From positions 1 through 64,000 of the forward strand of contig JAFRCO010000007.1 in assembly GCA_017404325.1 (NCBI GenBank): a stretch of DNA of 64,000 bases, written 5' to 3'. The DNA is from Candidatus Saccharimonadota bacterium (lineage in GTDB: Bacteria > Patescibacteriota > Saccharimonadia > Saccharimonadales > Saccharimonadaceae). The position numbers were made by a program, and so were the translations under genes. This document shows, piece after piece, positions 1-64,000 of this stretch; the first letter of the stretch is position 1, and every line of letters starts with the position of its first letter. Under the pieces are notes generated by a model. That model saw only the letters and a program-made list of their open reading frames with translations. It was not told the origin of the DNA and made no database searches.

Positions 1-1
1 A

Positions 2-1333
2 ATTGAAAATGGTTTTGATTCTTATCATGTAGTTCCTGCAGCTTATACTAAAGTTGCTAGCTTTACTTCTACTACTGATTTAACACTAGGTTCTAAACTA
101 GAAACTACTTATGCAGCTTATATTTCTGGTACTCAGAGAGCTGATATATATAATGGTAAGGTTAAGTATACACTCGTACATCCAAGTAATGCAGACGCTC
201 CTAATTATGCAAGAGATTGTACGGCTGGTAAGATTTGTTATTGGCCAAATTCTTCCACTACAACGGATTCTATGGGAGACCAAACTGTTAGCTCTTCCGC
301 TACTGAAGTTACACTTTGGGCATCCAATTTCAAAAAACAAGGTTATGGTTTTGCTGGCTGGTCTACTACATTCGATTATTCAGACTTAAATGGTTTCTTG
401 GGACCGAATGAAGCCATTGATGATGCCACGATATTAGCTACTATTCAGTCTGAAGGCTTATCGCTTTATGCTTACTGGATTCCTTCAAATGGTAATCTTC
501 AAGGTTGGACTGGCTGTAATGCAATGAATATTGGGGACGTAACGGCTTTGACTGATACACGTGATAATGATACTTATGCTGTCGCCAAACTGGCTGATAA
601 TAAATGTTGGATAATTGAAAACTTGAGATTGGGTGATCGAAACGATAATAATGAGGTAATAGTATTGTCTTCTGATAACACAAATAATCCATCGCTTCCG
701 ATTGTAAACAGTAGAGATCAATCTACTGGCGAGGTTCTTACAAGTTCTAATTCGCTTTCAGCTTCACAAGACCCAAGCTCTAATCCGTGGTGCAGTACAA
801 CTAGTGTAGCCTGTTTTAATCAATCTTTGATATTTACTGGTAGTACTATGAACCCTGTGGCTAATATGACATATAGTTATCAGCAGAGTATTTATTCATA
901 TGGAAACAAATATAATTGGTATTCCGCTACAGCTGGGAATGGACTTTATGAAACAACTTGGTCTAATACGGTAGCAGAAGGTGACATTTGCCCATATGGT
1001 TGGCGTTTGCCGAGAGGAGGGTTAAAAAGTACTGGTTTAAATAACAATGATTTTTATGTTCTGAGTTTGGAAGTTATTGGTTCTCCTCCTGGTAATTATA
1101 ACTCTTCTAATCAACCTAGCTGGAGCAATAATAATAACACTGAAGGTACTGATGCTTCTGAGGCTATTAGAAAATTCCCGAACAATATGATTCCTGGTTC
1201 GCTTTGGTCGTTATCGGCATGGGCAAATTATGGTTCCTTTGCTTTCACGGTTGGCTATGATGGGGTAATCCCGGCAACTCAAAATTATTCAAAGTCTAAT
1301 GGATATATGATTAGATGTATAGCCAGTTATTAA
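2..1333 (+). CDS. FISUMP-type surface protein, 5' partial
   Basis: The frame is open from base 2, so the gene starts before the window; the ATG at 272 is internal. I see an InlB/Listeria-Bacteroides-like segment (YGFAGWSTTFDY) followed by a Fibrobacter succinogenes major paralogous domain (FISUMP-like) with KCWIIENLRLG, a CPYGWRLP box and a C-terminal MIRCIAS. The residues seen are Ser/Thr/Asn-rich, as in exported adhesin-like proteins. It ends in this domain without a sortase motif, and a strong terminator follows. It is paralogous in architecture to the next gene. The role (surface or host contact) is inferred only from the family and the exported style. The signal peptide, if any, lies outside the window. 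Confidence 0.8.
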   Translation: MENGFDSYHVVPAAYTKVASFTSTTDLTLGSKLETTYAAYISGTQRADIYNGKVKYTLVHPSNADAPNYARDCTAGKICYWPNSSTTTDSMGDQTVSSSATEVTLWASNFKKQGYGFAGWSTTFDYSDLNGFLGPNEAIDDATILATIQSEGLSLYAYWIPSNGNLQGWTGCNAMNIGDVTALTDTRDNDTYAVAKLADNKCWIIENLRLGDRNDNNEVIVLSSDNTNNPSLPIVNSRDQSTGEVLTSSNSLSASQDPSSNPWCSTTSVACFNQSLIFTGSTMNPVANMTYSYQQSIYSYGNKYNWYSATAGNGLYETTWSNTVAEGDICPYGWRLPRGGLKSTGLNNNDFYVLSLEVIGSPPGNYNSSNQPSWSNNNNTEGTDASEAIRKFPNNMIPGSLWSLSAWANYGSFAFTVGYDGVIPATQNYSKSNGYMIRCIASY

Positions 1334-1341
1334 TTTAGTTA

Positions 1342-1367
1342 AATAAGCCCCGTAGGGCTTATTTTTT
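1342..1367 (+). terminator. Rho-independent terminator
   Basis: AATAAGCCC, loop CGTA, GGGCTTATT, then a T-run. It follows the partial FISUMP gene by 8 bp. Confidence 0.9.
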
Positions 1368-1499
1368 AGCGGCCGTTTTTGAGGCGAGGATGTTTCCTTT
1401 TGTCGCTGTGTTTATGATTATTATTGCGGTTTTGTTTTGAAACCACTTTCATTTTACATTTTCTTGCCATGGAGGAATTATAACATATTTAATAGGTAC

Positions 1500-1527
1500 T
1501 TGACAAATAAATTAAGAAGTGTATTAT
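1500..1527 (+). promoter_or_regulatory. Sigma70-type promoter of surface-protein gene
   Basis: TTGACA (1500-1505), 16-bp spacer, TATTAT (1522-1527). This gives a leader of about 35 nt and a Shine-Dalgarno AAGG before the ATG at 1569. The rest of the 235-bp gap (1368-1499) holds nothing I recognise. Confidence 0.65.
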
Positions 1528-1568
1528 GGAAGCATAAAGGTTATACAAAGACAAACAAGGAAAATAAA

Positions 1569-3731
1569 ATGCAAATACGTAAAAAGAGAGCACTACTGAG
1601 ACTCACTGCTTTGGTGTTTGTTTTGTTTTTGGTAGTTTTGGGAGTTAGTAAGTTTATAAACAATGTAGAAGATTCTAGAGCTATTGCTTGCAATCCTAAT
1701 GCAACAGGCATTGACAATGCGGTTTGTTTGCAGGATATGAATGATAGTGTAAAAGCTAGTATGACAGTAGAAGTTCCATATGCGCTAGAAGATTCTCGAG
1801 ACGGGACGCCTTATCAGATTACGAAACTTAGTGATGGAAATGTGTGGATGACACAGAATTTATCTCTCGGAACGATTAGTTCGACAATCGCTTTAAGCGC
1901 TGCCGATACGGATATTAGCATGGGCTCTTCTTTCACTACTTTGCCGGTGGCGGAAGCTAGAACAGATCTTGATTATTACTCGGTGCATGGTGGTTTTATC
2001 GAAGGGGGTGAAAAGTATATTATATTTGGTGGTGCAGGTTCTCCTAGAGATATCGTAAGAGATTATGGAAGTAGCCATTATCGCATAGGGAATGCTTATC
2101 CATGGACGATAGCAACTGCTCAAACTACTAACTATGTCGAGCCGTCAAATCAGACTGGGATAAATCCAGCGCCTACTGATTCGATTTGTCCAGCGGGTTG
2201 GAAATTGCCAAGCCAGACTGAATATAGAAATCTTTTAGTAGCATATGATTTATTCTTAGAAGATGAGGAAGCGGGGACGGAAGGTTCTGAGACGACGTCG
2301 GCGGCATTAAGGGCTGCACCATTCTTCTTTATCAGAAGTTTCCCTTATCTATTAGGAACGGAAGGTCATTATTGGACGAGTACTACTGCGGTTGAAACGG
2401 AGGGTAATCTTAGTTATTATGTGGCAAGGGTGTTTTTCTTAAGTAAAGATGAATCGGGGTCGAGCTATAGGACTGATGATATTGGTAGTGCGGCTGATGC
2501 AGTGCGATGTGTCGCGCGCCCGGATTCGAGCTTTTCTTATACATTGTCGTATAATTTAAACGGCGCTTCTGGGGCGGTGGAAAGTAATACTAAAACTAGT
2601 AGTCATAAACAAGTCGATATGGTAGTGTCGAACGCAGAGCCGACTTGGGCGCACCATAGGTTTTTAGGTTGGGCAGATTCATCTAGCGCAACTACGGCGA
2701 ATTATGAAGGCGGAGATACGATTGCACTAGGTGGAAATAGGACTTTATATGCGGTGTGGGAAGTGATAGTTTCGGATCAGGTAGTGTCGTTTGAGGAAGA
2801 TTATATTACTAAGACTTATGGCGACAGTAGCTTTACGAATGTAGCTACGACGGATGGAGATGGAACTATAACTTATAGCTCGAATAATACGGACGTAGCA
2901 GAAGTAGATTCTAGCACTGGTTTGGTAACGATAAGAGGTGCAGGAACTGCTACGATTACGGCTACTGCTGCTGAGACTGTTTATTATAGGCCAGCTTCAG
3001 ATACGTATACTTTAATTGTAAATAAAAAGACTTCGACTGCTCCGGCAGAAATTTCTGAAATAAAAAATGGCTATGTGACTGACGCGTTGTCTACAATTAC
3101 TCTTAATACTCCAGGTTTGATTTGGAAAGATAGTACAACAAGAATAGAAGAAGGAGCTAATCGGTACAAGGTTTATTACATAGAAAATGGTGACGAAGAT
3201 AACTATACGGCTGAACTCTTTGAAATTGTTGTGAATGGCGAGCGTAGAGTTTATACAGTAGTAGATGGTGATGGACAAACATATACTCTAAAGGGAGAAC
3301 AAGAAAGAATAAGCTTCATAGTAGATGTAGATTATAGTTTGTTTGAGGAGGGTGGAGTAGTTTATGTTGATAGTGATTTATTAGATTCGGATAATTATAC
3401 TGTAGAGTTTGATGAAGAGAACCATGTCGTAGTAATAAGTTTATTGAGTAGTTATCTTGAGACATTAAATGCAGGTAAATATAACTTATCGGTATACTTC
3501 AATGATGGTGGTATAGCTAAAGCTAGTTTTGCGGTAATAGCAGCAGAAGAAGAGGAAGAGGAAGAAGAAGAAAATATACCGGTGCCAAATACTGGTAGCA
3601 TGAAGACTGGTGGACGTAATGCTAGTAGCGATATATTGTTCTATATATTCCCTGGAGGGGTAGTGATAGCGTTATTTGTTGTTAGATATATATATCGTGC
3701 GAGAAAAACGCACCGAAAGTTTGAGTGGTAG
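1569..3731 (+). CDS. FISUMP / InlB-repeat / Ig-like wall-anchored surface protein
   Basis: I chose the ATG at 1569 (AAGG 9 nt upstream, then Lys/Arg residues and a hydrophobic signal segment at about residues 7-30) over an in-frame ATG at 1437 that lies upstream of the promoter. The 720-residue product has a FISUMP domain (VWMTQNLSLG, CPAGWKLPS, ending VRCVARP), an InlB B-repeat (HRFLGWAD...LYAVWEV), a BIG2/Ig-like segment (STGLVTIRGAGTATIT), an acidic Glu run, VPNTG at about 672, a transmembrane helix and an Arg/Lys-rich tail. This fits a sortase-like anchor with a relaxed LPxTG motif. It is probably displayed on the cell surface. The ligand is unknown. Confidence 0.85.
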   Translation: MQIRKKRALLRLTALVFVLFLVVLGVSKFINNVEDSRAIACNPNATGIDNAVCLQDMNDSVKASMTVEVPYALEDSRDGTPYQITKLSDGNVWMTQNLSLGTISSTIALSAADTDISMGSSFTTLPVAEARTDLDYYSVHGGFIEGGEKYIIFGGAGSPRDIVRDYGSSHYRIGNAYPWTIATAQTTNYVEPSNQTGINPAPTDSICPAGWKLPSQTEYRNLLVAYDLFLEDEEAGTEGSETTSAALRAAPFFFIRSFPYLLGTEGHYWTSTTAVETEGNLSYYVARVFFLSKDESGSSYRTDDIGSAADAVRCVARPDSSFSYTLSYNLNGASGAVESNTKTSSHKQVDMVVSNAEPTWAHHRFLGWADSSSATTANYEGGDTIALGGNRTLYAVWEVIVSDQVVSFEEDYITKTYGDSSFTNVATTDGDGTITYSSNNTDVAEVDSSTGLVTIRGAGTATITATAAETVYYRPASDTYTLIVNKKTSTAPAEISEIKNGYVTDALSTITLNTPGLIWKDSTTRIEEGANRYKVYYIENGDEDNYTAELFEIVVNGERRVYTVVDGDGQTYTLKGEQERISFIVDVDYSLFEEGGVVYVDSDLLDSDNYTVEFDEENHVVVISLLSSYLETLNAGKYNLSVYFNDGGIAKASFAVIAAEEEEEEEEENIPVPNTGSMKTGGRNASSDILFYIFPGGVVIALFVVRYIYRARKTHRKFEW

Positions 3732-3761
3732 ATTAGCGATAATTATGATATAATATGGAGC

Positions 3762-3847
3762 GGAAAGGTGGCCGAGTGGTTTATGGCACTGGTCTTGAAA
3801 ACCAGAGAGTGAAAGCTCCGCAGGTTCGAATCCTGTCCTTTCCGCCA
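3762..3847 (+). tRNA. tRNA-Ser(UGA)
   Basis: Acceptor GGAAAGG pairs with CCTTTCC, discriminator G and encoded CCA. Anticodon stem CTGGT/ACCAG has loop CTTGAAA (anticodon UGA), with a long class II variable arm. Unusually, the T-run expected after CCA is not adjacent. It follows a second copy of the tRNA 3' end 65 bp downstream. Confidence 0.95.
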
Positions 3848-3891
3848 GAATATAGTAATGCGCGGCAAGAGCCGGATTCGAATCTTCGATG

Positions 3892-3912
3892 CGAATCCTG
3901 TCCTTTCCGCCA
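3892..3912 (+). repeat. Duplicate of tRNA-Ser 3' end (T-loop to CCA)
   Basis: These 21 bp are identical to 3827-3847, the tRNA-Ser segment from the T-loop CGAATCC through CCA. The 44 bp between copies (3848-3891) is not tRNA, but its GGATTCG (around 3873) pairs with CGAATCC of the second copy. The T-run that should terminate the tRNA follows this copy, so the 65-bp unit looks inserted between tRNA and terminator. It resembles an attachment-site footprint. Confidence 0.8.
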
Positions 3913-3926
3913 TTTTTTATTGAAGA

Positions 3927-6311
3927 CTAGTTGATTTCGACTTCTGAAGGAGTGATAGTTAAAGTAGAGCCGGGGGTAGCGGCGCCGGAAAGAATAGCGG
4001 CGGCAACAATATTTTCGACGGTTTTTTGGACAAGGCGACGCATTGGGCGGGCGCCCATTTTTGGATCGTAACCTTTTTCGAGAAGAATCTGTTTTGCTTC
4101 GGGGCTAACATTAACAGCGATTTTTTGTGGCTCGAGAGTTCTGTTGGTTGAGGCGATGATGAGATCGAGGATTTGGGTCAAGTCTTCTTTTGATAAAGGT
4201 TTAAATAGACAAATTTCGTCAAAACGGTTTAAGAATTCGGGTTTGAATTCGTTCGAGCTAATTAGCTTCTCAAGAAATTCTTCTTTAAAATCTTCAATTT
4301 TTTCGCCAGCGGTAATTTTTTCGCGGATTTCGTTGGCACCGGCATTCGAAGTTGCGATAATGATGCTATCGCGAAAACTGACTTCACGGTTTTTTTCATC
4401 ACGAAGAATACCTTCGTCTAGGACTTGGAGTAGAGTGGTAAGAACGGAAGGATGAGCTTTTTCGATTTCATCTAGAAGAACGACAGAAAATGGTTGTTTC
4501 ATAATTTGAGCGGTTAAACTGAGGGCGTCAGAAGCGCCGTCTTTAATAAGTCGCGAGACGTCTGAAGATGAAACAAATTCATTCATGTCTAAACGAACGA
4601 CATTTTCTTCGCCATTAAAGTAGACTTCGGAAAGAGTTTTTGCAAGTTCGGTTTTTCCGACGCCGGTTGGGCCAAGGAAGAGGAAAGTACCAATTGGACG
4701 GTTTTTATTTTTAACACCAGCTCCAGCACGACGAAGAGCATTGGCTACAGCAGAGACGGCTTCTTTTTGGTCGACCATGCGTTCGTGAATTAGAGATTCA
4801 AGATTTAATAGTTTTTCACGTTCTTCTTTGTTTTCGGTGACTTTAACTTTTACGCCGTAGGATTTTTCAACAGCAGTTTGGACAGAGTTTTCGGTAACGA
4901 GGCCGTTAACCGCATAGCTTGCGGAGGATTCTAGTAGGAGTTTGGCTTTTCCAGGCATTTCAATGTCGTGGATATATTGTTCACTAAGACGATAGGCTTC
5001 GAGAAGTGAACGATAAGTATAAACAACGTTTTTGTTGCGCTCAAAGAAAGGAACTTGGTCCATTAAAATTTTAATAGTTTCTTCTCGACTTGATGGAGTG
5101 ACGACGATTTTGTTTAATGAATTGGCGAGAGCAGAGTTCTTTGCAGAGATTTCAAGGAATTTTTGGTCATCCATAATAAGGATCATACGAATTTTGCCGG
5201 CTTCAAGGACTGGAGTTAAGAGGTTTGCTATATCGACAGAGCCAGGACCTTCTTCGAAGAAAAGGTGAGCATTATCAAGACAGAGAATAATATTTTTTGC
5301 AGAATAAATTTCGTTTAAAATTTTAATCATTAAGTATTCAATTTCACCACGGTTCCTTGCGGCGGAGATGAGGCTTGGAGCGTCAAGGGAATAAATTTGA
5401 CGGAATTTTAATGAGTTAGGAATTTTCGAATCAGCATTCATTAAAGTTTCGGCGAATGAATTAACAAGAGTAGAACGGCCGGAGCCATAAGAACCGACCA
5501 GGGCGATGTTTTGGCGTCCGGTTGTTGTAAAGGTGTGAATGATTTTTTGAATTATTTCGGCATTCTCGGCTTGTTGGATTTTGTTATTGAGACCGGTGTA
5601 GCGATTCGAGAGGTTGACTGCAAATCGTTGTAAAGTTGGAGTAAAGCCGAAAGCAAAATCGCGGGCAATGCCACCAGAATGGATTGGTCGGTTATTATTT
5701 TTGACTAGGCCATGTAAATAATTAAACCAAATTATGCCTTGGTATAAATCGGAGATAGTAAGTTTTAGTTGGTTTAATAGCTGTTCGTAGTTTGGGAGAT
5801 TTTCAATAATAGCGGTGGCTAGAATAGCTCCAGTAATTTCTTCGGAGTTGGTTTTTTCGCGAATGGTTTTTGCTGTGTCGTAAATTGGTTCGACGGATTT
5901 CGGAAGAAAATCTTTAATGTTTTCAAAGAACGGAATCGGCAGGCCAAAGCGAACCATGAGAAAAGTTCCGCTTTGGGTTCTCGGAATGATTCTAATTAAA
6001 TCGGACGGGATGAGGTTTTTATTCAAAAGAGTTAGTAAATCTTCAGAAACTAAGTCGGTAAAGGCTTTTGATTTTTTAATAGGAATTTCGTTGAGATGAT
6101 TTTGGATCCAGAAGAATAACATAAGTGGTAAAGCGGAAAAGCCGAGAAGCGTCCAACCGAAGCTGTTTTTAAAATAGAGAAGAATTCCGCCGCCGATGAT
6201 GAGAATGGAAGAAATAACAACACACAAAGCTAAAACTGGTGGAGTATAAAAGATTTTTTTCTGGTAGGCTCTTTTAACGCGAGGATTTTTGGGATCAAAA
6301 CTATTGTTCAT
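3927..6311 (-). CDS. Membrane-anchored Clp-like tandem AAA+ ATPase
   Basis: 794 residues: two N-terminal transmembrane segments (about 23-70), a helical region, then two AAA+ modules of the ClpA/ClpB/ClpC class. Module 2 is canonical: GPTGVGKT (547-554), VLLDEIEKAHP (from 611), sensor ATSNAG, and FKPEFLNRFD. Module 1 is degenerate: the Walker A is GSYGSGRST, with Arg (279) where Lys is expected, and the Walker B is CLDNAH instead of a DE pair. Only module 2 is likely to hydrolyse ATP. Clp ATPases unfold proteins, and the anchor suggests action at the inner face of the membrane. I see no clear ClpP-docking loop. It overlaps the upstream small membrane gene by 4 bp, so the two are probably co-transcribed and may work together. 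Confidence 0.85.
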   Translation of the reverse strand: MNNSFDPKNPRVKRAYQKKIFYTPPVLALCVVISSILIIGGGILLYFKNSFGWTLLGFSALPLMLFFWIQNHLNEIPIKKSKAFTDLVSEDLLTLLNKNLIPSDLIRIIPRTQSGTFLMVRFGLPIPFFENIKDFLPKSVEPIYDTAKTIREKTNSEEITGAILATAIIENLPNYEQLLNQLKLTISDLYQGIIWFNYLHGLVKNNNRPIHSGGIARDFAFGFTPTLQRFAVNLSNRYTGLNNKIQQAENAEIIQKIIHTFTTTGRQNIALVGSYGSGRSTLVNSFAETLMNADSKIPNSLKFRQIYSLDAPSLISAARNRGEIEYLMIKILNEIYSAKNIILCLDNAHLFFEEGPGSVDIANLLTPVLEAGKIRMILIMDDQKFLEISAKNSALANSLNKIVVTPSSREETIKILMDQVPFFERNKNVVYTYRSLLEAYRLSEQYIHDIEMPGKAKLLLESSASYAVNGLVTENSVQTAVEKSYGVKVKVTENKEEREKLLNLESLIHERMVDQKEAVSAVANALRRAGAGVKNKNRPIGTFLFLGPTGVGKTELAKTLSEVYFNGEENVVRLDMNEFVSSSDVSRLIKDGASDALSLTAQIMKQPFSVVLLDEIEKAHPSVLTTLLQVLDEGILRDEKNREVSFRDSIIIATSNAGANEIREKITAGEKIEDFKEEFLEKLISSNEFKPEFLNRFDEICLFKPLSKEDLTQILDLIIASTNRTLEPQKIAVNVSPEAKQILLEKGYDPKMGARPMRRLVQKTVENIVAAAILSGAATPGSTLTITPSEVEIN

Positions 6312-6688
6312 AGGTTAACTCCAAAAATAGTTAAGATGATACCAAGTATGGGGAAGAAAGGAATGAGTGGCCAAAGAATAATAAGTAAGAGACCAAGAAT
6401 ACCGCTTACTACAATGATAAATAAGCCGATGACAAGAAGGATGAGGCGTGAAGAAAAACCAATAATACGAGAGATTAAGCGATCTATAAACATTTGGAAC
6501 TTTAAATCTAGTGAAGCGTCGGTACCGGCAGTTTCAGCTGAGATTTGGCGGAATGGTTTAAATAAAGTACGGATTAAAGAATCCATTGAAAAAAAATCAG
6601 TAATGCTGGAAAAACCAATTCGAATTTTTTCGATAAAGACTTTCCAACCCTGAGCGTACCACCAGAAAAAAACTTCCGCTAATGTCAT
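6308..6688 (-). CDS. Small membrane protein upstream of Clp-like ATPase
   Basis: 126 residues with an aromatic N-terminus (FFWWYAQGWK), an amphipathic middle, and two long hydrophobic helices (about 70-125) separated by WPLIPFFP. I do not recognise the family. The stop overlaps the start of the Clp-like gene (ATGA-type), so translational coupling is likely. The start sits 6 nt after an extended -10 box on the minus strand, predicting a leaderless transcript. The conserved-looking operon suggests a partner or membrane adaptor of the ATPase (inference). Confidence 0.75.
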   Translation of the reverse strand: MTLAEVFFWWYAQGWKVFIEKIRIGFSSITDFFSMDSLIRTLFKPFRQISAETAGTDASLDLKFQMFIDRLISRIIGFSSRLILLVIGLFIIVVSGILGLLLIILWPLIPFFPILGIILTIFGVNL

Positions 6689-6694
6689 GTATAT

Positions 6695-6700
6695 ATTATA
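6695..6700 (-). promoter_or_regulatory. Leaderless extended -10 promoter, minus strand
   Basis: TGA-TATAAT read on the minus strand, 6 nt before the ATG at 6688. It is divergent from the box at 6719. Confidence 0.7.
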
Positions 6701-6718
6701 TCATGATAATGTTTATGC

Positions 6719-6724
6719 TATAAT
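6719..6724 (+). promoter_or_regulatory. Leaderless extended -10 promoter of pilB
   Basis: TGC-TATAAT ending 7 nt before the ATG at 6732. No Shine-Dalgarno lies between, so transcription should begin at or next to the start codon. Confidence 0.75.
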
Positions 6725-6731
6725 TATTAAT

Positions 6732-8354
6732 ATGGATGAAAAAGAGATCCAGTTGAAGCGACGCGAGAATGAAGAACAGGCGACCGCAGGGCGGGCGCGG
6801 ATTTTAGGGTTACCTTATTTAGACACAAGGGATTTTGAAAAAGAAATTCCTTTAACGATGGATTTGATTGACATTGAGGAAATGCATCGGGATTATATTA
6901 TTCCGTTGCAAAGAGGTGGTGGAGAGGAACATTACCAATTCATGGTAACAAGCCAGACGCCGCGGACTTTGATTGAAAAAATGCAGCGAGAATATTCAGA
7001 CGATGGCGAAAGGGTGGATTTTTTCTTGATTTCAAATTCAGCGTACAAAGTTTTTATGTTGCGTTATGATCCGCCGAAAGAAGTAGTTTACGATGATATC
7101 AAAATTGGTGGTGAGGGAGATTCAGAAACAATTGCTAGCGTTTCGCAAACTCTTGCGACGGTTTCTCCGGATAAGATTTTTGACTTTTTATTAGACCAAG
7201 CAGATATGCTAGGTGCTTCGGATATCCATATCGAGAATCTACGTGGGGAAATTCGGATTCGAATGCGCGTGGACGGTCTTTTGCATCCAGTTGCAACAAT
7301 TGACAAAGACAAGCACCGAATTATTATGGGTGAACTTTCGTCGCGAGCTAATGTTTCGACGGCTTCGAATAAACCACAATCTGGCCATATGCAGAAAGAA
7401 GTGATGCGAGATGGCTCTTCACATATGCTAAATATTAGGGTAGAAACGATTCCGACAATGTATGGCCAAGATGCAGTGCTCAGGTTATTTAACTTTGACG
7501 AGTCGCTACTTAATTTAGATTTATTAGGGCTTTCAAAAGAAGAGCGTGCAGAGATTGATGAAGTGATTTCACATCCACGCGGGTTAGTTTTAATGGTAGG
7601 TCCGACTGGTTCAGGAAAATCAACGACGCTATATTCAATGTTGAATGCTTTGAATACGTCGGATAAAAAGATAATTACGCTAGAAGATCCGATTGAATAT
7701 GGAATTACAGGCATTTCGCAGATTCCAATCAATACAAATGCGGGGGGGTCGTTTGCGGAGGGACTTCGTTCGGTGCTTCGTTTAGATCCGGATGTAGTAA
7801 TGGTTGGCGAGATTCGAGATGCAGATACGGCGAAGACGGCAATTCAGGCTTCGATTACTGGTCATTTGGTATTATCATCGTTCCATGCCGGCTCTTCGGC
7901 GGCAGCTTTTTCTAGAATGATTGATTTGATTGGAGTGAATCCGATTTTTTCAACATCGATTCGGTTAGTGATTGCACAGAGATTAATTCGTAAATTGTCG
8001 AATTCGAAGAAGCAAAGACCAGCGACTGAAGCAGAAATAAAGTATATTCGAGAAGTTCTGAAGGGAATTCCGGAGGATGTTTTGAGTGACTATAATTTAG
8101 AATCGCCGATTCTTTGTGATCCGGTGGAAACAGAAGATGAACCGTTTGGGTTTAATGGACGAACTTTGATTATGGAACAACTAGTAGTTTCAGAAGATAT
8201 CCAGGCATTTATTCGAGGAGATGTGGCGGATATTAATACAAAGGCGATTGAAGATGCAGCGAGAAAAAATGGAATGTTGACATTAGAGCAAAAGGGAGTT
8301 TTGGCAGTGTTGCGTGGGGAGACAACCTTAGAAGAAATTTCGCGCGTTATATAA
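6732..8354 (+). CDS. pilB: Type IV pilus / type II secretion assembly ATPase (PilB/GspE family)
   Basis: I chose the ATG at 6732 because the -10 box at 6719 would exclude an upstream ATG at 6687. The product has 540 residues. The N-terminal half has the GSPII_E-type fold preceding the NTPase (DIHIENLRGEIRIRMRVDG). The motor has Walker A GPTGSGKST (about 290), the Asp box with ITLEDPIEYG, and a Walker B region DPDVVMVGEIRD. The C-terminal tetracysteine zinc motif of classical PilB is absent; I find only a single Cys there. The protein powers pilus extension or pseudopilus assembly at the cytoplasmic membrane. Likely clients are the GFTLVE pilins at 14.3-17.5 kb. No PilC or PilT is in the window. 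Confidence 0.93.
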   Translation: MDEKEIQLKRRENEEQATAGRARILGLPYLDTRDFEKEIPLTMDLIDIEEMHRDYIIPLQRGGGEEHYQFMVTSQTPRTLIEKMQREYSDDGERVDFFLISNSAYKVFMLRYDPPKEVVYDDIKIGGEGDSETIASVSQTLATVSPDKIFDFLLDQADMLGASDIHIENLRGEIRIRMRVDGLLHPVATIDKDKHRIIMGELSSRANVSTASNKPQSGHMQKEVMRDGSSHMLNIRVETIPTMYGQDAVLRLFNFDESLLNLDLLGLSKEERAEIDEVISHPRGLVLMVGPTGSGKSTTLYSMLNALNTSDKKIITLEDPIEYGITGISQIPINTNAGGSFAEGLRSVLRLDPDVVMVGEIRDADTAKTAIQASITGHLVLSSFHAGSSAAAFSRMIDLIGVNPIFSTSIRLVIAQRLIRKLSNSKKQRPATEAEIKYIREVLKGIPEDVLSDYNLESPILCDPVETEDEPFGFNGRTLIMEQLVVSEDIQAFIRGDVADINTKAIEDAARKNGMLTLEQKGVLAVLRGETTLEEISRVI

Positions 8355-8362
8355 TAATATGG

Positions 8363-8368
8363 TATAAT
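8363..8368 (+). promoter_or_regulatory. Leaderless extended -10 promoter
   Basis: TGG-TATAAT ending 7 nt before the ATG at 8376. Confidence 0.7.
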
Positions 8369-8375
8369 ATAGCCC

Positions 8376-9125
8376 ATGAGTGAAAAAGTAGTTTCTGACT
8401 ATAATGGTTATGATTATAAAAAAATTTTTTGGGAAGAGGCGGATCGCGAATATGAGGATCAAGCAGACAGAATGGCGATTCGAAAATTGTTACCAAAAAG
8501 GATGGAAAAGTTCGCGGATATTGGTGGGGGATATGGGCGACTTGCGGCTGAATATCTAAAACGAGCGCATAAGGTTTACATTTTTGATTATTCGAAGACA
8601 GAGCTTCAGCAGGCAAAAGAGATCTATGGTGATAAGATTGAGACGAAAGTCGGAGATATTTACAAGTTGCCGTTTAAAGATAATGAATTAGATGGATTGA
8701 TGATGGTTCGTGTTACTCATCATTTGAAATATATGAACAAAGCGATGTCAGAACTTTATCGAGTTTTGAAGCCGGGCGGAGTAGCGGTAATTGAAGTTGC
8801 GAATAAAAGAACTTTACCAAAGATGGCAAGATTTGTAACTGGTCGTAGTAAAGTAAATCCGTTTGATAAGAAGGTGGCTAATTATAAGGAAATTTCGGCG
8901 AATGGATTTTATAATTATCATCCGAAGTATGTTGAAGAAATATTTGATAAAGTTGGATTTACGACAGAAAAAGTTCTTTCAGTGTCGAATTTTAGAAACA
9001 AGGGTCTAAAGAAAATCTTTAAGACTAACAATTTGGTAAAAATGGAAGATAAGGCTCAATCGGTCTTAGCGCCGATTCGATTTGCGCCGTCGATTTATTA
9101 TAAGTTGAGAAAACCAGAGAAATAG
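8376..9125 (+). CDS. Class I SAM-dependent methyltransferase
   Basis: 249 residues. Motif I is FADIGGGYGRLAAEY (about 47-61), with an acidic residue for the SAM ribose at IFDYSK, then KVGDIYKLPF and the motif IV-V region DGLMMVRVTHHL...LKPGGVAVIEV, as in UbiE/COQ5-type methyltransferases (Methyltransf_11 fold). The substrate cannot be read from the sequence. It is a single gene between pilB and tRNA-Arg with its own leaderless promoter. The C-terminal 90 residues are basic and could contact a lipid head group or nucleic acid, which is speculation. Confidence 0.85.
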   Translation: MSEKVVSDYNGYDYKKIFWEEADREYEDQADRMAIRKLLPKRMEKFADIGGGYGRLAAEYLKRAHKVYIFDYSKTELQQAKEIYGDKIETKVGDIYKLPFKDNELDGLMMVRVTHHLKYMNKAMSELYRVLKPGGVAVIEVANKRTLPKMARFVTGRSKVNPFDKKVANYKEISANGFYNYHPKYVEEIFDKVGFTTEKVLSVSNFRNKGLKKIFKTNNLVKMEDKAQSVLAPIRFAPSIYYKLRKPEK

Positions 9126-9144
9126 GGTATAATATAGTAACGGC

Positions 9145-9219
9145 GGGCTCGTCGTTCAACGGATAGGACATATCCCCTCTAAGGATACAATGCTGGTTCG
9201 ATTCCAGCCGGGCCTACCA
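9145..9219 (+). tRNA. tRNA-Arg(UCU) with C33
   Basis: Acceptor GGGCTCG/CGGGCCT with A73 and encoded CCA; D-stem GTTC/GGAC. Anticodon stem TATCC/GGATA has loop CCTCTAA, so the anticodon is UCU (Arg, AGA codons). Position 33, almost universally U, is C here. It has its own -10 (TATAAT at about 9129-9134) and a T-run after CCA. Confidence 0.92.
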
Positions 9220-9223
9220 TTTT

Positions 9224-11017
9224 TTAGTCTTCTAAAATAGCTAAATGAGATTCGTCGAGTTGGGACTTATCTACTTCGGACGGGGAATCCATCATTAAAT
9301 CAACGCCAGAGCCATTTTTCGGGAAGGCGACGATGTCACGGATGTTTTCAGTATTTTCAAGGACCATGAAGATGCGGTCGAGACCAGGGGCGCAGCCGGC
9401 GTGTGGAGGTGCACCGAACTTAAAGGCATTTAACATACCGCTAAAGCGCGATTCGACGTATTCGTTATTATAACCGAGAATATTAAAGACTTTGTACATA
9501 ATTTCCGGATTGTAGTTTCGGACAGCACCGGAACAAACTTCGTAGCCGTTCATAACCATGTCATATTGGTCAGCGACGAGAGCTAATTTTTCTTCATCGG
9601 TTTTTGCATTTTCTAAGGCTTCTAAGCCACCTTTTGGCATAGAGAATGGGTTATGGCCGAAATCGAGTTTTCTAGCTTTTTCATCCCATTCGTAAAACGG
9701 AAAATCAACAATCCAGGTATAGGCGACTTCGTCGTCGTTTTTTAAGTTAAAGTGATCAGCAAAAGCGATACGAAGTTGACCTAAGACTTTATTAACTTTA
9801 GAGCGTTCATCGGCGCCAAAGAATACAGCGTCGCCTTCTTCAGCTCCGGTATGTTTTTTCACATCTTTAATTTCGGCTTCGGACATGAATTTTAGAATCG
9901 GAGATTTGGCTTCGCCATCACTATATAATATATAGGCAAGTCCGCCGGCGCCTTCCTTTTTCGCTTTTTCGGTAAATTCATCAATTTCGCGACGAGTTAA
10001 GTTGGCGCCACCTTTTACACAGAGGGCTTTTACGCAAGGAGCTTTAAAGACTTTGAAATCAGTATCTTTAAAGACTTCGGTTAATTCAATTAATTCCATA
10101 CCATAGCGAAGGTCGGGTTTATCGACGCCATAGGTTTCCATTGCAAAATTGTAAGGCATTCGCGGAATTTTACTGTCTTTTCCGACGAATTGTTTCGCGG
10201 GCTCAGAGTTTAAAACTAATTTCTTGTTAGTGAATTTAGTCGCAAGGTCGACAAATAATGGTTCGATTTCACTACGGACTACTTCGCCGTCACTAACGAA
10301 CGACATTTCCATATCGAGTTGATAAAAGTCGCCATAAAGTCGGTCAGCACGCGGATCTTCATCACGGAAACAAGGCGCAATTTGGAAATATTTATTGACA
10401 CCGCCAACCATTAACAATTGTTTAAATTGTTGCGGGGCCTGTGGCAGGGCGTAGAATTTTCCAGGGTGTAATCTCGAAGGAACAAGGAAGTCGCGAGCGC
10501 CTTCAGGAGAAGAGTTCGCGAGAATTGGAGTCGTAATTTCAGTAAAATCGTGATTATACATGAATTCACGAATAAAACGATAATACTCCGAACGACGCTT
10601 TAAAATGTTTTGCATCGAAGGACGACGAAGGTCGAGATAGCGATATTTAAGACGCATCTCTTCGGAAGATTTTTCACCGTCGTCGTGAGTGTTAACTGGA
10701 AGCGGGTCGGATCTATTCAAGAGTTCTAGCTTATCAACAACTAATTCAATTTTTCCGGTTTCGATATTCGGATTAATTAATTCAGGAGCGCGTTCGCGCA
10801 TTTTTCCTTCAGCTTTTAAGACGAATTCATCGCGAACAGATTCAGCAAGTTTAAATGATTCTATGTTTTCCGGAGTGATAACGAGCTGGATGATTCCGGT
10901 GTGATCACGAAGATCAATGAAAATAAGACCACCATGGTCCCGACGGGAATTGACCCATCCTTCGACCGTTACGTTTTTGCCCAAAAAATTCTTTAATTCG
11001 TTCGCTAAGATTCTCAT
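9224..11017 (-). CDS. aspS: Aspartyl-tRNA synthetase
   Basis: 597 residues, the usual bacterial AspRS length. In order: N-terminal OB-fold anticodon domain (VEGWVNSRRDHGGLIFIDLRD), class II motif 2 (FRDEDPRADRLYGDFYQLD), the inserted GAD domain (about 290-410), and motif 3 (GCAPGLDRIFMVL). It charges tRNA-Asp. The motif-2 loop has GDFYQLD; alphaproteobacterial-type enzymes usually have GEFYQLD. Whether it also charges tRNA-Asn cannot be read here. It starts 7 nt after an extended -10 box. Its 3' end lies 4 bp from tRNA-Arg, in convergent orientation. Confidence 0.97.
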   Translation of the reverse strand: MRILANELKNFLGKNVTVEGWVNSRRDHGGLIFIDLRDHTGIIQLVITPENIESFKLAESVRDEFVLKAEGKMRERAPELINPNIETGKIELVVDKLELLNRSDPLPVNTHDDGEKSSEEMRLKYRYLDLRRPSMQNILKRRSEYYRFIREFMYNHDFTEITTPILANSSPEGARDFLVPSRLHPGKFYALPQAPQQFKQLLMVGGVNKYFQIAPCFRDEDPRADRLYGDFYQLDMEMSFVSDGEVVRSEIEPLFVDLATKFTNKKLVLNSEPAKQFVGKDSKIPRMPYNFAMETYGVDKPDLRYGMELIELTEVFKDTDFKVFKAPCVKALCVKGGANLTRREIDEFTEKAKKEGAGGLAYILYSDGEAKSPILKFMSEAEIKDVKKHTGAEEGDAVFFGADERSKVNKVLGQLRIAFADHFNLKNDDEVAYTWIVDFPFYEWDEKARKLDFGHNPFSMPKGGLEALENAKTDEEKLALVADQYDMVMNGYEVCSGAVRNYNPEIMYKVFNILGYNNEYVESRFSGMLNAFKFGAPPHAGCAPGLDRIFMVLENTENIRDIVAFPKNGSGVDLMMDSPSEVDKSQLDESHLAILED

Positions 11018-11024
11018 AGGTGAT

Positions 11025-11030
11025 ATTATA
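11025..11030 (-). promoter_or_regulatory. Leaderless extended -10 promoter of aspS
   Basis: TGA-TATAAT on the minus strand, 7 nt before the ATG at 11017. Confidence 0.72.
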
Positions 11031-11033
11031 TCA

Positions 11034-11609
11034 CTATTTGAGGAGATAGTCTAATAGCATCTGGATGGTGAAAAAGCCGGCAAGGGAATCGGATTCGTCG
11101 AGGACGAGGAAATAATAACTGTTGGTTCTTTCGATTTCTTCAACGGCAAATTGAAGGGAATCGTTAAGATGTAGATAACAAACGTTTTTATCAAGATACT
11201 TTTCGGCGCGATCAGTCTTTTTTATCTCAAGAGCATTAAGGGCTTCAGTATGAATAATTCCTTTGACTTTTTCTTTGTCGTCGATGACTGGAAAGTTGGT
11301 AAAGCCAGATTTATAGAGTTTATCTAGGGTTAAGGGGCCAAGGAAATCTTTTTGATGCACGAAGACCATTTTCTCTTTTGGGATCATGAGATCGGAGACT
11401 CTACGCGTATCAAAGCTCATGACGGCAGCGATACGATTGCGGTCGTCGGAGCTTAGAATGCTTTTCGGGGTGCGTTGAAGTACACCAATGAACTCTTCAA
11501 GGGTTTTCGGAGTATATTTCGGTATTTTCGTAGGCGCTTTTTTAACGCGATATTTCTCAAGTTTAGGATCGATAAACTTTACAAACTTTCTTATTAAACT
11601 CTCGAACAT
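11034..11609 (-). CDS. CBS-domain protein (CorC/CNNM-like cytosolic part)
   Basis: 191 residues: a basic N-terminal helix, then a pair of CBS-like units starting at RVSDLMIPKEKM (about 91), with KLYKSGFTNFPVIDD and GIIHTEAL in the first and NSYYFLVLDESDSLAGFFT in the second. The ordering matches the regulatory CBS pair of CorC/hemolysin-like transporters, but the DUF21 membrane domain and the C-terminal CorC_HlyC domain are missing. It probably binds adenine nucleotides as a stand-alone sensor (inference). It lies 16 bp upstream of aspS and is divergent from the DsbA-like gene. Confidence 0.8.
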   Translation of the reverse strand: MFESLIRKFVKFIDPKLEKYRVKKAPTKIPKYTPKTLEEFIGVLQRTPKSILSSDDRNRIAAVMSFDTRRVSDLMIPKEKMVFVHQKDFLGPLTLDKLYKSGFTNFPVIDDKEKVKGIIHTEALNALEIKKTDRAEKYLDKNVCYLHLNDSLQFAVEEIERTNSYYFLVLDESDSLAGFFTIQMLLDYLLK

Positions 11610-11611
11610 GA

Positions 11612-11624
11612 TATAATCATTATA
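11612..11624. promoter_or_regulatory. Overlapping divergent -10 boxes
   Basis: The plus-strand TATAAT (11612-11617) serves the DsbA-like gene, with AAGGAG at 11630. The minus-strand TATAAT (11619-11624) serves the CBS gene, whose ATG is 9 nt away. Confidence 0.65.
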
Positions 11625-11641
11625 TCATTAAAGGAGTTTTC

Positions 11642-12415
11642 ATGAAAAAGTTAAAAGGTTTTTCGGTGGCGGGAGTGATAGTTGGCGTAATTGTTGTAGT
11701 ACTAATTGCTATTGGGGCCTATATGGTAATTGACGGAAATAATAAGGCTACTAATTATAACGATTATGATTTTTATTCAATAATTGAACCGACGAAGGAT
11801 AACGGTAATATTGGTGATCATATAAAAGGAGATAAAGATGCGCCAGTGGTGATTTTTGAGTATGCGGATTATCAGTGCTCGGGATGTGCCTCGTATAACC
11901 CTCGAGTGAATGAAGTTATTAAAGAATTGGACGGGAAGTTGGCGGTCGTATATCGAAGCTTTCTACTTTCTTACCATCAAAATGCAACTGCGGCAGCTTC
12001 AGCAGCGGAGGCGGCTGGGCTTCAGGGCTACTGGAAGGAATATGCGGATAAGTTGTTCGAGGAACAATCGGAATGGTTTTATGCTACGGGTTCAACGAGA
12101 ACAGAATACTTTAATAAGTATTTTGCAGATGTTACGAATGGAAAGGGAGATTTAGAGAAATTTAATGCGGACATAAAGAGCGAAGCGGTGTCGAAGAAGA
12201 TTAGTTTTGATATGGGAATTGGAAAGAGAGTTGATGTCGCTGGAACACCGGCGTTTTATATTGATGGTCAGTTTATCGATTGGGCAGATAATGACGAAAA
12301 TGGAACTGGCAGTGTAACGGTGAATGGAAAGACGGTTACTTGGGAAGGGGCACAAACTGGCGATAAGTTTATTAAGTTAATTAAAGAAATCGTAGCAGCG
12401 AAACTTGGAGAATAG
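11642..12415 (+). CDS. DsbA-like membrane-anchored thiol-disulfide oxidoreductase
   Basis: 257 residues. A single transmembrane segment (about 9-29) is followed by a DsbA/DSBA_2-type thioredoxin fold (DAPVVIFEYADYQC). The catalytic pair is C79-S-G-C82, and the cis-Pro loop is VAGTPAFYIDGQFI. The alanine-rich helical insert between them (NATAAASAAEAAG) is typical of the family. It likely oxidises cysteines in exported proteins outside the membrane; the Cys-containing surface proteins of this window are plausible substrates (inference). The start has AAGGAG 7 nt upstream. A strong terminator follows. Confidence 0.92.
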   Translation: MKKLKGFSVAGVIVGVIVVVLIAIGAYMVIDGNNKATNYNDYDFYSIIEPTKDNGNIGDHIKGDKDAPVVIFEYADYQCSGCASYNPRVNEVIKELDGKLAVVYRSFLLSYHQNATAAASAAEAAGLQGYWKEYADKLFEEQSEWFYATGSTRTEYFNKYFADVTNGKGDLEKFNADIKSEAVSKKISFDMGIGKRVDVAGTPAFYIDGQFIDWADNDENGTGSVTVNGKTVTWEGAQTGDKFIKLIKEIVAAKLGE

Positions 12416-12423
12416 AACGAAGC

Positions 12424-12453
12424 AAAAATCCCCCTTTTAAAAGGGGGATTTTT
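12424..12453. terminator. Bidirectional terminator
   Basis: AAAAATCCCCCTT, short AT loop, AAGGGGGATTTTT. It is symmetric, so it can end the DsbA-like mRNA (+) and the candidate ncRNA (-). Confidence 0.9.
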
Positions 12454-12647
12454 GGTAGAAGTTAAATCTCGATGAACTCTTGCCAAGCGGCAGGAGGGAT
12501 TTTTGACTTCTGGCGTTCCGTAGAACGATTTAGTCTTTTGATACGCATTGTATCTTTAGTGTTCTCCTTAATGTTTTTCGCTCTTACGACCGACCCACCT
12601 CGCGATGACTTTAGCCTTAAGCCAATTGGGAAATTTAACGAGCGATG
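12424..12647 (-). ncRNA. Candidate structured ncRNA of about 220 nt
   Basis: This is the 292-bp gap between two genes. On the minus strand it has TTGCGC (12677-12682), a 17-bp spacer and TAAAAT (12654-12659), with the bidirectional terminator at 12424-12453. Near the RNA ends, GTTAAAT (12633-12639) and ATTTAAC (12461-12467) can form a closing stem. Internal hairpins include GATAC/GTATC, GTTC-CGTA-GAAC and CTCTTGCC/GGCAGGAG. I could not match it to tmRNA, RNase P RNA, SRP RNA or 5S. A 28-codon minus-strand ORF (12462-12548, starting MRIKRLNRS) lies inside; a Shine-Dalgarno-like AAGGAG is about 15 nt upstream, too far to be convincing. Confidence 0.5.
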
Positions 12648-12694
12648 GAATTTATTTTAGCAAAGGTTTTTAAAGTGCGCAAGCATAAAAATGA

Positions 12695-12700
12695 TATAAT
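12695..12700 (+). promoter_or_regulatory. Leaderless extended -10 promoter
   Basis: TGA-TATAAT ending 7 nt before the ATG at 12708. It decides that start over an in-frame ATG at 12645. Confidence 0.72.
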
Positions 12701-12707
12701 ATACTAT

Positions 12708-13379
12708 ATGAAAAAGCGTGGGCGCTTTAAATTTAAAATAAAGACTTGGCAACTGCTATTAATTTTGATTCCGTTTCTGTTTTTAGATGCAACACTACTG
12801 AGATTAGATCATATTAAAATGACGGAGCTTAGGGACGCAGTACTTGCAGCAGATGAAGCAGAGGACGATGAAGAAATTGCACGAACGCTTGAGGAACTAA
12901 AAAAGTTTGTTTTTTCAAATATGGTAATTAATGTAGTCGAAGATAATGGTACGCAGAAAATAACTTTTGGTACAGGTCCGTTTTATCTTGAGCATCAATA
13001 TATTCGAGCGGCGAATGCAGCTTTAAAGGAGGCAGAAGCTAAGGTGGCTTCTGATGGAAATCCGAACGGAAATGTGTATGCTTTAGCTTCAGATGTTTGC
13101 TCGCCTTTAGCGGCGCAGAATGGGTGGACTTGGAATGATTCGCGGTTTATTAATTGTATGTTGACGGAAATTAATAAGTATCCGGCGGCAGATGAGATTC
13201 AAGATAAGATAATTGCAAGTTTGCCTTCGACGGAACTTTACCGCAAGAATTATGCTTCGCCGGTTTGGACTCCGACGCTAACAGGTTTTATGGTTTTGAT
13301 TACGGTTATTATGATTGTTGTAATTTTTATTAGAGTTATTATCTGGATTGTACTCCGTTTATCCTTACTTTTTATTTAA
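12708..13379 (+). CDS. Two-helix membrane protein with extracytoplasmic domain, unknown
   Basis: 223 residues: a strongly basic start (MKKRGRFKFKIK), a transmembrane helix (about 15-33), a domain of about 150 residues with two Cys (SDVCSPL and INCMLTE), and a C-terminal transmembrane helix. LAADEAEDDEEIARTLEELKKFVF looks helical. The paired cysteines could form a disulfide, which fits the DsbA-like gene 290 bp upstream. I do not recognise the family; it looks like a lineage-specific envelope protein. Confidence 0.75.
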   Translation: MKKRGRFKFKIKTWQLLLILIPFLFLDATLLRLDHIKMTELRDAVLAADEAEDDEEIARTLEELKKFVFSNMVINVVEDNGTQKITFGTGPFYLEHQYIRAANAALKEAEAKVASDGNPNGNVYALASDVCSPLAAQNGWTWNDSRFINCMLTEINKYPAADEIQDKIIASLPSTELYRKNYASPVWTPTLTGFMVLITVIMIVVIFIRVIIWIVLRLSLLFI

Positions 13380-13395
13380 AACCCCTAAAAACCTC

Positions 13396-13424
13396 TTGAC
13401 AATTGTGTTTTGTTCTCATAAGAT
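13396..13424 (+). promoter_or_regulatory. Strong sigma70 promoter
   Basis: TTGACA (13396-13401), 17 bp, TAAGAT (13419-13424). A second, unpaired TATAAT sits at 13430. It drives the small gene at 13457, which has AAGGAGG upstream. Confidence 0.65.
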
Positions 13425-13456
13425 AAGATTATAATAACTTAAGGAGGAAAGCTAAA

Positions 13457-13660
13457 ATGGCTTATGCACATACCAATGGTAAGGGTGTGAAATATTACCT
13501 ACACAAATCTGAAGTTACTCTTCGCGGTGGCAAACCTCAGACAATTTATTTCTTTACTAAGGACGAAAAAGGTGGCAAGGGTACTCCTTGTGATCTTCCT
13601 TCTGATCGTGTCGTCTGTGAGAATCCACGCAATGGTTTCTTGACTCTCAAGAAGAAATAA
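13457..13660 (+). CDS. Small basic protein, unknown
   Basis: 67 residues, Lys/Gly-rich, with the segment YYLHKSEVTLRGGKPQTIYF, then a Lys/Gly turn and two cysteines (GTPCDLP, RVVCENP). No signal peptide or membrane segment. Full-consensus Shine-Dalgarno, own promoter and own terminator suggest a highly expressed monocistronic gene. Size and charge would suit a nucleic-acid- or ribosome-associated protein, but nothing in the sequence proves it. I do not recognise the family. Confidence 0.75.
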   Translation: MAYAHTNGKGVKYYLHKSEVTLRGGKPQTIYFFTKDEKGGKGTPCDLPSDRVVCENPRNGFLTLKKK

Positions 13661-13679
13661 TTAGTGCAAACAGAGAAAA

Positions 13680-13707
13680 AGTGTTGTAAAATTTACAACA
13701 CTTTTTT
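13680..13707 (+). terminator. Rho-independent terminator
   Basis: AGTGTTGTAAA / TTTACAACACT stem followed by a T-run, 20 bp after the small basic gene. Confidence 0.9.
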
Positions 13708-13719
13708 GATGCTTATTAT

Positions 13720-13796
13720 TGGTGGGGGTACTTGGATTCGAACCAAGGACACTGCGTGTATAAGACGCATGCTCTGACCAGCTGAGCTATACCCCC
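13720..13796 (-). tRNA. tRNA-Ile(UAU)
   Basis: Read on the minus strand: acceptor GGGGGTA/TACCCCC, A73, encoded CCA, D-arm TAGCTCAGCTGG. Anticodon stem TGCGT/ACGCA has loop CTTATAC, so the anticodon is UAU, reading AUA. Most bacteria read AUA with a CAU tRNA modified to lysidine by TilS, so a genuine UAU isoacceptor is unusual. A minus-strand TAAAAT with TGA upstream (13807-13812) could be its promoter. Confidence 0.9.
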
Positions 13797-13823
13797 TTGC
13801 TGTCTTATTTTATCACAAAATGT

Positions 13824-13829
13824 TATAAT
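13824..13829 (+). promoter_or_regulatory. Leaderless extended -10 promoter
   Basis: TGT-TATAAT ending 7 nt before the ATG at 13837. The in-frame ATG at 13828 overlaps the box itself. Confidence 0.7.
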
Positions 13830-13836
13830 GATAAGC

Positions 13837-14265
13837 ATGAGCGGAGTTAAAACAAAACTACGTAAAGCAAAATATGCGATGAAGCATGATTTTTTGACGA
13901 TTGAGAATGTTGTTTTGATTGCTGCGATTGTTTTATGTTTAATATGGACTTTCCAGTCGATAAAAGCAATGTCTAGAAACTGGGAATTATCAGAAAAACT
14001 AACGGCGGAAAGAAAGGAATTAGAACTTTTAGAGATTGAAGTTGAGGCGGCGGAACTAGAAAATGAGTATTATCGTTCGGAGGAATACCAGGAATTAATG
14101 GCGAGAAGACAATTAGATAAAAAACTTGAGGGTGAGAATATGGTAGTGATGCCAGAAAACTCGGAAGAAGCAAGGAATAAATATAAAAGTTCGACAACTG
14201 AAATAGTAGAAAAACAATATTCTAATTTTGAAAAATGGATGATGTTTTTGTTCCCGAATTATTAG
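13837..14265 (+). CDS. FtsB/DivIC-like membrane coiled-coil protein
   Basis: 142 residues: basic N-terminus, one transmembrane helix (about 24-43), then a heptad-rich coiled coil (LTAERKELELLEIEVEAAEL) and a short C-terminal region ending MMFLFPNY. Topology and size match septum-formation initiators of the FtsB/FtsL/DivIC class, which bridge division proteins in the envelope. These are too simple in sequence for certain assignment, and a pilus-associated role is possible because pilins follow 37 bp downstream. Confidence 0.6.
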   Translation: MSGVKTKLRKAKYAMKHDFLTIENVVLIAAIVLCLIWTFQSIKAMSRNWELSEKLTAERKELELLEIEVEAAELENEYYRSEEYQELMARRQLDKKLEGENMVVMPENSEEARNKYKSSTTEIVEKQYSNFEKWMMFLFPNY

Positions 14266-14289
14266 GGTTTAAAATAAAATTGCTTATGG

Positions 14290-14295
14290 TATAAT
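14290..14295 (+). promoter_or_regulatory. Leaderless extended -10 promoter of pilin cluster
   Basis: TGG-TATAAT ending 7 nt before the ATG at 14303. Confidence 0.7.
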
Positions 14296-14302
14296 ATATA
14301 TT

Positions 14303-15121
14303 ATGAAAATGACAAAAAGACGAGGCTTTACGTTAGTAGAAGTTGCGCTCTTTTTGGCTGTGACTGGAATGCTGTTTGCTGGGATTGTGATCGGGATACA
14401 AAGTTCAATGTTCCAACAAAGGTACAATGATTCAGTACAGAGCTTTGCTGAATTTTTGAGAAGTGTTTATTCGCAAACAATGAATGTAGAAAACCGGGAT
14501 GCTTCTAGTGGGCGTTCACAAAAAGCAATCTATGGGAAATTGGTGACGTTTGGGGAATCAAAAAATTTCGAGGGAAAGAATAATACGGAAAAAGCGATAT
14601 TTTCATATACGGTTGTAGGAAAGATTAATAATTCTTTAGGAAGTAGTGATACGCTATCGCAATTGGGAGAACTAGAGGCTAACGTGTTAATAAAAGATAG
14701 TAGTGGAGTGGTTGGGTTTGCTGGAATTGCGGAACAATACTTTACAAGGTGGGGAGCCGGGATCGAAACAACTAAAGGATGGAAATACGAAGATTTTAAA
14801 GGAGCATTGTTAGTTGTTTGGCATCCGAAATCGGGAACGATATTTACTTATATACTAAAAGGAAGAACAATTGAAGTAAATCAAATATTAAGTAGCGCGG
14901 GAGGTTCGTTGCCGAATCCTTTGGCTGCGTATCTTCCTGATGAAGAAGGAAATACTGCTAGTGGATATAAGTTTGAGATTGCGGACGTCGATTTTTGTGT
15001 AGATCCGGAGAGCGGACAGAAACAGAGCATAAGAAGGGATATTAGGATTGTCAGCGGAGCGAGAAATGCTTCGGGTGTTGAAACCGTAGATCAGAATGAG
15101 GGGAATCGATGCGAGCCATAA
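14303..15121 (+). CDS. Type IV pilin-like protein 1
   Basis: 272 residues. A class III leader RRGFTLVEVALFLAVTGM gives a prepilin-peptidase site after Gly and Glu at +5 of the mature protein, followed by the hydrophobic assembly helix. The rest is a long beta-rich domain with YFTRWGAG, FKGALLVVWHP and two late Cys (VDFCVDP, NRCEP), a possible disulfide-bounded D-region. First of three overlapping or adjacent pilin-type genes; overlap with the next is 13 bp. Probably a pilus or pseudopilus subunit assembled by the PilB-type ATPase at 6.7 kb. Confidence 0.88.
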   Translation: MKMTKRRGFTLVEVALFLAVTGMLFAGIVIGIQSSMFQQRYNDSVQSFAEFLRSVYSQTMNVENRDASSGRSQKAIYGKLVTFGESKNFEGKNNTEKAIFSYTVVGKINNSLGSSDTLSQLGELEANVLIKDSSGVVGFAGIAEQYFTRWGAGIETTKGWKYEDFKGALLVVWHPKSGTIFTYILKGRTIEVNQILSSAGGSLPNPLAAYLPDEEGNTASGYKFEIADVDFCVDPESGQKQSIRRDIRIVSGARNASGVETVDQNEGNRCEP

Positions 15122-16050
15122 AAACGAAACGAGGTTTTACTTTAGTTGAGATATCTTTGTCATTAGTTTTTATTGGGATTTTGTCTTTGACGGTCGCTTA
15201 TATTATTACCGATACAATATCGTCTTATCGTAAAGGTGTAACACTAAAACAGGTTAATACGACGGGGGCGGGTTTAGTTGATGATATACGAGCAGCAATT
15301 CAGAATTCGTCTTCGAAGTCAGTAAAAGATGACTGTGCGGTGCTATATAATGATGTGTATGTAAGCGGATCTTCGGCTGGGAAAAAATGTGAGAACGATG
15401 GTGGAAAAGGTTTCGCCTCGGTGACGAGGTCTGCGGAGGTAAGAGGAAAAAATGGACAAGGTTCTTTGGGTGACGTTCCGGTTTATGGAGCATTTTGTGC
15501 TGGAGATTATTCCTATATTTGGAATACAGGATATTTCTTTAATACTGGCAATGGATATGAAGTAAGGAGCGCAAGCCCTGCAACATTAAAGTTTAAATCA
15601 AATGGCAGTTTGAAAGAGAGTAGTATCTGTAAGAATACTAGTGGTGGGACAATGACTTGTAGCGGATTCAGGCTATTAAAAGTTAAAGATGATTCAAGGG
15701 CAGTTTGCGTTTCGGCAGTAGGTTCAAGTTATAATACAAATATTAGCAATAGTTTTGACATTTCAAAGAATGGCGATACTTTAACTGATGTACCGATTGA
15801 TTTGCTAGCTTCGGACGGAACTGGCGAAGGTTTAGCATTATATGATTTGTATATTTCAGTACCGGCGGAAAGTTCGGCGAAAAATAGCCTATTCTATTCG
15901 GTTTCGTTTATTTTAGGGACAATACAAGGCGGTATTAATATAAAAGCAACAGGCGGAGCTTGTGCAGTACCGAAAGACTACAGGTCCGAGAATTTTGATT
16001 ATTGTGCGATTAATAAATTTAACTTTGCCGCGCAGGCAACTGGAGGATAG
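15109..16050 (+). CDS. Type IV pilin-like protein 2
   Basis: 313 residues. Leader KTKRGFTLVEISLSLVFIG with the Gly/Phe cleavage site and Glu5, then a hydrophobic helix. The large C-terminal domain has several Cys (DDCAVLY, GKKCENDGG, GAFCAGDY, SSICKNT, MTCSGF, GGACAVP, YCAIN), suggesting multiple disulfides, consistent with the DsbA-like enzyme upstream. It is longer than major pilins and closer to minor pilins or PilW-like pseudopilins. It overlaps pilin 1 and is followed after 6 bp by the third gene. Confidence 0.87.
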   Translation: MRAIKTKRGFTLVEISLSLVFIGILSLTVAYIITDTISSYRKGVTLKQVNTTGAGLVDDIRAAIQNSSSKSVKDDCAVLYNDVYVSGSSAGKKCENDGGKGFASVTRSAEVRGKNGQGSLGDVPVYGAFCAGDYSYIWNTGYFFNTGNGYEVRSASPATLKFKSNGSLKESSICKNTSGGTMTCSGFRLLKVKDDSRAVCVSAVGSSYNTNISNSFDISKNGDTLTDVPIDLLASDGTGEGLALYDLYISVPAESSAKNSLFYSVSFILGTIQGGINIKATGGACAVPKDYRSENFDYCAINKFNFAAQATGG

Positions 16051-16056
16051 ATAATA

Positions 16057-17481
16057 ATGGAGAAAGGAAAAATGAAGGCAAAAAAAGGAGCGGCGTCGTT
16101 TTATATTGTGGCGTTTTCTACATTAATATTGGTAATTATTGCGGCAAGCTTTACGGCTGTCGTTTTATCGGAAATGGCTCGATCGGCAAACGATGATTTG
16201 TCTCAGTCAGCATATGATTCGGCGCTTGCGGGGATTGAGGATGCGAAACTAGCTTTCTATAATTATCAAAAATGTCTTAGCTTAAATAAGAAAGAAGGGA
16301 CAATCAGACCGGATAATGTGGTTGAATGTGAAGAAATTATTTATTGGGTGAATCATCCTGATGATGGGTCAGGTTGCGATATGGTGGCGAAAATTTTAGG
16401 AAGAATATCAGAGGACGATAGTAAAGAAGTTATGATTGAGGAGAGCTCTGGTGGTGCTGCTGGTGGGACAAATAATTTACAGCAAGCATACACTTGTGTG
16501 AAAATTAACAAAACCCCATCTGATTATCGTGCGACTTTAACGGAAGCTAATACAACAAAGGTTGTACAGGTTAAATTAGGAACGGATGAAAAAGGGAATC
16601 AGATACATGCTAATGAGATTGACAAAGTTGTAGTGAACTGGTTTGCGGAAGAAGATCGTCGTTCAGCATCAAACGGAAGATTCCAACCTAGATTTAGCAA
16701 TATAAGTGGTAGCGGTAGTAGTGCAAAAGTATTGTTCCCGGCGCTAAAAAGTAGCGATACGGCTTTAGCGGTACCACCAATGATTTCGGTAAGTTTAGTG
16801 CAAACGGCAAAAGACTTTTTGTTCGATGATTTTACGGTCACTGCTACTAGCCCAGCTAGAACGAACCGAGGAACCGTATTCTTAGTACCGACCGATGATG
16901 CGACTATGGCAAGTGGAAGTTTAGAAGATAATTATGTTGGTATATATAATCAAACGGAGAAAAAGAATATTATTACGAAGAGTCAAATGGTGAAGTCAAA
17001 TAATAGAGCGGTCAAGAATTTACCACTTGTGACTTATTGTGATGTTAACATTTCGGAATTTGCTTGTTCAGCGACAATGGAATTACCTAATGTGATTAAC
17101 GGAGAAGATGATGGAAGAAGTGACGAAACCTTTACATTTGTAGTATCGCTTCCTTATGGACAACCTGATACGAGTTTTTCATTAGAGTTTTATTGTAAAT
17201 CAAGTAGACCTTGCGGAAAGGAAGTAGTTGCTAGCGAGGGTGGTAGTACTACGGTACAGAAGCCAGTAACACTAGATGGTATGCAAATTGAAATTGATTC
17301 AACTGGCCGAGCGAATAATCTGTATAGAAGAGTTGGAGCAAGGCTTGATGTAGGGGATTCATATTTCCCATATCCATTATATGCACTTGAGCTTTTGGGG
17401 AGCGGGGATAACTTGTTAGAAAAAGTTAATAGTGTAACTTGTGAATATCAATCTTGGTCTGGATTTGGGCCGACTTGTTAG
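16057..17481 (+). CDS. PilX-like pilus assembly protein / large minor pilin
   Basis: 474 residues. The N-terminus KKGAASFYIVAFSTLILVII resembles the PilX N-terminal region: a Gly before a hydrophobic helix that is not GFTLVE. The extracellular part is large and Cys-containing (NYQKCLSL, DNVVECEE, GSGCDM, AYTCVKI, TYCDVN, EFACSAT, YCKSSRPCGKE, TCEYQSW). The ATG at 16057 is annotated, but 16072 is a good alternative because AAAGG lies just upstream of it. Last gene of the pilin operon; tRNA-fMet follows. Confidence 0.78.
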   Translation: MEKGKMKAKKGAASFYIVAFSTLILVIIAASFTAVVLSEMARSANDDLSQSAYDSALAGIEDAKLAFYNYQKCLSLNKKEGTIRPDNVVECEEIIYWVNHPDDGSGCDMVAKILGRISEDDSKEVMIEESSGGAAGGTNNLQQAYTCVKINKTPSDYRATLTEANTTKVVQVKLGTDEKGNQIHANEIDKVVVNWFAEEDRRSASNGRFQPRFSNISGSGSSAKVLFPALKSSDTALAVPPMISVSLVQTAKDFLFDDFTVTATSPARTNRGTVFLVPTDDATMASGSLEDNYVGIYNQTEKKNIITKSQMVKSNNRAVKNLPLVTYCDVNISEFACSATMELPNVINGEDDGRSDETFTFVVSLPYGQPDTSFSLEFYCKSSRPCGKEVVASEGGSTTVQKPVTLDGMQIEIDSTGRANNLYRRVGARLDVGDSYFPYPLYALELLGSGDNLLEKVNSVTCEYQSWSGFGPTC

Positions 17482-17489
17482 TCTATAGA

Positions 17490-17517
17490 TTGACAAAAAA
17501 TGGTTTTTGTATATAAT
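17490..17517 (+). promoter_or_regulatory. Promoter of tRNA-fMet
   Basis: TTGACA (17490-17495), 16 bp, TATAAT (17512-17517), 11 nt before the tRNA. Confidence 0.8.
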
Positions 17518-17528
17518 GATATATGCGT

Positions 17529-17605
17529 CGCGGGGTAGAGCAGCCTGGTAGCTCGTTTGGCTCATAACCAAAAGGTCGTTGGTTCAAATCCAACCCCCGC
17601 TACCA
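17529..17605 (+). tRNA. Initiator tRNA-Met (CAU)
   Basis: Acceptor CGCGGGG with a C1-U72 mismatch (an unpaired first position is the formylation/initiator mark), AGCAGCCTGG D-loop, loop CTCATAA, encoded CCA. The anticodon stem is TTTGG/CCAAA, so the 29-41 pair is U-A where most initiators have three consecutive G-C pairs. Confidence 0.93.
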
Positions 17606-17620
17606 TTTTTTTATGCCTGA

Positions 17621-18988
17621 TTATTTTTTCAGAAGTTTTTTCGCAACGAGTTTAACAAGATAATTATAACTATTGATTGGATGCGGTGTGCTAGCTAATT
17701 CTAGTGCGGTGAGATTGTGACGACGAGCGAGAGCAATTTCTTCGGCAATTAGCTTAGCGTTTGGAGCGACAATAGTAGCTCCGACAATCTGGAAGTTTTT
17801 ATTGGCTAATAGTTTAATGAAACCATAGTTAAAATCAGAGATTTTACTTGCGCAAATTTCATCTAGTTTAATAGTAGCTTTAAGATATTTACGATCTCGT
17901 TTCATCAAATCATCTTCATTTAATCCGATGACAGCGATTTCCGGAACAATATCAATAGAACGAATGAAGCCGCGATAGTTAGCGAGGGTCTTAGTATGGT
18001 TGACAAGGTTTGATGCGACAAGCATACCTTCATAATCAGCACGTTCAGTAGAAGAGGATTCATCGCCAAGACAATCGCCGACGGCATAAATGTTTTTTGC
18101 GGAAGTTTGAAAATATTTATCAACTACAATGCCGCTATTTTTGTATTTTACGCCAGCATTTTCAAGGCCATAGTCAAGAGAAGGGACGCTTCCAGTCGCA
18201 AGAACGACGCAATCGGTGCGGACCATTTTTTCGGAGCGGGCGTTTTGGAAGATAACGCGTTTAACGTCGTTGTCTTTTTCGAGAGCAACGACTTTACAAT
18301 TAGGACAAACCATAATCCCAAGTTCTTTGGTAAAGTATTCAGTCATAAGTTCGCCAACTTCTTTATCTTCGCGAGGAAGTAGACGACTAGACATTTCAAG
18401 AATAATTACTTTTATACCGAGCTCAGCATAGTATTCAGCAATTTCGCAGCCGGTTGAACCGCCACCAACAACAACGGCGACTTTCGGGAGGCGACGAATC
18501 TTTAAAGCATTTTCAGGATTTAAGAAACTTACAGATTTTGTTCCGGCGATTTCTAGAGTCTTTAGTTTAGAACCAGTCGCTACAATAAAAGTTCCCGCGG
18601 TATATTTTTTCTCGCCAACAGCAATAGTGTTTTGGTCGAGAAAATTTGCATAACCCTTAATACAGGTAATATTTTTTTCTTCGTAAGGTTTCGTATCGTT
18701 GCCACCAGCATTTAAGACAGATTTTAACTGATGTGAAACGGCAGTCGGGAGGCTAAAAGAAAAATCTTGATTTTTAAATTCAGGAAGAGAAAGTAATTTA
18801 GAATAGGTATGAGAAAAATTCAAAGCGACCGCATAAGGAACATCGCGGGTATTTAAATTCGAACCGCCGAAGAATTTTCCTTCGACTAGAGCAACTTTCT
18901 TTTTTGCTTTTGCAAGCGTTAAAGCGGCGGCGGAACCGGCTGGGCCGCTGCCAATTACTATGTATTCGAAATCGTATTTTCTTCCCAT
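17621..18988 (-). CDS. FAD/NAD-dependent oxidoreductase, Lpd/MerA-like, without redox cysteines
   Basis: 455 residues with the order of class I flavoprotein disulfide reductases: FAD GxGxxG (YIVIGSGPAGSAAALTLAKA), NAD-binding fold (VAVVVGGGSTGCEIAEYYAELG), second FAD motif (NIYAVGDCLG), and a C-terminal dimerisation domain ending near HPINSYNYLVK. Where dihydrolipoamide and mercuric reductases have GGTCxNxGCxPSK, this has GGSNLNTRDVPYAVAL, so both active-site cysteines are missing. It may still be an NAD(P)H oxidase or quinone-type reductase, but disulfide exchange is unlikely. The C-terminal catalytic His-Glu pair is also not canonical. It is downstream of two small membrane/unknown genes in one operon. 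Confidence 0.88.
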   Translation of the reverse strand: MGRKYDFEYIVIGSGPAGSAAALTLAKAKKKVALVEGKFFGGSNLNTRDVPYAVALNFSHTYSKLLSLPEFKNQDFSFSLPTAVSHQLKSVLNAGGNDTKPYEEKNITCIKGYANFLDQNTIAVGEKKYTAGTFIVATGSKLKTLEIAGTKSVSFLNPENALKIRRLPKVAVVVGGGSTGCEIAEYYAELGIKVIILEMSSRLLPREDKEVGELMTEYFTKELGIMVCPNCKVVALEKDNDVKRVIFQNARSEKMVRTDCVVLATGSVPSLDYGLENAGVKYKNSGIVVDKYFQTSAKNIYAVGDCLGDESSSTERADYEGMLVASNLVNHTKTLANYRGFIRSIDIVPEIAVIGLNEDDLMKRDRKYLKATIKLDEICASKISDFNYGFIKLLANKNFQIVGATIVAPNAKLIAEEIALARRHNLTALELASTPHPINSYNYLVKLVAKKLLKK

Positions 18989-18991
18989 ATC

Positions 18992-19231
18992 TTATATTAT
19001 TTTATCACGATTTTTATAAATATAAGCTAAATCAGAGTTGTACTTTTTTAGTTCTTTCGTGATGATCCTTTCTAAATCTTTATTAGTGATAATAGTCTTA
19101 TTTTTTAATTGTTTTTTAACGTTTTCGAGGGTTTTTTCAATAAATATTTCGGCGGAGCCAGAAGGGATGCCAATAGCGCGAGCATCAATTTTTAAATTCT
19201 GTTTGATTAGTTTTTCGTCGAAATATTCCAT
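18992..19231 (-). CDS. Small protein, weak resemblance to an ATP-cone
   Basis: 79 residues: MEYFDEKLIKQNL, then an Ala/Gly turn with Ser-Gly-Ser, two helices (EIFIEKTLENVKKQLKN, DLERIITKELKKYN) and a final AYIYKNRDKII. The helix spacing and the terminal Tyr-Arg pattern recall the regulatory ATP-cone of ribonucleotide reductase/NrdR, but the N-terminal beta part is missing. The match is weak and by eye. It shares one base with the upstream gene stop and sits 3 bp before the flavoprotein, so it is co-expressed with both. Confidence 0.55.
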   Translation of the reverse strand: MEYFDEKLIKQNLKIDARAIGIPSGSAEIFIEKTLENVKKQLKNKTIITNKDLERIITKELKKYNSDLAYIYKNRDKII

Positions 19232-19938
19232 TAGAAAACTACCCTAGAAATTATGATTAATATTGCAAGTACGAAGTAGAGAATAGGAACAAAGAAGCGG
19301 AAAAAAGTTTTATTTTTTATGCGTAGTCTGAGAAAATTTGCAAGATTATTGCCATTTCTAAAATAGGCATAAATGAAAAATAACGGACTGATTGTAATAA
19401 GGATAAATAATGTAAGAATTAATGAACACGGCATTATGATGAGAAAGTTTTTAGTAACTGAAACTATAACAACTAAATAAAGAGGCAGAGTAAATAAGAG
19501 CTCGGGAATTCCGGAAACAAAGCCTAAGACAAAAGCATCGGAATGGTTTTTAACGAGTTTGATTTTTTTGATAAAGTTGGAAGCGTTGCGACGAGAAATG
19601 AAGAGTTCTGTTCCGGAACTGCGGCGGAAATAGAAAAAGAAGAAGGCGACTCCTAGTGCGATTAAGAGGCCAGCAATAGCCCAGAGAAAAATTTCGTTGG
19701 AAAGATCTAAGCTAGTGTATGATAGGGCGCAAAAAATTAGATTTAATGTAGCAAAAATAAGAGCGGGCAAAGCTTCAACTCCGAAAATGAAGAAAATACT
19801 TAGATTGCTAGCTTTTCTGGCAGAATATTTACCAAAAGTGTAGTGATAAAAATGAGCAAAAACACCAGGAATAAGCTTCATTGAAACAATGATAAGCATA
19901 GAAAGTATGAGGATACTTAAAGAGGTGAAAACACTCAT
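19231..19938 (-). CDS. Polytopic membrane protein, unknown
   Basis: 235 residues with about six hydrophobic helices. The loop after helix 3 is basic (FYFRRSSGTELFISRRNASN), and a Gly/Pro motif FVSGIPELLFTLPLYLV lies near the centre. The arrangement recalls small DsbD/LysE-type exporters, but there is no CxxC and I cannot assign a family. First gene of a three-gene operon with the small protein and the cysteine-less flavoprotein, so a membrane redox or transport function for the operon is conceivable (inference). Confidence 0.7.
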   Translation of the reverse strand: MSVFTSLSILILSMLIIVSMKLIPGVFAHFYHYTFGKYSARKASNLSIFFIFGVEALPALIFATLNLIFCALSYTSLDLSNEIFLWAIAGLLIALGVAFFFFYFRRSSGTELFISRRNASNFIKKIKLVKNHSDAFVLGFVSGIPELLFTLPLYLVVIVSVTKNFLIIMPCSLILTLFILITISPLFFIYAYFRNGNNLANFLRLRIKNKTFFRFFVPILYFVLAILIIISRVVF

Positions 19939-19944
19939 GCTTTA

Positions 19945-19950
19945 ATTATA
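19945..19950 (-). promoter_or_regulatory. Leaderless extended -10 promoter
   Basis: TGC-TATAAT on the minus strand, 6 nt before the ATG at 19938. It drives the flavoprotein operon. Confidence 0.72.
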
Positions 19951-19997
19951 GCATACTAGGGGTTGATTTTCGAGGGTAGTGATGCTAGGGTGCCTAC

Positions 19998-21365
19998 ATG
20001 AAAAAAATTTTTATATTTTTAAGTCTGTTTGTTTCTGTAGCAGTTTTGACTTTTTTAGGTCTGAAAAGTGTTTTTGCGGAAGAAATCGAGGTTGATAGTT
20101 CAGATTTATTTATTAAAGCTGTAAATCCAGGATATACAATAGACGGAAAAAGTAATGTCGGAGAAATGATCGAGATATCCAGAAAGAATTCCGACAATTT
20201 GGTTTCGCTCGCTGGCATAACTGTAGGCTATACTAACTCAAGCGGGAATTATTCAACTTTGTTTGAATTCCCCGAGCACAGCTTTATGGCTGGCGAGACT
20301 GTCCTCCTTCGCTTAGCCAGCTCGCCTGAGAGCGAGCTGGCCGCCGTGAACTATACGAAAACTTTGGCGTTTAAGGCGGGAATAACTTTGGAGCGAAATG
20401 GTGAAGTTATTGATAGTGTTTGTTGGACTGGAAAAGAAGAGTGTTTGAAAGAATTTAAATCTTCTACGCCGACGACTTTAGTGAGAAATAATGAAACTGG
20501 TAAATTTGTACATGTAGAAAAATATGAACCAGTTTATGACGAAAAAAGTTATTATGTTGAGGTTGATGAAGAAGAGATAAAACCGAGCCAATGTAAGGGC
20601 TTAGAAATTTCAGAGATATTGAGTTATTATGAGAACTCGCGAGATGAACAATTTATTGAATTATATAATTCTAGTTCAGAGCAAATCTTGATGGATGGAT
20701 GCAAAATAAAATATAAAAACAAAACTTATGAATTAAAAGGAATTCTAAAAGCGGAAGAATATTATGTTTATTATCCGAAAGAGTTTAGTTTGACGAAAAA
20801 TCCGACGAATGTAAATGTTTTAGAATTAGTAGACACGGACGAGACAATTGTTTATAAAATTGGATACCCGAATGGTCAGAGAAGAGGAACGGCATATGCG
20901 CGAATTGGATATGATGGATATGGGAAGGAGATTTGGCGAGTGACATATGCGCCAACGCCAGGAGAAGCAAATAACTACCAAGAATTTAAAACTTGTGAGG
21001 CAGGGAAGGTAATTAATGAAGCGACTGGTAATTGTGTAAAGGTGACGAGTGTGGGAGAAAGGATTTGTGGTGAAGGACAATATTTGAATATTTTAACGGG
21101 AAGGTGCAACAAAATAAAAACGACAGAGGAAAAGACTTGTAAGGAAGGGTATTTTCTTAATCCAGACACAAATAGATGTCGAAAAATTACGGAAAATAAG
21201 GGAGCGGATTATAGTTTAGAGCCTGAAAACTACGAAGAAAAATCTTCATTCGTTGCGCTCTACGCGGTGATAGGTGTTTTAATTTTGGGATTGGGTTATT
21301 TAGTATTTGAGTTTAGGAAGGAGATTCGGAAGCTTTTTTGTAAAGTTTTTCGACGATCTCCTTAA
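19998..21365 (+). CDS. Lamin-tail-domain surface protein
   Basis: 455 residues: signal segment (about 3-28), two lamin-tail-like (LTD) domains (GEMIEISRKNSDNLVSLAG and EQFIELYNSSSEQILMDGC), then three short Cys repeats (CEAGKVINEATGNC, CGEGQYLNILTGRC, CKEGYFLNPDTNRC), a transmembrane helix (about 420-440) and a basic tail. It is likely anchored with the LTDs outside. Bases 20286-20350 are GC-rich with a 10-bp perfect inverted repeat, unlike the rest of the gene. The last 53 bp overlap the convergent Adk-like gene. A TTGATT-17-TAGGGT match ends 6 nt before the ATG, possibly a weak leaderless promoter. Confidence 0.82.
   Translation: MKKIFIFLSLFVSVAVLTFLGLKSVFAEEIEVDSSDLFIKAVNPGYTIDGKSNVGEMIEISRKNSDNLVSLAGITVGYTNSSGNYSTLFEFPEHSFMAGETVLLRLASSPESELAAVNYTKTLAFKAGITLERNGEVIDSVCWTGKEECLKEFKSSTPTTLVRNNETGKFVHVEKYEPVYDEKSYYVEVDEEEIKPSQCKGLEISEILSYYENSRDEQFIELYNSSSEQILMDGCKIKYKNKTYELKGILKAEEYYVYYPKEFSLTKNPTNVNVLELVDTDETIVYKIGYPNGQRRGTAYARIGYDGYGKEIWRVTYAPTPGEANNYQEFKTCEAGKVINEATGNCVKVTSVGERICGEGQYLNILTGRCNKIKTTEEKTCKEGYFLNPDTNRCRKITENKGADYSLEPENYEEKSSFVALYAVIGVLILGLGYLVFEFRKEIRKLFCKVFRRSP
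20316..20341 (+). repeat. GC-rich palindrome inside LTD gene
   Basis: GCCAGCTCGC, 6-nt loop, GCGAGCTGGC. The reading frame stays open and encodes LASSPESELA. The surrounding 65 bp is also much GC-richer than the gene. Confidence 0.7.
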
Positions 21366-21936
21366 AGACATCTTCGCGAGATTGGTTGCCGTTTACTTCA
21401 ATGAGGAGCCCAAGGGATTTGTAGTGTTGGAGAACAGGAACGGTTTTTTCGCGGAACTCTTTTAAGCGGGTATGGAAAATTTCGAGGTTTTTATCATCAC
21501 TTCTCTCACCACGATCGTTTAAGATTTTAGAAGTTTCAAAACGTTGTTCAACTTCATTTTCAGAGATGTTTAAAACGATAACGGCTTTAATTTCGTGTCC
21601 AGCTCCGGAAGCGACGGAAATGATTTGGTCTTCTTCGCCAGACCAACGACCAATTGAAGAGAGAATTAGAGGATATTGAAAAAGATCGGGACGTTCAAAG
21701 TAAGGAAGTACTAGCTCGTAAAAGACGTTGGTCGGGGCGAGCTGTCCATTTTTAGAATAGTCTTTATGTTGTTCTTCTTCAGCAGCGCGGATAATAATAC
21801 CAGAAGATAAGAATTTAGCGTTGATTGCTTCTGCAAGACGAATTCCTTGGGTGTCTTTACCAGACATCGGAAGCCCAAAGATGTTGATTGAACCGGTACC
21901 GAGCCAGGTTTTAATTTTTGAGAGTTTTTCTTCCAT
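21313..21936 (-). CDS. Adenylate-kinase-like nucleoside monophosphate kinase
   Basis: 207 residues. The P-loop is GLPMSGKDTQG instead of GxPGxGKGTQ. It also has SSGIIIRA (NMP-binding helix position), GRWSGEEDQI where Adk has GFPRxxxQ, and an LID-type DRGERSDDKN followed by RLKEFREKTVPVLQHY, which is typically Adk. It probably transfers phosphate from ATP to a nucleoside monophosphate. The substituted P-loop and GF-PR region suggest it is not the housekeeping Adk. Its 3' end overlaps the LTD gene by 53 bp. A TAAAAT box lies 6 nt before the start. Confidence 0.82.
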   Translation of the reverse strand: MEEKLSKIKTWLGTGSINIFGLPMSGKDTQGIRLAEAINAKFLSSGIIIRAAEEEQHKDYSKNGQLAPTNVFYELVLPYFERPDLFQYPLILSSIGRWSGEEDQIISVASGAGHEIKAVIVLNISENEVEQRFETSKILNDRGERSDDKNLEIFHTRLKEFREKTVPVLQHYKSLGLLIEVNGNQSREDVFKEIVEKLYKKASESPS

Positions 21937-21942
21937 GAGCCT

Positions 21943-21948
21943 ATTTTA
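21943..21948 (-). promoter_or_regulatory. Probable leaderless -10 promoter (TAAAAT)
   Basis: Minus-strand TGC-TAAAAT, 6 nt before the ATG at 21936. Confidence 0.55.
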
Positions 21949-21954
21949 GCATAC

Positions 21955-21983
21955 GAAAAAGCCTCGGTAAAATACCGAGGCTG
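21955..21983 (-). terminator. Rho-independent terminator
   Basis: AGCCTCGGTA, TTTT loop, TACCGAGGCT, then T-run on the minus strand, 13 bp past the small gene at 21996. Confidence 0.88.
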
Positions 21984-21995
21984 TAATATGGATTA

Positions 21996-22232
21996 TTAGG
22001 ACAGAAGTTTAGCAATATACTCCTTGGCTTTTGCTGGAAGCGAGCCATCACCATTGTCGTTGTGCCAAACGCCATTGGCGATATCGTAGACTCCAGCGAC
22101 TAAACTTTGCCCTTTAGCAGTACGCGAAGTACGGACGGTGATTTTACCATTTTTTTTGGAACAGAGATACTCAGTTCCGTTAATTTCGATTTTCATCGGT
22201 TTGGTTTTTTGGGGTTGCTTACATTTTGCCAT
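21996..22232 (-). CDS. Small basic protein, unknown
   Basis: 78 residues: a polar start rich in Lys/Gln (MAKCKQPQKTKP), then a compact beta-like region (KIEINGTEYLCSKKNGKITV) and GVYDIANGVWHNDNGDGSLP, ending in a helix (AKAKEYIAKLL). Two Cys. No export signal. Strong Shine-Dalgarno (AAGGAGG) and own terminator. It resembles the 67-residue gene at 13457 in size, charge and leadered expression, but not in sequence. Function unknown. Its leader occupies most of the 154-bp gap to hrcA. Confidence 0.72.
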   Translation of the reverse strand: MAKCKQPQKTKPMKIEINGTEYLCSKKNGKITVRTSRTAKGQSLVAGVYDIANGVWHNDNGDGSLPAKAKEYIAKLLS

Positions 22233-22341
22233 GAGAATAATCCTCCTTTGAAATTTTCTTGCCGTTTTGAGTTCGACACAACTTAAGGGTTCTTTTATAG
22301 TAGCATGGTAAAAAACGTTTGTAAACCATGGTTTTTAATAA

Positions 22342-22368
22342 TTAGCACTCTTTACTTTTTAGTGCTAA
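22342..22368 (+). promoter_or_regulatory. CIRCE operator (HrcA-binding)
   Basis: TTAGCACTC, 9 bp, TAGTGCTAA: the CIRCE consensus except the first base of the right arm (T for G). It lies immediately before the -10 of hrcA, so HrcA should repress its own operon. Confidence 0.9.
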
Positions 22369-22373
22369 TTTTA

Positions 22374-22379
22374 TATAAT
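22374..22379 (+). promoter_or_regulatory. Leaderless -10 promoter of hrcA
   Basis: TATAAT ending 7 nt before the ATG at 22387 and 5 bp after the CIRCE operator. Confidence 0.7.
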
Positions 22380-22386
22380 AGAAAGC

Positions 22387-23097
22387 ATGAAAATCACAGA
22401 GCGCCAGAGAGAAATATTGTGTCAAATCATTGAAGAATATGCGGAAACAGCTTCGCCGGTCGGGAGTGTGACGCTCGCGAAGCTTTTTAATGTTTCGCCG
22501 GCAACGATTCGAGCAGAGATGGCAAGACTGGAAGGTTTGGGTCTAATTGCGCAACCTCATACTTCAGCGGGACGAGTTCCGACGGACGCGGGATATCGAT
22601 TTTATGTAAATAATCTTGATAACGCGGAAGAAGAGCGAGATTCGTTGTTTGAACGTGGTGCGCATGCTTTAGAGGTACGAGTCTCTTCGCAATCACGAGC
22701 GGATGCGGCGATTCGGAGAGCGGTAGATGCTTTAGTTGAGTTGACCGGAAATCTCGGGTTGGCGACGATTGATGGACAATTATATCTTTCCGGTTTAACG
22801 CGGTTATTTACTCAGCCGGAGTTTGTTGATACGAGGCGAGTGCAGGCGGTAGCGAAACTATTAGATAATTTAGAGCCATGGCTTCGCGAAGCGGCGCCGG
22901 GGGAAGCACTGAATATCTTTATTGGGCATGAGAATCCAATTGGAGGGAATTCGGAAGTGTCACTAATAATTTCAAAATTCCGTTCACCGTTTTCGGATAG
23001 AAGTTATATAGGGGTACTAGGACCGACGAGACAAAATTATTCGAAAGTAATGTCACTCGTAAAACACGCAGGAAATATGTTGGAGGATATTTTATGA
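22387..23097 (+). CDS. hrcA: Heat-inducible transcription repressor HrcA (short form)
   Basis: 236 residues; typical HrcA is about 340. The N-terminal winged helix is intact (ERQREILCQIIEEYAETASPVGS, VSPATIRAEMARLEGLGLI, PHTSAGRVPTDAGYRFYV). The C-terminal part keeps a GAF-like core (IGHENP, SEVSLIISKFRSP, IGVLGPTRQNYSKVM), so the missing length is probably the inserted dimerisation region in the middle. It represses heat-shock genes through CIRCE, and a CIRCE lies directly upstream. It overlaps grpE by 4 bp. Confidence 0.95.
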   Translation: MKITERQREILCQIIEEYAETASPVGSVTLAKLFNVSPATIRAEMARLEGLGLIAQPHTSAGRVPTDAGYRFYVNNLDNAEEERDSLFERGAHALEVRVSSQSRADAAIRRAVDALVELTGNLGLATIDGQLYLSGLTRLFTQPEFVDTRRVQAVAKLLDNLEPWLREAAPGEALNIFIGHENPIGGNSEVSLIISKFRSPFSDRSYIGVLGPTRQNYSKVMSLVKHAGNMLEDIL

Positions 23098-23516
23098 AAA
23101 AAGAAGTAAAAAATGAAGAAATAGTGGCGGAGCTTACGGCAGATCTACAAAGAACGCGGGCGGATTTTGAGAATTTTCGCAAACAGGTCGAGATCCAGAA
23201 GGAAAATGAGAAAAATGCGGTAAAAATGGCGACAGTTTATAAGTTTTTACCTTTATTAGATGATCTAGAGAGAGCCTTTTTAAGCTATGAGGAATTAAAA
23301 CCGTTAAGTAAATCGCTCGATAAGACGTTAGTGGAACTAGGATTAACTAGAATTGATTCGTCTCAGGGGGTAGAATTCAATCCAGATTTACATGAAGCAG
23401 TGATGGTCGAAGGTGAAGGAGAGAAAGAAGTAGTTTCAGAGACTTTAAGGCCGGGATATTATTATGAGAAGGAAGTAATACGGCCGGCGATGGTGAAAGT
23501 AAAGCGCACCTCTTGA
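23094..23516 (+). CDS. grpE: GrpE nucleotide-exchange factor
   Basis: 140 residues: a short coiled coil (ELTADLQRTRADFENFRKQ) and a beta-wing domain (SQGVEFNPDLHEAVMVEGE, VSETLRPGYYYEKEVIRPA). It releases ADP from DnaK. The long acidic N-terminal tail of many GrpEs is absent. Co-transcribed with hrcA under CIRCE. dnaK and dnaJ, the usual next genes, are not here. Confidence 0.95.
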   Translation: MKKEVKNEEIVAELTADLQRTRADFENFRKQVEIQKENEKNAVKMATVYKFLPLLDDLERAFLSYEELKPLSKSLDKTLVELGLTRIDSSQGVEFNPDLHEAVMVEGEGEKEVVSETLRPGYYYEKEVIRPAMVKVKRTS

Positions 23517-23564
23517 AAAATTTAAAGAAAGTGATAAAATAATAGGAAATTAAAGGAAAAAGAT

Positions 23565-24260
23565 ATGGCTGAATATAAATTGTCGCTCGAGAAAAGAGAG
23601 TTGACTGGGAAAAAGTTGAAAAGTTTAAGAGAAAAAGGTTTAATTCCGTCGGTGGTTTATGGCGGTAAGGAGCCGGTTCTTTCAGCATCAGAATATGTTT
23701 CGACGGAGAAAGTTTTGGAAAAAGCTGGATATCACTCCCCGATTGATTTAGACGTTGCTGGAAAGAAGCAATTAGCGATTGTAAAAGACGTACAATTCGA
23801 TCCGATTTCGCGAAAGATTATCAATATTGAGTTCCAAGCGATTTCGGCGAACGAAGTAGTCGAGGCTACAACGCCAATTGTAATTGTTAATTTCGAAGAG
23901 TCGGATGCTTCAAAACTCTATCATTTTGCTTTGACACAGTCTCTAGAAGAGATTGATGTAAAGGCAAAACCGGCAGATTTGCCACAGGGTTTGGAAGTTG
24001 ATGCAGCTAACTTGAAGGAAATTGACGATAAAATCACGATTGCAGATATTAAGCTTCCGAACGGTGTTGAATTTGCAGATAAAGAACTAGACGCTGAACA
24101 GGTTGTAGCTTCGCTCTATGATCCAGCAGCAGAAGCAGCAGCACGTGAAGCAGAAGAGGCGGCAGCGGCAGCAGCTGAGCCAGTGGATGCGGCGGATGTT
24201 CCGGCGGAGAATGGTACTAAACCAGAAGAAGAAACTGAAGAACAAAAAACTGAAGAATAA
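23565..24260 (+). CDS. rplY: 50S ribosomal protein bL25, long CTC form
   Basis: 231 residues: the 5S-rRNA-binding L25 domain (LEKRELTGKKLKSLREKGLIPSVVYG) and a TL5/CTC C-terminal beta domain (about 95-185), then an Ala/Glu-rich low-complexity tail that is lineage-specific. It binds 5S rRNA in the large subunit. It has AAAGG before the ATG, a TAAAAT box at 23535 and a strong shared terminator. Confidence 0.95.
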   Translation: MAEYKLSLEKRELTGKKLKSLREKGLIPSVVYGGKEPVLSASEYVSTEKVLEKAGYHSPIDLDVAGKKQLAIVKDVQFDPISRKIINIEFQAISANEVVEATTPIVIVNFEESDASKLYHFALTQSLEEIDVKAKPADLPQGLEVDAANLKEIDDKITIADIKLPNGVEFADKELDAEQVVASLYDPAAEAAAREAEEAAAAAAEPVDAADVPAENGTKPEEETEEQKTEE

Positions 24261-24261
24261 A

Positions 24262-24290
24262 AAAATAACCCCTTTCCGGGGTTATTTTTT
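24262..24290. terminator. Bidirectional terminator
   Basis: AAATAACCCC / GGGGTTATTT with A- and T-runs on both sides. It ends rplY (+) and the aldolase fusion (-), whose stop is directly adjacent. Confidence 0.88.
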
Positions 24291-26138
24291 TTATGGGAGA
24301 ACTTCTGTGTTTGCGATAAGACGAGCCTTAAAGGCATCGCGGGCGGCGTTAGCATTTTCGTTGTTGCCGGCCCAAGCATAAAGAGCGGGATCTTGGAGCG
24401 CGCGGGCGAATGAGAAAGTGACTGGCCAAGGGAAAGGACCATTTTTTTCGACTGCAGCAAGATTATCGGTAGCTTGTTCGACAGTTTGTCCACCAGATAG
24501 GAATACTACACCGGCGAGATTTGCAGGAACATGGGCCTTTAAAACTTCGGCGGTTTTTTGACCAACTTCTTCAGGAGTAGATTGGGTTTCGAATTGTTTG
24601 CCGGCGAGAACCATGTTAACTTTTAAGATGCAAGCTTTAAGATTAACGTTAACTTCGTTTAGCTTTTCGAAGAGACAGTCAAGAATTTTACCGGTCGCTT
24701 CGGCGGATTTTTCGATTGGGTAGTAACCGTCATAAACTACTTCTGGCTCGACGATAGGAACAATACCGGCGGTTTGGCATTCTTTAGCATATTCAGAGAG
24801 AATGCGGCAGTTTTCTTCAATTGCGCTTTGGGTCGGAGTTAAGAGTTCGCCAGATTCGGAGATATGAATTTCAAAAGCAGCACGCCATTTGGCGAAGCGG
24901 AGTCCTAATTCATAATATTCGTGAAGCCTTTCGGAGAGCCCATCGAGACCTTTGGTGTAGGTTTCAAGAGAATCTGGGAAGGTTTCGAGACCTTGGTCGA
25001 CTTTGATACCAGGGATAATGCGACGAGCGATGAGGTAATCGACGAAGTTTTGTCCATTATCAGCAAATTGGCGAGCGGTCTCGTCGAAAAGAATGACGCC
25101 GTTGACATATTTTTCTAGATCTTCGGTTGTGAAGAAGATATTACGATAATCACGACGATTATCGTAGGTATCAGGAATATTGAGCTTTGCAAATTTCTTT
25201 TTGATTGAGCCACCAGATTCATCAGCGGCGAGAATGCCCTTTTTAGACATAAGGAGATTCGCGGCAATGAGTTCAAGACTGTTTTCAATAGGTTTTAGAT
25301 TAGTGGCGTTTTCTTTAAGCTCATTAAGATCTAGAACAGCGTCAAGTTTAGATTTCTCGACATTAACACGGGCCATTTTTAGGCTTTCTTCGACAGAATT
25401 TCCTAGAATAAAGCCACCGATAATGGTAGCGGCACCAATAGAATAGAGGGAAAGATGGGTCGAAACATCGATGCGAGTCGGAGAAATTCTCTCTACAATA
25501 TCGAGATAAGAGAATTGAGTTTCAGAAATTTTGATGATTTTTTGGGGATCAACTGTGTTTAATTCAAGCGCGTAGGTTTTTTCCGATTCGTCGCCGTTTT
25601 CTTCAAGAATAAAGAGGCTAGCACGAGGAATTAATGACTTTAAATCAAAGATATTTGAAGTGTTTAGATAGAGAATAAGTTTAGTTTTTTGGGCTAAATC
25701 TAAGTAGGCGTTAATCTGTTTAATGGCATCGAGGTTTAAGTTGGCGGAACGGTCAATATAGAGATAGTCGACAGCTTCGGCAGGGGAGACAAAATTAGTC
25801 GTTTTGACTTTACTGGGAACGAGATAACTTGCTTTACTGTCAGAGATTAGAATGTAGCGGTAAGTTTCGGGAGAATGATCGGTATAGATTAATTCTCCGT
25901 CGGAGTATCTAAGATCAGAACCGGAAATTTTAGTACTGAGCCCCATTTTCTCGAGTACCTCAAGAGAGACAGCGGCGCCACCGAGGCTACTATTACGACT
26001 GAAAAAATAATTACTGCCGGCGTTGAAATTGAAATCAAGCCATTTAGTATCGTTCCTGTCGACTTCGAATTTGTTTTTGCTACTATCGAGATTTAGATAA
26101 ACATCTTTTAGGATGTTGCCCACTACTAAAATATTCAT
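24291..26138 (-). CDS. PfkB-like pseudokinase fused to class I fructose-bisphosphate aldolase
   Basis: 615 residues. Residues 1-285 follow the ribokinase/PfkB fold: MNILVVGNILKDVYLNLD, GGAAVSLEVLEKMG (53-66), and ISGSD. The catalytic DTxGAGD motif is replaced by SLYSIGAATIIGGF (about 230-243), lacking the base Asp. Residues 286-615 are a complete class I aldolase: GILAADES (301-308), KWRA (417-420), EPE (464-466), Schiff-base Lys506 in LKVNMV, and FLSGGQ (547-552). The aldolase half should cleave or form fructose-1,6-bisphosphate. The N-terminal half may be a substrate-binding or regulatory module. PMM-like HAD and tpiA are adjacent, giving a sugar-phosphate cluster. Confidence 0.9.
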   Translation of the reverse strand: MNILVVGNILKDVYLNLDSSKNKFEVDRNDTKWLDFNFNAGSNYFFSRNSSLGGAAVSLEVLEKMGLSTKISGSDLRYSDGELIYTDHSPETYRYILISDSKASYLVPSKVKTTNFVSPAEAVDYLYIDRSANLNLDAIKQINAYLDLAQKTKLILYLNTSNIFDLKSLIPRASLFILEENGDESEKTYALELNTVDPQKIIKISETQFSYLDIVERISPTRIDVSTHLSLYSIGAATIIGGFILGNSVEESLKMARVNVEKSKLDAVLDLNELKENATNLKPIENSLELIAANLLMSKKGILAADESGGSIKKKFAKLNIPDTYDNRRDYRNIFFTTEDLEKYVNGVILFDETARQFADNGQNFVDYLIARRIIPGIKVDQGLETFPDSLETYTKGLDGLSERLHEYYELGLRFAKWRAAFEIHISESGELLTPTQSAIEENCRILSEYAKECQTAGIVPIVEPEVVYDGYYPIEKSAEATGKILDCLFEKLNEVNVNLKACILKVNMVLAGKQFETQSTPEEVGQKTAEVLKAHVPANLAGVVFLSGGQTVEQATDNLAAVEKNGPFPWPVTFSFARALQDPALYAWAGNNENANAARDAFKARLIANTEVLP

Positions 26139-26144
26139 GCTTAA

Positions 26145-26150
26145 ATTATA
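26145..26150 (-). promoter_or_regulatory. Leaderless extended -10 promoter of aldolase fusion
   Basis: TGA-TATAAT on the minus strand, 6 nt before the ATG at 26138. It overlaps the end of the upstream HAD gene. Confidence 0.7.
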
Positions 26151-26910
26151 TCACACCAAGGATGCCACGCAAGGCAAAGGCAGTGTCTTCGTGGTTTCGG
26201 ACGGTAATGGTTTCGATGCCCATTTCTACAACTGGATAATCGTTGCCGCCAGGTTGGGTCATGTCGCCGAAGTAAAGGATGTCTTTTTTCTCGACATTTA
26301 GTTCTTCTAAGAGGTGGGTCATGCCGAAGACTTTGTTCATACCAGGAGTGATGGCGTTGATAGAGGTAGTACCGCCGATTTCGTAATCAAATTCGGGGCT
26401 TAATTCTTTGCAACGAGCAACGATTTTTTCGCGTTTTTTATGGTCAGGATCCCAGGCATATTTTTCTTCGGTACCGGCTTTTTGACCAAGAGCGGAGAAA
26501 GTGACCTGAGACAAACGATTTTCGATAATTTCGTCACCAGGTTTAAGTTTATCTTCTTCCCAGTAACCAAGTTCTTTAGCAGCCTTCTCAATAGTTTCGG
26601 TAATCTTTTTCACCTGTTCATCGGTCAAAGGATAGTTATAAACTTGTTCCCAATCCTTTTTCTCGAGGTTATAGCGGTAGTATTGGGTACCTTGAGCGAC
26701 AAAAAGATGAAGATGGGTAAGTTGTTCAGGAGTAGCGTCTTTCATACGATCGACAATTTGAATTAAAAATTGATCGAATTTTTGGCCTGAAATTGGGCAT
26801 ACCTCAAAATGATCCAAGCATTTTGTTAAAAGTTCGGCGATATCGTCGGTAATCGGCGTCTTCGCTACGTTTAAAGTTTGATCAATGTCGAATGATAATA
26901 CTTTTTTCAT
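26146..26910 (-). CDS. HAD-IIB phosphatase/mutase, eukaryotic phosphomannomutase-like
   Basis: 254 residues. HAD motif I is FDIDQTL (DxDxT), the cap region contains FSALGQKAGTEEKYAWDPDHKKREKI, and motif IV is FGDMTQPGGNDYPV. This combination, especially GDxTxPGGNDY and the Lys-rich DxxKK segment, is typical of the PMM1/PMM2-type phosphomannomutases of eukaryotes and scattered bacteria, not the alpha-PGM type. It could interconvert mannose phosphates or act as a sugar-phosphate phosphatase. It sits between the aldolase and tpiA, facing tpiA. Confidence 0.82.
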   Translation of the reverse strand: MKKVLSFDIDQTLNVAKTPITDDIAELLTKCLDHFEVCPISGQKFDQFLIQIVDRMKDATPEQLTHLHLFVAQGTQYYRYNLEKKDWEQVYNYPLTDEQVKKITETIEKAAKELGYWEEDKLKPGDEIIENRLSQVTFSALGQKAGTEEKYAWDPDHKKREKIVARCKELSPEFDYEIGGTTSINAITPGMNKVFGMTHLLEELNVEKKDILYFGDMTQPGGNDYPVVEMGIETITVRNHEDTAFALRGILGVI

Positions 26911-26919
26911 AATGTATTA

Positions 26920-26937
26920 ATTATAACATGTTATAAT
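26920..26937. promoter_or_regulatory. Divergent -10 boxes, HAD gene / tpiA
   Basis: The minus TATAAT (26920-26925) ends 9 nt before the ATG at 26910. The plus TGT-TATAAT (26932-26937) ends 6 nt before the ATG at 26944, predicting a leaderless tpiA. Confidence 0.7.
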
Positions 26938-26943
26938 AAGGTT

Positions 26944-27714
26944 ATGAAAACTTATATCGTGGGCAACTTTAAGCTAAACTTTACAGTTGGCGAAGCTTCT
27001 ATTTATCTTCATAAACTTTTAAAGGCATTGCCGATTTATCGTGATGTTGAGGTGGCGATTGCGCCTTCGACGATTGCTTTGCAGCCTTTGTCTTTACAAA
27101 TTGATAGACATAAGATGAAATTAGCGGCACAGAATGCGTTTTATAGAGATTATGGAGCGTTTACGGGTGAAACGTCGTTTTCACAGCTTCGAGGGATAGT
27201 TGACTATGCGATTATTGGACATTCGGAAAGACGACATATTTTCGGCGAAGACGATAAGTGTGTACAGAAAAAAGTTGCCGCTGCGGTTAGAAATAGGATT
27301 ACGCCGATTTTATGTATCGGGGAGACAGAGTCGGAACGAGCTTTCGGGGAAACAGCGGATGTGGTTCGAGATCAGTTAATCGGAGGTTTAGCAGAAGTTT
27401 CAGATGATGAGATAGATAGAGTGATAGTGGCCTACGAGCCGGTTTGGGCGATTTCGAGTACTAAAGCGGCGAAATTGGCGACACCAGATGAGGTGGCGGA
27501 AGTAGTAAAACTAATCCGAAAGATTATGAAAGAAACTTATGGCGAGGAAGTAGCGGAAAAAATGCCAATTCTTTTCGGTGGAAGTGTAAATTCTTCGAAT
27601 GCGGGAGCATATTTAACAGTTCCGGGAGTGAATGGTCTCTTAATCGGAGGTTCAAGTTTGATTCTAAATGAATTTGTTGATATAATCGAGATAGCTAAAA
27701 GAGTCAGGTCATGA
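26944..27714 (+). CDS. tpiA: Triosephosphate isomerase
   Basis: 256 residues. It has the N-terminal GNFKLN (usually GNWKMN; the catalytic Lys is kept), catalytic His in IIGHSERRH, Glu in AYEPVWAI, and the phosphate-binding GGSVNSSNA and LIGGSSL. It interconverts DHAP and glyceraldehyde-3-phosphate, directly downstream of aldolase in glycolysis. It ends in TGA, overlapping the next start (ATGA), which supports UGA as a stop in this organism. Confidence 0.97.
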   Translation: MKTYIVGNFKLNFTVGEASIYLHKLLKALPIYRDVEVAIAPSTIALQPLSLQIDRHKMKLAAQNAFYRDYGAFTGETSFSQLRGIVDYAIIGHSERRHIFGEDDKCVQKKVAAAVRNRITPILCIGETESERAFGETADVVRDQLIGGLAEVSDDEIDRVIVAYEPVWAISSTKAAKLATPDEVAEVVKLIRKIMKETYGEEVAEKMPILFGGSVNSSNAGAYLTVPGVNGLLIGGSSLILNEFVDIIEIAKRVRS

Positions 27715-28289
27715 ATAATAAAAGATATATGGATTTTGTGCCAGCAAAGGCAAAAAAAGAAGAAGCCCCGAAAGCTAAGGCAGCTAAAGCGGCAACTCTG
27801 AAGGTAGTAGCTCCGAAGGCGAAAGTAGTAGCGAAGGAGCCGGTAAAGCGACAAGTGACCGCGAGAAGAGAAGATGCGAGATTAGGGGTGATTGAGGACT
27901 TAAATACCGGACGGGCAGAAACTAGTGTATCTAGAAGTCATTTTAATGAAGAAAAAGACGAAATAAGAGCGGCAAAGGCGAAAAAAGTCGGTACGAGAGA
28001 GACGGCTTTAGAGAAACCTAGTGGTCTTTCGACGAGGGCTAAATCCGACGAAACCTTTAAACCGCCGAAGAGCCCGTTTATCAATCAAGATAAAGTAGTA
28101 AAAAGACCACTATCGAAGAATGTTTATCAGAAGAAGGTCGAAGTTCCGAAAGAGGAGCCGAAGGGTCCGGTAACGATTATCACAAAGCCGGAGAAACAGG
28201 CGCACGTAAGTTTAATCGTAACAATTATTTTGACAATAATATTAGGAGCGGCGGCGGGGACGGTTGCGTTCTTGCTTTTGCCGAAATAA
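27711..28289 (+). CDS. Lys/Ala-rich protein with C-terminal membrane anchor
   Basis: 192 residues: a disordered, basic region rich in Ala, Lys, Pro and Val (AKAKKEEAPKAKAAKAATLK), a polar middle, and one transmembrane helix at the very end (about 168-190). This is tail-anchored or N-in topology, with the basic part in the cytoplasm. It resembles histone-H1-like low-complexity tails, so DNA or RNA binding at the membrane is possible (inference). Translationally coupled to tpiA. Family not recognised. Confidence 0.7.
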   Translation: MNNKRYMDFVPAKAKKEEAPKAKAAKAATLKVVAPKAKVVAKEPVKRQVTARREDARLGVIEDLNTGRAETSVSRSHFNEEKDEIRAAKAKKVGTRETALEKPSGLSTRAKSDETFKPPKSPFINQDKVVKRPLSKNVYQKKVEVPKEEPKGPVTIITKPEKQAHVSLIVTIILTIILGAAAGTVAFLLLPK

Positions 28290-28296
28290 TATCGAT

Positions 28297-28689
28297 ATGG
28301 AAGGTAGCAATCCGTTTTTAAAGCGTTTGATGAAGGCTAAGACGGAGGATGTAGTGCATAGCTCGGCTTATGCTCAGGCGCAAAACCGAGAGGGAATTGG
28401 TGTGGCTTCGACAAGAGGATTCGGGGAACGAATGAGTATGGAGAGCAATAGAACGACGGTAAAAGGTTATAGAGACTCCGAAGTTGTTAATGATACTTTT
28501 GGACAGGCGCCTAAGGCGAAGACGTATGATCCGAAGACGGATATGAGAAACATGAGATTTAGGTCGAGGGATAAGAATTCGACTGCGACAAAACGAGCAA
28601 TGATGCCAAGCGGAACGAGTTCTGCTGCGCCTGTCGCTCAAAAGTCGAAAACGCCGTTACCTTGGAAAAACCCTGGTATTTCAAGATAA
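28297..28689 (+). CDS. Small basic hydrophilic protein, unknown
   Basis: 130 residues, Arg/Lys/Ser-rich, no membrane segment. It starts MEGSNPFLKRLMKAKTEDVV and ends with Pro-rich KTPLPWKNPGISR. An in-frame ATG at 28264 overlaps the previous gene; the ATG at 28297 is preferred because it falls in the 7-bp gap. Probably last gene of the tpiA operon, 21 bp before the tRNA-His region. Function unknown; probably disordered. Confidence 0.62.
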   Translation: MEGSNPFLKRLMKAKTEDVVHSSAYAQAQNREGIGVASTRGFGERMSMESNRTTVKGYRDSEVVNDTFGQAPKAKTYDPKTDMRNMRFRSRDKNSTATKRAMMPSGTSSAAPVAQKSKTPLPWKNPGISR

Positions 28690-28710
28690 GTATGATATAA
28701 TAAGTGGAAT

Positions 28711-28788
28711 GGTGGGATTAGCTCAGATGGTTAGAGCGTCTGATTGTGGTCCAGAAGGTCACCAGTTCGATCCTGGTATCCCACCCCA
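28711..28788 (+). tRNA. tRNA-His(GUG)
   Basis: G-1 (28711), acceptor GTGGGAT/ATCCCAC, C73 opposite G-1, encoded CCA. Anticodon loop TTGTGGT gives GUG. The last anticodon-stem pair is A31-C39, a mismatch. A TATAAT-like box (28695-28700) precedes it. Confidence 0.93.
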
Positions 28789-28803
28789 TTAACAATTCGA
28801 ATT

Positions 28804-28878
28804 GCGGGTATAGTACAGTGGTTAGTATGCAAGTTTTCCAAACTTGAGATGAGAGTTCGATTCTCTCTACCCGCACCA
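28804..28878 (+). tRNA. tRNA-Gly(UCC)
   Basis: Acceptor GCGGGTA/TACCCGC, A73, encoded CCA. Anticodon stem CAAGT/ACTTG, loop TTTCCAA (UCC). It lies 15 bp after tRNA-His, presumably co-transcribed. A T-run follows, and then, 70 bp on, a second copy of the 3' end. Confidence 0.94.
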
Positions 28879-28926
28879 TTTTTTATGGAATAAAAAACTT
28901 CAAAAAGCGAGAAGTCGTTGTTCCAA

Positions 28927-28953
28927 TCGATTCTCTCTACCCGCACCATTTTT
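28927..28953 (+). repeat. Duplicate of tRNA-Gly 3' end (T-loop to CCA plus T-run)
   Basis: These 27 bp are identical to 28857-28883: TCGATTCTCTC in the T-loop/T-stem through ACCA and TTTTT. The interval 28884-28926 is AT-rich and not tRNA. GAGAA within it can pair with TTCTC of the second copy. Same design as the tRNA-Ser duplication at 3892. Confidence 0.82.
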
Positions 28954-28981
28954 GTTTTGCAAAAAGTTTATGTTATAAATA

Positions 28982-29010
28982 TTGACATTTTTGATTAAGT
29001 GTGTTATAAT
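28982..29010 (+). promoter_or_regulatory. Consensus sigma70 promoter
   Basis: TTGACA (28982-28987), 17 bp, TATAAT (29005-29010): a perfect match to the consensus. It gives a leader of about 60 nt before the repeat-protein gene. Confidence 0.88.
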
Positions 29011-29078
29011 GGGGGTACGTAGCTTAACAACCTAAGGGCGCAGCTCGGAATATTTTTATGTATAGGAGGATTAAAAGA

Positions 29079-29576
29079 ATGAGCGGTAGCAAGTGGAACG
29101 CAATTAAGAAGGAAAACACGGATCCGGCTGAAGAGGCAGCAAAGAAGAAGGTTGCCGAGGAAGAGGCAGCCAAAAAGAAGGCTGCCGAGGATGCAGCCAA
29201 AAAGAAGGCTGCCGAGGAAGAGGCAGCCAAAAAGAAGGCTGCTGAAGATGCGGCAAAAAAGAAGCTGCCGACGGCGGCAGAACTTCGTGCCCAAGCGGCC
29301 AAAAAGGACGAAGAGTCCAAGAAAAAGGCCAAGGAGGCCGAAGAGTTGCGAAAGGCCGCAGTTGAGGCCGAAAGGAAGGAAGCCGAAGAAGCGGCTAAGA
29401 GAAAAGCCGCTGATGAGGCAGCCAGAAAGAAAGCTGCCGAAGAGGCAGCAAAAAAGAAGGCTGCCGAGGAAGAGGCAGCCAAGAAAAAGGCCGCCGAAGA
29501 CACTATGCCCTACACGGGCCCCGTGTACATCCCGGCTTGGAGCCAGGATGGAAAAATTTACTTCGTTAAGAAGTAA
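29079..29576 (+). CDS. Ala/Lys/Glu repeat protein (TolA-like helical low complexity)
   Basis: 165 residues. After MSGSKWNAIKKENTDPAEEA comes a run of about 120 residues of EEAAKKKAAE-type repeats, predicted as one long charged helix or coiled coil, then a conserved-looking globular end with PYTGPVYIPAW and DGKIYFVKK. No signal peptide or membrane segment. The ATG at 29079 has AGGAGGA 8 nt upstream. A perfect promoter and a terminator imply strong expression. Codons are richer in G/C-ending forms than neighbours. It could be a spacer or scaffold protein. The helix resembles TolA domain II in composition only. Confidence 0.78.
   Translation: MSGSKWNAIKKENTDPAEEAAKKKVAEEEAAKKKAAEDAAKKKAAEEEAAKKKAAEDAAKKKLPTAAELRAQAAKKDEESKKKAKEAEELRKAAVEAERKEAEEAAKRKAADEAARKKAAEEAAKKKAAEEEAAKKKAAEDTMPYTGPVYIPAWSQDGKIYFVKK
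29119..29503 (+). repeat. Degenerate tandem repeat coding EEAAKKKAAE
   Basis: Near-identical units containing GAGGCAGCCAAAAAGAAGG and GCTGCCGAGG recur, for example near 29163, 29223 and 29470. The near-identity at DNA level suggests recent expansion by slippage or recombination. Confidence 0.75.
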
Positions 29577-29584
29577 GGCTACGA

Positions 29585-29612
29585 AAAGGTCGACAGAAAT
29601 GTCGGCCTTTTT
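29585..29612 (+). terminator. Rho-independent terminator
   Basis: 11-bp stem AAAGGTCGACA / TGTCGGCCTTT with GAAA loop and T-run. Confidence 0.9.
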
Positions 29613-29652
29613 CATTTGCTATTGCCATAAGCGTAAAAATATAATATTAGTA

Positions 29653-29681
29653 TTGACAAATAAGCTAAAGTGTGATACAAT
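29653..29681 (+). promoter_or_regulatory. Near-consensus promoter with long leader
   Basis: TTGACA (29653-29658), 17 bp, TACAAT (29676-29681). Transcription from about 29688 leaves a leader of about 170 nt before the ATG at 29859. Confidence 0.82.
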
Positions 29682-29733
29682 GTAATTAGTCTGAGTTTTT
29701 GGGTATTCTCTTAAACAGGAAGACCATTAACAA

Positions 29734-29782
29734 CCGAATCATCTCAGATTTCAAATTTGAAATCTGAAAGCTATCTATATAT
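29734..29782 (+). repeat. Left arm of nested inverted repeat
   Basis: Contains CCGAATCATCTCAG (29734-29747) and GCTATCTATATAT (29770-29782). Their reverse complements lie, in mirrored order, at 31860-31873 and 31764-31776. Between them is a perfect 24-bp palindrome (29744-29767). Confidence 0.8.
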
Positions 29783-29808
29783 AGTTGTCAGGCAGGCAAT
29801 ACTCCCAT

Positions 29809-29850
29809 TCGGAGGTATTGACCTCCGAAAATTATTATGATTAAAGGAGG
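29809..29850 (+). promoter_or_regulatory. Candidate translational switch in leader RNA
   Basis: TCGGAGGT, loop ATTG, ACCTCCGA forms an 8-bp hairpin (29809-29828). Its CCTCC (29822-29826) could instead pair with GGAGG of the ribosome-binding site (29846-29850). Upstream CAATAC (29798-29803) can pair with GTATTG (29815-29820), competing with the hairpin. Three mutually exclusive pairings suggest leader control of translation. No known riboswitch class is recognised. Confidence 0.5.
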
Positions 29851-29858
29851 AAAATACC

Positions 29859-31757
29859 ATGTTGGGTAGTATTATTGTGGCGATTATCGCCATCATCTTG
29901 ATGGGGGTGGCTGAGCAAACGTTCAGCGAAAAAACCCTGATCGAGACCGACAAAGAAACTGGGAAACGCAAGATCGTTTTCCAAAACCTCGAAGAAGGGG
30001 GATGGCTTCGTGCCGTCACGTTTGGTGTAATTCTTGGTATTATCCATTTCGTTACACCAAAATTGGCAGGTTTTTGGCTCTTCCTCGCGCCTGTCATGCT
30101 CGTAATCATGATTATCATGTATTGGTATCTGTGCGCGAGATGGCGTGAGAAGGGGAAGACCTTCGTAGGTCTTCTGATGTTTATTCTGTTGGCAGTACTG
30201 ATGTATTGGACTGCTATGGCAACGGCGACGATGACTGTTGCATGCTTCCACTTGAAAGCGGGTTGGGCAAATCTGTTTATGACCATCCCAATTTTGATGT
30301 TGGTGGCCGCGGCATTCTTCTTTATCATCGACCGTATTTTCTTCTACAGTTATGAGAAGAGAACTGAGGCGACCGATGAACAGGGAGAAGTCATCGACAG
30401 CGAGGCCGATGCAAGGGCGCGAATCAGTAGGATTCTTGGTCTGATTGTTTGCGTAATTGCAACGCTTGTTCTGATTGCGCTGCTTGTCGGAGGGATTAAG
30501 GGGGCAAATTTTAATTTGCCGTCTCCGTTCGATAAGCTGACGGAAAATCAGACTGAAGCAACAACGGAGGCGGCGGATAAAACAGACGACAAGTCGGAAA
30601 CTAAGAAGCAGGAAGAGGAAGATGTCAAAGAGGCACTCGATAATCTGACTGTTCAGAAGTTAACGGCTGAGGAGCTGGAGAAGCTGACTACAGAGAAATA
30701 TAAAGATATTTCTCAGGAGTTGCTGCAGTCCTCGTTATCGCCAAATGACAAAGGAAGAACAACGAAGACAGGCTTTTCGGACGCTTTGACCTTCGGGTTT
30801 GAGAGTTCGAAAGAAGAGGAAATGTTCCTCGAACTGGAAGAAGAAATTCTTCGAAATCCTGTGTACGGAGTTACAGTCGCTAACGCCATTAAGGATAAGA
30901 AACTCGGTAATAATACTATCGGGGAACTTAATCCTTGGATGGATGAGATGGTAACTTTGAACAAGGAAAACGGTGTATCTCATTGGGTTGAGTACAGAGA
31001 TAAGTCTGGAACGATTTACGTAACAGACGAATACCGCATTTATGCGGCGACTCTCTGCACTTGGCTGGAGCGCCTGGTTGATCAGGGCGTTCAGATGCGT
31101 CAAACGGCTGAAAACTGGTGTCTTAACGCAGCGGCCAAAAATAATGACCGTGCGGGAATCAAGGCCAGTTATCAGTATAAAAAGGAAGCCTTAGTGCTTT
31201 CTTACGTCGGTAAGAATGGCAACGCCATCTTTACAATTGGCTTCAATATCCACGATAAGAGACCAGAATTCTTCGACAATAATAAGCCGAAGGATGAGGA
31301 AACTAAGGAAGACAAGCCTAAAGATGACAAACCGGACAATCCGGACGATCCGCCTGATGACAAGCCAAAATACAAAAAGGATCCTAACGACGCTCCGAAG
31401 GATAATACGGAGCCGAATGACGACAAGGGTCCGGGAGAGAACACCAATTCTGGTAAAGGTTCAGACAAGTCGACAAAAGATCAGGATACGAATTCAGATC
31501 ATTATCAGTCGTACGATGAATATAAGGACGACATGGATGATATGGAGGAAACGAATGATAAACAAAAGCAGGGAGGAGACTCTAATGAGCCTTCTACACC
31601 TCCGACAAACGATACCAATGTCGATAACAACGGCGATAGTGGAACCGGTAACGGCTCTATTGATCAGCCAACCACAGATCCGGCAACTGACAACCCGGCT
31701 GATGGATCGAATATATCTGGTGAAGCTGACGGGGCTTGGGAGGGCCCCCCAGACTAA
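29859..31757 (+). CDS. Polytopic membrane protein with Asp/Lys/Pro-rich tail, unknown
   Basis: 632 residues: about six hydrophobic helices in the first 210 residues (starting MLGSIIVAIIAIILMGVAEQ, then about 50-90, 103-130, 140-160, 188-207), a helical charged linker, a domain of about 200 residues (including EYRDKSGTIYVTDEYRIYAA and ENWCLNAAAK), and a 150-residue disordered tail of Asp, Lys, Pro, Asn and Gly. No LPxTG. Many codons end in C or G (ATC, GCC, GTC), unlike surrounding genes. Full Shine-Dalgarno GGAGG. It is bounded by nested inverted repeats, and a structured RNA follows. I do not recognise the family. Envelope location is clear; function is not. Confidence 0.78.
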   Translation: MLGSIIVAIIAIILMGVAEQTFSEKTLIETDKETGKRKIVFQNLEEGGWLRAVTFGVILGIIHFVTPKLAGFWLFLAPVMLVIMIIMYWYLCARWREKGKTFVGLLMFILLAVLMYWTAMATATMTVACFHLKAGWANLFMTIPILMLVAAAFFFIIDRIFFYSYEKRTEATDEQGEVIDSEADARARISRILGLIVCVIATLVLIALLVGGIKGANFNLPSPFDKLTENQTEATTEAADKTDDKSETKKQEEEDVKEALDNLTVQKLTAEELEKLTTEKYKDISQELLQSSLSPNDKGRTTKTGFSDALTFGFESSKEEEMFLELEEEILRNPVYGVTVANAIKDKKLGNNTIGELNPWMDEMVTLNKENGVSHWVEYRDKSGTIYVTDEYRIYAATLCTWLERLVDQGVQMRQTAENWCLNAAAKNNDRAGIKASYQYKKEALVLSYVGKNGNAIFTIGFNIHDKRPEFFDNNKPKDEETKEDKPKDDKPDNPDDPPDDKPKYKKDPNDAPKDNTEPNDDKGPGENTNSGKGSDKSTKDQDTNSDHYQSYDEYKDDMDDMEETNDKQKQGGDSNEPSTPPTNDTNVDNNGDSGTGNGSIDQPTTDPATDNPADGSNISGEADGAWEGPPD

Positions 31758-31763
31758 CTAATG

Positions 31764-31873
31764 ATATATAGATAGCACGGATGAAGTCTTTAAGGACGGA
31801 TTAGTACATTACGCATTGTCCCGGCGGCTTTTCGCCGCCGGGCTTCATCCAATTTGAGACTGAGATGATTCGG
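31764..31873 (-). repeat. Right arm of nested inverted repeat
   Basis: Contains ATATATAGATAGC (31764-31776) and CTGAGATGATTCGG (31860-31873), the reverse complements of the left-arm blocks. The outer block similarity extends imperfectly (CAAATT). The two blocks are separated by a GC-rich hairpin instead of the left-side palindrome. Confidence 0.8.
31779..31850 (+). terminator. Nested 3' hairpin, possible terminator or RNA end structure
   Basis: Outer stem GGATGAAG/CTTCATCC (31779-31786 / 31843-31850) encloses CCCGGCGGC, TTTTC, GCCGCCGGG. The inner stem is very strong, but no T-run follows, so it may protect the mRNA end or belong to the repeat unit rather than terminate. Confidence 0.6.
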
Positions 31874-31955
31874 CTGTCAAGGACGAAAATTAACAAATCG
31901 GCTAGCAACAAAAACTCTATATTTTAATAAATCATTATATTAAGAAAGGAATATT

Positions 31956-33290
31956 ATGAATAAATTATTAAAAGCGGCGCTTAGTGTGACTGCTGCGGTC
32001 GTGATCGCGACAGCTTCACTCACGCCTGTAATAGTGAGTGCTTGGGGTGACTCAGATGGTGGTCGTCCTAGCTACACGTTAGACCAAATCAACAATGGTG
32101 ATTTGGGCGACACGATTACGTTTAACTCGATTTCTAACGGTAAAATCGGGGATGAAAAGAACTTCGTTGGTGCTAAGGTTGCCGGTGCTACGGTTGAAAC
32201 TTGGAATGCTAACGAAATTAACGTGAAAGATGGCGAAACTTATACGATTCGTCTTTTCGTTCACAACAACAGTCCTAAAGGGATGGATGCCATCGCTAAG
32301 GACGTAAAAGCTACTTTTTCGGTTCCGACAACGGTTTCTAACTCGCAAACGATTATCGGTTATATCGATTCTTCGAATGCTAAACCAGTTCGTTACTGGG
32401 ATGAAGTAACGCTTAAATCAAACGATAACTTTTATCTTGAATACGTCGAAGGTTCGGCGAAATATAACAACAATAAAGGTGTTTTCAACCTTTCTAATGA
32501 TGTAATCATTTCTGGCGTTAAGCTTGGTTATGATTCTATGAATGGTCAAATTCCTGGTTGTTATGAATATTCTGGTGTAGTTACGATTGATGTTAAAGTT
32601 CATAGCTCTGTTGCAGCTAAAGTATCAAAAACTGTGCGTATTAAGGGCGATGCTGATAAAACTTGGAAAGAATCAGTAAATGCTAAGGTTGGAGATGAGG
32701 TTGAGTTCCAAATTGAGTACGTTAACCTCTTATCTGAAACTGTTAATAACGTAGCAGTTAGAGACGTATTGCCGACCAATATCGAATACGTTAAAGGTTC
32801 TACCTATCTTTATAATGCAAGTCACCAAAGTGGCGTGCTCTTAGAGGGTGATCATTTAACTACAACTGGTATTGTAATTGGTAATTACGGTCCTAAAGGT
32901 AATGCGTATGTTCGTTTCACTGGTAAAGTTATCGATAAAACGATGGCTTGTGGTTCTAACCAATTAGTGAACTGGGCAAGCGCTACGGTTTCAAGTTCTA
33001 CTGTTAAAGATGCTGTCTATAAAGACGATGCTTCTGTAATGGTCACTAAGGATGATGAAACCTGTAAAGACAAACCAGATGACCCAGATGACCCGAAAGA
33101 AGATTGTACTACAAATCCGGAATTACCTGAATGTAAGACTCCGGATGAACCGGAAACTCCGGATGAACCGGAAACCCCGGAAGATCTTCCTTCTACTGGT
33201 CCAACAACTATTGTAACTGGTGCTATTGGCGCGGGTTCAGTAGTTACGACTCTCGGTTATTATATTGCTAGCCGCAAAAAGTTAATGTAG
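31956..33290 (+). CDS. LPSTG-anchored surface protein with DUF11-like domain
   Basis: 444 residues: signal peptide (about 1-29, ending VIVSAWG), an N-terminal beta domain (DTITFNSISNGKIGDEKNFVGA), a DUF11-like isopeptide-type repeat (AKVGDEVEFQIEYVN, NNVAVRDVLPTNIEYVKGST), a Pro/Glu/Asp-rich spacer (DEPETPDEPETPEDL), then LPSTG, a hydrophobic helix and a basic RKK tail. A sortase should attach it to peptidoglycan. Cys pairs may add disulfides. Ribosome-binding site AAAGG. Just downstream of the inverted-repeat unit and upstream of the TrbL-like pair. A surface adhesin or stalk role is inferred. Confidence 0.9.
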   Translation: MNKLLKAALSVTAAVVIATASLTPVIVSAWGDSDGGRPSYTLDQINNGDLGDTITFNSISNGKIGDEKNFVGAKVAGATVETWNANEINVKDGETYTIRLFVHNNSPKGMDAIAKDVKATFSVPTTVSNSQTIIGYIDSSNAKPVRYWDEVTLKSNDNFYLEYVEGSAKYNNNKGVFNLSNDVIISGVKLGYDSMNGQIPGCYEYSGVVTIDVKVHSSVAAKVSKTVRIKGDADKTWKESVNAKVGDEVEFQIEYVNLLSETVNNVAVRDVLPTNIEYVKGSTYLYNASHQSGVLLEGDHLTTTGIVIGNYGPKGNAYVRFTGKVIDKTMACGSNQLVNWASATVSSSTVKDAVYKDDASVMVTKDDETCKDKPDDPDDPKEDCTTNPELPECKTPDEPETPDEPETPEDLPSTGPTTIVTGAIGAGSVVTTLGYYIASRKKLM

Positions 33291-33321
33291 ACTGACCGCT
33301 TCACGGGTGGTCTAATAAAAG

Positions 33322-33362
33322 AAAATGAACCTCGGAACTTGATGTGACGGGGTTCATTTTTT
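33322..33362 (+). terminator. Rho-independent terminator
   Basis: AAAATGAACCTC / GGGGTTCATTTT stem and T-run, after the LPSTG protein gene. Confidence 0.85.
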
Positions 33363-33406
33363 GTGTTGAATAATACGAAAATTGTTGATTATGAAAATGC
33401 TTATGC

Positions 33407-33412
33407 TATAAT
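33407..33412 (+). promoter_or_regulatory. Leaderless extended -10 promoter
   Basis: TGC-TATAAT ending 8 nt before the ATG at 33421. Confidence 0.68.
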
Positions 33413-33420
33413 GAACATAT

Positions 33421-34281
33421 ATGAATCCGTCATACGATAATTCTTTTGGCAGTTTCAGCTCGGGTGGAACATCTGGGGGAGCTATTCAGCAGCAACAGCC
33501 GATAGTAATAAATAATGGTAAGGCAAAAAAGCCGGTTAAAAAAATATTAATAACGATTTTGTTGATTGTTTTGGTGGTGGGGGGAGTGGCGCTAGCAGTG
33601 CTACTGTTTTTGAATGGGAGACAGAGTGCAAAGGATGAGGCTGAAGAACTTTATTATACTTTAGCGTCAACCTATAATGATTCTTATGGTCAGTGTCAGT
33701 TGGTTACACAAGATGTTGATAATATAAATAGGACGAAAGACGGATATAAAGAAACCCTAGATGAGTGCCAAACCAAATCGGACAGAATTGAAGTATTGAT
33801 GAAAAAATTTGAGAATAAAGTTAATTCTGAGGAGTATAGACAATTATATTCTAACTTAAAATCCGTGGTTTCTGAAAGGATATTGACTGGTGAAACGTTA
33901 AAAAATAGATTAATGGCATATGAAGTGTGGCATAATTTTAGGTTAGAATTAAGTAAGGCTGATCTTTATCAATTACCTGAGGATATGGAAGAGATGATAA
34001 AGCCGTTACGCGAGATTGAAGTAAAAGAATTGAATCAATATGCTGAGCAATGGCTTGAAAAACGAGAAGCTTTGTCTGATGCATTCATTTTTGTGACTGC
34101 CTTTAGTGATAACGAGAAGTACGTTAGTGATTACGAGATAAAATTAGAAAATTATGAATCATTAGCTAATAAAACCTTTTCTGAAGTCGTTGAGAGTATG
34201 AGATTAGATCGTGAAAGTAGCAATAGCAATATTGATGAAGCTTCGTATTTATTTAATATTTATGTTGAGGGAGCATTATGA
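33421..34281 (+). CDS. Bitopic membrane protein upstream of TrbL-like protein
   Basis: 286 residues: a Gly/Ser/Gln-rich cytoplasmic start, a KKPVKK patch, a transmembrane helix (about 43-64), and a helical extracytoplasmic domain with two Cys (YGQCQLV, LDECQTK). The domain is largely coiled-coil-like. Stop and next start overlap (ATGA), so it is coupled to the TrbL-like gene. The topology fits a bitopic accessory subunit of an envelope machine, but I cannot name the family. Confidence 0.72.
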   Translation: MNPSYDNSFGSFSSGGTSGGAIQQQQPIVINNGKAKKPVKKILITILLIVLVVGGVALAVLLFLNGRQSAKDEAEELYYTLASTYNDSYGQCQLVTQDVDNINRTKDGYKETLDECQTKSDRIEVLMKKFENKVNSEEYRQLYSNLKSVVSERILTGETLKNRLMAYEVWHNFRLELSKADLYQLPEDMEEMIKPLREIEVKELNQYAEQWLEKREALSDAFIFVTAFSDNEKYVSDYEIKLENYESLANKTFSEVVESMRLDRESSNSNIDEASYLFNIYVEGAL

Positions 34282-37200
34282 AAATAAAAAAGTTTTTTGC
34301 TTGGGTTTTATGTATCTTAGCGTTAGTCTTATCAGTTTTTTTGCCATATACTAACGTTTTTGCGAAAACTTCGCTTCAAGAAGCACAAGAAAGTGGTAAT
34401 TATGATAACCTAGTCGGAATTCGGTATTTAATCCAAGAAGCGGACGGGTGTATAATAGATGCTCTTCCTAATAGTGTAACTATGCCCATTACTGCTATTG
34501 ATCAAGTCAAGACTGACATGCGGAATATATATGAATTAAAATTCTTACAATTAGAAAATGCATCCACTGACTATCCTACAATTGCTTATAATCACAATTT
34601 ATTGTATAACGGATACCTTGAGGTAAATGAGACTGGGAAATATCAGGATGGTAGAATTTGGTGTAGCCAATTAAAAGCTGATCCTGGTGCACAATTGATG
34701 GAATTATATGGTTTAACCAATGATGAGGATTATACTGATTTAATTTGTGGTAAGAATGGGAAGGAAGGCTTATTTAATATTAAGATGGGGTTTTCTAAAG
34801 GACCTGGGTGGGGATACGCCTATAATGAAGAAAACTGGCCGGACGGTTGGCCGAAGGTTGGAAATGGGGGTGCGGTTGCCGCTAGTGATTGTAGGGCGGC
34901 CGCAAAGCATTTGATGTATTATGCAAAACATCCTGCTTCTCGGCCAGATTGGGCTAATCGGGCAGCTTATGATGAGGGAACGTTTACTTTTGAGCTTGAA
35001 ATAAATAAGGGTTTTAAATTTTCTACCTTTTTCATGGATTATGCGGGTAATATCAGTCAGCACGCCTTGACGGACGATGCATTATTGAATGCAGAAAAGT
35101 ATCAAGTCTTTGATAGTGTTTGTGCTCCTATAGACGTGAGCGAAGCGGATTACAAAGAAAGTCTTGTTGAGAACGACAATATTTACAAGATATACTACAA
35201 AGGGATGATGCGATATGTACAGTTGGATGGTACTTATAAAACTAGAAAAACTTACGCAAACGGTGCTTTAACAGAATCAGATGGCGGAAATGGGACTGCT
35301 GAAACGTGTCCGGAACTAGCAGAGGCTTTGTCGGAGAAGGCTGATGCGCAGTATGCTAAGGATGATGCATCTAGGAAAGCTACTGACATAGTTAATTGTT
35401 ATAATACAGCTGTTGAGAATAAAGAGTTACTTACGAAAGTGAACGGGTATCTGTCTTCTGTGTATAATGCGGGACATCTTTTAGTTAAGAATGCCGAAGC
35501 TTTTAAAAATCATGATTACAAACCGGTATATGAAACAAATCCTGCTGGAGGGACGTCGGATGTCCCGGTTGAAGTGTTAACGTCATTTACTAATGATTAT
35601 GATGTTTTGGCTTTGGAATATATCAATGGAAATGGGAAAAATGTTGAAAAAGGTATTAAAGAGTTAATTGGGCAAAAAGGGAAAGAAGTGCCAGCCCTAG
35701 ATAATTATGTAGATTTAATAACGGATTTTTTGACTTATGCTAGAGGAATGCGTGATAAGGTTATTAATGGGACGTCTCTAACGAATGAAGAAAAAGCAGA
35801 GTTCGATCAGGCGCTAGATACTTTTAAGGAAGATGTGGCGAAATTTAACTCTGATGTTTCCAAGCCGGCATTAAGGTTGCCAATAAAACATACATTCCCT
35901 GACTTTTCGAAATTTGAGACTACTGTCTCGAAGTTAAATACCTGCTTGTCGAAAAACAATTGTGACACCATTACTATCAATAATATGGAGGCTGGTTTTT
36001 ATAGCTTTTCTGGGGAGGAAGGTTCTCAGGTTCTCACTTGTACTGTAGGAAATACTGTTCAGTCTGCACTGGATGAGCTTGGAGAATTGTTAGGAACTAC
36101 AGTAGAGTATTCTGGTTTTACGCCTTCTGAAGGAGTGGACTATGATGATTATAATGAGACAAATGGCGATGGGGATCCATGTTATAACGCTGGGATTGAG
36201 GGGATGTCGTGGATACTTTGTCCGGCGCTTAACAATATGGTAGTTGCTTCGGATGGAATTAGTAAGGCTCTTGATTGGCTTTTAGAAATGAAGTCTGAAC
36301 TATATGGTAGTGATAGTGCAACGCATAAAGCTTGGAGTTATTTCCGTGACATAGCAAATATTATAGTAATTATACTTTTACTTGTAGTGATAGTTTCTCA
36401 GTTGACAGGTTATGGTATCGATAATTATGGTATAAAGAAAGCATTACCGAGATTAATATCGATGGCAGTGTTGATTAATCTTAGCTTCATTATTTGTCAG
36501 ATAGCCATTGATCTTTCTAATATTCTAGGAAGCGGATTGAATGATTTGTTTAAGAGTATAGGGCTGAATATTAATAGTTCAATAGGCGCGGAAGGAGTTA
36601 TGGGAGGAATTGTTTCTGCATTATTCGTGTCGGCTGGTGTGGCTGGAGCTTTAGGAGGGACGGCTATAACTGTTGCCTCTATGTCTGGTGCTGGTATGTC
36701 TACTATGCTCGTTGTTATGCTTGTCTTAATATTTGCAGTGGTGCTTGTGGCGGTTATAGCTTTTTTCTTGTTACTTGCTGGAAGGTTCGTAGTTTTACTT
36801 GTCTTTACCGCAGTTGCGCCGGTGGCGTTTGCATGTTATATTTTGCCGAATACTCAGGAAATCTTTAAAAAATGGTGGAAGATTTTTGAAGCTGCTCTTG
36901 TTATTTATCCAATTTGTGGCGGGTTATATGGGGCTAGCTTCATCATTCGTGCTATAGTTTTCGAAAAGGGCAATGGATATCATCCTATGATGGCAATGGC
37001 TGGCATCATTGTGCCATATTTGCCTTTCTTATTGATACCAACTTTGGCTAAGGGAGTGTTGGCTGGATTTGGTGCGTTGGGCGGAGCGTTGTCTGGAATT
37101 AAGAATGGGATTAAAGGTGGGCTTTCTAAGAGTCAGGATGTATTAAGACAAACAGAAGCATATAAAAATGATCAAATTAGAGCTCAAAGAGGAAGAAATG

Positions 37201-38264
37201 CTAAAGCCGCTGGACTTAAATTAGATCAAAGCACTGGTAATTATACAAAGCGTGATGATCCTAAAACTAGGGTTGGAAAATGGTGGCAAAATAGAAGAGT
37301 CGCTTCAGGCGCAGTAGCTCGGGCTCAGGCAAGAGTTTTGGCTGATCAAGAAGCTATGGCGAATGAAGCTAATATGGGAAAGGGAGATTTTGCTTCCAAA
37401 TTGGAAGCTAGACAAGCAACTCAAGAGAAGGCAGCTGAGAATGCCGCAATCGTAGATCAGATGAAATTGATAGAAAAAGAAACAAACAATGGTGCTAATG
37501 AAGCTAGAGTAAGAGATATCTTCAATGAAGCGATGAGCAGTGGAAATATATCGAGAGCAAGGGCTGCAGTACGTATTGCTGGTAGACGGGCAGATACGGC
37601 AGCATCTTTTATGAAGGGTACATTAATGTCTAATAATTATAGTGAAGATGCTATGAAGGGGGTTGCAAAAGAGTTTTCGGAGGGAGAAACTTCTAAAGTG
37701 TATCGTGGAGCTTCTCCGGTTGCGTTTGAATATGCTGCAGAGGTAAATAAAGGAGGATTCAGTGGGGGCTTTAGCGACTTTGCAACGAATAAAGATAATC
37801 TTCATAAGGCTATTGATAGACACGTGACTACTGTTGATGAATTTTCGAGTGTTAAAAATAGCGGTCTTGAGGAGTTTGCTAATATGGTTAGTGCGCATGA
37901 ATTAGAAGATTATGACGCACAAGGTTTACAAAAGTTGGCGAGAGATACAATTAAATTTAATAATGAAAATGGTCAAGGGCTTGATAGAACCAAAGCTTTC
38001 AGTACTTATAGATTGGCTTATGGTGATTCAGAATTTATGAGTAAAATGCAGGAAGATGGGGTTCCTATTGATCCAGAAGCATTGAAAAAGTTCGAACAGT
38101 TTAAGAATAATAATACATTTACAGCTCGAGGTGCAGGAGGTGAAGTGACTTTTGGTAGGGGAAGAGATGGCGAATGGCGTGATAGTGGGGGAAATGTTAT
38201 GGAAGGTGATTTTGGTCAAGTGAGACAAAGTATTATAGATCAACGACAACAACCAAAGAGATAG
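34278..38264 (+). CDS. TrbL/VirB6-like giant membrane protein
   Basis: 1328 residues. Signal segment (about 5-27), a 650-residue extracytoplasmic domain with many Cys (DGCIIDA, RIWCSQL, LICGKNG, SDCRAA, VCAPID, CLSKNNCDT), then six to eight hydrophobic helices between about 690 and 940 (IIVIILLLVVIVSQLTGYG; FAVVLVAVIAFFLLLAGRF; FTAVAPVAFACYILP). A Gly/Ala-rich stretch follows, then a 390-residue hydrophilic cytoplasmic tail with Ala/Arg helices. The central helices resemble TrbL/VirB6 channel proteins of type IV secretion-like machines. VirB4, PrgI and other partners are not in the window. It ends 7 bp from convergent folD, with no visible terminator. Confidence 0.72.
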   Translation: MKIKKFFAWVLCILALVLSVFLPYTNVFAKTSLQEAQESGNYDNLVGIRYLIQEADGCIIDALPNSVTMPITAIDQVKTDMRNIYELKFLQLENASTDYPTIAYNHNLLYNGYLEVNETGKYQDGRIWCSQLKADPGAQLMELYGLTNDEDYTDLICGKNGKEGLFNIKMGFSKGPGWGYAYNEENWPDGWPKVGNGGAVAASDCRAAAKHLMYYAKHPASRPDWANRAAYDEGTFTFELEINKGFKFSTFFMDYAGNISQHALTDDALLNAEKYQVFDSVCAPIDVSEADYKESLVENDNIYKIYYKGMMRYVQLDGTYKTRKTYANGALTESDGGNGTAETCPELAEALSEKADAQYAKDDASRKATDIVNCYNTAVENKELLTKVNGYLSSVYNAGHLLVKNAEAFKNHDYKPVYETNPAGGTSDVPVEVLTSFTNDYDVLALEYINGNGKNVEKGIKELIGQKGKEVPALDNYVDLITDFLTYARGMRDKVINGTSLTNEEKAEFDQALDTFKEDVAKFNSDVSKPALRLPIKHTFPDFSKFETTVSKLNTCLSKNNCDTITINNMEAGFYSFSGEEGSQVLTCTVGNTVQSALDELGELLGTTVEYSGFTPSEGVDYDDYNETNGDGDPCYNAGIEGMSWILCPALNNMVVASDGISKALDWLLEMKSELYGSDSATHKAWSYFRDIANIIVIILLLVVIVSQLTGYGIDNYGIKKALPRLISMAVLINLSFIICQIAIDLSNILGSGLNDLFKSIGLNINSSIGAEGVMGGIVSALFVSAGVAGALGGTAITVASMSGAGMSTMLVVMLVLIFAVVLVAVIAFFLLLAGRFVVLLVFTAVAPVAFACYILPNTQEIFKKWWKIFEAALVIYPICGGLYGASFIIRAIVFEKGNGYHPMMAMAGIIVPYLPFLLIPTLAKGVLAGFGALGGALSGIKNGIKGGLSKSQDVLRQTEAYKNDQIRAQRGRNAKAAGLKLDQSTGNYTKRDDPKTRVGKWWQNRRVASGAVARAQARVLADQEAMANEANMGKGDFASKLEARQATQEKAAENAAIVDQMKLIEKETNNGANEARVRDIFNEAMSSGNISRARAAVRIAGRRADTAASFMKGTLMSNNYSEDAMKGVAKEFSEGETSKVYRGASPVAFEYAAEVNKGGFSGGFSDFATNKDNLHKAIDRHVTTVDEFSSVKNSGLEEFANMVSAHELEDYDAQGLQKLARDTIKFNNENGQGLDRTKAFSTYRLAYGDSEFMSKMQEDGVPIDPEALKKFEQFKNNNTFTARGAGGEVTFGRGRDGEWRDSGGNVMEGDFGQVRQSIIDQRQQPKR

Positions 38265-38271
38265 ATTGAGT

Positions 38272-39054
38272 TTAGATTATTGATTCTATAACGTGGTCGA
38301 AGAGGGCGGTGACGGTTAAAGGACCGACGCCGCCGATTTTCGGCGTGATAGCTGTTAAGTCTTTGCGTTTACGAACTTCGTCGGTAAGATCGCCCTTTAG
38401 GACGCCTTTTTCAGAGGCGGTTCCGGCATCAACGATGACAGAACCGGGGGCGACAAGGGAACTAGAAATCAACCCCGGAACGCCCGTGGCTGTTATGATT
38501 ATATCATACTGCTTAAGTTTTGTCAAATCGTCGCCACGATGGAAAAGGGAAACATCGTAATTCGAATTCGTGAACATCTTATAAAGCGGAGCGCCTACCA
38601 GTTTGCCGCGGCCGACAATGGCAATTTTTTTATTATCGAGTTTAATATCGTAGCCGGCGAGAAGCCAGTTAATTGCGGTCGCGGTTGCGGAATCGAAAGC
38701 CCCATGTTCGGAGAGGCCGTCGACATCTTTTTTAGGCTGAATTAGATTCGTTAATTCGTCAGTTCTCTCTTTTTCGATGATTGGAAGTTGTAAAATGATT
38801 CCGGAAATGTTATCGTCATTATTCGCAGCTTCAATTTTATCAGCGATATCAGCGGAATCTTTTGCGCGGTAATCTTCGACTATGACGCCAATGTCTTCGC
38901 CATATTGTATTTTTAAATTAACGTATTTCGTAATAACCGGGTTATCGCTATCGCGGATAATTAAAAGTTTCGGCTTTTTCGCCATATCTCTAACTAAGAT
39001 TCTTTGGCGCTCTTTAATAAAGCCGGCAAGTTCTTCTCCGTTTAAAATTTTCAT
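38272..39054 (-). CDS. folD: Methylenetetrahydrofolate dehydrogenase/cyclohydrolase FolD
   Basis: 260 residues, slightly shorter than the usual 285. Substrate-site Tyr/Lys in KYVNLKIQYGEDIGV, ISGIILQLPI, the PKKDVDG motif, and the NAD(P)-binding GRGKLVGAPL and the final KIGGVGPLTVTAL. It interconverts 5,10-methylene-THF and 10-formyl-THF for one-carbon supply and initiator tRNA formylation. It overlaps murB by 4 bp. Confidence 0.95.
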   Translation of the reverse strand: MKILNGEELAGFIKERQRILVRDMAKKPKLLIIRDSDNPVITKYVNLKIQYGEDIGVIVEDYRAKDSADIADKIEAANNDDNISGIILQLPIIEKERTDELTNLIQPKKDVDGLSEHGAFDSATATAINWLLAGYDIKLDNKKIAIVGRGKLVGAPLYKMFTNSNYDVSLFHRGDDLTKLKQYDIIITATGVPGLISSSLVAPGSVIVDAGTASEKGVLKGDLTDEVRKRKDLTAITPKIGGVGPLTVTALFDHVIESII

Positions 39055-40061
39055 ATTATCTCCACAGGTTCTTGTTCAAGCCAATAGCCGAATTTATCAT
39101 AAACTTTTCCGACAATTTCGGCGCGAGCTTTTGATAAATCATTATAACTCTTCGCCGATTCGTTAATTAAAACGAGGGCGGCTTTTTCATTTACACGGAT
39201 GCCATATAAGACTTTTCCGGCGAATCCGGCTTGTTCAATAAACCAACCGGAGTTTATTTTATTACCATCTTTTCCGCGATAGACCGGATAGCCTTTCGAT
39301 TCGGCGCGTTCGGCCTCTTCATCGGATAAATAGATATTTTTAAAGAAGGAACCGGCGCTAGCTTTTTCTTTTGGGTCGGGAAGTTTTTCGGCACGAATTT
39401 TAGAAACGATTGCGCGAATTCCCTTCGGGCTAAAGTCGGTTAAGTTATTTTCAGTAATATATTTTTCGATTGAGTTGTAAAACGGAGGAGCCATCGAACC
39501 TTCTTTTAGTTCGAGAGTAATAGAAATAACGAAGTAGCGGTTCTTCTCTGTCGTGTTAAGGATACTTTTACGATAAGAAAAGTTTAGGTCTTCTTTTTTT
39601 AATGTCTTAAAAGTGTCTGAAACGGAGTCGAAAACATCAATTTCGACTAAAGTATCGGCGATTTCCTGGCCGTAAGCACCGATGTTTTGGACCGGAGCGG
39701 CACCAGCGAGCCCAGGGATTTTACTTAAAGCTTCGATACCGGTTAAATTTCGATTACAAGCATATTCGACAACGGCGTCCCAAGGTTCCCCGCCCATGAC
39801 TTTTAATCTAACAGAGTTTTCGAGTTTTTCTTCGAAAATACCGCGCATGCGATTTATAATAATGGCGCCTTTAAAGCCTTCGTCGTGTCCAATTGTATTC
39901 GCACCGAAGCCGAGAACAAAGGTCGGGTAGTTAAATTGTCTTGCGAAGCCATAGGCGTCAGCGACGTCTTCAGGTTTTTCAACCTCTAAAACATAGCGTG
40001 CTGGGCCACCAAGACGCATGGTAGTTAAACTAGAAATCAAAATATTTTCGTTTACTCGCAT
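39051..40061 (-). CDS. murB: UDP-N-acetylenolpyruvoylglucosamine reductase MurB
   Basis: 336 residues. FAD_binding_4 N-terminus (LTTMRLGGPARYVLEVE, VLGFGANTI), then VKVMG-like core (RLKVMGGEPWDAVVEYA), YRKSIL, and the C-terminal MurB domain with SAGSFFKNI and the catalytic Glu near its end. It makes UDP-MurNAc, showing a peptidoglycan pathway together with murC at 52.2 kb. It is leaderless by promoter position. Confidence 0.95.
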   Translation of the reverse strand: MRVNENILISSLTTMRLGGPARYVLEVEKPEDVADAYGFARQFNYPTFVLGFGANTIGHDEGFKGAIIINRMRGIFEEKLENSVRLKVMGGEPWDAVVEYACNRNLTGIEALSKIPGLAGAAPVQNIGAYGQEIADTLVEIDVFDSVSDTFKTLKKEDLNFSYRKSILNTTEKNRYFVISITLELKEGSMAPPFYNSIEKYITENNLTDFSPKGIRAIVSKIRAEKLPDPKEKASAGSFFKNIYLSDEEAERAESKGYPVYRGKDGNKINSGWFIEQAGFAGKVLYGIRVNEKAALVLINESAKSYNDLSKARAEIVGKVYDKFGYWLEQEPVEII

Positions 40062-40067
40062 AGGTTA

Positions 40068-40073
40068 ATTATA
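40068..40073 (-). promoter_or_regulatory. Leaderless extended -10 promoter of murB-folD
   Basis: TGG-TATAAT on the minus strand, 6 nt before the ATG at 40061. Confidence 0.72.
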
Positions 40074-40180
40074 CCATATTCTAGAGGGTTTTATCCGCTA
40101 GCAAGATGGAGAGGTTGATTTTAGCTTTTAGGTATGCTACAAGGGGTGGAGAAATAGGGTTGGGAATTAATAAAATAATG

Positions 40181-40186
40181 TATAAT
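40181..40186 (+). promoter_or_regulatory. -10 box of recA with short leader
   Basis: TATAAT, then GAAAGG (40195-40200) and the ATG at 40211. This unit therefore has a Shine-Dalgarno. No SOS box that I recognise overlaps it. Confidence 0.6.
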
Positions 40187-40210
40187 ATATACAAGAAAGG
40201 TAATACTATC

Positions 40211-41245
40211 ATGGGAAAAAAGGATGCGGTGGCAGAAAAGAAAAACGATAAAGTAGCGGACGGAAAAAGTGAAGCTTTAAAGCTCGCGATTTCGCAGATT
40301 ACGAAACAATTCGGTGATGGATCGATTATGAAACTTGGTGAGACGCCGAAGATGGATGTTGAATTGCTCCCTTCTGGGTCGTTGTCTTTAGATTTGGCTC
40401 TAGGCGGCGGTTATCCGAAGGGTCGGATTATTGAGATTTATGGACCGGAATCTTCGGGTAAAACGACGTTGGCTCTGCATGCGATTGCAGAGATTCAAAA
40501 ACAAGGCGGTCAGGCAGCATTTATTGATGCAGAACACGCTCTCGATCCGGCGTATGCGAAAAGGATTGGTGTTGATACGGCGAATCTTTTAATATCGCAA
40601 CCGGATAATGGCGAGCAGGCGCTCGAAATTACCGAGACTTTAGTGAGGTCTAATGCAGTTGATTTAATCGTAGTTGATTCGGTTGCGGCTTTAGTTCCCC
40701 AGGCTGAGATTGATGGCGATATGGGCGATTCGCAAATGGGCCTTCAAGCGCGGCTTATGTCGCAAGCGATGCGTAAATTAACTGGTATTATTTCGAAGTC
40801 TCGTGCGACTGTAATCTTTATTAATCAGATTCGTATGAAAATTGGCGTAATGTTTGGGAATCCTGAGACGACGACTGGCGGTAACGCGTTGAAGTTTTAT
40901 GCGTCGGTACGTATCGACATTCGAAGAATTGGTCAAATTAAGGAAGGTGATAATATCGCTGGTAACCGAACGAAGATTAAGGTGGTAAAGAATAAAATTG
41001 CGGCGCCGTTTAGAACAGCTGAATTTGATATTATGTACAACGAAGGGATTTCGAAAGCTGGTGACGTTCTAGATTTAGGTGTTTCTTACGGGGTTTTGGA
41101 AAAGTCGGGAGCGTTTATTAAATATAAAGGAGAGACTTTAGGACAAGGACGTGAGGCAGTAAAGAAATTGTTCCGCGAAAAACCGGAATTGATGGCAGAA
41201 ATCGAAAAGCAGGTGCGCGAGAAAGCTGCGGCAGCGGAAGATTAG
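40211..41245 (+). CDS. recA: Recombinase RecA
   Basis: 344 residues from the ATG at 40211, chosen because the in-frame ATG at 40106 is upstream of the promoter. Walker [31 protein letters not shown], the L2-type [20 protein letters not shown], and the acidic C-terminus. It drives homologous recombination and the SOS response. First gene of recA-nudix-recX. Confidence 0.98.
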
Positions 41246-41248
41246 CTT

Positions 41249-41806
41249 ATGCATCATGATGAGATGTGGCAAGTTTATGCGCCGAACGGAGAGCCGATAA
41301 AAGGAAAAGGGTGGGATTCGGCTTTAGATAATCCGGAAAAAACTAATTCTGATGCGATTGTCGGGGTGGCAGTAGTTTTTGTATATCGACACGGTGAAAA
41401 TGGATTGGAATTGTTGTGGCAAAGAAGATCTGAGAAAGTCGATCGTTGGCCAGGTGATTATGATATTTCGGCGGGTGGACACATTAATTTAGGTGAGTCT
41501 TTAGTAGAAGCGGCAATACGAGAAACCAATGAAGAAATCGGGGCTTCGGTTACGGAAAAAGATTTGAAATTTGTGACGATGAGACCGTTTAATAAAAATC
41601 GATTTGCATGGGTTTATGCGGTAGATTGGACGGGGAGGTCGGAGGAATTTCATTTTGACGATGAAGAAGTTTCGGAAGTTAGGTGGGTGCTTTTTAAAGA
41701 GGCAGATGATTTTCGAATGAGATATTGTAAACCGCCTTTAAAGAAGGATAATTTGACTTTAGTTTTACTTGAAGAGTGGTTTTTACAACACGGAGATTTG
41801 TCTTGA
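41249..41806 (+). CDS. Nudix hydrolase
   Basis: 185 residues. The Nudix box GGHINLGESLVEAAIRE followed by TNEEIGA is complete (GX5EX7REUXEEXGU). The N-terminus HHDEMWQVYAPNGEPI resembles the isopentenyl-diphosphate isomerase/NUDIX branch (YfcD-like), as does the WQRRS strand. The substrate is a nucleoside diphosphate derivative or similar. Its location between recA and recX suggests nucleotide-pool cleaning linked to repair (inference). 3-bp gap after recA. Confidence 0.9.
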   Translation: MHHDEMWQVYAPNGEPIKGKGWDSALDNPEKTNSDAIVGVAVVFVYRHGENGLELLWQRRSEKVDRWPGDYDISAGGHINLGESLVEAAIRETNEEIGASVTEKDLKFVTMRPFNKNRFAWVYAVDWTGRSEEFHFDDEEVSEVRWVLFKEADDFRMRYCKPPLKKDNLTLVLLEEWFLQHGDLS

Positions 41807-42408
41807 AAATAACCGATTTACGACAGGGGGTGAAAAATCCGGATCGGGTGAATGTTTTTGTGGACGAGAAATATTCCTTTTCATTAGACATTTCGCAAGT
41901 GGTTGATTTTAAACTGAAAGTCGGACAAGAAATTTCAGAAGAGAAATTGGAAGAATTTAAGAAGGCTTCTGAATCGGGAAAACTATACCAAAGGACTTTG
42001 GAATGGGTATTAGCGAGGCCGAGATCGGAGAGAGAGACGCGGGATTATTTATATAAAAAGATTTTTGAGAAGAAATTAGACAAAGATTATATCGAGGTTA
42101 TTGTTGATAAATTGAAAAATAAAAAATATTTAAATGATTTAGGGTTTGCGGAGTGGTATGTTGAAAATAGATTTGTAAAAAAAGGAATATCAAAAAAGCG
42201 CCTTAAAATGGAGCTGAAGAAAAAAGGGATTTCAGACGAGATAATTGAAAAAGTTTTAGATGCGAGAGATGACGAAGAGGAAATTATGAAAATCATTGCC
42301 AAAAAACGGAGTAGATATGATGATGATAAACTTATTCAATATCTTTGTCGGCAAGGTTTTTCGTATCAGCTGGCGCAAAATCTTGTTCAGACTTACGAAA
42401 AGGATTAA
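41803..42408 (+). CDS. recX: RecX regulatory protein
   Basis: 201 residues if started at TTG 41803, which overlaps the Nudix stop (TTGA). The alternative GTG at 41776 adds 9 residues. Three-helix repeats typical of RecX: YQRTLEWVLARPRSERETRDYL, FAEWYVENRFVKKGISKKRL, ELKKKGISDEIIEKVL, and IQYLCRQGFSYQLAQNLV. It modulates RecA filaments. The 77 3' bases overlap the convergent PRC-barrel gene. Confidence 0.92.
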   Translation: MKITDLRQGVKNPDRVNVFVDEKYSFSLDISQVVDFKLKVGQEISEEKLEEFKKASESGKLYQRTLEWVLARPRSERETRDYLYKKIFEKKLDKDYIEVIVDKLKNKKYLNDLGFAEWYVENRFVKKGISKKRLKMELKKKGISDEIIEKVLDARDDEEEIMKIIAKKRSRYDDDKLIQYLCRQGFSYQLAQNLVQTYEKD

Positions 42409-42943
42409 CAAAATTCGGGATGAACTCTTCCTTTTCGGCTTTTTGTTTAATAACCTTTTCTTCGTCTTTAACGATAACTTTATAATCAGTGATTTCGACG
42501 ATTTCCTTTCGCGAAATAATTAGTTCGGGATCAAGGAGACTTTTTATAATTCGCCGTTTAACGACGAGTTGTTGGACGATAAAATCTTCACTTGTGACGG
42601 TATAATCTTCAACTTTGCCGAGCTTACTATGTTTTTTAGTTTCGACTTTCAGACCGATTAAACTAAAGTTTAAATCGAGGACTTTAGAGATTTTTACAAT
42701 ATCATCTCTTTCGGCAAGTTCTTCAATATCGTCAATAACGAAGCCGTAATTAGAATATTCACGAATGCTTTTTACATCAAGGATGTTAGCGCTAGATTTT
42801 GCGATAAGCGGACCGGCTACTTTAAAGGCGATGATTTTTAAAGTATCAGGATCAACGATCGCTTCGGAAATAACAGCAATACGGCCGCCAGCTTGAACAC
42901 TTAAAACTGGGGCACCGATTAATTTCGAAGCGTAGACTAACAT
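42332..42943 (-). CDS. PRC-barrel domain protein
   Basis: 203 residues, two PRC-barrel-like units: residues about 1-75 (MLVYASKLIGAPVLSV, GRIAVISEAIVDPDTLKIIAF) and about 80-165 (LIGLKVETKKHSKLGKVEDYTV). A charged tail follows (KQKAEKEEF). PRC barrels occur in RimM and photosynthetic H subunits and often bind RNA or ribosomes. It overlaps truB by 7 bp upstream, and recX by 77 bp at the 3' end, convergent. It has its own leaderless -10 inside the end of truB. Confidence 0.85.
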   Translation of the reverse strand: MLVYASKLIGAPVLSVQAGGRIAVISEAIVDPDTLKIIAFKVAGPLIAKSSANILDVKSIREYSNYGFVIDDIEELAERDDIVKISKVLDLNFSLIGLKVETKKHSKLGKVEDYTVTSEDFIVQQLVVKRRIIKSLLDPELIISRKEIVEITDYKVIVKDEEKVIKQKAEKEEFIPNFVNPFRKSEQDFAPADTKNLADKDIE

Positions 42944-43656
42944 AAGTTTATTATAGCATCTTTTATATCGTAGTTACCGATTTTAGTTCTCCGTAGGCTT
43001 GTTAAATAGGCGCCGGTGCCGAGTTTTTTACCGATGTCTTCGGCAAGAGTGCGGATATAAGTGCCGGAGCTGACATGGGTGCGGATTTTTAATTCGGGAT
43101 AGTTATATTCTAGGATTTCGATACTGTAGATTTCGATCTCACGAGTCGGGGTTTCAAAGTTTTTTCCTTTTCTGGCTAATTTATAGGCGCGCTCGCCGTT
43201 AATTTTGACAGCGCTAAAGCGAGGGACTTGTTGTTTGGTTTTACCTACAAACGAGCTAAGAGTAGATTCAATTGTATTCAACTCGGGGCGCGTCCGGCCG
43301 GCCCGTCGCCACGGGCGGCCGGCGCTAGACCTCGCGCTGCCGCGCTCCGGACCCCCTTCGTTTGAATACAATTGAATCTCCCCTTCGGGGTCGCCGGTAG
43401 TGGAAGTGTAGCCGAGGCGTAAAGTCGCTTCGTAGACTTTGTCGAGCTTTAGAAATTCGTTAGATTTTTTGGTCATTTTACCAGTTAGAAGAATTAAAAG
43501 GCCGGTAGCAAAAGGGTCTAAAGTACCGGTATGACCGACTTTGACTTTGTGGCCGAATTTTTCAGTAAGTTGTCTGCGAACTCTTGCGACGGCACCAAAA
43601 CTAGAGATCCCAGCGGGTTTGTCGACTAAAATGATTTGGTTTTCAGATTCATCCAT
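42937..43656 (-). CDS. truB: tRNA pseudouridine-55 synthase TruB with inserted segment
   Basis: 239 residues. Catalytic Asp47 in GHTGTLDPFATGLL, VYEATLRLGYTSTTGDPEG, QQVPRFSAVKINGERAYKLAR, and SGTYIRTLAEDIG: a complete TruB, which makes pseudouridine 55 in tRNAs. Residues about 100-125 (EGGPERGSARSSAGR and following, Arg/Gly/Pro-rich) have no counterpart in the family. They are encoded by a GC-rich palindromic element of 114 bp that keeps the frame. It sits in the variable loop between GDPEGE and the SFVG strand, so activity may be preserved. Confidence 0.93.
   Translation of the reverse strand: MDESENQIILVDKPAGISSFGAVARVRRQLTEKFGHKVKVGHTGTLDPFATGLLILLTGKMTKKSNEFLKLDKVYEATLRLGYTSTTGDPEGEIQLYSNEGGPERGSARSSAGRPWRRAGRTRPELNTIESTLSSFVGKTKQQVPRFSAVKINGERAYKLARKGKNFETPTREIEIYSIEILEYNYPELKIRTHVSSGTYIRTLAEDIGKKLGTGAYLTSLRRTKIGNYDIKDAIINLC
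42950..42955 (-). promoter_or_regulatory. Leaderless extended -10 promoter of PRC-barrel gene
   Basis: TGC-TATAAT on the minus strand, 6 nt before the ATG at 42943, inside the truB coding region. Confidence 0.65.
43265..43378. repeat. In-frame palindromic element in truB
   Basis: 17-bp perfect inverted repeats (43265-43281 GATTCAATTGTATTCAA; 43362-43378 its complement) enclose an 80-bp GC-rich core. The core has a strong hairpin CCGGCCgGCCCGT-CGCC-ACGGGCGGCCGG (lower-case g is a bulge; two arms 43294-43306 and 43311-43322). The length is a multiple of three. It resembles, in design only, the Rickettsia palindromic elements found inside genes. Confidence 0.82.
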
Positions 43657-43663
43657 ATACCCT

Positions 43664-43669
43664 ATTATA
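43664..43669 (-). promoter_or_regulatory. Leaderless extended -10 promoter of truB
   Basis: TGG-TATAAT on the minus strand, 7 nt before the ATG at 43656. Confidence 0.7.
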
Positions 43670-43728
43670 CCAAGTTGATTTTTGATTTTTAAATGGTTAT
43701 AATTAAATTAGTTAAACGGAGGAACTAT

Positions 43729-44418
43729 ATGAAAAAATATATTGCCGAATTTATCGGTACCTTGGTTTTGGTGCTGATTGGTTGCGGTACAGCGATGGTG
43801 GTGGGGTGCGATGCGTTAATGGGGGGTGGTTATGTCTTAACTGCTTTTGCCTTCGGGTTGGCGCTACTCACGATGGCTTATAGTATCGGAAATATCTCGG
43901 GTTGCCATATTAATCCGGCAGTATCGCTTGCGATGTTGATTTCGAAAAAACTTTCGCTAAAGGATTTTTGGGGCTACATTGTATTTCAAGTTTTAGGAGC
44001 TTTGGCTGGGGCTGGGCTTCTCGCTTTGATCTTCAATGGCGCTGGAATTACGGATATGACTGGAGGATTTGGTTCGAATGGATTAGCGGGTGTAAATGGA
44101 AATATTTGGATTGGTTTACTAGTAGAAGTGCTTCTAACATTTGTATTCGTAATGTCGATTCTTGGCGTGACATCGGAAAAGTTTAAACACGGTGCGGTGG
44201 CCGGGCTAGTGATTGCTTTGTCGCTCGTCGCGGTACATATCCTCGGGATTGGTTTAACGGGAACAAGTGTAAACCCGGCAAGATCGATTGGGCCGGCGAT
44301 TGTAGCGGCTTTCAGCGGTAATGTTACGGCGATTAGTGTAGTTTGGGTGTTTATTGTAGGACCGTTAGTAGGAGGAGCGTTAGCGGCTTATACTTATAAA
44401 ATGCTCGAAAGGAAATAG
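43729..44418 (+). CDS. Aquaporin / MIP-family channel
   Basis: 229 residues from ATG 43729 (GGAGG 8 nt upstream). Six transmembrane helices and two half-helices with NPA signatures: HINPAVSLAM and SVNPARSIGPAI. The GxxxG spacing and the Arg after the second NPA match water-selective AqpZ-type channels, though glycerol facilitation cannot be excluded by eye. It mediates osmotic water flow across the cytoplasmic membrane. Confidence 0.95.
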   Translation: MKKYIAEFIGTLVLVLIGCGTAMVVGCDALMGGGYVLTAFAFGLALLTMAYSIGNISGCHINPAVSLAMLISKKLSLKDFWGYIVFQVLGALAGAGLLALIFNGAGITDMTGGFGSNGLAGVNGNIWIGLLVEVLLTFVFVMSILGVTSEKFKHGAVAGLVIALSLVAVHILGIGLTGTSVNPARSIGPAIVAAFSGNVTAISVVWVFIVGPLVGGALAAYTYKMLERK

Positions 44419-44424
44419 TATCTC

Positions 44425-44453
44425 TTGAAAAGTTTCTAGGGGTATGATATAAT
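44425..44453 (+). promoter_or_regulatory. Leaderless promoter of rpsO with -35
   Basis: TTGAAA (44425-44430), 17 bp, TGA-TATAAT (44448-44453), 7 nt before the ATG at 44461. Confidence 0.78.
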
Positions 44454-44460
44454 TGCCCCT

Positions 44461-44727
44461 ATGATAACAAAAGAGAATAAAGACAAGGCTATTGCCAAGG
44501 TCGCTCGTAATAAGGCGGACGTTGGTTCTCCTGAAGTACAAGTTTCGATTCTCACGGAGCGCATTAAGGAAGTTACTGAGCACGTGAAGAATAACAAACA
44601 TGACTTTATGGCCAAAAGAGGTTTGATGCAGATGGTTGGGAAGCGAAAAAGACTTCTCAAATACCTCGAAGAGACCGATTTTGAGCTATATAAGAAAACT
44701 GTTAAGAAACTCGGTCTAAGGAAATAG
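44461..44727 (+). CDS. rpsO: 30S ribosomal protein uS15
   Basis: 88 residues, standard S15 length: KARNKADVGSPEVQVSILTERI-type start (ARNKADVGSPEVQVSILTE), KHDFMAKRGLMQMVGKRKRLL, and YLEETDFELYKKTVKKLGLRK. It binds 16S rRNA in the central domain. Leaderless promoter and own terminator. Confidence 0.98.
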   Translation: MITKENKDKAIAKVARNKADVGSPEVQVSILTERIKEVTEHVKNNKHDFMAKRGLMQMVGKRKRLLKYLEETDFELYKKTVKKLGLRK

Positions 44728-44733
44728 TAAGGA

Positions 44734-44759
44734 AAAACCCCGCGAAAAGCGGGGTTTTT
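44734..44759 (+). terminator. Rho-independent terminator of rpsO
   Basis: AAAACCCCGC / GCGGGG stem with GAAA loop and T-run. It lies 10 bp from the end of the convergent unknown gene. Confidence 0.92.
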
Positions 44760-44769
44760 GGTTTAAGGC

Positions 44770-45267
44770 TTATTTGCCTTTTTTCTTTTTTCTTGCTTTC
44801 TTCTCTTTTTCGTCTTTTTCCGTTTTCAGATTCATTTTCTTAAGAAAACGGTCAAACATTCTGTCGAGTGTTTCTTTACTGACGGCATCACCGAGTTTCA
44901 TTATTTCCGAATAAGTTTCATATCCGTCTTCCGGATCTCCGAGGAAGGACTCAATGGCATCCTCGAACATCATCATTTGATACGGGAAACAGTCTTTAAA
45001 CTTTTCGGTGTAGAGTTTAGGATCGTTCTCAGTGGTGAAACTGAGATAGAAGGAACAGGAAACTACTTCGTACTCGTCGTCATAGACGAAAAGTCCAGCG
45101 ACGTCGACATCATATTGTTCCCTGATTCTCTTTCGGCAGCTTGACCAGATCTTAGCGAGCGGATCAAACTTTGAGTTACGAGGCCAAACGACTCCGTTGA
45201 TGATGAGGGCTCCCATAGGACCCTCAGAGCAAGATTCTTTGTAGGTACAATTTGGTAATTTAATCAT
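44770..45267 (-). CDS. Unknown soluble protein, compositional outlier
   Basis: 165 residues, no signal. N-terminal Cys-rich part (PNCTYKESCSEGP), an aromatic/acidic core (GLFVYDDEYEVVSCSFYLSF, YTEKFKDCFPYQMMMFEDAI), then a Lys-rich tail (EKKARKKKKGK). Many codons end in C (GTC, GAC, TTC, TCC), unlike rpsO and pnp on either side. Strong Shine-Dalgarno AAGGAGG and a TATAAT at about 45315 on the minus strand. It separates rpsO and pnp, often neighbours in bacteria. Looks acquired or differently selected. Function unknown. Confidence 0.7.
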   Translation of the reverse strand: MIKLPNCTYKESCSEGPMGALIINGVVWPRNSKFDPLAKIWSSCRKRIREQYDVDVAGLFVYDDEYEVVSCSFYLSFTTENDPKLYTEKFKDCFPYQMMMFEDAIESFLGDPEDGYETYSEIMKLGDAVSKETLDRMFDRFLKKMNLKTEKDEKEKKARKKKKGK

Positions 45268-45322
45268 TTTACCCCCTCCTTGTGATTTAAAATATACCTA
45301 TCTTTCTTAATTATATCATACT

Positions 45323-45351
45323 TTGCGAAAAAAAGCAAGGTCTGGTATAAT
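45323..45351 (+). promoter_or_regulatory. Promoter of pnp with leader
   Basis: TTGCGA (45323-45328), 17 bp, TATAAT (45346-45351). This leaves a leader of about 75 nt with AAAGG before the ATG at 45434. PNPase leaders are often autoregulated in other bacteria; no clear stem is seen here. Confidence 0.7.
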
Positions 45352-45433
45352 ATAGGTGTTATTAACAATTGGGAAGACGGCAGATATAAGATGGGGCTTA
45401 TACCTGAAGTTTTCCCGAGAAAGGAACATTTTT

Positions 45434-47611
45434 ATGGAAATAATAAACCCTAATGGTAAGAAGACCGTAAGGTTGTCTACTCAGTGGTTAGGGCGCGAGC
45501 TTTCTCTAGAGGTAAATAGAGTTGGTTTTCGTTCGACTTCGTCGGTACTCGTTACCTACGGAGATACAGTAGTTTTAGGGTCAGTCGTAGTCGGGACGAA
45601 GCCGGTAGTATTAGATTACTTCCCGCTTTCGATAGATTACGAGGAAAAATGGTATGCGGCAGGAAAAATTTCTGGCTCGCGCTTTATTAAGAGAGAGGGG
45701 AAACCGGCAGATGAGGCGATTTTGGTTGGGCGGTTAATTGACCGACCGATTAGGCCGCTCTTCCCTAAGGGATATCGCCAAGAGATTCAAGTTGTTTGTA
45801 CGGTTCTTTCGATGGATCCGTCGTTTAGGCCGGATTGTGTCGCGATGATTGCGGCGAGTTCGGCTCTTATGAACGCTGGTTTGCCGTTTGATGGACCGGT
45901 AGCGGGGATTAGAATTGGACGAATTGGGGGTGAATTTAAGGGATTCTTGTCGCCGGAGGAACGTGAAGAATCGCCGATGGATCTCGTTGTTGCTTGTAAA
46001 GAAGGTAAAGTGATGATGGTCGAGGCTGGGATGAAAGAAGTTCCGGAAGAGACGATTATTGAGGCAATGCACTGGGCAGTAAAGAATGTTCAGCCAGTCT
46101 TAGATTTACAAAAAGAATTAGCGAAGCAAGTTGCTGCGACACCGCAAGAATATGAGTTGGTTTTGCCGGATGAAGAAGTTCTTAAGGAAGTTGAAGATTG
46201 GACGAAGGGTAAATTTGGAGCGAAAGTACGTGGAAATGTCATGGAGAGATCGCAGATTTTAGATGAGATCAAGTATGCGATGCATGATGAGTTTGCGCTT
46301 TCTAAAGGTCAAGGCGAGACGGACAATGAGAAGGTTGAATGGTATGACGAGAATCTTCGAGATGTTTATGATCAAGCGTTCGAGTTAGCTTTATTTAAGG
46401 AAGTTCGAAGAGGGATTGTTGAAGAGGGGATTAGACCGGACGGACGTAAATTAAATGAAGTTCGTCCTTTGTCTTCGCAGGTTGGGATTTTGCCGAGAAC
46501 ACACGGTTCTTCTCTGTTTACGCGTGGCGTAACGCAGGCTATGAATATTGTGACTTTAGCGCCGTTATCATATTCACAAGATGTTGATACGATGGAAGTG
46601 ACAGACGGAAAGCGTCGTTATATGCATCATTATAATGCGCCGTCTTATACGGTTGGGGAGCCTGGAAGAATTGGTTCGCCGGGACGACGAGAAATTGGAC
46701 ATGGTTATCTCGCGGAGCGAGCCTTGATTCCGGTATTACCTTCGGAAGAGGAGTTCCCTTATGCGATTCGTTCGGTGACTGAGATTATGTCTCAAAATGG
46801 TTCGACTTCTATGGCAGCGACTTGTTCATCTTGTATGGCGTTAATGGACGCTGGTGTTCCGATTAAAAGACCAGTTTCGGGCGTAGCGATGGGTCTCATG
46901 GTTGATGTTCCTAAGGGTACAGAAATTACAGCGGATGATGTTGATAAGGCATATGTCTTAACAGATTTGATGGATGCGGAAGATTTCGCAGGTGATATGG
47001 ACTTTAAGGTGACTGGTACGACGGAAGGCGTGACGGCGCTTCAGATGGATATGAAAGTACATGGGTTGCCGGTTGAGATTATGGAAAAAGCTTTGAAACA
47101 ATCTCATGAAGGACGAATGTTTATTTTGAATCACATTCTCGAAGTAATTCCGGAGCCAAAGAAAGAGATTTCGCCGTATGCGCCGAGAATTGAGAAGCTG
47201 ATGATTAATCCGGATAAAATCGGAGCAGTAATCGGTAAGGGCGGGGAAATGATTAATAAGATTACGACTGAGACTGGAGCGGAAGTGGATATTGAAGATT
47301 CAGGGCTCGTCACGATTTCGGGAAGTGATCCGGAGAAGATTCAGAAGGCGCTTGAATGGGTCAAATCATTAACTGAAGAACCGGAAGTCGGAAAGATTTA
47401 TGAAGGTACTGTTGTAACTATCAAAGATTTCGGTGCATTTGTGAATATTATGCCGGGGATTGATGGAATGTTACATATTTCGCAAATTGTTGAAGGGCGG
47501 AGACTTAAGTCGGTTGACGAGGTTTTGAAGGTTGGGCAGAAGGTTAAGGTTCGCTTGGTAGCGATTGATAATGGAAAATTGTCATTGTCGATGATTGGTG
47601 TTGATAAATAA
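45434..47611 (+). CDS. pnp: Polyribonucleotide nucleotidyltransferase
   Basis: 725 residues from ATG 45434. Two RNase PH domains (first with DRPIRPLFPKGY, second with RREIGHGYLAERAL, SQNGSTSMA), then KH (IGAVIGKGGEMINKITTETG) and S1 (EGTVVTIKDFGAFVNIMPG) domains. It degrades RNA 3'-to-5' with phosphate and is probably the main processive RNA exonuclease here. It is followed after 1 bp by lepA. Confidence 0.98.
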   Translation: MEIINPNGKKTVRLSTQWLGRELSLEVNRVGFRSTSSVLVTYGDTVVLGSVVVGTKPVVLDYFPLSIDYEEKWYAAGKISGSRFIKREGKPADEAILVGRLIDRPIRPLFPKGYRQEIQVVCTVLSMDPSFRPDCVAMIAASSALMNAGLPFDGPVAGIRIGRIGGEFKGFLSPEEREESPMDLVVACKEGKVMMVEAGMKEVPEETIIEAMHWAVKNVQPVLDLQKELAKQVAATPQEYELVLPDEEVLKEVEDWTKGKFGAKVRGNVMERSQILDEIKYAMHDEFALSKGQGETDNEKVEWYDENLRDVYDQAFELALFKEVRRGIVEEGIRPDGRKLNEVRPLSSQVGILPRTHGSSLFTRGVTQAMNIVTLAPLSYSQDVDTMEVTDGKRRYMHHYNAPSYTVGEPGRIGSPGRREIGHGYLAERALIPVLPSEEEFPYAIRSVTEIMSQNGSTSMAATCSSCMALMDAGVPIKRPVSGVAMGLMVDVPKGTEITADDVDKAYVLTDLMDAEDFAGDMDFKVTGTTEGVTALQMDMKVHGLPVEIMEKALKQSHEGRMFILNHILEVIPEPKKEISPYAPRIEKLMINPDKIGAVIGKGGEMINKITTETGAEVDIEDSGLVTISGSDPEKIQKALEWVKSLTEEPEVGKIYEGTVVTIKDFGAFVNIMPGIDGMLHISQIVEGRRLKSVDEVLKVGQKVKVRLVAIDNGKLSLSMIGVDK

Positions 47612-47612
47612 A

Positions 47613-49397
47613 ATGGATAAAATACGAAATTTCTGCATTATTGCGCATATTGATCACGGGAAGTCGACGATTGCGGATCGGATGATGGAGCTGACGGGTA
47701 CGGTAGAAAAGCGTGAGATGAAGGCTCAACTTCTCGATTCAATGGAACTTGAACGAGAAAAGGGGATTACGATTAAGCTCGCGCCAGTGACGATGAAGTG
47801 GAAAGGATGTACTTTGAATTTGATTGATACGCCGGGGCATGTAGATTTTTCGTATGAAGTTTCGCGGTCGTTACAGGCGGTTGAGATGGCAGTTCTTGTT
47901 GTTGATGCAACGCAGGGAATTCAGGCGCAGACGCTGGCGAACGTTTACTTAGCCTTAGAACATAATCTAAAGATTATTCCGGTGATTAATAAAATTGATC
48001 TTCCGGCGGCGGATGTAGAAAAAACGGCGGCGGAAATTATGAATTTATTGGGGTGTTCGCGAGAGGAGATTATTGAAGTATCTGGAAAAACAGGGCAGAA
48101 TGTGGATAAGATTTTAGATGTATTGAGTCGTTACGAGGCTCAGTCACTTCGAGCGCTCCCTGTTGACAACTGTCTACAGACTAAAGCGTTGATATTTGAT
48201 TCGTATTTCGATGATTATAGAGGGGTGGTTTTATATGTCCGGATTTTTGAAGGGGAGATTTTGAAAAACTCGGAGATTTTGATGATGGGGGCAGAGACGA
48301 AAGGGGTGGCACTCGAAGTCGGGATTTTGACACCAAAAATGACGCCACGTGACAAGCTGTCTCAGGGTGAAATTGGCTATATTGTGACGAATTTAAAAAC
48401 AACGCGGGAAGCGAGAGTTGGTGATACGGTGACGTTAGCGAAAAATCCAGCAACAGTGGCTTTGCCTGGGTATAAAAATGTGTTGCCGTTTGTTTATGCA
48501 GGGTTTTTCCCCGTTTCGAACGATCAATACAAAGAATTAAAAGAAGCAGTAGAAAAGTTAAGTTTGTCGGATTCGGCTTTGAAGTTCGAACCGGAGAATT
48601 CGCCGGTTTTAGGGTTCGGTCTTAGGATTGGATTTTTAGGGCTTTTACACATGGATATTATTCGGGAGCGGCTAGAAAGAGAATTTAATTTAGATTTAAT
48701 CGTCACTAATCCATCGACAAATTATGAGGTGGTTTTGAATAATGGGGAAATAATTGAAATTAAATCGGCGGCAGATTTACCGGATGCTTCAGAAATCCGA
48801 GAAATTCGGGAGCCATGGGTAAAAGGTGAAATAATTTTACCGAAAGAAATGATTGGAAACGTTTTAAATTTAATTAATGAGAAACGTGGGCATCAAACGA
48901 ATTTGTCGTATATTGAGGGTAGGGCAGTAATTGACTTTGAGGCGCCGATGGCGAATTTATTAACCGATTTTTATGATCAATTAAAATCGGCGACGAGCGG
49001 GTATGCATCGTTTAACTATGAGTTAAATGGTTATAAAGCAGAAGATTTAGTTAGAATTGACTTCTTAGTCGGGGGACATAAGATTGATGCGCTATCCGTA
49101 ATGGCGCACCGTTCGGAAGCGGAGGGAATTGGGCGTGAAGTGACGAAAAAATTAAAAGAAGTAATTCCCCGTCAAAACTATGAGGTTGCTTTGCAGGCGG
49201 CAATTGGAGCAAGGATAATTGCGCGAGAGACTATTGGGGCCTACCGAAAGGATGTGACGGTAAAAATTCATACTGGCGATCGAGATAGAAAGGCAAAGTT
49301 GCTCGAAAAACAGAAACGCGGAAAAGCGCGGATGAAGAGGTTTGGTAAAATTGATATTCCGAGCGAAGCATTTACGGTAATGCTGAAGCGGGACTAA
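47613..49397 (+). CDS. lepA: Elongation factor 4 (LepA)
   Basis: 594 residues from ATG 47613; the in-frame ATG at 47595 is inside pnp. GTPase domain with HIDHGKST (G1), GITIK (switch I), DTPGHVDF (G3), NKIDLP (G4). A C-terminal domain specific to LepA ends LEKQKRGKARMKRFG...PSEAF. It acts on ribosomes during elongation or assembly under stress. It is distinguished from TypA/BipA by this C-terminal domain. Confidence 0.95.
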   Translation: MDKIRNFCIIAHIDHGKSTIADRMMELTGTVEKREMKAQLLDSMELEREKGITIKLAPVTMKWKGCTLNLIDTPGHVDFSYEVSRSLQAVEMAVLVVDATQGIQAQTLANVYLALEHNLKIIPVINKIDLPAADVEKTAAEIMNLLGCSREEIIEVSGKTGQNVDKILDVLSRYEAQSLRALPVDNCLQTKALIFDSYFDDYRGVVLYVRIFEGEILKNSEILMMGAETKGVALEVGILTPKMTPRDKLSQGEIGYIVTNLKTTREARVGDTVTLAKNPATVALPGYKNVLPFVYAGFFPVSNDQYKELKEAVEKLSLSDSALKFEPENSPVLGFGLRIGFLGLLHMDIIRERLEREFNLDLIVTNPSTNYEVVLNNGEIIEIKSAADLPDASEIREIREPWVKGEIILPKEMIGNVLNLINEKRGHQTNLSYIEGRAVIDFEAPMANLLTDFYDQLKSATSGYASFNYELNGYKAEDLVRIDFLVGGHKIDALSVMAHRSEAEGIGREVTKKLKEVIPRQNYEVALQAAIGARIIARETIGAYRKDVTVKIHTGDRDRKAKLLEKQKRGKARMKRFGKIDIPSEAFTVMLKRD

Positions 49398-49418
49398 CTA
49401 TATAATAGTTAGTCGTGT

Positions 49419-49424
49419 TATAAT
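49419..49424 (+). promoter_or_regulatory. Leaderless extended -10 promoter
   Basis: TGT-TATAAT ending 6 nt before the ATG at 49431. A TATAAT-like palindrome (TAACTATATAATAGTTA) precedes it at 49395-49411. Confidence 0.68.
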
Positions 49425-49430
49425 TTAGAC

Positions 49431-49934
49431 ATGAAAAATAAATTTTCGGTTTTTTGTATTATTTTAGGATTGGTTTTTTGTTTTAGTGTAGCAAATGTGA
49501 TGGCGATTTCGGAAAAACAGGAAAATGCAATTGTTGATAATTGTGAAAAAATCAAAGACAGTTTAAAGAATATTCAAAAAGCGGATGCGAAAGCGCGAGT
49601 GTTTTTAGGTTCGCATTATGAAACGGTGCTGTCGAAATACGTGACGTCATTAAACGTGAGATTGGTAGAAAATAATTTATCGAAATCGAACTTGATTGAT
49701 AATCAGAATGAGCTTGCAAAAACAAAGGAAGCGTTTTCAACAACTTTCGTTGATTATCAAAAAGAATTGGAGGAGTTAGTGGCGATGGACTGTAGGGTGG
49801 AACCGGAAAAGTTTTATGAAAAATTAATTTCGGTAAGGGTGAAACGAAAGAATGTGGCTTTAGGTGTTTCTAAAATGCGAGAGTTAGCGATTAAAAATAT
49901 AAAGTTAGTAAAAGACTTAAAGGAGAATTTATGA
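49431..49934 (+). CDS. Exported helical protein, unknown
   Basis: 167 residues: signal peptide (about 1-25, cleavage likely after VMA), then an all-helical region with two Cys (VDNCEKI, MDCRVEP) and long amphipathic helices (LVENNLSKSNLIDNQNELAK). No anchor motif. It overlaps the next gene by 4 bp, so the two are coupled. Family not recognised. Likely periplasm-like or cell-wall-associated. Confidence 0.7.
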   Translation: MKNKFSVFCIILGLVFCFSVANVMAISEKQENAIVDNCEKIKDSLKNIQKADAKARVFLGSHYETVLSKYVTSLNVRLVENNLSKSNLIDNQNELAKTKEAFSTTFVDYQKELEELVAMDCRVEPEKFYEKLISVRVKRKNVALGVSKMRELAIKNIKLVKDLKENL

Positions 49935-50275
49935 CGACGGGCGGACGGAATTTAGTTTTACTTGGAGTCGGATCGATTTTAATAGCGTTTATAATGACAG
50001 GAGTTTCGTTAGCGGTGTATCACAATTCGGGGGACATATACCTAGATCGTTCGCGACCAGGTTTTTTGCCGGACGAAGAAGAATTAAAAGAGGAAGAAGT
50101 AAAAGAAGAGGAATACGAGTTTAGCAAAACCGGAACGCTTTCGGAAGAAGTTTTAGACGAATATTTAAAACATTTGAAAGAAGAAATTGAAATTATTGAT
50201 TCATATGAAGAACCGTTTAATACTGGACTACTTTCAGATGAAAGTTTAGGTATTCCGGCTGAAGACAAAGAATAA
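49931..50275 (+). CDS. Membrane protein with acidic tail, unknown
   Basis: 114 residues: basic start TTGGRN, one transmembrane helix (about 8-30), then a Glu-rich extracytoplasmic tail (EEELKEEEVKEEEYEFSK). Coupled to the preceding exported helical protein (ATGA-type overlap). Probably an envelope-anchored partner. Family unknown. Confidence 0.65.
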   Translation: MTTGGRNLVLLGVGSILIAFIMTGVSLAVYHNSGDIYLDRSRPGFLPDEEELKEEEVKEEEYEFSKTGTLSEEVLDEYLKHLKEEIEIIDSYEEPFNTGLLSDESLGIPAEDKE

Positions 50276-50302
50276 AACTTGATTTTTAACTGAAAAAGCT
50301 TA

Positions 50303-50308
50303 TATAAT
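50303..50308 (+). promoter_or_regulatory. -10 box of fibro-slime gene
   Basis: TATAAT, followed by GAAAGG and the ATG at 50327. A short leader with Shine-Dalgarno. Confidence 0.6.
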
Positions 50309-50326
50309 AAAAGTGAAAGGTAAAAA

Positions 50327-51457
50327 ATGAAGCAGAAGAATCAAAATATTCAGATAATAGGAGGGGTAATAATAGCTGTTTTTGTGATTGCGATTATTTT
50401 TACTGTGACGCAATTATCAGGAACTGTAACGGAAATTATGGATACGGCAGTTTCTAGAACTCCGGACGCAATACTGGCTAGTGCTGGGATTGAAGAGGGG
50501 ATGAATGTTTCTTTGCCGGTACTATATTATGATCAGAAGTCGGATAAATGTGTCGATATGTATGACACGAGTTTAAGTAATGAATTAAAGAAACGCCAGT
50601 TTGAATGGACGAGCTGTGATTATATTCGAAAAGAAGTTGAGGAGGGGTTAGTAGAATCCGAACTTGATGAAAAATATTCGTTAGTTGGCAAAGGCGGAAA
50701 ACTAACTCCAAATAAAGGCCTAGATGATATTTCGAGATGGTTTACGGAAGTTGAGGGGAAAAGTAACTCGTATAGTGGTGTACTTAAGATGAATTATGAT
50801 GCGGAGAAATCGGAGTTTGAGTTTTTCGACGGCGAGTTTTATCCTTTGGATGAAGTTGAATTCGGCGAAGGGGATTCGGTAAATAGCGATGGTCATAATC
50901 ATTTGTTTACGATGAGTTTTGCGGTTCCTTTCACGGCGTTATTAAGCGGAGAAGAAGAAGTTGAGATAAGTGCGGATGATGATACTTTTGTATTCGTAGG
51001 TAAAGAATTAGTTGCGGATATGGGCGGAATTCATGATGCAACTACGAAGATCTTGAAGATTGAAAAGAATGGAGATATTTATGTAAAATCTTCGGATGAA
51101 GAAGAGCCAGTGTTCTCCGGAGTAAATATTGGTGAGAACCGAAATTCGATTATCAGAATCTTCCATGCAGATCGAGATTCGAAAGATTCGACCTTTAAGG
51201 TTAGATTTAGTAAGATGGATTTGAATGTAACGAATGTTAAAATAGCAGAATCCGGAGAAGATGGAGTACAGATTGCGTATGACCCATCAGATTTAACTTA
51301 TACAGCACCGCTAGGTGAAAGTTTAGTCCTACAACCGGATAATACGAAGAGCAAAATCGTCATGGCAACAATTGAAGGTGGAATAGTTTTAGTTTTGTCA
51401 GTCTTATTAACTTCGGCGATTCACTTTATCTTTAGAGCTAGAGAACAGAAACAATAA
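50327..51457 (+). CDS. Fibro-slime-domain membrane protein
   Basis: 376 residues: N-terminal transmembrane helix (about 7-30) and C-terminal transmembrane helix (about 345-368). The extracytoplasmic part carries a fibro-slime-like domain: DISRWFTEVEGK, NHLFTMSFAVPFT, DDDTFVFVGKELVADMGGIHD, and IIRIFHADRDSKDSTFKV. The DDDxxVFxxxxLVxDxGGxH core is the diagnostic part. Known members are often cell-surface adhesins of Fibrobacter and Dictyostelium. Here it is probably double-anchored. It ends head-on with tsaB, no terminator between. Confidence 0.82.
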   Translation: MKQKNQNIQIIGGVIIAVFVIAIIFTVTQLSGTVTEIMDTAVSRTPDAILASAGIEEGMNVSLPVLYYDQKSDKCVDMYDTSLSNELKKRQFEWTSCDYIRKEVEEGLVESELDEKYSLVGKGGKLTPNKGLDDISRWFTEVEGKSNSYSGVLKMNYDAEKSEFEFFDGEFYPLDEVEFGEGDSVNSDGHNHLFTMSFAVPFTALLSGEEEVEISADDDTFVFVGKELVADMGGIHDATTKILKIEKNGDIYVKSSDEEEPVFSGVNIGENRNSIIRIFHADRDSKDSTFKVRFSKMDLNVTNVKIAESGEDGVQIAYDPSDLTYTAPLGESLVLQPDNTKSKIVMATIEGGIVLVLSVLLTSAIHFIFRAREQKQ

Positions 51458-51790
51458 TTATTTACGAGGTTTTGAAATATTTGCACCTCGACCATAGTCA
51501 GGAAGAATGATTTTGTGCTTTTCGCCGTGATGGTCGAAAAGCGGGATGTTTAATTCGGAAGCGAGCGCGTTAATTATGCTAGCGCCGATGCGAAGACCAG
51601 TGAAAGAACCGGGTCCGGACATAAAAGTAATTTCGGTAATATCTTGAAATGTTTTATGATTTTCGGCTAGTTTGTCGTGTATAAATTTTAAGAGTTTTTC
51701 GGCTAAGTCGCGATCAAAATTTTCACGATATTCCTTATCGTCTAGTTTTAGAATCGTTTCAGGCGTGCTGGTGTCTAAATATAGTTTCAT
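51458..51790 (-). CDS. tsaB: TsaB-like protein, truncated form
   Basis: 110 residues; TsaB is normally about 220. The N-terminal ASKHA-fold part is recognisable: LYLDTSTPETILKLDD and the diagnostic GPGSFTGLRIGAS. The second half is missing, replaced by a short basic tail. TsaB scaffolds TsaD in making N6-threonylcarbamoyladenosine at tRNA position 37. The short form may still dimerise with TsaD through the retained domain. It overlaps tsaE by 4 bp. Confidence 0.85.
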   Translation of the reverse strand: MKLYLDTSTPETILKLDDKEYRENFDRDLAEKLLKFIHDKLAENHKTFQDITEITFMSGPGSFTGLRIGASIINALASELNIPLFDHHGEKHKIILPDYGRGANISKPRK

Positions 51791-52191
51791 ATTATTACCT
51801 CGCGTGAATCATCTTCGTTATACTTAATTTCGATTCTTTGATGATTTTCTGGAAGAAGGTCTTTGATCGATTCTCCCCATTCGATAATGACGATGTTTTT
51901 AAGATTAGATAAATTTTCTTGGAGATCTTCTGCCATAAGTCCGGGAGATTGAAGACGATAAAAATCATAATGAACTAAAAAGCCGCCGTTTTTTAAAGCG
52001 TAAGATTTTGAAATTGTAAAACTCGGACTCGTAACAGGTTCTTTAACTCCGAGACCTTTAGCGAGGCCGCGGACGAAAGTAGTTTTTCCAGCACCAACAT
52101 CGCCGACAAGTTCGATGATCGTCGGGATTTTGATTGTTTTGGCGAAAGACTCGCCAAAGAGAAGCATTTCTTGCTCTGATTTGACCTTCAT
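51787..52191 (-). CDS. tsaE: TsaE ATPase of t6A synthesis
   Basis: 134 residues. Walker A ELVGDVGAGKTTFVRGLAKG, SPSFTISKSYAL, and VHYDFYRLQ with the Walker B-like acidic residue, and IIEWGES, all TsaE signatures. It supports the TsaB/TsaD complex that modifies ANN-decoding tRNAs. It shares a 14-bp intergenic region with murC, divergent and leaderless. Confidence 0.95.
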   Translation of the reverse strand: MKVKSEQEMLLFGESFAKTIKIPTIIELVGDVGAGKTTFVRGLAKGLGVKEPVTSPSFTISKSYALKNGGFLVHYDFYRLQSPGLMAEDLQENLSNLKNIVIIEWGESIKDLLPENHQRIEIKYNEDDSREVII

Positions 52192-52193
52192 TA

Positions 52194-52203
52194 TATAATT
52201 ATA
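52194..52203. promoter_or_regulatory. Overlapping divergent leaderless -10 boxes (tsaE/murC)
   Basis: Plus TATAAT (52194-52199) ends 6 nt before ATG 52206. Minus TATAAT (52198-52203) ends 6 nt before ATG 52191. The two boxes share 2 bp within a 14-bp intergenic region, so both promoters probably cannot be occupied at once. Confidence 0.72.
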
Positions 52204-52205
52204 TC

Positions 52206-53429
52206 ATGAGAATATATATATCTGGAATTGAGGGGACGGGGATGGGACCTCTTGCATTAATGGCGAAAACAGCAGGGTTTACAGTTTTCGGTTCGGATTC
52301 AACGGAAGGGTTGATTCATAATGAATTGGTAAGTGCGGGAATTGAAGTTTCGTTAGGTGAACAGAACGGAGATTTTTTAAAATCTAAATTGGAAGATGGG
52401 GTAGATTGGTTTTGTTATACATCGGCGCTTAAAGATGATCATCCGGAGTTAGTCCTGGCGCGTGAATTGGGAATTAGGGTAACAAAACGTGATGATTTAA
52501 CGGCGTTTTTAGTTTCGGAACTAGGTTTAAAAATGGTGGCAGTAGCAGGAACGCATGGGAAAACTACAACAACATCGATGATTATTTTTGCGGCTTTAAA
52601 ATTAGGTTTACCAGTTTCTTATATTGTAGGGACAACTTTAGGATTTGCGCCGAGCGGAGCTTATCATGATGGTGATAAATATTTCGTCTATGAGGCGGAT
52701 GAATACGATCGAAACTTTTTAAAATATAATCCATGGCTTGCGGTAATTCCGGCGGTAAGTTATGATCATCCAGATATTTATCCGACAGAAGAAGATTATA
52801 AAAAAGCGTTTGAGCAGTTTAAGAATCAAAGTGAACAGGTGATTGAAACTAGTGAGACATTTGTTGCGGATGATTTTAAATTGGCAGGCGAGGCGAGAAG
52901 ATTCGACGCGAGTCTTGCGGCGGAAGCGGTGTTTAGGATGATGAAGGAAGAAGCTAAGACTTCGGATGGATTAATTGAGATTTTGAATGAATTTCCGGGA
53001 GTGGGGAGACGATTTGAGAAAATTAGTGACGGAGTTTATACAGATTATGCGCATCATCCGGAAGAAATCATGGCAACAATAGAAGTGGCGAAAGATGAAG
53101 CGCGGATTGTAGGAAAAAAAGGCGTAATCGCTGTTTATCAGCCGCATCAGAATACGAGACAACATGAAGTTTTTAATGGATATAAAGACGCATTTTTAGG
53201 TATAGATAAACTATTTTGGTTGCCGACTTATTTAACGCGAGAAAATCCAGAATTAAAAGTAATAGAACCAGATGAATTTATTAATTCACTTTCGAACTCG
53301 GAAGTTGCAGAGTCTGCAAAATTAAATGATGATTTAGAAGAAAAATTGAAAAACTATTTAGAGGAAGGATATTTAGTAGTTTTGATGACGGCGGGACCAG
53401 CAGATAGTTGGTTTAGGGAGAAGTTTTAA
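52206..53429 (+). CDS. murC: UDP-N-acetylmuramate-L-alanine ligase MurC (short)
   Basis: 407 residues (family about 450). N-terminal ISGIEGTGMGPLALMAK, ATP-binding AGTHGKTTTTSM, YEADEYDRNFL, DYAHHPEEIMATI and YQPHQNTR. A shorter central domain around AGEARRFDASLAAEAVFR. This ligates L-Ala to UDP-MurNAc; Mpl, its recycling homologue, is the main alternative. With murB (39 kb), it shows peptidoglycan synthesis. It is followed by radA after 5 bp. Confidence 0.88.
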   Translation: MRIYISGIEGTGMGPLALMAKTAGFTVFGSDSTEGLIHNELVSAGIEVSLGEQNGDFLKSKLEDGVDWFCYTSALKDDHPELVLARELGIRVTKRDDLTAFLVSELGLKMVAVAGTHGKTTTTSMIIFAALKLGLPVSYIVGTTLGFAPSGAYHDGDKYFVYEADEYDRNFLKYNPWLAVIPAVSYDHPDIYPTEEDYKKAFEQFKNQSEQVIETSETFVADDFKLAGEARRFDASLAAEAVFRMMKEEAKTSDGLIEILNEFPGVGRRFEKISDGVYTDYAHHPEEIMATIEVAKDEARIVGKKGVIAVYQPHQNTRQHEVFNGYKDAFLGIDKLFWLPTYLTRENPELKVIEPDEFINSLSNSEVAESAKLNDDLEEKLKNYLEEGYLVVLMTAGPADSWFREKF

Positions 53430-53434
53430 AAAAT

Positions 53435-54784
53435 ATGAAGAGTCGAAGTGAATTTGTCTGTCAACAATGCGGGGCGGTTTATAAGAAGTGGGTTGGACAG
53501 TGTACGAACTGTAAAAGTTGGAACTCTTTAGTCGAACAAGTAAGTGAAATTAGTACGAAGGGGAAGTCGGCACTTTCGAAAGGCCAAGTTTCGGGAAAGA
53601 AATTAGATTTTGTAAAGTTATCGTCGGTACAGCCGTCGGATGCGAAGGCGAGACTTCTAACGGATTTTTCAGATTTAAATACAGTACTCGGAGGAGGGAT
53701 ATTATTAGGATCGGTTTCTTTACTCGCGGGTCAGCCGGGAATCGGAAAGTCTACACTTTTAATGCAAATTTCGGCAGAAGTGGCGAAGAAGTATAATGTT
53801 TTGTATATTTCAGGTGAGGAATCGGCAGGACAAGTTAAACTAAGAGCGGAAAGACTCGGGGCGTCGTCGGATAAGTTAAGTTTTGCGGCGTCGACAAGCG
53901 CAAATGATATTGCGAAGACGATTGAAACGGGCGAATTTAGTTTAGTAATTGTTGATTCGATTCAGACGCTCGCGATGGATGAGATTTCTTCGGCGCCGGG
54001 AACGGTTTCACAGGTAACAAATTCTGGGAACTTAATTATTCGAGCGGCGAAGCAGACAAATACGGCGGTGATTATTGTTGGACACGTAACGAAGGAAGGG
54101 ACTTTAGCGGGGCCGAAAGTCTTAGAACATTTAGTCGATGTGGTTTTGAATTTTGAGGGAGATAGATACGGCGGATTTAAGACGGTTCGAGCGGTTAAAA
54201 ATCGGTTTGGTTCGACAAATGAAGTAGCAATTTTCGAGATGGCGAACGAAGGACTAAAGGAAGTGAAAAATCCTTCGGAAGCGTTACTGGCGGAAAGAAC
54301 AAACACAGACGGTTCGGTCATTTTAGCAACGCTCGAAGGGAATCGGCCGATTCTTGTTGAGATACAGGCGCTAGTTGTAAAATCGAATTTCGGATATCCG
54401 AAGCGAACGGCGAGCGGATTTGATTTAAATCGTTTAAATTTATTAATCGCAGTTTTAGAAAGAAGAACTAAATTGAAGCTTTCGGATAAGGATATATTTA
54501 TTAATGTAGTCGGTGGAATGAAACTAAATGATTCGGCGGCGGATCTTGCGGTTGCGATTGCAATTGCGAGTGCGGTAGCGGGAAGGAAGTTAGGTGAGGA
54601 GTATGTCGTATTCGGTGAAGTCGGACTCGGCGGAGAAATTCGGTCGGCGTTTAGAGCGGACCAGAGAATTGCGGAAGCGAAGAAGTTAGGTTTTAAACAC
54701 GCGATAGCTCCAGCGACGATTCGGGATAAATTTGTTGTTCCGGTAAAAGATTTACGGGAGACTTTAATTAAGTATGTCAAATAG
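53435..54784 (+). CDS. radA: DNA repair protein RadA (Sms)
   Basis: 449 residues: N-terminal C4 zinc finger (CQQCGAVYKKWVGQCTNC), RecA-like ATPase with GQPGIGKSTL and LVIVDSIQTL, the signature KNRFG (VKNRFGSTNEVAIF), and a Lon-like C-terminal domain (GGMKLNDSAADLAVAIAIAS). It aids branch migration in recombination. It overlaps ruvC by 11 bp, so repair genes are grouped. Confidence 0.97.
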   Translation: MKSRSEFVCQQCGAVYKKWVGQCTNCKSWNSLVEQVSEISTKGKSALSKGQVSGKKLDFVKLSSVQPSDAKARLLTDFSDLNTVLGGGILLGSVSLLAGQPGIGKSTLLMQISAEVAKKYNVLYISGEESAGQVKLRAERLGASSDKLSFAASTSANDIAKTIETGEFSLVIVDSIQTLAMDEISSAPGTVSQVTNSGNLIIRAAKQTNTAVIIVGHVTKEGTLAGPKVLEHLVDVVLNFEGDRYGGFKTVRAVKNRFGSTNEVAIFEMANEGLKEVKNPSEALLAERTNTDGSVILATLEGNRPILVEIQALVVKSNFGYPKRTASGFDLNRLNLLIAVLERRTKLKLSDKDIFINVVGGMKLNDSAADLAVAIAIASAVAGRKLGEEYVVFGEVGLGGEIRSAFRADQRIAEAKKLGFKHAIAPATIRDKFVVPVKDLRETLIKYVK

Positions 54785-55304
54785 AATTTTAGGTATCGAT
54801 CCGGGAATTGGAATTACGGGGTTTGGGTTGATTAATGCAGAGAGTGGGCAAGCGAAGGCATTAGATTTCGGAGTGGTGAGGACGAAAGTTGATGCGCCGA
54901 TTGGAGAAAGATTAAAGGAATTATATGATTCCCTCGTGGAGGTTTTTGAAGAAACGAAGCCGGAGATGGTCGCGATTGAAAAATTGTTCTTTTCAAAAAA
55001 CATTACGACGGGTATTGTAGTTGCGGAGGCGAGAGGAATTGTATTATTAGTAGCGGAGCAAAAAGGAATTCCGATTTATGAATATACGCCGAATGAAATT
55101 AAAAAGTGTTTGACCGGTTACGGTTCGGCGACAAAGACGCAAATGCAGGAAATGGTAAGGGTGCATTTAGGATTAGAAAAGAAACCGAAACCGGACGATG
55201 CGGCGGATGCGCTCGCGGTCGCAATCGTTTGTGGGCTTTCGTATAAGTTTAAGACGAAGGAAGAATATAAGTTTTCTAATTCACGTGGTAAAATACTTAT
55301 ATGA
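54774..55304 (+). CDS. ruvC: Holliday-junction resolvase RuvC
   Basis: 176 residues. RNase H-like fold with catalytic Asp in ILGIDPGIGITGFG, second acid near AIEKLFFSKN, and the C-terminal DDAADALAVA. It cleaves Holliday junctions. Followed by ruvA (4-bp overlap). ruvB is not in the window. Confidence 0.96.
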   Translation: MSNRILGIDPGIGITGFGLINAESGQAKALDFGVVRTKVDAPIGERLKELYDSLVEVFEETKPEMVAIEKLFFSKNITTGIVVAEARGIVLLVAEQKGIPIYEYTPNEIKKCLTGYGSATKTQMQEMVRVHLGLEKKPKPDDAADALAVAIVCGLSYKFKTKEEYKFSNSRGKILI

Positions 55305-55876
55305 TTGGTCATCTTAAAGGGATTATTACAGAAAAGTTTAATAACGCTATTATTATTGATGTGAACGGAGTTGGGTATGAGGTAACGGTTTCAGCGTTAG
55401 ATTTCGAAAATTGTAATTTAGATGAAGAGCGAAAATTTTATACTTATCATTCAGTAAGAGAAAACGCGGAAGAGCTTTACGGTTTTTCGTCTTTGATGGC
55501 GAAGAAGTTGTTTGAACTACTAATATCAGTTCAAGGAATTGGTCCGAAAGCAGGAATGGCGATTTTATCTTTAGCTGAACCGGAAGAGGTTCGGAATGCG
55601 ATTGCGAATGCGGACGCAGGATTTATATCGAAAGCATCGGGAGTTGGGAAGAAGTCGGCGGAAAGAGTGATTGTTGATCTTCGAGATAAAGTTGGAATAC
55701 CGTCGAAATACGGAACGACAGAAGTAAAATTTAAGGTCGAGGATGGAGAACCGGACGAAGCGTTGGATGCGTTGATGGCTCTAGGTTTTTCGCTTAAGGA
55801 AGCGACGGCGGCACTGGAAAAAATCGACCCGAATTTAGCGGTTGAGGAACGGATTAAACTCGCTTTACAAAAATAG
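55301..55876 (+). CDS. ruvA: Holliday-junction DNA helicase subunit RuvA
   Basis: 191 residues: OB-fold (MIGHLKGIITEK), two helix-hairpin-helix motifs (LISVQGIGPKAGMAILS, ASGVGKKSAERVIVDLRDK) and the C-terminal domain III (EALDALMALGFSLKEATAAL). It tetramerises on Holliday junctions and loads RuvB. A TAAAAT (55289-55294) lies 6 nt before its start, a possible second, leaderless promoter inside ruvC. Confidence 0.96.
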   Translation: MIGHLKGIITEKFNNAIIIDVNGVGYEVTVSALDFENCNLDEERKFYTYHSVRENAEELYGFSSLMAKKLFELLISVQGIGPKAGMAILSLAEPEEVRNAIANADAGFISKASGVGKKSAERVIVDLRDKVGIPSKYGTTEVKFKVEDGEPDEALDALMALGFSLKEATAALEKIDPNLAVEERIKLALQK

Positions 55877-55882
55877 ATATGT

Positions 55883-55888
55883 TATAAT
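55883..55888 (+). promoter_or_regulatory. -10 box of galU with leader
   Basis: TATAAT with upstream TGT, then AAGGAG (55897-55902) and the ATG at 55911. Confidence 0.68.
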
Positions 55889-55910
55889 GAAATCTCAAGG
55901 AGAACTTATT

Positions 55911-56786
55911 ATGACAGCAGTTAAAAAAGCTATTATTACCGACGCTGGATTTGCAAGTCGGTACTTACCGATAACAAAAACTATTCCGAAGGCAATGATT
56001 CCGATTGGAAGTAAGCCGGTCATGCAGCTTTGTGTTGAAGAATGTGCGGCGGCGGGAATTGAAGAAATTATTATTGTTGCAACACCAAACACGAAATCAA
56101 AAGAAATATACGAAGATTATTTCCATAATCCATCGGAAAACGTAAAAGCTTTACTTGAAAAACAAGGAAAAATGGATCGATTCGAGCCGGTTGAAAAGGT
56201 TTTGAGCTTTCCGAAAATTACAGTAATCGAGCAGGACCCAAGTTTACCTTATGGGAATGGTTCCCCGATTGTTTCAGCAAAAGAATTTGTAAAAGACGAA
56301 GATGCCTTTATTGTAATGTATAGTGACGATTTAATTTTAGGCGAGGGCGACGTAAAGGTTTTGATATCAGAATTTGAAAAAAATCCGAATGCGAAGGCAA
56401 TTATTGCAGCTCAGGAGATGCCAGAAGAAGTTTGGAATAAATATGGCATGATTGCATTGAAAGAGAATGGAACATTAAGTCATATTGTTGAAAAACCGAA
56501 AACTCCGGATCTTAGTCCGAGTAATTTAACTTCCTATGGACGTTATTTATTAACTCCAGAAGTGTTTGAGTATTTGATTCCTTCTAACACTGGACTTGAT
56601 GGAGAACTTTGGACGGTTGATGCGATTACGAAATTAACTGAAGTTGGTGATGTGCTTGTGACTAAGAGTAAGGGCAAATGGATTACGACTGGTGATCCGA
56701 AGAATTATTTTCTCGCGCATCTTGAATATGTTTTGTCAGAAACCGATTATGCTGACGATGTTAGAAAATTCATCGCTAATCACTAG
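55911..56786 (+). CDS. galU: UTP-glucose-1-phosphate uridylyltransferase-like
   Basis: 291 residues from ATG 55911 (in-frame upstream ATGs lie in ruvA). TKTIPKAMIPIGSKPVMQ, YGNGSPIVSAKEFV, VMYSDDLILG, IVEKPKTPDLSPSNLTSYGRYLL and GDPKNYFLAHLEYV match GalU. The nucleotide-binding signature AAGLGTRxLP, however, reads DAGFASRYLP, losing two glycines and the Thr. Whether this still binds UTP is unclear, but the remaining active-site regions look intact. It would supply UDP-glucose for envelope sugars. Confidence 0.88.
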   Translation: MTAVKKAIITDAGFASRYLPITKTIPKAMIPIGSKPVMQLCVEECAAAGIEEIIIVATPNTKSKEIYEDYFHNPSENVKALLEKQGKMDRFEPVEKVLSFPKITVIEQDPSLPYGNGSPIVSAKEFVKDEDAFIVMYSDDLILGEGDVKVLISEFEKNPNAKAIIAAQEMPEEVWNKYGMIALKENGTLSHIVEKPKTPDLSPSNLTSYGRYLLTPEVFEYLIPSNTGLDGELWTVDAITKLTEVGDVLVTKSKGKWITTGDPKNYFLAHLEYVLSETDYADDVRKFIANH

Positions 56787-56791
56787 TGTGC

Positions 56792-56797
56792 TATAAT
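56792..56797 (+). promoter_or_regulatory. -10 box for small membrane protein operon
   Basis: TGC-TATAAT, with AAGGAG only 6 nt later (56804-56809), so the Shine-Dalgarno would be at the 5' end of the mRNA; ATG 56818. Confidence 0.65.
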
Positions 56798-56817
56798 GAT
56801 TTTAAGGAGAAAATAAT

Positions 56818-57096
56818 ATGAATATAGCAGAATGGATAATAGTTGTAATATTAGCAGTTACGCTTTTTGTCTTTCTAATTTGTGGAATTGTGTTAATCAT
56901 TAAGTTGATTGGCATTTCAAAGGAAGTGAAGGAAGTTGTAATTGAAGGCCAAGACATTGCAAAAAATACGAACGGAATTGTCTCGAACGTGAAAGGAATG
57001 ACTTCGATTGGTGGGACAGTCGAAATGTTTGTCGATAAGTATGTAAATCCAAAGTTGAAAGAGAAAATGAAAGAAACTAAAAAGGAGGAGAAGTAA
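56818..57096 (+). CDS. Small bitopic membrane protein (DUF948-like style)
   Basis: 92 residues: transmembrane helix (about 5-30), then a helical, Lys/Glu-rich cytoplasmic part (KEVKEVVIEGQDIAKNTNGI). It is followed after 1 bp by the YtxH-like gene. In other bacteria DUF948- and YtxH-type genes are often paired and linked to stress. The sequence match here is by topology and pairing only. Confidence 0.65.
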   Translation: MNIAEWIIVVILAVTLFVFLICGIVLIIKLIGISKEVKEVVIEGQDIAKNTNGIVSNVKGMTSIGGTVEMFVDKYVNPKLKEKMKETKKEEK

Positions 57097-57097
57097 A

Positions 57098-57361
57098 ATG
57101 GCGGACAATTCAGAAAAGAATAAAAGTGGTGCGGGAAAGTTTATTTTAGGAGCTTTACTTGGCGGTATTGCTGGCGCGATTGCAGGAAAGTTTATTAAGT
57201 TAGACACAGATGGTGGAGAGGAAATTGAAGATACTGAATGTGAATGTGATGATGAATGTAAATGTGGCGACAAATGTGAATGCAAAAAAGAAGAAGTCAA
57301 AGAAGAAGTCAAAAAAGAAGTTAAGAAACCGGTGGCGAAAAAGACCAGCGAGAAGAAATGA
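57098..57361 (+). CDS. YtxH-like Gly-rich membrane protein with Cys-rich segment
   Basis: 87 residues: a Gly/Ala-rich hydrophobic helix (FILGALLGGIAGAIAGKFI), then an acidic, Cys-rich segment (CECDDECKCGDKCECKKE) with seven Cys in CxC spacing, then a Lys-rich tail. YtxH-like proteins share the Gly-zipper helix; the Cys cluster is an added feature and could bind metal. It overlaps dnaE by 4 bp. Confidence 0.72.
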   Translation: MADNSEKNKSGAGKFILGALLGGIAGAIAGKFIKLDTDGGEEIEDTECECDDECKCGDKCECKKEEVKEEVKKEVKKPVAKKTSEKK

Positions 57362-60300
57362 AATTAAAGCCTAGCGATTATGTGCATCTACATAACCACA
57401 CGCACTATTCGCTTCTTGATGGGCTAACAAAGATTCCAGAACTTGTAAAATTCGTCAAAGAAGACGGAATGGAGGCGGTTGCGGTGACTGACCACGGCAC
57501 AATGTCGGGGTTAGTTGAGCTGTATAAAGAATGTAATGATAGCGGGATTAAACCGATTTTAGGTTTAGAGGCTTATGTCGCAGCGAGAAAGATGACGGAT
57601 AAGGATCCGGCGCATGATAAACAGCGTTTTCATATTACGCTGCTCGCGATGAATAATAAGGGATTTGAAAATCTATGCCGGATTATGAGTAATGCCGAAG
57701 TGCATGGGAAGTATTATAAACCGCGAACTGACCACGATGAACTAAAAAAATATAATGAAGGAATTATTTGTCTGTCCGGGTGTATGGGGTCGGAGATTTC
57801 GGAGGCGATTCGGGCTGGGGATGATGAAAGGGCGCTTGAATTAATTGATTGGTATCGGAAGACGTTTAAGGATCGATTTTATTTAGAGATGCAGGACCAT
57901 GGGCATCCGAAGTCTAGTACACATTCGGAAGAACAGAAAAAAGTAAACGATTGGTTGATGGCGCATGCGAAAGAATTAGGATTGCCGCTAGTCGTGACCT
58001 GCGATGCGCACTATTTAAAACATGAAGATCAAGATGCGCATGAAGTGCTTTTATGCATTGGGACGGCGGCGAATTTGTCGGATGCAAATCGAATGACTTT
58101 GAAAGATTTTGATTTGCATGTAATTCCGGCGGAAGAAATAATTGAACACTGGGAAGAAACTTGTCCGGAGGCGATATTAAATACAAAGATAATTGCAGAA
58201 AGATGTAATGTTGATTTACAGCTCGGGCGGATTCTGATTCCGAAATTTCCGGTACCGGACGGCGAGGATGAGAAAACATATTTAGATAAGTTGGTTTTTC
58301 GAGGGCTGGTTTATAGGTATGGCGGGAAAACATTAGAAGAGGTTGAGGATTTTGATATTGAAAAATGTCGGAAGATTTTAGAAAAAGTCGATAAAGAAAG
58401 AGATGAAGAACATAAGATTCTGCCGAGGATTGATTATGAACTTTCGGTAGTTGATAAGATGGGATATAACGGGTATTTCTTAATCGTACAAGATTTTATC
58501 AACTGGGGAAAGTCGCAAAGAATTGTTTATGGACCGGGGAGAGGTTCAGCAGCGGGTTCGATTTTGGCGTATGCTTTAAGAATTACGGAACTTGATCCAT
58601 TAAAATATGATTTACTTTTCGAGCGATTTTTAAACCCGGATCGTATTTCGATGCCGGATATTGATACAGATATTCAAGATACAAGACGAGATGAGGTAAT
58701 TGAGTATTGTTCACATAAATATGGGTTTGATCGGGTTTCGAATATCGCGACTTTCGGTAAAATGATGGCGAAAAACGCAGTGCGGGATGTTGCGAGGGTG
58801 CTCGAAGTCCCATATGCGGAGGCGGATAGGCTTGCGAAGATGGTCCCGGATCCGGTGCAGGGCCATCATGTACATTTAGCTGACGCAATAAAAGAAGTGC
58901 CGGAGTTAAAACAAGAATACGAAACGAATCCGACATCGAAGGAGGTGATTGATTTTGCGTCGAGACTTGAAGGGACAATTAGAAATCACGGTGTGCACGC
59001 CTGTGGGGTGATTATCGCGCCAGATGATTTAGTGAAGTTTTTGCCACTTGAAGTTTCGGCGAAAGGTCCGATTGCGGCGCAGTTCCCGATGGGGCAAGTC
59101 GAGGAACTCGGGCTTCTTAAAATGGACTTTCTAGGATTATCTAACTTATCCGTAATTAATAATGCGCTTCGAATGATTCGGAAAGTTTATCATGATGATA
59201 TTAATTTATCGAATTTGCCTTTAGACGATAAGAAAACTTATGAGTTATTACAACGAGCAGAAACGACGGGTGTGTTCCAGCTAGAATCGGCGGGGATGAA
59301 GCGATATTTGAAAGATTTGAAGGCTTCGTCGTTTGAGGATATCATCGCAATGGTGGCCTTATACCGTCCAGGACCGATGCAGTTTATCGATTCGTTTATT
59401 CGCAGGAAACATGGCGAGGAAAGAATTACTTATCTTCATCCAGGACTAGAGAATGCCTTAAAAAGTACCTATGGAATTATGATTTATCAAGAGCAGTTCA
59501 TGCAGATTTCGAAGGAATGGTGTGGATTTACCGGCGGGCAGGCGGATACGTTAAGAAAAGCAGTCGGGAAAAAGAAGATTGATTTAATGAAGAAGGTAAA
59601 GCCGGAGTTTATTGAGGGAGCGATTAAAGTCGGGGGAGCGACAAAGGAAATTGCGGAAACGTTTTGGGATCAGCTTTTGGAATTTGCGAATTACTGTTTT
59701 AATAAATCGCACGCAGCGTGTTATGCGTTAATCGCATATTGGACAGCGTATTTAAAGGCGCATTATCCGGATGCGTTTATGGCGGCTTTAATGACGGCAG
59801 ATATGAGATGGACGGATCGACTCGCGATTGAGATTTCGGAATGTAAGAAGATGGGGCTAAAAGTTTTGGGACCAGATATTAATCAGTCATATGGTGATTT
59901 CGGTATTGTGGGTGGAGAGAATACGATTCGGTTTGGGCTTTCAGGAATTAAAAATATGGGGAAGTCTTTAGTTGAGGATATTGTAATTCCGGAGCGGGAT
60001 AAAAATGGGCCATTTAAGTCGGTATGTGATTTTGCGAAGAGAGTCGATTCGACAAAGTTCAATAAGAAATCTTGGGAAGCGGCGATTAAGACTGGGGCGT
60101 TCGATCGGTTCGGAGCTTCACGGTCAGATTTACTATTTAATTTAGAAGCAGTTCAGGCTTATGGAGCAAAGATTCAGAAAGATGTTGGTTCGGGGCAGAC
60201 GGATTTGTTCGGGATGATGGGAGAAGCGGGCGTTGTTCCAGAAGTTGAAATTAAACCAGCACCAGTACAATATCCGGATAAAGAATTATTGTTGTGGGAA

Positions 60301-61080
60301 AGAGAGTTAATGGGCCTTTATCTTTCGGCGCATCCACTAGATAAATATGATACGTATTTTGAAGAACAAACGCACCCGATGACTTATGTTTCGGCGGATT
60401 ATGATAATAAAATGGTGACGGTCGGGGGAATTATTACAAATGTACGGACGATTTTGACGAAGAAGGGGGATAAGATGGCGTTCGTAAAAATAGAAGATAA
60501 GGCGAATGAAGTAGAGTTTATTGTATTTCCGTCGACATATGCGGAGTGCGGAGGGAAATTAGAAGTAGATAATGTAGTAAAAGTGTATGGGAAAGTGAGC
60601 GCGACGGATAGAGAAGGAAGAGTGACGTCGGACGTGAAACTATTAGCGGAGAAAGTAGAATTGATTTCGGACGAGGTTTTAGAGCAGTATAAGTCTACGG
60701 GAACAAAAATAGCGGCTCCGGTTTTAAGCGCTGATGGTGGTAAGAAGCGAGGGTTTAAGAGTTCGGCAGAGCGGGTATATAAGGGAGAAAAGATGAAAGA
60801 AGCGCCTAGTGATTTGCCGAAAACAGTGGTCAAAGAACCGCCGAAAGACCCTAGAAAGGAAAGACTATATATTCTAATTGAAAATGCAGAAGATACTGAG
60901 CTTTTGACTGCAATTAGAAGGTTGGCGGATATTTATCTTGGGATTCAGGATGTGGTGTTAGTTTTAAAAGATGGAGAGGAAAAGAAGCCATTAAAAATGC
61001 CGTTTAGGGTTGAAGTGAATGAAGAATTGATTGCGAAGTTAAAAGAGTTAGTTGGGGAAGAAAAGGTCAAAGTGGTATAA
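57358..61080 (+). CDS. dnaE: DNA polymerase III alpha subunit
   Basis: 1240 residues, the size of bacterial DnaE. N-terminal PHP domain (HLHNHTHYSLLDG, VTDHGTMSG), palm with GPGRGSAAGSILAY and the catalytic acids in PDIDTDIQDTRRDEV, thumb/fingers with GMKRYLKDL and YRPGPMQFIDSF, YQEQFMQI, then a helix-hairpin-helix (GLSGIKNMG) and an OB domain (VTVGGIITNVRTILTKKGD). The chromosomal replicase. It is coupled to the YtxH-like gene. Its TAA forms part of the smpB -10 box. Confidence 0.97.
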   Translation: MKLKPSDYVHLHNHTHYSLLDGLTKIPELVKFVKEDGMEAVAVTDHGTMSGLVELYKECNDSGIKPILGLEAYVAARKMTDKDPAHDKQRFHITLLAMNNKGFENLCRIMSNAEVHGKYYKPRTDHDELKKYNEGIICLSGCMGSEISEAIRAGDDERALELIDWYRKTFKDRFYLEMQDHGHPKSSTHSEEQKKVNDWLMAHAKELGLPLVVTCDAHYLKHEDQDAHEVLLCIGTAANLSDANRMTLKDFDLHVIPAEEIIEHWEETCPEAILNTKIIAERCNVDLQLGRILIPKFPVPDGEDEKTYLDKLVFRGLVYRYGGKTLEEVEDFDIEKCRKILEKVDKERDEEHKILPRIDYELSVVDKMGYNGYFLIVQDFINWGKSQRIVYGPGRGSAAGSILAYALRITELDPLKYDLLFERFLNPDRISMPDIDTDIQDTRRDEVIEYCSHKYGFDRVSNIATFGKMMAKNAVRDVARVLEVPYAEADRLAKMVPDPVQGHHVHLADAIKEVPELKQEYETNPTSKEVIDFASRLEGTIRNHGVHACGVIIAPDDLVKFLPLEVSAKGPIAAQFPMGQVEELGLLKMDFLGLSNLSVINNALRMIRKVYHDDINLSNLPLDDKKTYELLQRAETTGVFQLESAGMKRYLKDLKASSFEDIIAMVALYRPGPMQFIDSFIRRKHGEERITYLHPGLENALKSTYGIMIYQEQFMQISKEWCGFTGGQADTLRKAVGKKKIDLMKKVKPEFIEGAIKVGGATKEIAETFWDQLLEFANYCFNKSHAACYALIAYWTAYLKAHYPDAFMAALMTADMRWTDRLAIEISECKKMGLKVLGPDINQSYGDFGIVGGENTIRFGLSGIKNMGKSLVEDIVIPERDKNGPFKSVCDFAKRVDSTKFNKKSWEAAIKTGAFDRFGASRSDLLFNLEAVQAYGAKIQKDVGSGQTDLFGMMGEAGVVPEVEIKPAPVQYPDKELLLWERELMGLYLSAHPLDKYDTYFEEQTHPMTYVSADYDNKMVTVGGIITNVRTILTKKGDKMAFVKIEDKANEVEFIVFPSTYAECGGKLEVDNVVKVYGKVSATDREGRVTSDVKLLAEKVELISDEVLEQYKSTGTKIAAPVLSADGGKKRGFKSSAERVYKGEKMKEAPSDLPKTVVKEPPKDPRKERLYILIENAEDTELLTAIRRLADIYLGIQDVVLVLKDGEEKKPLKMPFRVEVNEELIAKLKELVGEEKVKVV

Positions 61081-61081
61081 T
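61076..61081 (+). promoter_or_regulatory. Leaderless -10 promoter of smpB
   Basis: TGG-TATAAT ending 7 nt before the ATG at 61089. It overlaps the dnaE stop codon. Confidence 0.7.
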
Positions 61082-61088
61082 CATAGAT

Positions 61089-61505
61089 ATGAAAAAGAAA
61101 AAGGTGTCAGGTTCAGTTACGGTTAATCGAAGAGCGAAGTTCGATTATATTTTGGGCGATGAACTTACGGTCGGGATGGCACTTTCGGGACTTGAGGTAA
61201 GGGCGATTCGAGACCACCATGTTCAATTGAAAGGTTCGTTTGTCACGATTCGGAATAATGAATTATGGTTAAATAATTTGACACTCGGAGCGGAGACGGC
61301 GCGAAATATTAAATTACTTGCGACGAGGAAACAAATATTGGCATTAGAAAAAGAAAAAGTCGCTGGCTCTACTATCGTTCCAGTAAAACTGTTAGGCGGG
61401 GCGCGACATATTAAACTAGTAATTGCAGTAGGAAAAGGTAAAAAGAAATACGATAAACGCGAGACGATTAAAAAACGTGATATTGAAAGAGGAAAATATG
61501 CTTAA
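61089..61505 (+). CDS. smpB: SsrA-binding protein SmpB
   Basis: 138 residues. RRAKFDYILGDELTVGMALSG, EVRAIRDHHVQLKGSFVTI, KIKLLATRK-type (IKLLATRKQI), and the basic tail KGKKKYDKRETIKKRD. It carries tmRNA to stalled ribosomes; tmRNA itself is not recognised in this window. 8-bp overlap with the next gene. Confidence 0.97.
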   Translation: MKKKKVSGSVTVNRRAKFDYILGDELTVGMALSGLEVRAIRDHHVQLKGSFVTIRNNELWLNNLTLGAETARNIKLLATRKQILALEKEKVAGSTIVPVKLLGGARHIKLVIAVGKGKKKYDKRETIKKRDIERGKYA

Positions 61506-62283
61506 AATATTTTCGTGGAATGTGAATGGACTTAGAGCGGTAATTAATAAGGGCGCATTTCAGAAATTTATCAAAGAATATGGACCGGATATCGTTTGTT
61601 TACAGGAAACCAAGGCGAAACAAGGCCAGGCGGAAATAGACTTGCCGGAATATGAAGAGATCTGGAATTCGGCGGAAAGGCCAGGATACTCCGGAACGGC
61701 AATTTTTACAAAAATTAAGCCTTTGTCGGTGAGAAATAATTTTCCAACCAAAGTAGTGTTTGCTGATCAATTTGGTGACCCGTTAACTGAAGGAAGAGTT
61801 TTAACGGTAGAATTTGAAAAGTTTTATTTAGTAAATGTTTATACGCCGAATTCGAAAAACGAATTAGAAAGATTGCCGCTACGCGAGAAAAAGTGGGATC
61901 CGGAATTTTTGAAGTATGTAAAAGAACTTGAAAAAGAAAAGCCAGTAGTTTTTTGTGGAGATTTAAATGCGGCGCATGAGGAAATTGATATTGCGCGACC
62001 GAAAACAAATCATCATTCAGCGGGGTTTACGGATGAAGAAAGACAAGGAATTACGAATTATATAAACGCTGGGTTTATCGATACGTTTAGAAGTTTGAAC
62101 CCGGATTCGGTGAGATATACTTGGTGGAGTCATTGGGGGCATGCAAGGGAAAATAATGTAGGTTGGAGAATTGATTATTTCTTTATTTCGAAAAGTTTGA
62201 AAGAAAATTTAAGGTCGGCAGAGATCTATGAAAACGTAATGGGTTCGGATCATTGTCCGATTTCAATCGAATTGGAGATTTAA
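61498..62283 (+). CDS. xthA: Exodeoxyribonuclease III / AP endonuclease
   Basis: 261 residues from ATG 61498, where GAAAGAGGAAAAT gives a ribosome-binding site. FSWNVNGLRAV, catalytic Glu in LQETKAKQ, GDLNAAHEEID, NNVGWRIDYFF and GSDHCPISIE are the EEP-fold signatures. It cuts at abasic sites. It overlaps smpB by 8 bp and the next gene by 1 bp. Confidence 0.96.
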   Translation: MLKIFSWNVNGLRAVINKGAFQKFIKEYGPDIVCLQETKAKQGQAEIDLPEYEEIWNSAERPGYSGTAIFTKIKPLSVRNNFPTKVVFADQFGDPLTEGRVLTVEFEKFYLVNVYTPNSKNELERLPLREKKWDPEFLKYVKELEKEKPVVFCGDLNAAHEEIDIARPKTNHHSAGFTDEERQGITNYINAGFIDTFRSLNPDSVRYTWWSHWGHARENNVGWRIDYFFISKSLKENLRSAEIYENVMGSDHCPISIELEI

Positions 62284-63059
62284 TGGATTATTTTGAAAAG
62301 ATTGAGCAGAAGCCGGAAGAAGAATTAACGTGGAATATTCCGGAGAAAAAGCAGGGCACGGTTAATATTGTCGGCGGGAATAGCCAGAGTTTTAAAAGCG
62401 AAATTAAAGTAACGGAATTTTTAAGTACAGAATATCCGATTGAGATTTTAAATGTAGTTTTACCGGATGCATTAAAAAATAAATTACCGCCACTACCGAA
62501 TTTTAAGTTTTTAAAGTCGACGGATTCGGGCTCTTTCGCGGATGAAAAAGAAATAGCTGGCATATTTAATTCAGGAGATTTTAATTTGCTTCTCGGCGAT
62601 TTATCGAAGAATTCGATTACCGGAAAAGCGATTTTAGGGGCATGTAAAAAATCCGAAAAGCCGATTTTAGTTACGCGAGACGCAGTTGATTTATTAACGG
62701 AAAAAATTAATGAAACAAGTTTGATGAATGAGAATATAATCATTTTCGCTTCGATGGCGCAGTTACAAAAACTACTAAGGGCGGTTTATTATCCGAAAAT
62801 GTTACTTTTGTCGCAGTCTTTAGTACAGGTTTCGGAAGTTTTACATAAATTTACTTTAAGTTATCCCGTTTCGATTATAACTTTACATAACGAGCAGATT
62901 CTAATTGCGAAGAACGGTAACGTGAAGGCGGTGCCGATTGTAAAATCCGGATATTCGCCGATGATGTTTTTCCAAGGTGAATTGGCCTCAAAAATATTAG
63001 CTTTGAATTTATTTAATCCGAATAATTTTATCGATGCGACAATAGCGGCAATTTTTTAA
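62283..63059 (+). CDS. Possible degenerate ribokinase/NNRD-fold protein
   Basis: 258 residues, starting in the stop of the exonuclease gene (TAATG). The opening KQGTVNIVGGNSQSFKSEIK and later DFNLLLGDLSKNSITGKAIL loosely recall the NAD(P)H-hydrate dehydratase (YjeF C-terminal) branch of the ribokinase fold. The GxGxxD-type catalytic motifs are not evident, so this may be a non-catalytic relative. Lys/Ser-rich, no membrane segment. 32 3' bases overlap the convergent FemAB-like gene. Assignment is weak. Confidence 0.6.
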   Translation: MDYFEKIEQKPEEELTWNIPEKKQGTVNIVGGNSQSFKSEIKVTEFLSTEYPIEILNVVLPDALKNKLPPLPNFKFLKSTDSGSFADEKEIAGIFNSGDFNLLLGDLSKNSITGKAILGACKKSEKPILVTRDAVDLLTEKINETSLMNENIIIFASMAQLQKLLRAVYYPKMLLLSQSLVQVSEVLHKFTLSYPVSIITLHNEQILIAKNGNVKAVPIVKSGYSPMMFFQGELASKILALNLFNPNNFIDATIAAIF

Positions 63060-64000
63060 TTCGACGTTTAACTTTGTTTAAGAAAAGTTTAGATGGATTT
63101 AGGACTAAACAAAAGCCACCAATGTATTCTTCAGTAACGCCGCGGAGGCCGCCTTTAAAATATAATAATGGATTTTTTGGCGAGAAGTCGCCTTTCATAC
63201 CGTAGAGATTTAAGCGAGTTTTTCCAAGTTCTAAACATTTTTCAATATTGAAACCTTTAATTGCGGTTGAGCCGTTGAAATGTTTGTTTTTTTCAACGGT
63301 TCCGGCGACAAAAGCAACCATCTCATTCGGATGAAGAATATCTACTTCGCTCGAGACAAGTTCGCCATTGTCTTTTCGGCGGGCTTCAACGAAAATTGCT
63401 TTTTTTCCAAAAGCGTCCCATAAATCTTCGAAATATTTTACTTCGCGAGTTTTAACGCCGTTTCTTTTATCGCTATCTTGTAAAGCTTTAAGCCATTCGT
63501 TTAATTCTTTTTTATCTTTCAATACTTTAATATCTAGTTCGCGACGAGTTTTATGAAGTTTTTTTCTTGTACTATTATTCATCGTTAATTCGGCTTCGCG
63601 AATATCTTTGATACCGGTCAAATCTTTTACGAACATCCAACGGTTAGCTTTGTTTTCGATTTCAGTAGTGAAACCTTCGTGAGTGAATCCATGTTTTTTA
63701 AAGATTTCGAAGATTTTATCGTAATTCCACTTTTCAATTACACTACCGTCTAAGTCGCGAGTAGACAAAACTAAAGGCGGGAAGATTTCGAGTTTAATAT
63801 AACCATTTTCCCTACAATATTTTTTTACTTCAATAAGAAAGAAATTTAAAAGTTTAGTATTTTTATAATCCAGAATCGGACCGAGCTGGATCCAGGCTTC
63901 TTTATCGCGTTCAATAAGAAGTGCAGCGAGAATTACTTTTGATTTTTCTTTAACTCCGATTAGATGCGTAGAAAAGCCCATTTTCTCGCGAAGAATAGCG
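63028..64000 (-). CDS. FemAB-like peptidyltransferase, 5' partial
   Basis: At least 324 residues; the frame is open past ATG 63981 to the window end, so the N-terminus is missing. Two GNAT-like lobes joined by a coiled coil: FVEARRKDNGELVSSEVDILH, AFVAGTVEKNKHFNGSTAIKGFNIEKCLELGK, then LYGMKGDFSPKNPLLYFKGGLRG, the typical FemAB C-terminus. These use aminoacyl-tRNA to add amino acids to peptidoglycan precursors or, in some relatives, to lipids or proteins. It fits with murB/murC. Confidence 0.88.
   Translation of the reverse strand, partial: AILREKMGFSTHLIGVKEKSKVILAALLIERDKEAWIQLGPILDYKNTKLLNFFLIEVKKYCRENGYIKLEIFPPLVLSTRDLDGSVIEKWNYDKIFEIFKKHGFTHEGFTTEIENKANRWMFVKDLTGIKDIREAELTMNNSTRKKLHKTRRELDIKVLKDKKELNEWLKALQDSDKRNGVKTREVKYFEDLWDAFGKKAIFVEARRKDNGELVSSEVDILHPNEMVAFVAGTVEKNKHFNGSTAIKGFNIEKCLELGKTRLNLYGMKGDFSPKNPLLYFKGGLRGVTEEYIGGFCLVLNPSKLFLNKVKRRIKKLPLLSHR

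Follow-up and report, generated by a model that had tools for sequence, protein, structure and literature searches.

The window, the entire 64,000-nucleotide stretch of DNA analyzed here, comes from a 766-kb genome of the genus Candidatus Nanosyncoccus (Saccharibacteria), and all features described below lie on its forward strand. ORF-A (29859–31757) encodes a 632-residue protein with predicted transmembrane (TM) helices, which agrees with the membrane protein named in the original prediction. Upstream is a promoter-like site (TTGACA, 17 nt, TACAAT; 29653–29681) that is conserved in a 113-locus alignment and from which transcription would start approximately 6–7 nt downstream. Downstream is a DUF11 surface-protein gene (31956–33290) with a signal-peptide-like N-terminus, a DUF11 repeat, and a C-terminal LPSTG-type anchor. 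The position of ORF-A is constant across the genus genomes examined, with tpiA-side genes upstream and the surface gene downstream; the latter was found in 165/174 same-genus genomes and in 110/110 of the same-genus genomes with ≥90% completeness and ≤5% contamination. Two other genes of this neighborhood were observed: an ORF just upstream of the promoter (29058–29576), rich in Lys, Ala, and Glu with KKKAAEEAA repeats, and, downstream of the surface gene, a gene for a 1328-residue protein with a multi-TM segment (34278–38264), which is conserved nearby in many relatives and has no Pfam or NCBIfam match.

ORF-A is enclosed by nested inverted repeats, as originally described. The outer arms (29727–29747 and 31860–31880; 21 nt, 90% match) include an exact 14-mer, CCGAATCATCTCAG/CTGAGATGATTCGG, and the inner arms (29770–29782 and 31764–31776; 13 nt, 100% match), of which the 3′ strand begins just past the ORF-A stop codon, are nested in mirrored order. 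The palindrome reported between the left blocks was recovered as a perfect 24-bp palindrome at 29744–29767, where it would form a local 5′ hairpin, and the GC-rich hairpin reported on the right lies at 31820–31842; it has no U-run and is not a typical terminator. Two features extend the earlier description. The outer helix is longer than reported, joining 29730–29754 to 31853–31877 and so reaching into the palindrome, and a stem, GGATGAAG/CTTCATCC (31779–31850), which had been overlooked, encloses both the GC-rich hairpin and a conserved AGYACWTTA motif. The complementarity of the arms in the species itself (ungapped score of 15) exceeds the null maximum of 11 and beats all 100 shuffles.

Further conserved motifs accompany the arms. 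The 5′ leader (29688–29723) carries UAGUCUGAG followed by GAAGAC, both motifs being present in 88/115 loci. Its UAGUC has two possible partners, the nearby AGAC and GRCUA in the 3′ block, on weaker evidence than that for the main helix. The 3′ block, GACGAAAATTAACAAWTCGGCTAGC (31882–31906), lies between the 3′ arm and the surface gene, within the leader of the latter. It is strongly conserved, is a partial repeat of the 5′ motif ATTAACAA, might form pairs with the 5′ UAGUC and with GGUUG of the 3′ arm, and is missing from the stand-alone ORF-A copies described below. Between the 5′ arms and the start codon, four complementary segments (CUCC, GGAGG, CCUCC, and the Shine-Dalgarno (SD) AGGAGG; 29798–29850) can form alternative hairpins that would hide or free the SD. 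Many relatives share a similar arrangement, so there may be a separate switch for translation of ORF-A.

To examine the arms across the genus we fetched 100 further same-genus loci, giving a total of 123. Both arms were detected automatically in 113/123 loci, and a closer search added three (L125, L135, and L088). Five loci cut at a contig end were left out as nonassessable, as was L079, with an assembly gap of Ns at the expected 3′ arm. The arms are thus present in 116 of the 117 assessable loci; in the one assessable locus without them (L137), the surface gene has a promoter-like site directly upstream. In two of the added loci the core is rewritten in both arms with complementarity kept (AGCTAAATACATCTCA/TGAGATGTATTTAGCT in L135 and AATCGAATTATTTC/GAAATAATTCGATT in L088). 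In the 113 loci, the outer helix spans approximately 24–25 bp of near-complete Watson-Crick or G-U pairing, from 5′-strand offset 30 to offset 7. G-U wobbles are tolerated and interruptions are common (A-C mismatch at k = 6 in 36/113 loci, C-A at k = 3 in 23/113). The 2.2-kb element occurs only once in the DNA of its own genome, apart from its palindrome.

Compensatory change gives strong support to the alternative raised originally, a panhandle formed by pairing of the arms in the mRNA. Among 42 distinct arm pairs, other genera included, 20 of the 25 outer pairs have changed on both sides, and 92.9% of pairs are standard. Covariation over these 42 distinct rows is 0.530 vs. 0.204 for shuffled rows (reached by 0/500 shuffles), although the pairing register was picked from the same sequences, which favors the observed set for paired cells. 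When the partner was slid by 1–3 columns, a control that preserves the relatedness of the rows, covariation fell to 0.024–0.130. When every pair of columns in the joined flanks was scanned for covariation (Neff = 96), the top scores included 29736–31871, 29750–31857, 29731–31876, and 29734–31873, and the top of the scan is made up of panhandle pairs, the local 5′ hairpin (29748–29763 and 29750–29761), and the GC hairpin (31825–31837 and 31822–31840). Position 29750 covaries with two partners, 29761 in the hairpin and 31857 in the panhandle, and therefore two mutually exclusive structures are both maintained, the local hairpin excluding the inner-side half of the outer helix. The inner helix differs in sequence in nearly every species and tends to be self-complementary within species only (median complementarity: own pairs 24.5, other-species pairs 18, shuffled 17.5). 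From these comparisons, the inverted repeats are almost certainly RNA pairing arms that form a panhandle in the ORF-A mRNA.

The coding sequence itself is unusual at the RNA level. Relative to synonymous-codon shuffles, in which protein and codon usage are preserved and codon-pair content is not, the folding energy of ORF-A in the window has z = −9.9, against −3.4 to +1.5 in 28 other window genes. The signal was found in every species tested (z approximately −4 to −15; −4 to −14.5 in relatives), in other genera (approximately −4 to −8), and in the stand-alone copies (approximately −3 to −5; −3.2 to −7.6 over these last two sets), and the excess structure is spread over most of the length of the gene. 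Control genes, one of them with a GC3 of 0.63, gave z near 0, so codon-pair content is an unlikely cause. Excess structure over shuffles is seen on the antisense strand too, usually less of it than on the sense strand: z was lower for sense in 10/11 ORF-A genes, the exception being L034. This contrast fits selection at the RNA level and is not decisive. Overall, the comparison with shuffles indicates selection for high structure in the coding RNA that the arms enclose. For the DUF11 surface gene, the genus species tested show a moderate excess of structure over its own shuffles (z approximately −3 to −6).

No Pfam or NCBIfam family scored above its cut-off with ORF-A, in line with its description as unrecognized. 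The AlphaFold model has TM helices in residues 1–214, a confident soluble domain at approximately 245–475, and a disordered tail. Foldseek returned no PDB match at E ≤ 0.001 for either the full protein or the soluble domain, and a second look with VIA-align gave no convincing match; this lack of matches is no proof of a new fold. Across the genus (L023–L138), the soluble domain comes in two highly divergent forms in one slot (residues ~245–477), with 48–71% and 11–22% identity to the form in the window, a pattern that suggests diversifying selection or exchange of the domain. Some members of the genus, and other genera, have two ORFs in place of ORF-A, one of them a membrane ORF. The claim of G/C-ending codons unlike those of the neighbors holds against most of them: GC3 is 0.51 in ORF-A vs. 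0.30–0.47 in the other measured genes, except for the ORF at 29058, where it reaches 0.58. GC3 is higher in ORF-A than in the DUF11 gene in 22/22 species, and the codon signature is therefore an old property of ORF-A. With this and its synteny across the genus, the foreign origin first proposed for the gene was not borne out.

A search with a model of the 3′ element found second units elsewhere in five same-genus genomes (G118, G116, G002, G193, and G067), the arm sequences differing between copies. Two ORF-A-like genes, L180 and L181, have both arms but no surface gene, and a terminator-like hairpin with a T-run stands immediately past the 3′ arm; the panhandle therefore belongs to the ORF-A message, and the idea that it serves only to link ORF-A to the surface gene was rejected. 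In G067, the unit beside the surface gene (L184, G067:C5) has shrunk to 547 nt with a 143-aa ORF and arms that are still complementary, and a different contig holds a full-length ORF-A unit, also with arms (L182, G067:C2), an arrangement that points to relocation or to duplication with loss. Given the paralogous units in a few genomes, occasional duplication or relocation of ORF-A units is real. Outside the genus, differently sequenced arms surround a similar one- or two-gene unit in g32 (same family), g26, g144, g145, and g155, and a weak match in another family (L183, E = 0.0099) is backed by its own 14-bp perfect arms; a surface-type gene comes next in most of these units.

We folded the full mRNA of 40 species, and the minimum free energy (MFE) structure includes the panhandle in all of them. 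About half of the 40 MFE folds have at least 20 of 23 outer pairs, and the rest have 12–17 with the local hairpin retained. The hairpin and panhandle states therefore look close in predicted energy, as expected of a strand-exchange design, and full displacement of the hairpin by the panhandle is not certain in these models. Removing the 3′ arm in 114 minigene foldings left the predicted accessibility of the SD unchanged (median change 0.000), which speaks against a simple mode of the hok or icaR type and therefore favors control of mRNA life. The foldings predicted no direct occlusion of the ribosome-binding site by the panhandle, and this idea was rejected.

We propose the following mechanism. 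As the comparisons show, the 25-bp outer helix and the separate inner helix link the 5′ leader to sequence past the stop codon, in competition with the conserved local 5′ hairpin, which shares part of the 5′ strand. During transcription the local hairpin would form first, leaving approximately 14 nt of the 5′ strand as a free toehold; the 3′ arm, made ~2 kb later, would nucleate at the toehold, displace the hairpin, and zip the ends together. The closed, compact mRNA would then be shielded from exonucleases at both ends and be long-lived. Alternatively, mRNA life could be set by cleavage of the end helix, with RNase III as a possible control point, and a long end duplex could equally shorten the life of the message through this enzyme; we infer both the direction of the effect and the timing of panhandle closure. 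We give even chances to control of mRNA life as the purpose of the panhandle, and hold with somewhat greater confidence that an end-locked, compacted ORF-A mRNA, with a lifetime that depends on its shape, best explains the whole. More speculatively, the transcript may be dual-purpose, both a protein-coding message and, through selection over its whole length, a compact closed RNA particle that, besides being translated, is stored, localized to the membrane, or handed on as a structured object; we regard this as doubtful.

Several other explanations have to be weighed against an end-locked mRNA. A translational fold-back like that of hok, in which the full-length mRNA is silent until 3′ trimming refolds the 5′ end and turns translation on, would account for the coupled covariation of a competing 5′ hairpin and 5′–3′ pairing, with parallels in hok and aapA3 (PMC6733600), and the ribosome-binding-site region does have alternative pairings of its own. 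Yet ORF-A is a core gene and not a small toxin, and the indifference of SD accessibility to the 3′ arm also makes this explanation unlikely. The helix might instead be a processing stalk like those of rRNA operons, at which RNase III would cut to release the ORF-A and surface-gene messages from each other. Its 24–25 bp are enough for RNase III, the gene for this enzyme is present, and the surface gene starts no more than ~100 nt past the 3′ arm in most loci; however, stand-alone copies retain the helix, with a terminator and without a downstream partner gene, and mismatches recur in mid-helix, and we judge the proposal improbable.

Another possibility is that the 5′ and 3′ elements are halves of one larger structured RNA, a riboswitch or ribozyme that regulates the surface gene and has ORF-A placed within a loop. 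Such a structure would suit the motifs that are conserved but unpaired (AGYACWTTA and GACGAAAATTAACAATTCGGCTAG) and the possible extra UAGUC/GRCUA pairing, but stand-alone ORF-A copies hold the panhandle without the 3′ block, and a search of Rfam at E up to 1 gave only four weak matches below the gathering score, none of note, although a structure split by a 2-kb insert could escape such a search. We think a split structured RNA quite improbable, and a self-splicing intron or other known RNA found no support in Rfam. The cassette mobilized in trans that was originally suggested has in its favor the mirror-image arms as inverted-repeat ends and the second units in five genomes (in G067 the original copy is the 547-nt remnant), but synteny is fixed, the element is single-copy at home, the arms differ between copies, GC3 is conserved, G-U wobbles are tolerated, the covariation is of RNA type, and the promoter and leader are conserved. 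A foreign or mobile cassette is thus rejected as very improbable.

Few bacterial mRNAs are known with paired ends. In the type I toxin mRNAs hok (plasmid R1) and aapA, the 5′ and 3′ ends pair, a conserved metastable 5′ hairpin competes, and covariation is coupled (PMC6733600). The ORF-A mRNA likewise has covariation-backed end pairing and a mutually exclusive 5′ hairpin, a likeness at the level of covariation. It differs in being a long core-gene mRNA (632 aa, or two ORFs), whereas theirs encode a small toxic membrane peptide with an antisense RNA antitoxin, and, unlike in hok, the predictions leave the ribosome-binding site unmasked and the whole coding sequence is structured. The icaR mRNA of Staphylococcus aureus shows direct pairing of the 5′-UTR and 3′-UTR through a short UCCCCUG/Shine-Dalgarno contact (PMC3868564). 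The ORF-A mRNA shares 5′–3′ UTR pairing and a duplex that is a potential RNase III substrate, but its pairing comprises 25 bp plus an inner helix, is conserved across several genera, and involves a 5′ strand (29730–29754) that sits ~90 nt upstream of the SD at 29845 and is not paired with it. Like the repeats of rRNA operons, inverted repeats around a long RNA would give an RNase III-type stalk, but those of ORF-A enclose a protein-coding message and occur also without a neighboring gene. Global ordered RNA structure has been described for RNA viruses (PMC3765861); ORF-A coding RNA similarly lies below the folding energy of synonymous shuffles along its length, but it is a chromosomal bacterial gene, one transcript among neighbors without the signal. 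Unlike an insertion sequence or nonautonomous cassette, for which multiple near-identical copies at variable sites would be expected, the element is single-copy in its own genome with fixed synteny. No report of long-range pairing or noncoding RNA in Saccharibacteria turned up in the literature searched, and no mRNA found there combined a cross-genus end clamp, a competing same-strand hairpin, and structured coding RNA throughout.

ORF-A is a core surface-associated gene of episymbiotic Saccharibacteria, very small parasitic bacteria whose gene regulation is hardly known, and the panhandle supplies exact base pairs to break and restore. Pairing has been kept where the letters changed and the RNA in between seems to be under selection for tight folding; therefore the shape of the RNA itself probably controls how long, or when, the ORF-A message works.
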